Program-made: the position numbers and the translations under genes
Part shown: positions 1 through 21,862 of the stretch, one piece after another
Numbering within the stretch: the stretch's first letter is position 1
How the letters are laid out: each line of letters starts with the position of its first letter
Origin: a virus
Reading direction: 5' to 3' (one strand)
IMG/VR virus record: IMGVR_UViG_3300017770_000205
Coordinates: 1 to 21,862 of that record
DNA: 21,862 nucleotides
The notes under the pieces: model-generated
What the model was told of the DNA's origin: nothing
Database searches by the model: none
Seen by the model: only the letters and a program-made list of their open reading frames with translations

Positions 1-192
1 AATAATGAGATACAGATGAGAGCGTACGGGACTATCAATACATTGAGACCAGGTATGTCTATCAAAGTTGATCATCATAAAGTAGTCGGCTTGACTGGAA
101 AATTAGTTAAGATTAACAGAACTAAATGTAAAGTTGATTTCGGTGCTAGAGGTATATTTAATGTACCTAAAACTATGATTGAAGTAGCTTAA
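1..192 (+). CDS. C-terminal end of a small-barrel phage protein (5' truncated)
   Basis: The frame is open from the first base of the window and stops at 190-192, so the gene probably begins upstream. An in-frame ATG at 16 exists but has no ribosome binding site. The visible 63 residues end in a beta-rich segment of the form VVGLTGKLVKINRTKCKVDF followed by a Gly-Ala-Arg-Gly turn and N-V-P-K. This alternating pattern with a late Asn-Val-Pro resembles the small SH3/KOW-like barrel that phages carry alone or at the end of SprT-like or helicase proteins. That resemblance is from memory of the pattern; the function is unknown. The first conserved promoter starts only 19 bases after its stop, so it probably closes the preceding transcription unit. 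Confidence 0.6.
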   Translation, partial: NNEIQMRAYGTINTLRPGMSIKVDHHKVVGLTGKLVKINRTKCKVDFGARGIFNVPKTMIEVA

Positions 193-210
193 AAATAACT
201 GGGGAAACAG

Positions 211-239
211 TTGGAATATTGTAAAATTGTTCGTATATT
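211..239 (+). promoter_or_regulatory. Promoter 1, TTGGAA-N17-TATATT
   Basis: The -35 is TTGGAA at 211-216 and the -10 is TATATT at 234-239, with a 17-base spacer ending in TTCG. It shares AAACAGTTG and TTCGTATATTTA with promoter 2. It should start transcription near 246, giving a leader of about 25 bases with a CA repeat before the MoxR-type gene. Confidence 0.75.
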
Positions 240-270
240 TAAGTATAATTAATTAAAACACACACACACT

Positions 271-1425
271 ATGTTAGTAAAGATTTTAAAGGTAGAGGGC
301 ACCTTAACAGCTCTAGATTCAAAGGATAATGTTATACCGTTTAATACGGCGGGTAAGGATTATCCTACATTATGGAAAAATACAGCTCAGAAAGCGTTTG
401 ATGACGATATGAGTTTTGTATTAGAGAATGGTAAATGGTCTAAAATTGACAACAAGACTATCGACCGTATGATTAACGACGCTAATGTGCCTGTAGACGT
501 ACCGGTAGAGCAAGCCGAGTTAATGCAATTTATTCAGCAGTCACCAGAGCTTCGTCCTGAAGTTATGAAGATGACTGATATCAAGTGGAAGTACCTTATG
601 CGTTGTGCTATGCGAGGTAAGAATATTATGATGACTGGTCCAGCGGGATGCGGGAAGACTATGGCTGCAAAGTCTGTTGTGAACGCTTTAGAGAGACCGG
701 ACTTCTATTTCAACCTCGGTGCAACGCAGGATCCACGTGCTACACTTATAGGTAATACCCACTTCAATAAAGAAGATGGGACTGTATTCTCAGAGGCATT
801 ATTCGTGAAAGCTATCCAGACTGAGAATGCTGTTATTCTGCTTGATGAACTTTCAAGAGCCCATCCTGAGGCTCACAATATACTAATGACTGTGTTAGAT
901 GAAGGGCAAAGGTATCTACGACTAGATGAGGCGGAAGGTGCTCCTACGATTAAAGTTGCAAAAGGAGTAACCTTCATTGCTACTGCGAATATCGGAAATG
1001 AGTATACGGCCACTAGGGTAATGGATAGAGCTTTGGTAGACCGATTCATTATAGTAGAGATGGATGTATTAGGGCAGATCGAGGAAGCTGAGCTTTTGCG
1101 ATACCTTTATCCTAATCTAGATACAGAGTCAATAGATGCTATCAGTGGTATAGTTGCCGACACACGTACAGAGATGTCGACAGAAGCACCACGTATTAGT
1201 ACACATATATCGACACGTGCATCAGTTGAGATGGCAGGACTTATATATGATGGCTTTACTATAGAGGAGTCTGCCATGGTACTTATATACCCACAGTATG
1301 ACAACGCAGGAGGTCTAGATAGCGAGAGAACATTTGTTAAGCAGATCGTTCAGAAGTATATTCCAACGGATGCCAATACAGATGATCTATTTAATATAGA
1401 AGAGGGAGAGGAGACCGCCGAGTAA
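271..1425 (+). CDS. MoxR-type AAA+ ATPase
   Basis: This 384-residue protein is an AAA+ ATPase of the MoxR/CbbQ type. The Walker A motif GPAGCGKT is at residues 123-130 and Walker B AVILLDE at 187-193, with the catalytic Asp192-Glu193. Sensor 1 lies in ATAN around Asn240, and candidate arginine fingers are Arg253 and Arg258 in DRALVDRF. About 100 N-terminal residues precede the ATPase core and are not recognisable. MoxR ATPases usually work as hexamers that remodel a partner, often a von Willebrand factor A protein; no such partner is visible in this window. The start at ATG 271 has no Shine-Dalgarno sequence, only an A/CA-rich leader, and sits about 25 bases after a predicted transcription start. 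The GC content looks higher than in genes further right. Phage use of such ATPases is common but poorly understood. Confidence 0.88.
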   Translation: MLVKILKVEGTLTALDSKDNVIPFNTAGKDYPTLWKNTAQKAFDDDMSFVLENGKWSKIDNKTIDRMINDANVPVDVPVEQAELMQFIQQSPELRPEVMKMTDIKWKYLMRCAMRGKNIMMTGPAGCGKTMAAKSVVNALERPDFYFNLGATQDPRATLIGNTHFNKEDGTVFSEALFVKAIQTENAVILLDELSRAHPEAHNILMTVLDEGQRYLRLDEAEGAPTIKVAKGVTFIATANIGNEYTATRVMDRALVDRFIIVEMDVLGQIEEAELLRYLYPNLDTESIDAISGIVADTRTEMSTEAPRISTHISTRASVEMAGLIYDGFTIEESAMVLIYPQYDNAGGLDSERTFVKQIVQKYIPTDANTDDLFNIEEGEETAE

Positions 1426-1590
1426 GGGTCCCAACATAGTGTGTAGGAGAGCTCGGAGGTGTCTGGGCTTTCCGTGTATATGAATAATTAAAGGTAAATC
1501 ATAGAATTTTTTTTTGGTTGAGTGGGGGGTGACTGATGTGTCTGTTGAGGCAATTTTTTTCTGCTATAGCCCCATTGTTTAACCCGATAC

Positions 1591-1995
1591 ATGATATGTA
1601 TTAGTATACATTACTTATGGAGACAACAAGTGCACACTATAACACCTTTCCGATCAAATGCCCAAGGACTGCAAGGATGGTTGGCTATCGAAGATGGCCA
1701 GACCGTAGGTCACATATTCATGCAATTGGAACCTGATCGAAGGATCAAGTTTCTAGATGCATGGGTACATCCGAATCGAAGACGACATGGTGTATTCCGA
1801 TCACTTTGGGAGACTCGTTGGTTGTATATCACCAACACTTACCCAGACCATGTAGTGTATGCCTGGTGCTTACCCGAATCGTTACCGCTATTACTAGAGA
1901 AAGGCTTCCATGCCGGAGACACATGTACTTATGTTGAACGAAAGATAACACCGGATCCATGTAAAACAGGACCGACAGTACCAATAACCTGCTAA
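1591..1995 (+). CDS. GNAT-family N-acetyltransferase
   Basis: The 134-residue product looks like a small GNAT acetyltransferase, which transfers an acetyl group from acetyl-CoA to an amine. The core is beta-strands (TVGHIFMQLE, IKFLDAWVHP) followed by the acetyl-CoA loop and helix, RRRHGVFRSL at residues 63-72, matching the R-x-x-G-x-(A/G/F) pattern of motif A. A late strand and helix (VVYAWCLPESLPLLLEKGF) fit motif B, including the typical K-G-F near the end. The substrate is unknown. The start is uncertain. ATG 1591 gives 13 extra residues with no ribosome site. GTG 1630 is preceded by GGAGA at good spacing and would begin the protein at MHTITPFRS, right at the first GNAT strand, and is at least as likely. 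The gene looks GC-richer than those from 2700 onward, which may mean recent acquisition. Confidence 0.75.
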   Translation: MICISIHYLWRQQVHTITPFRSNAQGLQGWLAIEDGQTVGHIFMQLEPDRRIKFLDAWVHPNRRRHGVFRSLWETRWLYITNTYPDHVVYAWCLPESLPLLLEKGFHAGDTCTYVERKITPDPCKTGPTVPITC

Positions 1996-1996
1996 C

Positions 1997-2194
1997 ATGT
2001 CACGTGCCGATGATATCCAGCGTACACAATCAGACCTTCAAAAGGAGCTGGAGTCAATACAGAAGCGATGTACACATAAGACCGAAACTATAAGATGGTC
2101 TGCCGATGAGTCAAGTTACAAGTGGGAGTGTGATGAGTGTCATTTACGTACACGTTATCCTACCATCTCTGAAGTAGGTGAGTATCTTGCTTAA
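1997..2194 (+). CDS. Small zinc-ribbon-like protein
   Basis: This 65-residue protein starts one base after the stop of the acetyltransferase gene, so the two are probably translationally coupled. An N-terminal helix (residues 5-23, charged, coiled-coil-like) is followed by a possible zinc site: Cys25-x-His27 and Cys45-x-x-Cys48, with a Trp-Glu between the halves and a Tyr-Pro at the end. This Cx H...CxxC layout is typical of small phage zinc ribbons of unknown role. They may bind nucleic acid or protein. No enzymatic function can be assigned. Confidence 0.65.
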   Translation: MSRADDIQRTQSDLQKELESIQKRCTHKTETIRWSADESSYKWECDECHLRTRYPTISEVGEYLA

Positions 2195-2260
2195 TATAGA
2201 TTTAATATAAAATTAATATTGTCTTAATATGTTACACCTCCACTCTTTCTATTTATATAC

Positions 2261-2338
2261 ATGGAAAACAAACTAGACGTAACTCCCGTGATCTATGTAG
2301 CATTAATGATAGTGGTATTTTTGCTCGCACTTGCGTAG
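2261..2338 (+). CDS. Possible 25-residue single-TM microprotein
   Basis: A short frame from ATG 2261 to TAG 2336-2338 encodes 25 residues: a charged start (MENKLDVT) followed by about 17 hydrophobic residues (PVIYVALMIVVFLLALA). This is the size and pattern of a phage membrane microprotein. It lies in the 264-base gap between two larger genes. There is no clear Shine-Dalgarno sequence, but most genes in this part of the window lack one. A hydrophobic segment of this length can occur by chance, so the call is tentative. Confidence 0.4.
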   Translation: MENKLDVTPVIYVALMIVVFLLALA

Positions 2339-2399
2339 GCGCATCGTTCGCTTCGCTCACCAATTCCCCCCTCCCCTCTAAAAATAACCCCCTAAACAG

Positions 2400-2428
2400 T
2401 TGCCTCCCCGAGATATTGTTCGTATATT
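2400..2428 (+). promoter_or_regulatory. Promoter 2, TTGCCT-N17-TATATT
   Basis: The -35 is TTGCCT at 2400-2405 and the -10 is TATATT at 2423-2428, spacer 17. AAACAGTTG upstream and TTCGTATATTTA around the -10 match promoter 1. The spacer block CCCGAGATA is shared with promoter 3. It drives the SWIM-domain gene. Confidence 0.75.
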
Positions 2429-2433
2429 TATAT

Positions 2434-2441
2434 TATAAATA
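2434..2441 (+). promoter_or_regulatory. T4-type late promoter motif TATAAATA
   Basis: An exact TATAAATA lies 18 bases before the ATG at 2459, just downstream of the conserved -10 element. It is the consensus used by T4 late sigma factor gp55, and a gp55-like gene is present at 8557. In such AT-rich DNA the eight bases could also occur by chance. Confidence 0.35.
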
Positions 2442-2458
2442 AAAAGATAATATAAAGA

Positions 2459-2671
2459 ATGGATTGGATAGATAGAATGAGACAAGAGAATCCTTGGGCA
2501 AGATACCGAGAGATGGGTTCTCTCAATAAGAAAACTGGTAAGCGTAACTACTATATAGTCACTCGTAACGTTGTAAGAGAGACGTTCTCATGTGATTGTC
2601 CAGCGGGTCAGTTCAGACGTAATACTCAATGTAAACATATAACTAGACTTCGTGAAAAACTTTTCGTGTAA
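2459..2671 (+). CDS. Small SWIM-type zinc finger protein
   Basis: The 70-residue product carries a SWIM-like zinc site, C-x-C-x(n)-C-x-H: Cys45-Asp-Cys47 then Cys58-Lys-His60. Before it come basic residues (NKKTGKRN) and a beta pair (YYIVTRNVVRETFSCDC), the usual strand leading into a SWIM finger. SWIM domains bind DNA or proteins and often sit in larger helicases or transposases. Here the finger is almost the entire protein, so it may be an adaptor or DNA-binding accessory factor. It has its own promoter 2 and no Shine-Dalgarno site; the leader before ATG is A-rich. The -35 of promoter 3 begins 5 bases after the stop codon. Confidence 0.75.
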   Translation: MDWIDRMRQENPWARYREMGSLNKKTGKRNYYIVTRNVVRETFSCDCPAGQFRRNTQCKHITRLREKLFV

Positions 2672-2675
2672 ACAG

Positions 2676-2704
2676 TTGGAAACCCGAGATAAAGTTCTTA
2701 TATT
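2676..2704 (+). promoter_or_regulatory. Promoter 3, TTGGAA-N17-TATATT
   Basis: The -35 is TTGGAA at 2676-2681 and the -10 is TATATT at 2699-2704, spacer 17. AAACAGTTG is shared with promoters 1 and 2, and CCCGAGATA in the spacer with promoter 2. The downstream leader AATTAAAATAACACACT before the ATG resembles the leader of the MoxR-type gene. Confidence 0.75.
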
Positions 2705-2708
2705 TATA

Positions 2709-2716
2709 TATAAATA
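2709..2716 (+). promoter_or_regulatory. T4-type late promoter motif TATAAATA
   Basis: An exact TATAAATA lies 16 bases before the start codon at 2733, directly after the -10 of promoter 3. The same tandem arrangement occurs at 2423-2441. It could allow a second, late phase of expression from the gp55-like sigma factor, or be chance in AT-rich sequence. Confidence 0.35.
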
Positions 2717-2732
2717 ATTAAAATAACACACT

Positions 2733-3248
2733 ATGGCGAGAGCAAAAAAACCTGCCGAGGTAAAATACGGAATCGAGATTACTAAACCTCACTCACAAGA
2801 AATGTACGATCATAATGATATGGTTGCTACTGAAATGAAAACTAATATCCTTAATAAGTGGAATGAACTACTTAAAGAGTTTGCTGAGTTTGATATGGAT
2901 ACTCCTTGGGATATAATTAGCGATGATTCAGATATCGTTAAACTTCAAAAACTAGTTTGCTTTTCTGGTTATGGATCTGGATATACTATTAGTAATGTTG
3001 ATAAAGAGTTCAGAAACGAATTAGATATGATGCAAAATTATTCTATTCATCAAGAATACTCTTATGGATGTTTTTCAGGACTACTTCCTAGAACTAAATT
3101 TATGATGTTAGGTCATGGAGGTGAGAAGTTTGATTACCATGAGGCTCATGATCCTAAAAGTAAAATTTCTCCTGCTTGTTATGAATCTATTCCTTGTTCT
3201 AAGGAGTTGGATATGGAGATGGCTAACGAGTCAGAAAACATACAATAG
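2733..3248 (+). CDS. Hypothetical phage protein, 171 aa
   Basis: I do not recognise this 171-residue protein. It starts with a short basic segment (MARAKKPAEVKYGIEI) and continues as an acidic, mainly helical protein. The middle (CFSGYGSGYTISNV, then YSYGCFSGLLPRTKFMML) is rich in Gly, Tyr and Ser. There is no signal peptide, membrane segment or clear metal site, although Cys residues are scattered through it. It is expressed from promoter 3 with a CA-rich leader and no Shine-Dalgarno sequence. Codon use is AT-rich and like that of the genes to its right, unlike the GC-richer genes before 2340. Confidence 0.7.
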   Translation: MARAKKPAEVKYGIEITKPHSQEMYDHNDMVATEMKTNILNKWNELLKEFAEFDMDTPWDIISDDSDIVKLQKLVCFSGYGSGYTISNVDKEFRNELDMMQNYSIHQEYSYGCFSGLLPRTKFMMLGHGGEKFDYHEAHDPKSKISPACYESIPCSKELDMEMANESENIQ

Positions 3249-3250
3249 AG

Positions 3251-3279
3251 TTGTATATATAAATTAATTTTCTTATATT
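3251..3279 (+). promoter_or_regulatory. Promoter 4, TTGTAT-N17-TATATT, probably giving a leaderless mRNA
   Basis: The -35 is TTGTAT at 3251-3256 and the -10 is TATATT at 3274-3279, spacer 17, ending in TTCT as in promoters 3 and 6. Only five bases separate the -10 from the ATG at 3285, so transcription should begin at or next to the start codon. Confidence 0.65.
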
Positions 3280-3284
3280 TAGTT

Positions 3285-3836
3285 ATGAATTGTTGTAAAT
3301 GTAGTGTTGAAATAAACCCGTTAAGAGTAAAAGCTTTACCTGATACTAGAACTTGTATTAAGTGTTCTGATGTAGAACGTAATTATGTTCGAACTATCAT
3401 ATCAGGTAAGACTACTTACTCGGAGATAGAAGTTATCAAGAATAAAGATACTAAAGAGTATCTTAAAAGATTGGATGCTAAAGGTAGAACTGGATTCGGA
3501 TCTAGCTTATATAGAGCTAGTAAAAATATACCTGCTACTAAACCATCAGAGTTATCGAAGACTCCTAAACGTGTTCCTAGACGATTACCTGATTATACTA
3601 GAGCTAACTTCGAAAGAGTATTGAAGGAAGCTATGTTATGGTTAGATACTAAACCATATGCAATTAAGAAAGTACACGAAGCTTATAAGGATGAGATTAT
3701 ATCGGGTATTCAACGTAGACAAATATTAGAGATATTAGAAACGTTTAATCCTACCCCTAAAGAAGTGGTAAAAGAATTAGAAATAGAACCTGTAGATAAT
3801 GAGATTTTACATGCGTTCAAAAATTGGAAATATTAA
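3285..3836 (+). CDS. Protein with N-terminal DksA/TraR-like zinc finger
   Basis: The 183-residue product opens with a C4 zinc site: Cys3-x-x-Cys6 and Cys24-x-x-Cys27, separated by the segment INPLRVKALPDTRTC. Spacing and the A-x-P-x-T-x-x-C lead into the second pair resemble the DksA/TraR finger, which in bacteria sits in the secondary channel of RNA polymerase. The rest is basic and helical (KTPKRVPRRLPDYTRANFERVL) and does not look like the DksA coiled coil, so only the finger is comparable. A role in transcription is possible but is inference. The start lies just after the -10 of promoter 4, which predicts a leaderless message. The stop overlaps the next start as TAATG. Confidence 0.65.
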   Translation: MNCCKCSVEINPLRVKALPDTRTCIKCSDVERNYVRTIISGKTTYSEIEVIKNKDTKEYLKRLDAKGRTGFGSSLYRASKNIPATKPSELSKTPKRVPRRLPDYTRANFERVLKEAMLWLDTKPYAIKKVHEAYKDEIISGIQRRQILEILETFNPTPKEVVKELEIEPVDNEILHAFKNWKY

Positions 3837-4054
3837 TGAGTGAGGTTATGGGATTTCATAAACGTTGGATAAATATAGAGAGTTTAAAGATAAGATTTAA
3901 AGATGGTGGTATTGAAGAAGTACGATCATATTTAGATTCACCAGATGCTATCATTATAACAGATGATGAGTCAGCAGAAATATTAAGAATATTTCAGAAT
4001 GGTGGTACTGATAAGGAACTAATAGAAAAAATAAATACGTATATATGTATATAA
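3836..4054 (+). CDS. Hypothetical phage protein, 72 aa
   Basis: I choose ATG 3836, which overlaps the preceding stop as TAATG with GGAA about nine bases upstream; an in-frame TTG at 3824 would add four residues and is less likely. The 72-residue product (MSEVMGFHKRWINIESLK...) is a small alpha/beta protein, acidic in the middle (IIITDDESAEILRIF). No motif is recognised. It overlaps the next gene by ten bases, so translational coupling within this mini-operon (3285-4278) is likely. Confidence 0.65.
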   Translation: MSEVMGFHKRWINIESLKIRFKDGGIEEVRSYLDSPDAIIITDDESAEILRIFQNGGTDKELIEKINTYICI

Positions 4055-4278
4055 ATGGTCGTAAAATAACAATAGAAGATTTAGAGAGTCTAACTCACAA
4101 TTTAATTGGATGTTTAATAGATGATCTTTATGAAGGTATTATACAAGATGGTATACAGAAACATGTACCTGGTGTAAAAAAGAAGCAACGCTCTGTGCTT
4201 AATAAAATGATAGAGCACTACGTCGAACGAGAAGAGTATGAGAGGTGTGCAATTCTCCGAGACAAGATTAAATTTTAA
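4045..4278 (+). CDS. Small protein with UVR-like motif
   Basis: This 77-residue protein ends in a helical hairpin resembling the UVR motif: residues about 52-75, LNKMIEHYVEREEYERCAILRD, with the typical L-x(n)-M, E-x-Y-E-x-C/A-A-x-L-R-D pattern. In UvrB, UvrC and McsA this motif mediates protein contact. The N-terminal half (INGRKITIEDLESLTHNLIGCLIDDLYEG) is an acidic helical segment I do not recognise. A free-standing UVR hairpin suggests an adaptor that could bind a host UVR-containing partner, but that is inference. The gene overlaps the preceding gene by ten bases in a different frame. Confidence 0.65.
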   Translation: MYINGRKITIEDLESLTHNLIGCLIDDLYEGIIQDGIQKHVPGVKKKQRSVLNKMIEHYVEREEYERCAILRDKIKF

Positions 4279-4287
4279 TAACACCTC

Positions 4288-4295
4288 TATAAATA
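4288..4295 (+). promoter_or_regulatory. T4-type late promoter motif TATAAATA
   Basis: An exact TATAAATA lies in the 43-base gap before the gene at 4322, where no AGTTG-type promoter is present. Its distance to the ATG (26 bases) fits a late promoter with a short leader. Confidence 0.45.
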
Positions 4296-4321
4296 GCTTG
4301 CAGCTTAACTGCTAAAACAAA

Positions 4322-4666
4322 ATGGCTTACAATAGAAAGCAAAAACACGCTTGGCAAAAACAAGCACCAAAAACAAAGCACAATCAGAAGAAACCTTTTA
4401 ACCCGGGTCGTTATGGCAAGGTTTGGGGATCAATAAGATTTGAACATGATTGGGATAGAACACCAGAAGGTGATTCACAGGGTCCAGTTATCGGTAAGAT
4501 CTTTATTGGAGATAAATTCCACGAACTTACCTTTTCAGAAAGTAATCGTATTATAGAAACTCTGAGGGATGCTCAGCATGCGCACAATGTAGGTGTGCGA
4601 TTAGGGAGGACTAACTCTCATGCCGGTATTAAAGATTATATGGCTCATGCAATATCAACTAAATAA
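4322..4666 (+). CDS. Hypothetical basic phage protein, 114 aa
   Basis: This product is unrecognised. Residues 1-30 are strongly basic and low in hydrophobics (NRKQKHAWQKQAPKTKHNQKK), the look of a disordered nucleic-acid-binding tail. A compact domain follows, with the strands KVWGSIRFEHDW and GKIFIGDKFHELTF and a helix SESNRIIETLRDAQHAHNVG. It is preceded by a late-type TATAAATA and an A-rich leader without Shine-Dalgarno sequence. The composition would suit a DNA- or RNA-binding role, but this is not demonstrated. Confidence 0.65.
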   Translation: MAYNRKQKHAWQKQAPKTKHNQKKPFNPGRYGKVWGSIRFEHDWDRTPEGDSQGPVIGKIFIGDKFHELTFSESNRIIETLRDAQHAHNVGVRLGRTNSHAGIKDYMAHAISTK

Positions 4667-4680
4667 AGTTAGTGAAAAAG

Positions 4681-4709
4681 TTGCCTTTCTGCAAAAAATT
4701 TATTATATT
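4681..4709 (+). promoter_or_regulatory. Promoter 5, TTGCCT-N17-TATATT
   Basis: The -35 is TTGCCT at 4681-4686 and the -10 is TATATT at 4704-4709, spacer 17. It lacks the TTCK before the -10 found in the others. It is followed by an extremely AT-rich leader of about 95 bases. It is the nearest recognisable promoter for the gene at 4806 and for the tmRNA. Confidence 0.6.
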
Positions 4710-4805
4710 AAGTATATTATATAATATTAGTAATAATGTTAATAAGTAATATAAAAAGAATTAATAATTATTAATATATAATATAATAGATTATTAGGGA
4801 ATACT

Positions 4806-5189
4806 ATGGGAGAAGAACAGAAATTAACATATCTAGCTGATGCATTACTAAAACTTAAAGAGCAGGAAGAAGCTTTGAGAGATATAGGTAAACGAAATCC
4901 TGAACAAGCAAGTGCTATACAAAATATATTCGCTGCATTCGAAAATATAGATATGGTAGTTGAGATAGAGAAGTTAATGTCTGTTATCTCTCTCATAAAA
5001 GATAATATAAAAAAAGCAAAAGGTTATAACAATTTTTCTGAATCTGAATATAGTAATGATAAGAATAAAATATTTAATATTAAATCAATTATAATATCTA
5101 CTAATCAGATAACAAAAAATCAAAAAAAGATTGTTAATAAAATTTATAAAAAACATCTAAATATCCAGAAGATTTTGAAAGATAACTAG
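4806..5189 (+). CDS. Hypothetical helical protein, 127 aa, just upstream of tmRNA
   Basis: I do not recognise this 127-residue protein. Residues 1-75 form charged helices likely to make a coiled coil (LTYLADALLKLKEQEEALRDIG). The C-terminal 50 residues are rich in Lys, Asn and Ile (NKIYKKHLNIQKILKDN), giving a basic tail. The stop codon ends only three bases before the first paired base of the tmRNA, so both are probably on one precursor from promoter 5 and the RNA is released by processing. Whether the protein has any role in the tmRNA system is unknown; it has no resemblance to SmpB that I can see. Confidence 0.65.
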   Translation: MGEEQKLTYLADALLKLKEQEEALRDIGKRNPEQASAIQNIFAAFENIDMVVEIEKLMSVISLIKDNIKKAKGYNNFSESEYSNDKNKIFNIKSIIISTNQITKNQKKIVNKIYKKHLNIQKILKDN

Positions 5190-5340
5190 ATATTTATATT
5201 TGACCGCTAGTACTTGTATTAGCTGCTAATCTGGACCCGGGTTCGATTCCCGGCATCTCCACCAAGTGACAACTTACAATATGGGGATGAATGGTATTGA
5301 CAGGTAGTAAGGGTATAAGGAAGGTCAACCGCGTTTAACT

Positions 5341-5373
5341 GGCGAACAAGTTGAAATGGCGATGGCTGCCTAG
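5341..5373 (+). other. tmRNA proteolysis-tag reading frame, GEQVEMAMAA-stop
   Basis: The tag frame reads GGC GAA CAA GTT GAA ATG GCG ATG GCT GCC TAG. A small hydrophobic Ala-Ala end is what ClpXP-type degradation tags need (compare ALAA in E. coli), and ten encoded residues is the usual length. The five bases before the resume codon are TAACT, keeping an A at -4 like A86 of E. coli tmRNA. Glycine as the resume residue is known, for example in Bacillus. The stop lies in a hairpin, TGCCT 5367-5371 / AGGCA 5376-5380, as in the P5 helix of standard tmRNA. Confidence 0.8.
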
Positions 5374-5390
5374 ATAGGCACTCATACCAA

Positions 5391-5422
5391 ACGACAAACA
5401 GGGATCATGTCGTAGAAATCCC
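5391..5422 (+). other. H-type pseudoknot of the tmRNA coding piece
   Basis: Stem 1 is ACGACA 5391-5396 with TGTCGT 5408-5413 (6 bp). Stem 2 is GGGAT 5401-5405 with ATCCC 5418-5422 (5 bp). The interleaved order makes an H-type pseudoknot with loops of 4, 2 and 4 bases. It lies downstream of the tag, where tmRNAs carry PK2-PK4. Only one such pseudoknot is visible. Confidence 0.7.
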
Positions 5423-5453
5423 GGAGGATAGAGGTTAAGTATAAAGAAAAAAA

Positions 5454-6098
5454 ATGATTGAACAACTAACATATGGCTCATTAGATATAGATGACTTATT
5501 TGATAAGTCACTACCAGATACACTGTTCCAGTACTCTGAAGAAGAGGTTGAACAGTTTCATGAAGGGTATAGTTATGAGATGAATAAACTTATGTTAGAG
5601 AGTGTATCTAGAGCAATACGTAGCGGTGGTATGGAACATGAAGGTATGGAACGTATGGAATCGATCATACAATTCTTACAAACACTTACTAAAGAAGATC
5701 TACAGATATTTGAAAAACATATGGAAGATTTTGCTGCAACAAATCCAAATATGTTATGGAATATGTTACACAGTAAGGATAAAAAACTATATAAAACACC
5801 AGAGAAATTTTACTACTGGTTATCAAATATAACAGATAACAATATAGATAAATATATTTATAGGGCTGCAGATGGCAAAAAGCTCCATTCAGATGATATG
5901 TATATAAAAGAACCGGTTACTAAAGTTGAAATTTTAGATGGTTATATAGCTGTTAGTTCATCTAATTTAGATGCTTTAGACAAATTTAAAGAGCGAATTA
6001 TGATTTCTAATTCTTGTACTTATGATCATAGAATAAAAAAACATAATGGTATTACAATACATAGTTATGTATTTAATATGAACAAAATTAATAATTGA
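5454..6098 (+). CDS. Hypothetical phage protein, 214 aa
   Basis: I do not recognise this 214-residue protein. It is acidic and largely helical in the first 130 residues (EEEVEQFHEGYSYEMNKLMLESVSRAI, then a Met-rich MEHEGMERMESIIQFL). A mixed alpha/beta C-terminal part follows (YIKEPVTKVEILDGYIAVSSSNLDALDKFKERI). There is no membrane segment, signal peptide or metal site. The ATG lies nine bases after the closing helix of the tmRNA. The only purine-rich site, GGAGG at 5423-5427, is too far upstream to act as a normal ribosome binding site. The gene may be expressed from the message left after tmRNA processing. Confidence 0.65.
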   Translation: MIEQLTYGSLDIDDLFDKSLPDTLFQYSEEEVEQFHEGYSYEMNKLMLESVSRAIRSGGMEHEGMERMESIIQFLQTLTKEDLQIFEKHMEDFAATNPNMLWNMLHSKDKKLYKTPEKFYYWLSNITDNNIDKYIYRAADGKKLHSDDMYIKEPVTKVEILDGYIAVSSSNLDALDKFKERIMISNSCTYDHRIKKHNGITIHSYVFNMNKINN

Positions 6099-6167
6099 TA
6101 AATGGTTATAATAAAATAAATTGAAAAAACATAACTGTATCTTTTTTAAACTAATATATATTAATAT

Positions 6168-6635
6168 ATGAAAGCAAAAATTGAATATAAAACAGAAGTT
6201 ATAGATGGTGAATTACACATGGAATGTAAAGTGTGTGGTACATCCACCAAAGTAGGAAGCGATGTACAAGCCGTTACTTGCTATATATGTGTTTCAGAGA
6301 ACTTCGAAAAAGACTTTCCATTTAAACCATCATATGGTTACGTACCAACTGGTCGACCAAGAGGGTGGGCGTTTATGAAGGAATTTGTAGATAAAGATGG
6401 AAATGTTTACCATAAAGGTAAAGAGCAGCCTGACCTGAAAGGTACTCTTAAACCAACAGTTATAAAACCAAAAGATTCAAAACCTAAACTTACAAAGAGT
6501 CAGAAGCAGCGTATTAAATCAGATGCATTTGCTGAAATACATAAGCTAAAAAAAGATCTCAAAAAAGCAAAATATAAAAAAGATGTTAGGTTAATTAATT
6601 CTAAAATTAAAAAATTACAAAAAATTATTAAGTAG
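6168..6635 (+). CDS. Zinc-ribbon protein with Lys-rich tail
   Basis: The 155-residue product has an N-terminal zinc ribbon, Cys20-x-x-Cys23 and Cys38-x-x-Cys41 (MECKVCGTST...VTCYICVSENF). A conserved-looking middle follows (YVPTGRPRGWAFMKEFVDKD, then GNVYHKGKEQPDLKGTLKPT). Residues 105-155 are about half lysine and arginine in helical register (KSQKQRIKSDAFAEIHKLKK). I have the impression that proteins with this ribbon plus the GRPxGWxFMKEFVDKDGN block occur in environmental T4-like phages, but I cannot name the family. It could bind nucleic acid. A possible -35 (TTGAAA near 6121) lies upstream without a well-spaced -10. Confidence 0.7.
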   Translation: MKAKIEYKTEVIDGELHMECKVCGTSTKVGSDVQAVTCYICVSENFEKDFPFKPSYGYVPTGRPRGWAFMKEFVDKDGNVYHKGKEQPDLKGTLKPTVIKPKDSKPKLTKSQKQRIKSDAFAEIHKLKKDLKKAKYKKDVRLINSKIKKLQKIIK

Positions 6636-6638
6636 TAG

Positions 6639-6667
6639 TTGGAAATACAATATTTTTTTCTTATATT
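6639..6667 (+). promoter_or_regulatory. Promoter 6, TTGGAA-N17-TATATT
   Basis: The -35 is TTGGAA at 6639-6644 and the -10 is TATATT at 6662-6667, spacer 17, with TTCTTATATTTATA as in promoter 3. It is the only recognised promoter before the tightly overlapped run of genes from 6697 to 9321, which includes the sigma factor. Confidence 0.75.
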
Positions 6668-6696
6668 TATATAAATTAAATAATAGGAGAGTATTT

Positions 6697-6945
6697 ATGA
6701 GTCATAAAGAACGATTATATAAAGCATTAAAGAGCGAATGTGAGTCTGAAATAAATGAGGCGTTACTTACATTAGATATGTGTTTTGAAAAAGCAACAGC
6801 AATTGGTGAGCATACGTCAAAACATTTTTTAGAAGAAGCATCTAAAGCGTTAGATAATTTAACGAATGGTAGAGATAAGTTAGATACATTAAATACTTAT
6901 TATAATATAGAACCTGCGCTAGGTAAAGAAATTTTAAACGATTAA
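6697..6945 (+). CDS. Hypothetical phage protein, 82 aa
   Basis: This is a small, charged, all-helical protein that I do not recognise (KERLYKALKSECESEINEALLTLDMCFEKA...). It opens the operon driven by promoter 6. Unlike most genes to its left it has a good Shine-Dalgarno sequence, AGGAGAG about seven bases before ATG. Its stop is two bases before the next start, which suggests coupling with the lytic transglycosylase-like gene. Confidence 0.65.
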   Translation: MSHKERLYKALKSECESEINEALLTLDMCFEKATAIGEHTSKHFLEEASKALDNLTNGRDKLDTLNTYYNIEPALGKEILND

Positions 6946-6947
6946 AT

Positions 6948-7526
6948 ATGAAAGATAGTACACAAATGTTCTTAATGATTGCTATCATATTTTTAGCATC
7001 AATATATTTTACGATTATGGCAGTTGATTATGAGAGAAGATATGAGATGTTAGAACAGCGCAATCAAGTACAGAAGTATACGATAGATAGTTTACAAATT
7101 ACTATTGATACACTTGAGTATAGATTAGAAACATATGATATTAAACATCAGTATAACGAAATTAAACGAGAGATTAAAGAAGTTATTGATGCTATAATTT
7201 TTGTAGAGAGTGGTGATAATGATAACGCTTACTGTGAGCCTGAAGATGCTGTAGGATGTTTACAAATTAGACAAACAATGGTTGATGATGTTAATCGTAT
7301 ACTAAAAAGAAAAAAATCTAGTACACGCTATTCATATAATGATAGATGGGATAGAGAGTTATCTATTGAAATGTTTAACATATATTGTAATTATTATAAT
7401 TTAACTACAGCGGAAGAAATGGCAAGATGTTGGAATGGTGGTCCGCGTGGTTATAAAAAGCGAGCAACACAAGTGTATTGGAATAAAGTAGAATTAAAAT
7501 TAGAGGAAGCATATGCATCTAGATGA
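6948..7526 (+). CDS. Membrane-anchored lytic transglycosylase-like endolysin
   Basis: This 192-residue protein has one hydrophobic N-terminal segment (residues 7-26), a coiled-coil linker (about 28-80), and a C-terminal domain that fits the SLT/lysozyme-like fold. The likely catalytic glutamate is Glu87 in FVESGD. The AVGCLQI at 101-107 matches the G-L-M-Q-I loop of SLT enzymes, and WNGGPRGYKKRATQVYWNKV from 162 matches the N-G-G-P-x-G...T-x-x-Y-x-x-K-V ending. SLT enzymes cleave the peptidoglycan glycan strand. The N-terminal anchor makes it look like a signal-anchor endolysin or an exolysin held in the inner membrane. It could act in lysis; a virion role is less likely because it lies outside the tail module. 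It overlaps the next gene by 14 bases. Confidence 0.75.
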   Translation: MKDSTQMFLMIAIIFLASIYFTIMAVDYERRYEMLEQRNQVQKYTIDSLQITIDTLEYRLETYDIKHQYNEIKREIKEVIDAIIFVESGDNDNAYCEPEDAVGCLQIRQTMVDDVNRILKRKKSSTRYSYNDRWDRELSIEMFNIYCNYYNLTTAEEMARCWNGGPRGYKKRATQVYWNKVELKLEEAYASR

Positions 7527-8277
7527 AAATAAAATAGTAGAAAATTGGGAAACGCTAATAAGTAAAATTAACGGCAACTTCTCAGACCCACGTAGAAAGA
7601 AACTTATAGAAATGTATGAATTCTTTCAAGATAGAATGATGTTAATGCCTGCGTCAAGCTTTGAGCATTACCATAATTGCTTTGCTGGCGGTTATGTTGA
7701 TCATATTATTAGAGTAATGGATTGTGCACATAAAGTATATCATTCATGGAAAGATATGGGATCTGATTGTTCAGGATATACGTATGAAGAGCTAATGTTT
7801 GCTGCACTTAATCACGATTTAGGTAAAGTAGGTACTCAAGAGTTTGAAATGTATAAACCTAATCCATCGGAATGGCATAGAAAAAATCAAGGTAAGATTT
7901 ATGAAATAAATCCTGATATACCTTTTATGTCTGTACCTGATAGATCTTTATTATTACTTAACGAGTTTGGCATAACATTTAATCAGAATGAAATGATGGG
8001 TATTAAACTGCATGATGGTTTATACGACGACTCTAATAAGCCATATTTTGTAGCATTTAGACCAGAATCTAGAATGAGAATTAATTTACCTATTATACTT
8101 CATCACGCTGATCATATGGCTAGTCAAATAGAGTATGAAACGTGGAAAGGAAGCAACTCAACAGCTATTAAAGAAACTAAAAAGGTAGCTCGTAAAGCTT
8201 ATAATAATAAAACAGTAAGTGGTGCTAATGATTCTGCTAAAGATTTATTTAAAGATTTATTTGGAGACACTAAATGA
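7513..8277 (+). CDS. HD-domain phosphohydrolase-like protein
   Basis: This 254-residue protein carries the HD-superfamily metal site: His64 in GGYVDH, His101-Asp102 in ALNHDLGKVG, and Asp200 in HHADHMAS. HD enzymes are metal-dependent phosphohydrolases acting on nucleotides or nucleic acids. Between the second and last ligands sits an extended insert (residues 110-165) with conserved-looking aromatic residues. The substrate cannot be deduced. A nucleotide-related role is common for HD proteins in phages, but this one is not close in length to dGTPase or YfbR families as far as I can see. It overlaps the preceding gene by 14 bases and the next by ATGA, so its synthesis is tied to the operon. 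Confidence 0.85.
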   Translation: MHLDENKIVENWETLISKINGNFSDPRRKKLIEMYEFFQDRMMLMPASSFEHYHNCFAGGYVDHIIRVMDCAHKVYHSWKDMGSDCSGYTYEELMFAALNHDLGKVGTQEFEMYKPNPSEWHRKNQGKIYEINPDIPFMSVPDRSLLLLNEFGITFNQNEMMGIKLHDGLYDDSNKPYFVAFRPESRMRINLPIILHHADHMASQIEYETWKGSNSTAIKETKKVARKAYNNKTVSGANDSAKDLFKDLFGDTK

Positions 8278-8564
8278 TTACGACAATAGTTATATTAAGT
8301 ATTGTTGTTTTAATATGTTTCTTTACAATAGGCAATTTACTTCGCAAGATAGAAAAGGTTGATGATGAACTTACAAGTGTATCTGTAGATGTAGAAGAGT
8401 TTATTAATAATTTGAAAGCTGTTCAAAACAAAATATCTGAAATAGATAGCAAAGGTATGTTTGAGAGTGATGATGAGGTTGGTACAGTATTTACAGGTAT
8501 TAGAGACATTATATTAAGTTTTGATACTAAATATAATAATAAAGAGAAACAAGATAATGAATAG
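8274..8564 (+). CDS. Single-TM protein with cytoplasmic or periplasmic coiled coil
   Basis: The 96-residue product has one N-terminal membrane segment (residues 2-24, ITTIVILSIVVLICFFTIG). It is followed by Arg/Lys, then an acidic coiled-coil-like region (VDDELTSVSVDVEEFINNLKAVQ). The tail is Lys-rich. The positive charges just after the segment suggest the C-terminal part is cytoplasmic. The start overlaps the HD gene stop as ATGA and its own end overlaps the start of the sigma factor gene by eight bases. Its function is unknown; an accessory role in lysis or membrane tethering is possible. Confidence 0.65.
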   Translation: MITTIVILSIVVLICFFTIGNLLRKIEKVDDELTSVSVDVEEFINNLKAVQNKISEIDSKGMFESDDEVGTVFTGIRDIILSFDTKYNNKEKQDNE

Positions 8565-9321
8565 TCCAGTTAATTTATTTTATGAGAATATAGAGAAGAA
8601 CAGAATTAAAGAAGCACTAGAGTTATCACAAGCTGCTAAACCTAAAAGAGGTAGACCTAGAAAAAATAAATTATACTTCACTCAAGATACAGAGGATGCT
8701 ATTATAGCGTATACTGCTGAAGAGAGTCAACATTTGAGAAACAAAGTTTATAATGATTATATACATAAGCCGTTACAAAAAATGACCGAGAGTTTAATTC
8801 ACAGGTATAAGTTTTACCACTTTGATGCAGTAACTAAAGATGTACAGCATGAAGTTATAGCTTTTATATTAGAAAAATTACCGAAATATTCTAAAGAAAA
8901 GGGTAAAGCATTTTCTTACTTCTCTATAGTTGCTAAAAATTACTTGATACAAAATAATTATAAACACTATAATAGAAAGAAAGCTAAAGCTCCTGTACTT
9001 GCAATTGATACACAACGTAATGTAACTAATGAAATAATAAAGAATGAATACACAAGTGAGATTCAAGATTTTTTCCATATTTTTGTTGAACATTGTGAAA
9101 AAAATATTGACACGATTATACGGTATAAGAGGGATATACCTATTGCTTATGCAGTTTTAGAAATATTTAAAAGGTGTGAAAATATTGAAACGTATAACAA
9201 AAAAGCACTTTATATTATGGTTCGTGAAATGGTTAATGTAAAAACGCAATATATAACACGTGTTGTAAATATACTAAAGAAAGAATATAAAAGAATGTAT
9301 CTATTATATAAGGAAAGATAG
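8557..9321 (+). CDS. T4 gp55-like late sigma factor with AT-hook
   Basis: I choose ATG 8557, inside the end of the preceding gene; an upstream in-frame TTG at 8521 is unlikely. The 254-residue product has sigma region 2-like helices (DVQHEVIAFILEKLPKYSKE, then KGKAFSYFSIVAKNYLIQNN), matching the F-x-Y-F-x-x-I-x-x-N pattern of T4-type late sigma factors. A C-terminal helix-turn-helix-like region (MVNVKTQYITRVVNILKKEY) follows. Such factors direct host RNA polymerase to TATAAATA late promoters. An N-terminal AT-hook core, RGRPR at residues 31-35 flanked by lysines, precedes the sigma part. The protein is about 70 residues longer than T4 gp55. It ends the operon from promoter 6, and the first late-type motifs lie right after it. 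T4 gene numbering is by similarity only. Confidence 0.78.
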   Translation: MNSPVNLFYENIEKNRIKEALELSQAAKPKRGRPRKNKLYFTQDTEDAIIAYTAEESQHLRNKVYNDYIHKPLQKMTESLIHRYKFYHFDAVTKDVQHEVIAFILEKLPKYSKEKGKAFSYFSIVAKNYLIQNNYKHYNRKKAKAPVLAIDTQRNVTNEIIKNEYTSEIQDFFHIFVEHCEKNIDTIIRYKRDIPIAYAVLEIFKRCENIETYNKKALYIMVREMVNVKTQYITRVVNILKKEYKRMYLLYKER

Positions 9322-9354
9322 CCCGCCTGATATGTATTATAGATAAAATGGTTA

Positions 9355-9362
9355 TATAAATA
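9355..9362 (+). promoter_or_regulatory. T4-type late promoter motif TATAAATA
   Basis: An exact TATAAATA lies 80 bases before the start codon at 9442, with a near copy TATAAATG at 9374-9381. This gap follows the late sigma gene and precedes the tail module, a logical place for late promoters. Confidence 0.5.
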
Positions 9363-9385
9363 AAGGTAAAGGTTATAAATGAGAA

Positions 9386-9397
9386 GAGAGTACTCTC
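9386..9397 (+). promoter_or_regulatory. Perfect 12-bp palindrome in the leader of the two-TM protein gene
   Basis: GAGAGTACTCTC is a perfect inverted repeat located 44 bases before the ATG at 9442 and downstream of the late-type motifs. A weaker hairpin, GGCA-ATTG-TGCC, follows at 9400-9411. The palindrome could bind a dimeric repressor or fold in the 5' leader. Confidence 0.4.
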
Positions 9398-9441
9398 ACG
9401 GCAATTGTGCCACAAAATAGAATTAATTTAAGGAGAATATT

Positions 9442-9666
9442 ATGGATTCAGTAATGAAATACGTAACAGGATTTTTTGGTGGTCTTATGACTATTATGAT
9501 GGCAGTATTGCCAATAACAATCCTGTGGCAAGTGCTAACTGGCACAACTGTATTTGGAATGGACGTAATTACTAACTTATCTGCAATTGTAGCTTCACTT
9601 GGTGAAGGTGGGTTTGTAGGTTTAGTTGTGTTAGTAATTATTACTTCATTTTTCGTGAAAAAGTAG
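9442..9666 (+). CDS. Two-TM small membrane protein, holin candidate
   Basis: The 74-residue product has two hydrophobic segments, about residues 10-33 (FFGGLMTIMMAVLPITILWQ) and 52-72 (GEGGFVGLVVLVIITSFFV). Only a short polar loop separates them, and it ends in Lys-Lys. This is the topology of a class II holin, which would open the inner membrane for an endolysin, and an endolysin candidate lies upstream at 6948. Other roles, such as an abundant membrane or virion component, are not excluded. The expression signals are strong: late-type motifs, a 12-bp palindrome in the leader, AAGGAG well spaced before ATG, and a private terminator 29 bases after the stop. That makes it a single-gene, highly expressed unit, which is unusual in this otherwise overlapped genome. 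Confidence 0.7.
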   Translation: MDSVMKYVTGFFGGLMTIMMAVLPITILWQVLTGTTVFGMDVITNLSAIVASLGEGGFVGLVVLVIITSFFVKK

Positions 9667-9694
9667 TTTTTGAAAAAATATATATATTTAAGAA

Positions 9695-9725
9695 AGCGCC
9701 TGCTAATCCAGGCGCTTTTTGTTTT
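9695..9725 (+). terminator. Intrinsic terminator
   Basis: AGCGCCTG (9695-9702) and CAGGCGCT (9709-9716) form a perfect 8-bp GC-rich stem with a six-base loop CTAATC, followed by TTTTTGTTTTTT. It is the clearest terminator in the window and separates the two-TM gene from the baseplate operon. Confidence 0.93.
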
Positions 9726-9754
9726 TTAATATATTTATTAATACGGAGTAACAT

Positions 9755-10090
9755 ATGGAAGAAGCAAATGAAATATTTGAAGGTAAAACTTTTGAGAGTT
9801 TGTTAAAGGATATATATACAAATTCAACTAGAAAGGAAACTCAAATACAAATACTTATTACTGAACTTAAACCAATGATTAAGAATATTGGTGATGCAGT
9901 AATTATAGTACCACTTATTAAAGATTATATGGAAATAGCTGTGAAAAATGATGAAGCACTTATTAAAATGGCAGCAATAGTGCAAAAAGCACAAAATAGA
10001 TCTGGCGGTGATGGTGATAATTTAATGTTAACAGAAGCAGAGAAAGAGCAATTAATAGCTGAAGTAGGGCGTGTAGGGGTTAGACAGTGA
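9755..10090 (+). CDS. Hypothetical protein at the head of the baseplate operon, 111 aa
   Basis: This acidic, all-helical 111-residue protein begins the tail module. Helices from about residue 12 to 80 (FESLLKDIYTNSTRKETQIQ and KDYMEIAVKNDEALIKMAAI) precede a Gly-rich turn (RSGGDGDN) and a last helix (TEAEKEQLIAEVGRVG). It has a Shine-Dalgarno site, CGGAG. It overlaps the next gene, the hub-like protein, by four bases (GTGA, with a GTG start there). Its location suggests a small tail chaperone or structural factor, but no family is recognised with certainty. Confidence 0.65.
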   Translation: MEEANEIFEGKTFESLLKDIYTNSTRKETQIQILITELKPMIKNIGDAVIIVPLIKDYMEIAVKNDEALIKMAAIVQKAQNRSGGDGDNLMLTEAEKEQLIAEVGRVGVRQ

Positions 10091-11136
10091 GCAGATTTTC
10101 ATCACCATTAAACAAACATAGAAGTGTACAGTTAAGTACACCTTACAGAGAAAGAACCACAGATCAACGCTCTGATTCAACAATGGGTGATGTTATGTCT
10201 GTTATTTATGATAAAGAAAAAACTAGTTTAGGTGAAATAGCAATAATGGTAAAAACAGAGGATGGTACTAAAGTTGCGTCAACGGCTTTACCATTTAATC
10301 CTTATAACTTTATGACACCCGTTCCTAATGAAAGAGTTCATTTAATTAAAGATCCTGTCGATGATCAATTCTACTATACAGGCATTGTACCCCCATCTGT
10401 ATATAGAGGTGAAATTAATTATATGCTTAACTCACAAGCACGTACTTTCGAAAAAGGTACAAGCACAATTCATACAGGTAATATATTTAAACCAAGACCT
10501 AACACGGTACGCTCACTTGATGTATATGAAGGTGATTACACAATACAGGGAAGGTATGGTTCAACAATCCGATTTGCTGGTACAAATGAAAAAATACCAA
10601 ACGGATTTCAACATAGTAGTGAAAATGTTGCAACTCCAATAATACTTATCCGTAATGGATACATGCATACAGAAGATATAGAGGTTGATGAAGCGTCAAT
10701 ATATCTAACAAGCAATCAGCATATACAAGTACCATTTAAAGCACCCTTTCCTTCTGAATTAGAAAGTAGTAGGGTAAAGTATTCTAAAGCACAAATAATA
10801 TTGCATAGTGATAGATTATGTTTAGCTTCAAGAAACGATGATATTATACTAAATAGTAATAAATCTATTCAGCTTCTTACAAAATCATGGGCTCATGATG
10901 TTGATAAGGTTTTAGATAGCTTTAGTGAGTTAGTTACAGAAGTTAAGAGTATTGCAGCAACGGTAAAAAGTCTATCACTTACTTCTATATCACAAACATT
11001 TATAGTACCTGGTATTGGTACAACAGCACTATCAACAAAAGTACCAGATTGGAATAATTATTATTCAAAAAGTATAGCGATAGAACAGAATGTTAATAAT
11101 ATAGAACAAAAAATAATGCAATTAAAGCAGAAATAG
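10087..11136 (+). CDS. gp5-like baseplate hub/spike protein
   Basis: The 349-residue product resembles the OB-fold part of T4 gp5 and related spike proteins. Residues 33-101 form an OB-like barrel (DVMSVIYDKE..., then ALPFNPYNFMTPVPNERVHLI), with the P-x-P-x-E-x-V-x-L-I strand common to these proteins. Later come GRYGSTIRFAG and a strand-rich IILHSDRLCLASRNDDIILN, the L-x-S-R-x-D-D-I-x-L-x-S-x-x-S-I pattern seen in spike and VgrG-like proteins. The C-terminal 90 residues are helical. No lysozyme domain is present, unlike T4 gp5. It starts with GTG overlapping the stop of the previous gene. Its place just before gp25- and gp6-like genes supports a central baseplate role. Confidence 0.72.
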   Translation: MSRFSSPLNKHRSVQLSTPYRERTTDQRSDSTMGDVMSVIYDKEKTSLGEIAIMVKTEDGTKVASTALPFNPYNFMTPVPNERVHLIKDPVDDQFYYTGIVPPSVYRGEINYMLNSQARTFEKGTSTIHTGNIFKPRPNTVRSLDVYEGDYTIQGRYGSTIRFAGTNEKIPNGFQHSSENVATPIILIRNGYMHTEDIEVDEASIYLTSNQHIQVPFKAPFPSELESSRVKYSKAQIILHSDRLCLASRNDDIILNSNKSIQLLTKSWAHDVDKVLDSFSELVTEVKSIAATVKSLSLTSISQTFIVPGIGTTALSTKVPDWNNYYSKSIAIEQNVNNIEQKIMQLKQK

Positions 11137-11145
11137 TATTTGTTG

Positions 11146-11157
11146 TATATTTATAAT
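11146..11157 (+). promoter_or_regulatory. Possible late promoter element TATATTTATAAT
   Basis: This AT-rich block in the 46-base gap before 11183 repeats the TATATTTATA of the -10 regions of promoters 2, 3 and 6, but there is no TTG element 17 bases upstream. A similar block precedes the gene at 20858. They may be promoters of another class; the evidence is only the shared sequence. Confidence 0.3.
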
Positions 11158-11182
11158 ATATACTATATCTATGGAGAGAATC

Positions 11183-11533
11183 ATGAAAGTAAAAGATTTA
11201 GCGAGAGTTATTAAGAAAATTGTACGTGAAGAAGTTCAGAAAGAAGTACGTAGTGTACTTGCTGAACAAACAAAATCAAAACAAGAAAAATTAACGTTAA
11301 CAGAGGCTTTAACACAAACTGAAACAGAAAATTATCCAACAATGAAAACATTTAATAGTGCTGATGCTAGAGCAGGGTTTGCAGCAATGCAAGATGGATT
11401 TGGTCAACAACAAGCACCTACAGCTTTTCAAGGGCATAGTGGTCAAGTTGTAGATGCATCGAAAATCGATCCATCTGTTACAAAAGCACTCACGCGTGAT
11501 TATAGTAAACTAGTACAGAGATTCAAAAAGTAG
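11183..11533 (+). CDS. Hypothetical structural-module protein, 116 aa
   Basis: ATG 11183 is preferred because GGAGAG lies four bases upstream; ATG 11171 would place that site inside the coding region. The 116-residue product has an N-terminal charged amphipathic helix (VKDLARVIKKIVREEVQKEV), a Gln- and Thr-rich middle, and a basic end (TRDYSKLVQRFKK). It may be a small virion or assembly protein. It sits directly before the gp25-like gene, with three bases between stop and start. No domain is recognised. Confidence 0.65.
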   Translation: MKVKDLARVIKKIVREEVQKEVRSVLAEQTKSKQEKLTLTEALTQTETENYPTMKTFNSADARAGFAAMQDGFGQQQAPTAFQGHSGQVVDASKIDPSVTKALTRDYSKLVQRFKK

Positions 11534-11536
11534 ATT

Positions 11537-11947
11537 ATGGCGAGATTAGTACCAAAAATATATCCTTTAGATACAGATGAAAACACACCTATTGGTATTA
11601 GTTTTCCATTAACTGTTGGTACACAAAAGCAAAATTATCTTACAACAGCTCAGGTACACGATAATTTACGTAATCTAATATTAACAATGAAGGGTGAGCG
11701 ACCAATGCAACCTACATTTGGTAGTGATTTATATTATTTATTATTTGAACCACTAGAAGAAGAGCAAATGAAGGAAGCAGCTACCTTAGCTATCAGGAGT
11801 GCTGTGCAAGAATGGATGCCAGCTGTAAATATAGATAATGTTATAGTTGAGAGTGATATTGATGGGCAGAGAGTGACTATAATTATAAATTATTCTGTTG
11901 ATGGTTGGGATGCAGAAAACGTACTTAATTTAACTGTAAGGGTGTAA
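11537..11947 (+). CDS. gp25-like baseplate wedge protein
   Basis: The 136-residue product fits the GPW/gp25 family, a lysozyme-like fold that forms part of the baseplate wedge and contacts the sheath initiator. Typical features are the opening ISFPLTVG...YLTTAQVHDNL, the central LILTMKGERPMQPTFGSDLY block with G-x-R-x-M-x-P-x-F-G-S-x-L, and an amphipathic helix (MKEAATLAIRSAVQEWMPAV). Paired strands ending in LNLTVRV close the protein. Length matches T4 gp25 (about 130 residues). It is followed one base later by the gp6/J-like gene, the usual order in contractile-tail phages. There is no Shine-Dalgarno site, so translation probably depends on coupling to the gene before. Confidence 0.92.
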   Translation: MARLVPKIYPLDTDENTPIGISFPLTVGTQKQNYLTTAQVHDNLRNLILTMKGERPMQPTFGSDLYYLLFEPLEEEQMKEAATLAIRSAVQEWMPAVNIDNVIVESDIDGQRVTIIINYSVDGWDAENVLNLTVRV

Positions 11948-11948
11948 A

Positions 11949-13835
11949 ATGGCAACATATAATAGTAATGGTAAAAAAGATGTAAGGTATACTTCAAGAG
12001 ATTTTGTAAGTTTAAAACAAAACCTTATTGAACATGCAAAAAATTATTTTCCACAAACAGTAAAAGATTTTTCAGCTGCATCACCATCTACAATGTTTAT
12101 TGAAATGGCTGCTTATGTAGGTGATGTACTTTCATACTACACAGATTATGCTATGAAAGAAACAATGCTGCACGAAGCACAAGAAAAGAAAAATGTGTAT
12201 GCACTTGCCCAAGCTTTTGGGTATAAACCTAGACTTACAACACCAGCTACAACGAAACTTAACATTTACATGCTTGTACCAAGTACAGGTACAGGTGCAG
12301 ATGTAAAACCTGACTTAATGTATGCACCTGTAGTAGAACAGGGCATGGTAGTGAGTTCAACTGATGGTATAAAATTTAGAACAATTGCACCGGTAGATTT
12401 TGCTGTATCAAGTTCAAGCGATCCTGTAGAAATAACAGAATATCAAACAAATGGTTCAACTGGATTACCTGAATACTATTTATTCAAAAAAACTGTTTCA
12501 GCACAGAGTGGTGAAGCAAGACAGCAAACAATAAATGTAGGTGCTGCACAAGAATATTTAAAGTTAACAATTAATGATAATAAAGTGCAATCAATTGAAT
12601 CGGTTGTAGATTCTGATGGGATGGACTGGACAGAAGTACAATATTTAGCTCAAGAAACGGTATTCGATGAAAGTGTAAATAGTGTATCAAATGATCCATA
12701 TATGAGTAGTGACACCAATAGTGTACCTTATATATTAAAATTAAAAAAGGTAGATAGAAGATTTGTAACAAAGGTATCTCCAAAAGATAGGATGGAATTA
12801 CAATTCGGTAGCGGTATAAGCTCAACTACTAGTGATGAAGAAATTATCCCTAATCCAAACAATATAGGTAGTAATTTATCTAATGATGTAACAACACTCG
12901 ATAGCTCTTTTGACCCTGCTAACTTTTTATATACTGATACATATGGTATCGCACCATCCAATACTACTCTAACTATAACTTATATTCACGGATACGGATT
13001 AAAAGCAAATGTATCAGCTGATAGTTTATCAACAATTGATTCAAAAAATATTACTTTCAATCCTCTTGGTAATTTAATTTCAGGTACTAGACAAACAGTA
13101 ATAGATTCAATGTATGTAGAAAATCCAGAATCAGCTGTTGGTGGAGCAACTGTAGAAAGTTTAGAGTCGGTTAGACAAAATGCTTTAGGTAATAACTATG
13201 CGCAGAATAGAATGGTAACTAGAGAAGATTATATTATACGAACATTAAGTATACCATCAAAGTTTGGATCTATAGCTAAAGCTTATGTAGCATCTGATGA
13301 ACAAATGCATCCAGATGAAATATCTGTAAATAATCCACTTGCTGTCAATTTATATGTCTTAAGTTACAATGCACAGGGAAAGCTAGCTACATTACCAACA
13401 GCTGCAAAAGAAAATTTAAGAACATATTTATCACAATATAGATTAATGACAGATGCAATTAATATTAAAGATGGGTATATAGTTAATTTAGGTATTGAAT
13501 TTGAAATAACAGTAACACCAGGATATAATTCTAACGAGGTATTATTAAAATGTATTAATTCGTTAAAAACTAAATATAACACTAACAATCTATCTTTTTC
13601 TTCTGCGATAAAATTTAAAGATATTTATTTATGCCTTGCAGACAACAAAGGTGTACAATCAGTAGTAAATGTAGTAGTAGATAATAAATTTGGTTCACTT
13701 GATGGTTATAGTGATCATAGATACAACTTACAAGAAGCAACATTTAAAGATGTAATATATCCGTCATTAGATCCTTCTTGTTTTGAAATTAAAAATCCAG
13801 ATACAGATATTAAAGGTAAGGTAGTAAGCTATTAG
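11949..13835 (+). CDS. gp6/J-like baseplate wedge protein
   Basis: This 628-residue protein resembles the baseplate J / T4 gp6 family that forms the wedge ring around the hub. The N-terminus (YTSRDFVSLKQNLIEHAKNY, FSAASPSTMFIEMAAYVGDV, LSYYTDYAMKETMLHEAQEK) is the classic signature, including the Ala-x-x-x-Gly-Asp-x-x-x-x-Tyr helix. The centre holds strand-rich domains, and the C-terminal third carries the GGATVESLESVRQNALGNNY segment and the VTREDYI motif typical of J proteins. It is one base after the gp25-like gene and is followed eight bases later by a DNRLRE-like protein. The length is close to T4 gp6 (about 660). Confidence 0.9.
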   Translation: MATYNSNGKKDVRYTSRDFVSLKQNLIEHAKNYFPQTVKDFSAASPSTMFIEMAAYVGDVLSYYTDYAMKETMLHEAQEKKNVYALAQAFGYKPRLTTPATTKLNIYMLVPSTGTGADVKPDLMYAPVVEQGMVVSSTDGIKFRTIAPVDFAVSSSSDPVEITEYQTNGSTGLPEYYLFKKTVSAQSGEARQQTINVGAAQEYLKLTINDNKVQSIESVVDSDGMDWTEVQYLAQETVFDESVNSVSNDPYMSSDTNSVPYILKLKKVDRRFVTKVSPKDRMELQFGSGISSTTSDEEIIPNPNNIGSNLSNDVTTLDSSFDPANFLYTDTYGIAPSNTTLTITYIHGYGLKANVSADSLSTIDSKNITFNPLGNLISGTRQTVIDSMYVENPESAVGGATVESLESVRQNALGNNYAQNRMVTREDYIIRTLSIPSKFGSIAKAYVASDEQMHPDEISVNNPLAVNLYVLSYNAQGKLATLPTAAKENLRTYLSQYRLMTDAINIKDGYIVNLGIEFEITVTPGYNSNEVLLKCINSLKTKYNTNNLSFSSAIKFKDIYLCLADNKGVQSVVNVVVDNKFGSLDGYSDHRYNLQEATFKDVIYPSLDPSCFEIKNPDTDIKGKVVSY

Positions 13836-13843
13836 GGATAATT

Positions 13844-14929
13844 ATGATAAAGACAATATTTCCAACTAAAACCGCAACACTGTATCAAGCTACAGCAAGT
13901 CTTAATACAGGTCAGGATGAGATAATGGATATTATAAAAATAGTATCCGGCTCTGGTGGTGATCTAATGTTATCAAGACCTGTAATACAGTTCGATACTG
14001 CAGCAATATCCGCATCTTTATCTGCACAAGGTATACATACAGGAAGTGATTCAGGTAGTTTAAAATATTTCTTGAAAGCGTTTATTTCAAAAGAAGAAGA
14101 TGTAGCTGCAGAATATAAATTAGTTGTACACCCGTTGCGTCAAAGCTGGACTGCTGGTACAGGAAGGTTAGAAAACTTACCACAAACTACCGATGGTTGT
14201 AGCTGGGCTTATAGAACCGGGCTTGCTGCTAATGAAACATGGAGTGCACAAGGTGGTTTTTTTGGAACGACTGCTGTAGTCTCTCATGTTCAATCTTTTT
14301 CTAATGTAACAAGTGATATAGAATTAGATATTACAGGTTTAGTTGAAAATTGGCATGATGGCACATTAGCTAACTACGGTATAATAGTTAAGAGGAGTGG
14401 TTCTGAAGAAACAAATATAAATGAATTTGGTAAGTTAAGTTTTTATTCTAAACATACCAACACTATATATCCTCCTAGATTAGAAGTTCGCTATGATGAT
14501 TCATCTCATGCGTTCACAACAATAACAGGTTCAGAAGTAACTATAAATGATGATATAAAGATACAACCGAGAATACGACCTGAATATGTAAGAGGTACAG
14601 CAGAACGAATATTTGTCGATACTGTTAAACAGTTTAGTGTTAGAACCCAAGCAAATGGAGTAGGTCAATATAGTAGAGCTTATTTACCTCAATCATCTTC
14701 TTTTGCTATTATAGACAATGCTACTGGTGAAAAAATTATTAATCATGATGCAACATATACATACATCGGAAGAACTGATAACACTTTAAATTATTTTGAT
14801 CTAGACACAACCTGTCTATTTCCTGAAAGATATTATGAAGTTCAATTTAAAGTAAATTATTATAGTGGCACTAACGTAATAGCAACTCGATTATATAACT
14901 GTGAAAAATATTTTAAAGTAGTGAGATAA
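13844..14929 (+). CDS. Baseplate-associated protein with DNRLRE-like domain
   Basis: In this 361-residue protein, residues about 5-225 resemble the DNRLRE / CBM96-like beta-sandwich. ATLYQATASLNTGQDEIMDI and SRPVIQFD match the opening. DITGLVENWHDGTLANYGII then KRSGSE and LSFYSKHTNTIYPPRLEVRY match its A-L-V-x-x-W-x-x-G...N-x-G closing pattern. In other proteins such domains occur in surface and carbohydrate-binding modules. The C-terminal 130 residues are another beta-rich domain. In T4 the position after gp6 is held by gp7, which this is not. It may be a wedge decoration or an arm that touches the cell surface; this is inference from domain and position. A GGGA site precedes ATG. Confidence 0.65.
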   Translation: MIKTIFPTKTATLYQATASLNTGQDEIMDIIKIVSGSGGDLMLSRPVIQFDTAAISASLSAQGIHTGSDSGSLKYFLKAFISKEEDVAAEYKLVVHPLRQSWTAGTGRLENLPQTTDGCSWAYRTGLAANETWSAQGGFFGTTAVVSHVQSFSNVTSDIELDITGLVENWHDGTLANYGIIVKRSGSEETNINEFGKLSFYSKHTNTIYPPRLEVRYDDSSHAFTTITGSEVTINDDIKIQPRIRPEYVRGTAERIFVDTVKQFSVRTQANGVGQYSRAYLPQSSSFAIIDNATGEKIINHDATYTYIGRTDNTLNYFDLDTTCLFPERYYEVQFKVNYYSGTNVIATRLYNCEKYFKVVR

Positions 14930-14932
14930 TAG

Positions 14933-16519
14933 ATGGCTGGAAACTTATACGGTTCAAGTAATTTTGCAGGACAATCTCAAAACAATAGAGAAGTAACTGC
15001 GGGTGGTCCACCAGCTTCTAATAATACCGGGTTACCTGGGGGGCTTGCTGGGATTGCAGATCAAGAAAGAGATCAATTGGCTCTAGGGACACAAACTCCA
15101 ATGCCATTTGTTTTAGGTTTCGGTATTGATTTATCTAATGGTAATTATATAGTAGATCAAAATAAACTTAATATAGTCGAGCACTATATAAAAAATAAAA
15201 CATATGATAGAGGAGATATTAAAGAATTACAGGATGATACAATTTTTGAATTACTACCTGTACCTTCTGTAATGCCAATGAATCCACCTGTGAGTGGTAA
15301 ATTATATGTTGCTAATTGGTCACGAGTTTTAGACTTTGGTGGCGTTACTGATAGTGATAAAGATCCTAGTATAGAAAGTACTACTGAATGGAGTACAGAA
15401 CAATGGGCAACACGACACAAATGGCCACGTGATTTTACTTTAGACCCCACATATCTATTTTTCACTGGTGACCCACCTATATTTTATACTACAAACACAG
15501 TTAGTCACTATGATGAAAATAATAATCCTGTAATGGTTAACAGCTCTGATATAACTTGGAAACTAGATGGTAAAGAAGTACATAAAGGTTGGTATTTAGA
15601 ATTAGGTGCTTTATCTGAAACGGTTGAAATTATAGGTGGACAAACAGTAATGATTCCACGTATCATACGTTGTGAAATAGCGAATAAGGCGGGTATAATT
15701 GCTGAAGAAATAAAATATGCATGTGTTGATTCTGATTCTTCATCTGCTCTAGCTGGTGTTAACGAAGTAGATAATTTTACAGCAAACTTTGAAGGTAGAT
15801 TTGTAATAGCACCAGAAGCTAAATCTGTAACATTTGAACCTGATTTAAGATACGGTCCTAGAGAAATGTTTGGAAGATTTAAGTGGAGAGAATTAGGTGA
15901 AGGTGAATCACCTGTACGTAAATTTAAAAATCGTAAATGTAAAGTAGAGGTTGATGGTATAACAGTTTTTAATGATGAACCAATCAAGCTAGATGGAAAA
16001 CGCTCAGGATTTGGTGAATTTATAAATGATATTTTAGCACCTGTTGCTGCTGTAGGTGGCTCATTAGCTGGATTAGCTATCGGGTTAATATTTACAGGGT
16101 TAACAGGTGGACTAGGTTACGGATTATTTGCACTAACAAGTGGTGCAATACTTGCTAATGCCGGAAAGTTTGCAGATATATTTAGAGATGATGGAACAGT
16201 GTTAGATGATAGTAGACCACTAGGTGAAAGAGGTGTTACAGATTGGACAGAAGGCAGATCCTCTGCATTATTATATACAACAGAAGATGATGATGAGTGG
16301 AATCAAATGATAGCATTTGTTAAAAAACCTGGACCGTTTACGATTGATGTTAAGTATTCGTTTACTTACCGTAAAGGTTTTCTAAACATGGGTAAAAAAT
16401 ATAGAAGAACATATAAATTTAGTAAATTTTATTCTGGTGAGTTTTTTAACTTGGATGTACCTTTACAAGGAATAGATATAGGTGTAATACAAATACCTTA
16501 TTCAGATGAAAGGGTTTAA
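14933..16519 (+). CDS. Tail/baseplate protein with Ig-like part and glycine-rich hydrophobic segment
   Basis: This 528-residue protein starts with a low-complexity Gly/Asn-rich stretch (residues 1-45) and a linker. Residues about 175-270 then look like an Ig-type beta-sandwich (SDITWKLDGKEVHKGWYLEL, then PRIIRCEIANKAGI). From 367 to about 415 runs a hydrophobic, Gly- and Ala-rich segment (APVAAVGGSLAGLAIGLIFT, GLTGGLGYGLFALTSGAILA) with small residues at regular spacing, as in membrane-active glycine zippers. The C-terminal domain is beta-rich again. A hydrophobic stretch of this kind in a protein of the tail operon could be buried in the baseplate or released into the host membrane at infection. 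The family is not recognised. Confidence 0.65.
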   Translation: MAGNLYGSSNFAGQSQNNREVTAGGPPASNNTGLPGGLAGIADQERDQLALGTQTPMPFVLGFGIDLSNGNYIVDQNKLNIVEHYIKNKTYDRGDIKELQDDTIFELLPVPSVMPMNPPVSGKLYVANWSRVLDFGGVTDSDKDPSIESTTEWSTEQWATRHKWPRDFTLDPTYLFFTGDPPIFYTTNTVSHYDENNNPVMVNSSDITWKLDGKEVHKGWYLELGALSETVEIIGGQTVMIPRIIRCEIANKAGIIAEEIKYACVDSDSSSALAGVNEVDNFTANFEGRFVIAPEAKSVTFEPDLRYGPREMFGRFKWRELGEGESPVRKFKNRKCKVEVDGITVFNDEPIKLDGKRSGFGEFINDILAPVAAVGGSLAGLAIGLIFTGLTGGLGYGLFALTSGAILANAGKFADIFRDDGTVLDDSRPLGERGVTDWTEGRSSALLYTTEDDDEWNQMIAFVKKPGPFTIDVKYSFTYRKGFLNMGKKYRRTYKFSKFYSGEFFNLDVPLQGIDIGVIQIPYSDERV

Positions 16520-16527
16520 AGATAATT

Positions 16528-19500
16528 ATGATTTTAGATATATATAACCAACCAGAATTTGAAGTACCTAGAATCCCACGGGATACCAGTGTTACAGAAT
16601 ATAACGCACCTATACTAATAAATACAAACCATCCTTGTGATCGTATTTTCATACAACTACTACCAGCAGATGGTGGAATAGTTTTAGCATCAACTGAAAT
16701 TACAGTTAACAATACAGAATTTGTAACGTTTGATAATGGTAAATTACGTATAGATGCACTAGGTGTTATAACTACATTTTTTGGTAGAACAACTGGTACA
16801 TATATACTTGATATAGCTGGTTACAGGCACGGTATTTATACACTAGAACTCGAAAGTTTTAATGGCGAAGGTGATGGTGAAGCTTCAACTATTGTTGATT
16901 TTACATCTATAGAAAATATGTCTGTAGAAAACATTAACCTGAGTTCGGTAATTGTAACAGAGATATCACCATCACGTCAAGAAATACGTGTTAAAGCTAG
17001 TCCTGGTACTGACATTTCATTTGAACAATTCCAGCTGAATAATAAACCTGGTGTAATGCCAAATGAACGTTATTGGAAGTATGCTAGCCCTAACTTACAC
17101 GATCCATCTGGTCAAACTGTTTATTATTCTGAAACATATGAACAAAGTGATTATAATTTTAATAATGATCATATATTTACCTCAGAAGCAGAATATTTTG
17201 CACATAGAGAAGCTAGAGGTTATCCTGAAGATTATACTGGATTACAAGTTCGCAATGTACAGCATGAGCAAGTTGGTACTTATACAAGACCTGTTTCAAC
17301 TACAAGATTATGGCCTTGTATATTAAGCTTTACCAATACAAGTAGACCTGATGAGCGAAATTTATTTGCTACTATGAATTGGATTAGTCATGTAGTTGAG
17401 AGTAAAAATAATCTTAATGAAACAGTATATACTGACACAATAATATTTAGAACGCCGCAGGAAATACCAAATATTGTTCAAGTAGGTGCAAAGCTTCAAA
17501 TATTGCAAGAAGTATTTCAAGCATATCAAGTGCCGCTTGATATAGATATACAAGATGAGGTAATAGTTGAGTATGGTGAATTAAGGGGACCAAATTTAAA
17601 AGTTGATGTTAACGAACGCTCTGGTCATGATACTATATTAAAATCGTTTAACGATTTAGTAGGTACAAATTCAAGAGTACGAAATAGAATTATTAATACT
17701 GTAATTAGTGGATCTGATGCTATAGAGCAAAATTATGATTTTAGATCATATAGCAATTTTTGTCACTTTAGTTCTGCTGAAGAACGTGTTCGTAACTTTA
17801 AATATAAAATAACACAAATTGAAAATTTTGTTTCTAAATCAAATGCTGTAAGTACTAATTTAGTAGGATTATCTGAAGCAGCTGCAGCGTCATCATCTGT
17901 ATTTGTACAAAATAAACAACACTATGATAGTAAAGCTGAAAATATTAAAGTTAGTTTTGATCAATATGAAAAATACCTGTATTATACATCTCATTCATAT
18001 GAAGTAATAGATAATATTATATATCAACCTGCTACATGGCCAAAATCAACATCAGAAAAGGTGGGTGGTGAATATAACCTATTTTCTGTTACCTCTTCTG
18101 AAGCCATATCATGGTTTAATACACAGATTACTAGTGCATCTTTATATGATCAGGAGAATACATCTATACTACGTAACGTAATACCTACACACATAAAAGC
18201 AGATACTGAAAACGATCAATATCAACTATTTTTCGATATGGTTGGTCAACACTTCGATACACTATTTTATGATATACAAGCACTAGAAAATACACATGAA
18301 AGAAATGAAGATATAGATGTAGGTATTTCTAAAGAATTAATTTACGATTTAGCTAAATCATTTGGTTGGACTTTACAGAGTGGATTTGACACCTCAGAAC
18401 TATGGAGTACGCTTTTAGGTACAGATTCAGAAGGTGTTTATCAAGCAAGTGGTTCAAGTGAAACATTAACGTATGTTAAAAAAGAATCAAAATCACATAA
18501 AGATATAGAATATCAAACATGGAAACGTATTGTTAATAATTTACCATTCTTACTAAAAACAAAAGGTACATCGAGAGGGTTACGCGCTCTTATAGCTACA
18601 TACGGTATACCTGATACTATATTACGAATACAAGAATATGGTGGACCCACACCTAATAGTTCTGCTAACATGAGAGCGTTAACTAAATTTAATTATGCAG
18701 TAGACTTTTCAGGTTCAGCTCACGTACAAACTGCACATAATGCTATCGATTATGATGGTCCAACAACCACATTAAGTACACCAGGTGCAGCTAATCGTTT
18801 CCTGAGTATGTATGAATTTAGAATCGATACCGCGGTAACAGAAAGTATGCACCTTGTAAGTTCAGATGAAGAAGCACCAGGAGGTGAAAGGTGGTTAGTA
18901 TACCTTGAACATTCATCTTCATATGCTGGATGGGATTCACCATCTGCTATAGCTGCAGGTTCAGCTTCAGCTTATGCAACATACGGTAGAGTATCTGCAT
19001 ATTTATCAGGTTCTGCAGCTAACCCAGCTATGTCTTGTTCAACTGATTACGCACCATTTTATGATAATGATTGGTGGAATATATCGTTTGGATTTAGTGA
19101 AATACCGATAGGTGGAAATTTTGAGATTAGATATGCTAAAGCAGCTGAACATTCAAATGGAAGAATAACACATTCAGGCTCTGCAGCAACAGCAACAGTA
19201 ACATCTACTAATAGTGGTATGTGGAGAAATACACAAAAATTTAGATGGGGTGGTTCCGGCTCGTCAGGTCAAGCTGGTTCTGATTTTTCGAGCTTAAAAC
19301 CATACTCAGGATCTATGCAAGAAATAAGAGGTTGGGCTGAATATCTATCAGATGATACATTCTATCAACATGCATTAGCACCTACTTCTATTGTTGGAAA
19401 TACAATAGAAAGCGCTTATAATGATTTATTTATCAGAATACCTCTTGGAACAGATTTATTACAATATAATGTAGCAATACCGGGAATTACATATACATTT

Positions 19501-20805
19501 GGTAGTATGAATATATCAGGTTCAATACCTAATACGAATAATAGTGCAGATAATTATGTTTTAAATCTTAATTCTTCGTATCATCCAAAGTTTATTGGGT
19601 GGAACAAAATACCATTTTCACCTAAAACAGAAACTTATTATGTTGAGGTTCCAAATACAGCAGGCCCGAGACCTACATCAAATAAAATACGTATTGAAGA
19701 TAATAAACTACGTAACAATCAACTTGCAAGAGAAGCATCTTTTGAAGAATCATCATTTGATTCAAATCCTTTAGATAGTGATGAAATTAGTATAACTTTA
19801 TCACCAGCAGATCAAATTGATACAGATATATCAATGCAGTTCGGTGGGTTTAGTTTAGATGATTATATAGGTGATCCAAGAGATAAATTTAACAGTGAAT
19901 ACACTTCGTTGAGAAACACTAAAAATCTTTACTTTAAAAAATTTAGTAGATCATATAATGTGTGGGAATTTATTAAATTATTAAACACTATGAATAAAGG
20001 ATTATTCAAACAAATGGAAGCAATGGTACCAGCTAGAGCAGATGCTGTTGTTGGTATTGAAATAAGACCTAATTTATTAGAGCGAGTAAAATTAGCTGGC
20101 CATACATCGATGTCTCAAGAGATACAATTTTTTACTGCTAGTATAAGTAACTATACATCTTCATTTAATGGTGATGCTCAATCAAGTCAACAATTTGACG
20201 GAAGTTATTATACTAACTTTAATGCACCAATTAATATTGGTGTTAGATCGTCACAGCAAAATGCTACTAGTAGTATAACATATATGGATAGATTCCTTGA
20301 AGGGAGTGAATATGAAGGTGTATCTTTTGCTGAAGCTACACTATCTGCAGCACAAGTATATGTTTCAAGTTCCAAATTATTATCTGGTGGTGATGATTAT
20401 AAATATGTACCAACATTTAATATCTTCTTTAGGCCAGGTGCTTTTACAGCTCCTGTTAGTCAATCTGTAACAGGATCAGCTGCAAAAGTTATTAGTAATA
20501 TTTATCCAAAATCAATAGATGTAAATCAGCAATATTTTTCTAGCCATGCACAGCGAAGGCTAGTAATAGATGGTTGTAAAATGACATCACCTGATTTTAA
20601 TGCACCAAGTCAGAACACAATAGATGGTGGTCCTGTAGCTGAGTTCCAATTAGTTAATCCAAATATAATAGTAGTTGACCCTGCTCCAGGATTAAATAGA
20701 CCTGATGCAATTGATTCATTTGGTAATGCAGTAAGTCCTATAGGGTCAGGACCTAATAATACAGCTGGTCCAGCAAGTCCAGCACAAACAATTATAGTAA
20801 GATAA
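16528..20805 (+). CDS. Giant baseplate/tail protein with lectin-like domain, 1425 aa
   Basis: The largest gene in the window. Residues 1-330 are strand-rich repeats that look like Ig or fibronectin modules. Around 560-700 is a conserved-looking helical block (LFDTLFYDIQALENTHERNE; NLPFLLKTKGTSRGLRALIA; TYGIPDTILRIQEYGG) which I recall from large tail proteins of environmental phages. Residues about 722-955 resemble a concanavalin A/LamG-like lectin: FYDNDWWNISFGF and SGSMQEIRGWAEYLSDDTFY match the usual penultimate strands. The C-terminal 450 residues are mixed, with Pro/Ala-rich ends. The protein could be a wedge-fibre connector or a receptor-binding arm, with the lectin domain for glycan contact. 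T4 gp7 is comparable in size (about 1030) but homology is not demonstrated. Confidence 0.72.
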   Translation: MILDIYNQPEFEVPRIPRDTSVTEYNAPILINTNHPCDRIFIQLLPADGGIVLASTEITVNNTEFVTFDNGKLRIDALGVITTFFGRTTGTYILDIAGYRHGIYTLELESFNGEGDGEASTIVDFTSIENMSVENINLSSVIVTEISPSRQEIRVKASPGTDISFEQFQLNNKPGVMPNERYWKYASPNLHDPSGQTVYYSETYEQSDYNFNNDHIFTSEAEYFAHREARGYPEDYTGLQVRNVQHEQVGTYTRPVSTTRLWPCILSFTNTSRPDERNLFATMNWISHVVESKNNLNETVYTDTIIFRTPQEIPNIVQVGAKLQILQEVFQAYQVPLDIDIQDEVIVEYGELRGPNLKVDVNERSGHDTILKSFNDLVGTNSRVRNRIINTVISGSDAIEQNYDFRSYSNFCHFSSAEERVRNFKYKITQIENFVSKSNAVSTNLVGLSEAAAASSSVFVQNKQHYDSKAENIKVSFDQYEKYLYYTSHSYEVIDNIIYQPATWPKSTSEKVGGEYNLFSVTSSEAISWFNTQITSASLYDQENTSILRNVIPTHIKADTENDQYQLFFDMVGQHFDTLFYDIQALENTHERNEDIDVGISKELIYDLAKSFGWTLQSGFDTSELWSTLLGTDSEGVYQASGSSETLTYVKKESKSHKDIEYQTWKRIVNNLPFLLKTKGTSRGLRALIATYGIPDTILRIQEYGGPTPNSSANMRALTKFNYAVDFSGSAHVQTAHNAIDYDGPTTTLSTPGAANRFLSMYEFRIDTAVTESMHLVSSDEEAPGGERWLVYLEHSSSYAGWDSPSAIAAGSASAYATYGRVSAYLSGSAANPAMSCSTDYAPFYDNDWWNISFGFSEIPIGGNFEIRYAKAAEHSNGRITHSGSAATATVTSTNSGMWRNTQKFRWGGSGSSGQAGSDFSSLKPYSGSMQEIRGWAEYLSDDTFYQHALAPTSIVGNTIESAYNDLFIRIPLGTDLLQYNVAIPGITYTFGSMNISGSIPNTNNSADNYVLNLNSSYHPKFIGWNKIPFSPKTETYYVEVPNTAGPRPTSNKIRIEDNKLRNNQLAREASFEESSFDSNPLDSDEISITLSPADQIDTDISMQFGGFSLDDYIGDPRDKFNSEYTSLRNTKNLYFKKFSRSYNVWEFIKLLNTMNKGLFKQMEAMVPARADAVVGIEIRPNLLERVKLAGHTSMSQEIQFFTASISNYTSSFNGDAQSSQQFDGSYYTNFNAPINIGVRSSQQNATSSITYMDRFLEGSEYEGVSFAEATLSAAQVYVSSSKLLSGGDDYKYVPTFNIFFRPGAFTAPVSQSVTGSAAKVISNIYPKSIDVNQQYFSSHAQRRLVIDGCKMTSPDFNAPSQNTIDGGPVAEFQLVNPNIIVVDPAPGLNRPDAIDSFGNAVSPIGSGPNNTAGPASPAQTIIVR

Positions 20806-20824
20806 GGGTAATATTAATTACGCT

Positions 20825-20834
20825 TATATTTATA
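20825..20834 (+). promoter_or_regulatory. Possible late promoter element TATATTTATA
   Basis: This block lies in the 52-base gap after the giant tail gene and 24 bases before the ATG at 20858, which has AGGAGAG as ribosome site. It is the only gap longer than 15 bases in the last 9 kb, which favours a transcription start here. No -35 partner is visible. Confidence 0.35.
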
Positions 20835-20857
20835 TTATATAGAATAGGAGAGTTAAA

Positions 20858-21490
20858 ATGGGATATTTAGATAATGCATCTGTAACAGTAGATGCTGTAC
20901 TTACAAAGTTAGGTAGAGAGAGATTAGCTGCCGGTCAACTAAACATTACGAAGTTTGGTTTAGGTGATGATGAAATAGATTATGGTATGTATGATACCTC
21001 ACATAATTTAGGTACTGCTTATTATGGTCAAGCTATTGAAGGCTTACCTATACTTGAAGCTTTTACAAATGATACACAAACATTAAAGCATAGGTTGGTA
21101 ACATTACCTAAGAATACACAAATACTGCCTGTTGTTTCAGTCGTACAAACAGCTGTTACTTTAACAACGCCAGGTCAATCTACAACAATAATTCCTGATA
21201 CGGCTAATGTCACAGGAGCAAATGCATCGGGATATTCATTTACTTTATCTAATTCAGATATTGCAACAATGGTGGGTAATGAAAATGCTAATCAAAGTTC
21301 AGCTGAAGGTGGTAGAGGTCCAACAGGGTATCAGATAGCAACAACTGTAAGTGCTCAATCTGTTACTTTAACAGCTTACTCATTAGTACAAACAACAACA
21401 GCCACATTAACTATAACAGGAATTGATACAGGTGGGTCGGTAACAATACCAATAACAGTTAATCAAGATCCATCGTTGATACAAGGTTAA
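20858..21490 (+). CDS. Phage structural protein with beta-rich C-terminal domain, 210 aa
   Basis: The N-terminal 60 residues (LTKLGRERLAAGQLNITKFG, GDDEIDYGMYDT) match a motif I associate with virion proteins of T4-like environmental phages: L-T-K-x-G-R-x-x-L-A-x-G, then F-x-x-G-D-D-E-I-D-Y. A second part (residues 95-205) is a Thr/Val-rich beta-sandwich, Ig-like in pattern (VQTAVTLTTPGQSTTIIPDT to GGSVTIPITVNQ). The ribosome site is AGGAGAG. It likely opens a transcription unit that continues off the window, and is separated from the giant gene by 52 bases. A fibre or decoration role is possible; the exact function is unknown. Confidence 0.7.
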   Translation: MGYLDNASVTVDAVLTKLGRERLAAGQLNITKFGLGDDEIDYGMYDTSHNLGTAYYGQAIEGLPILEAFTNDTQTLKHRLVTLPKNTQILPVVSVVQTAVTLTTPGQSTTIIPDTANVTGANASGYSFTLSNSDIATMVGNENANQSSAEGGRGPTGYQIATTVSAQSVTLTAYSLVQTTTATLTITGIDTGGSVTIPITVNQDPSLIQG

Positions 21491-21509
21491 GAGAGCAGGA
21501 GAATAATAT

Positions 21510-21862
21510 ATGTCATATACAACATTAGATCCCGGTGATATAATACTAGGGAATATAGTAAGAGGAGTAACTTCCACAGCATTTAGTAGAAATTCTGGAA
21601 GCTTAACAGCGTTCCATACTTCCTCAACACAAGTAGCAGCTGCTTCCGGTAAATATCATTATGAATTTTATAATACCAACCCTGCAGCAGATACATTAGC
21701 AGAGGTACAGTTTAGTGTCGCTTACGGTCACCGCAGAGGGTCTGGTTCTGTTAGAGAGACTGGAGCAACAGTTGGGCAATCACCAACAAGAGCAGTATAC
21801 AGTCAGTATAGAAATTTACTACTAGAAAATACCGATCCTAATACTACGTTTACAGATGCTGA
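21510..21862 (+). CDS. Phage structural protein, 3' truncated
   Basis: The frame starts at ATG 21510 with AGGAG nine bases upstream and is open to the end of the window (117 complete codons). The visible part begins MSYTTLDPGDIILGNIVRGV, continues with a Ser/Thr-rich TAFSRNSGSLTAFHTSSTQV, and then a beta-rich segment (KYHYEFYNTN, EVQFSVAYGHRRGSGS, SPTRAVYSQYRNLLLE). The pattern resembles large structural proteins that recur beside baseplate genes of environmental T4-like phages, but I cannot name it. It follows the preceding gene by 19 bases and is probably in the same operon. Confidence 0.75.
   Translation, partial: MSYTTLDPGDIILGNIVRGVTSTAFSRNSGSLTAFHTSSTQVAAASGKYHYEFYNTNPAADTLAEVQFSVAYGHRRGSGSVRETGATVGQSPTRAVYSQYRNLLLENTDPNTTFTDA

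Follow-up and report, generated by a model that had tools for sequence, protein, structure and literature searches.

Identification of a permuted tmRNA gene in a phage contig

Whether a phage can carry a tmRNA gene with its two halves in permuted order and, if so, what such a gene does and where it came from, are the questions raised by the locus studied here. Permuted tmRNA genes have been described from three main bacterial lineages. The window analyzed is an entire virus record of 21.9 kb and includes phage baseplate wedge genes, which agrees with the preliminary description of this DNA in placing the gene on a phage contig. The same description had proposed a permuted, two-piece tmRNA, and two programs bear this out. 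ARAGORN reported a permuted tmRNA at 5170-5464 on the plus strand, with the tag GEQVEMAMAA*, as the only RNA gene within the window, and the Rfam search that had been suggested gave a match to RF04321 at 5212-5373 (71.2 bits, E 3.7e-12), clearly above the cut-off of 47 bits for this merged alpha/beta/cyano permuted model. In both results the 3' tRNA-like half precedes the 5' half. None of the clade-specific models (RF01849/50/51) was above its cut-off over the gene; the older beta permuted model was the only one listed (48.3 bits vs a cut-off of 84), and it matched the tRNA-like part only. The permuted tmRNA gene in the window was thereby confirmed as real.

On the basis of ARAGORN, RF04321 and an alignment of homologues, the entire gene was placed at 5202-5428, with approximate ends (all features are on the plus strand). 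It opens with GACC (5202-5205), the 3' strand of an extension of P2 and approximately the 5' end of the acceptor piece, followed by the other 3' strands of P2 (5213-5233), of which 5213-5220 pairs with 5312-5319 and 5229-5233 with 5301-5305. The T arm (5237-5253), supported by RF04321, the fold and covariation, has a 5-bp stem and the 7-nt loop TTCGATT, and is followed by the 3' acceptor strand CATCTCC with the discriminator A and an encoded CCA (5254-5264). Between this CCA and the 5' acceptor strand lies an intervening segment of 18 nt (5265-5282), whose removal is predicted. The 5' acceptor strand GGGGATG (5283-5289) forms 7 bp with 5254-5260, including G3-U70, and leads into a D-loop region (5290-5300) with the UUGAC signature common to Flavobacteriales one-piece tmRNA and then into the 5' strands of P2 (5301-5326; fold and covariation). 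The tag frame called by ARAGORN (5341-5373), from the resume codon GGC to the stop codon TAG, is conserved in homologues, and a hairpin surrounds its stop codon (5367-5380; fold and covariation). An H-type pseudoknot (5391-5422), composed of 5391-5396/5408-5413 and 5401-5405/5418-5422, showed the strongest covariation.

Conservation of the RNA structure

To assess these helices, we used an alignment of 11 distinct homologues, all from viral contigs and about 80% identical. Across them, 98% of cells pair and 10 of 46 pairs have changed on both sides, four of these in the second pseudoknot helix by itself. None of 500 shuffles matched these pairing and covariation measures, and slid structures fell to about 45% or less. 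The G3-U70 acceptor pair, a mark of tmRNA for alanine, is kept in 11/11 homologues. Both this alanine identity and the CCA end are present in the window RNA; several homologues lack an encoded CCA and have CACTA or CACA instead.

Most of the helices described earlier were thus recovered (acceptor 7, T 5, P2 5 + 8, tag hairpin, pseudoknot 6 + 5 bp). The exception was a 13-bp helix said to close the RNA: only 64% of its cells pair, which does not exceed the level of shuffled sequences, the window's own sequence is the only one in which its energy is clearly distinct, and its 5' strand shares positions with a promoter-like motif, ATATTTATA. This helix was therefore rejected. The conserved partner of GACC at 5202-5205 is GGUC at 5323-5326, which extends P2 in 11/11 homologues. 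Because of this pairing and the lack of conservation of the closing helix, the gene, first drawn at 5193-5445, is indeed located there but is better bounded at about 5202-5428.

An optional gene behind a promoter-like motif

The motif ATATTTATA (5190-5198, plus strand) immediately follows the upstream gene's stop codon. It recurs upstream of several further window genes and is also kept in related phages without the tmRNA. Close relatives (L015-L017, L019, L024, L032 and L033) carry the RNA at the identical locus, and it was found in further viral contigs (L053-L063 and the divergent L040). Other relatives of the phage (L022, L025) have an empty site, in which the next gene begins immediately after the upstream gene's end and ATATTTATA. 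Covariance model R1, which found L040, gave no match in the empty-site relatives. Since the same locus is occupied or empty among relatives, the tmRNA is an optional gene behind a pre-existing promoter-like motif. A DUF805b match near the tmRNA position in the tmRNA-less L022 and L043 comprised only 33 nt and was no tmRNA. Within the window, a motif TATTTATA, mostly in the form TATATTTATA, was observed at 2250, 2425, 2701, 5191, 6664, 11148 and 20827, shortly upstream of genes, and this repeated motif is perhaps the late promoter of the phage. The late promoter of T4 is TATAAATA.

Affinity to one-piece tmRNAs of Flavobacteriales

One-piece tmRNA was over the cut-off in 60 of 61 sampled Bacteroidota genomes and in 38 of 40 genomes from the order of a Flavobacteriales MAG, and a permuted gene in only one of 398 genomes of the same order. 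This lone permuted case (L219 in genome G467) lies in a prophage-like region among phage genes for a helicase, a polymerase and an exonuclease; chromosomal genes, for example that for glycerol kinase, are found farther away, and the host genome's own tmRNA is one-piece. L219 is similar to the window RNA in its permuted order, its D-loop type (UUUUGAC) and its neighboring phage genes, but its interval (103 nt) and tag (GKVIQMNNAPVRLAA) differ from the 18 nt and GEQVEMAMAA of the window. Those Bacteroidota matches of model R1 that were checked proved to be one-piece genes or tRNAs. In one Flavobacteriales MAG, a second one-piece tmRNA with the tag ADTSVLALAA was observed on a 14-kb contig (L115; G002:C23:6000-8400), possibly of phage or foreign origin.

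Several features were then compared between the phage RNAs, Flavobacteriales one-piece tmRNAs and permuted references. The U of the D-loop motif UUGAC, which reads UUGACAG in the window RNA, is present in 20/22 Flavobacteriales sequences and 9/9 phage RNAs vs 0/37 permuted references, and the main permuted search pattern left this base free. Around the resume codon, the phage RNAs matched Flavobacteriales at a mean of 10.6 of 15 positions vs 6.9 of 15 for the permuted references; the best mean TLD identities were 0.85-0.86 and 0.80, respectively. With a combined profile, all nine phage RNAs scored higher for Flavobacteriales than for permuted tmRNA, whereas a TLD-only weight matrix without the D-loop column placed the window's own family between both profiles. 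The permuted references themselves formed no clade in TLD trees (59 columns), and the AU test of the phage RNAs together with the permuted set (p 0.03) is uninformative, since even alone the permuted set is a poor fit to one clade. Flavobacteriales one-piece genes (L124-L153; D-loop UUUGACAG or UUUGGAC, tags GE..YALAA or GEYNYAMAA) share with the phage RNA the D-loop, the GE-type tag start and the resume context, but differ from the window gene in being unpermuted and about 360-400 nt long. In its D-loop, resume-codon context and tag, the phage RNA resembles Flavobacteriales one-piece tmRNA and not the three permuted bacterial lineages.

How this combination arose is less certain. We tentatively consider a fourth origin of permutation, in which Bacteroidota phages would have captured a one-piece Flavobacteriales tmRNA that then spread in marine viruses and diversified into forms with 10- and 37-aa tags. 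It is also conceivable, if somewhat doubtful, that the gene descends from the alpha, beta or cyano permuted lineage via another phage and that its Flavobacteriales-like features (D-loop, resume context and tag) are a later adaptation to a Bacteroidota host. The permuted order common to all, the good match to the merged model RF04321, the match of the beta model to the tRNA-like part and the intermediate TLD-only score of the window family are consistent with such descent. However, separate features (D-loop, resume context and profile) agree with Flavobacteriales, and the D-loop U was absent from all permuted references despite the base-free search pattern. A fourth independent permutation is plausible but no firmer than that, because the RNA is short and the tree tests are uninformative.

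Proposed function in trans-translation

Together, these observations are very probably explained by a functional virus-borne two-piece tmRNA of Flavobacteriales TLD and tag character, which would serve trans-translation with host SmpB in a Bacteroidota host. Beyond the structure, covariation, tag conservation and sequence affinity observed, we infer a course from transcription and processing through charging, SmpB use and tagging to proteolysis. A precursor, probably transcribed from the ATATTTATA motif, would fold and then be cut both next to the CCA and ahead of GGGG. The resulting acceptor piece (about 5202-5264) and coding piece (about 5283-5428) would stay joined through the acceptor helix and P2. 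Host AlaRS would charge the acceptor with alanine, and the RNA would enter stalled ribosomes with host SmpB during infection, add A-GEQVEMAMAA and release the ribosomes; the AMAA end would probably route the tagged product to host proteases. No SmpB gene was found in 16 related phage records, two of which are complete genomes, so that use of the host SmpB is likely. Phage-supplied trans-translation with host SmpB is, from what the sequences suggest, the likeliest function, and the earlier proposal that the phage supplies its own tag is probably right.

Other explanations of the gene fit the data less well. TLD-only RNAs such as that of phage DS6A can inhibit tmRNA (PMC4131195), and with a phage seemingly lacking SmpB the RNA might likewise act as a decoy, titrating away SmpB or blocking the tmRNA of the host; we regard this as unlikely, given that the tag frame, the hairpin at the stop codon and the pseudoknot, superfluous for a decoy, are conserved and AMAA is invariant in the 10-aa tags. 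That the locus is a degenerate relic or a chance fold, as its short, AT-rich sequence, the relatives without an encoded CCA and the several relatives without the gene might suggest, is hardly credible in view of the compensatory changes and the conserved tag at about 80% identity.

Tag diversity and the wider virus-borne group

Tags of the relatives read GEQVE[MYL]AMAA or GAQVEYAMAA, and the divergent L040 has GETVHMAMAA; all 10-aa tags end in AMAA. Two scans of viral contigs for permuted genes with this D-loop gave 54 and 9 contigs, although the set retrieved with the TTTGAC pattern, being biased on this base, was not counted as evidence for it. On newly fetched contigs, ARAGORN made 42 calls, all of them permuted; a few pattern matches, including L271 and L275, were not tmRNAs. 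Thus, the window RNA or its close kin is present in dozens of viral contigs. Most true members have 10-aa GxQVExAMAA tags, and at least eight contigs (L245, L246, L255, L260, L278, L281, L282 and L284) have a 37-aa tag, G[KT]Q[VI]...FA.L.AIR.L...E.V...E.V.AMAA, of constant length between contigs; that of L248 has 36 aa. ARAGORN gives wrong or partial tags for these long forms. Such natural 10- and 37-residue tags offer a way to test the role of phage tmRNA in ribosome freeing, protein recycling or re-addressing.

Two further groups were observed. A second Bacteroidota-type permuted group (L219/L236 in G467, L274, L294, L295, L296 and L298) has tags resembling GKVIQMNNAPVRLAA or GKTIQMFPQQLRAVV, and its intervening segments are mostly longer. 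In a separate group from viral contigs (L002-L014), the tag is ANSNQYALAA, and a tRNA-Gly(tcc) gene frequently follows at a distance of about 2 kb.

Comparison with known permuted phage tmRNAs

The preliminary description named no phage example of a permuted tmRNA. Such genes have been published, however: two-piece forms account for 53 of 133 unique phage tmRNA structures, and the ssrA of Methylophilales phage Melnitz, which has a glutamine riboswitch, falls with those of Alphaproteobacteria (PMC9004378). Like the window RNA, those of Melnitz and its relatives are phage-borne, permuted and marine, with a complete tag, but the window RNA has affinity to Flavobacteriales, and no Rfam riboswitch was found in the window. 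We also confirmed permuted genes in isolates (Synechococcus phages S-CAM1 and S-CAM3, Mesorhizobium phage Cp1R7A-A1 and Alcaligenes phage QDWS595), which differ from the window RNA in their D-loops (UCGAC vs UUGAC), tags (ANTSD..., VAAND... and ANDN..., respectively, vs GEQVEMAMAA) and intervals (4-5, 93 and 74 nt, respectively, vs 18 nt).

Pattern scans of viral contigs revealed many permuted tmRNAs; a strict alpha pattern found nothing there, nor did a TGAATGG pattern in bacterial genomes. The proposed search for the same RNA in phages succeeded in viral contigs, whereas blastn against 50,697 phage records gave short matches only and no full homologue in an isolate. A Bacteroidota-type virus-borne sub-lineage was not found described in the searchable literature, outside which most subscription papers lie. 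Hence, permuted phage tmRNA as such is known, and what seems new here is a virus-borne sub-lineage with Flavobacteriales-like sequence. If true, such a group would imply that phages can give rise to gene permutation or carry it onward.

Phage relationships and host

Among isolates, the nearest are phages of Flavobacterium and Microcystis, and the window phage is distant kin of the Flavobacterium 'immuto' phages. When large relatives were compared at the DNA and protein levels for clues to the host, they showed only weak kinship, with 'immuto' and Microcystis phages; L266, a large contig of the group, has proteins in common with both, as does the window phage. MAG bins holding distant relatives were inconsistent and belonged to more than one phylum. 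Because the TLD and tag character of the group is of the Flavobacteriales one-piece type, the RNA, together with the distant phage kinship, suggests that the host is most likely a member of Bacteroidota. The type of tmRNA may thus help to indicate the hosts of uncultured marine phages. Elsewhere in the window, we observed genes for a MoxR-like AAA+ ATPase (271-1425), a weakly GNAT-like protein (1591-1995), a protein with weak SLT-transglycosylase similarity and a hydrophobic stretch at its N terminus (6948-7526) and a metal-dependent phosphohydrolase (7513-8277).
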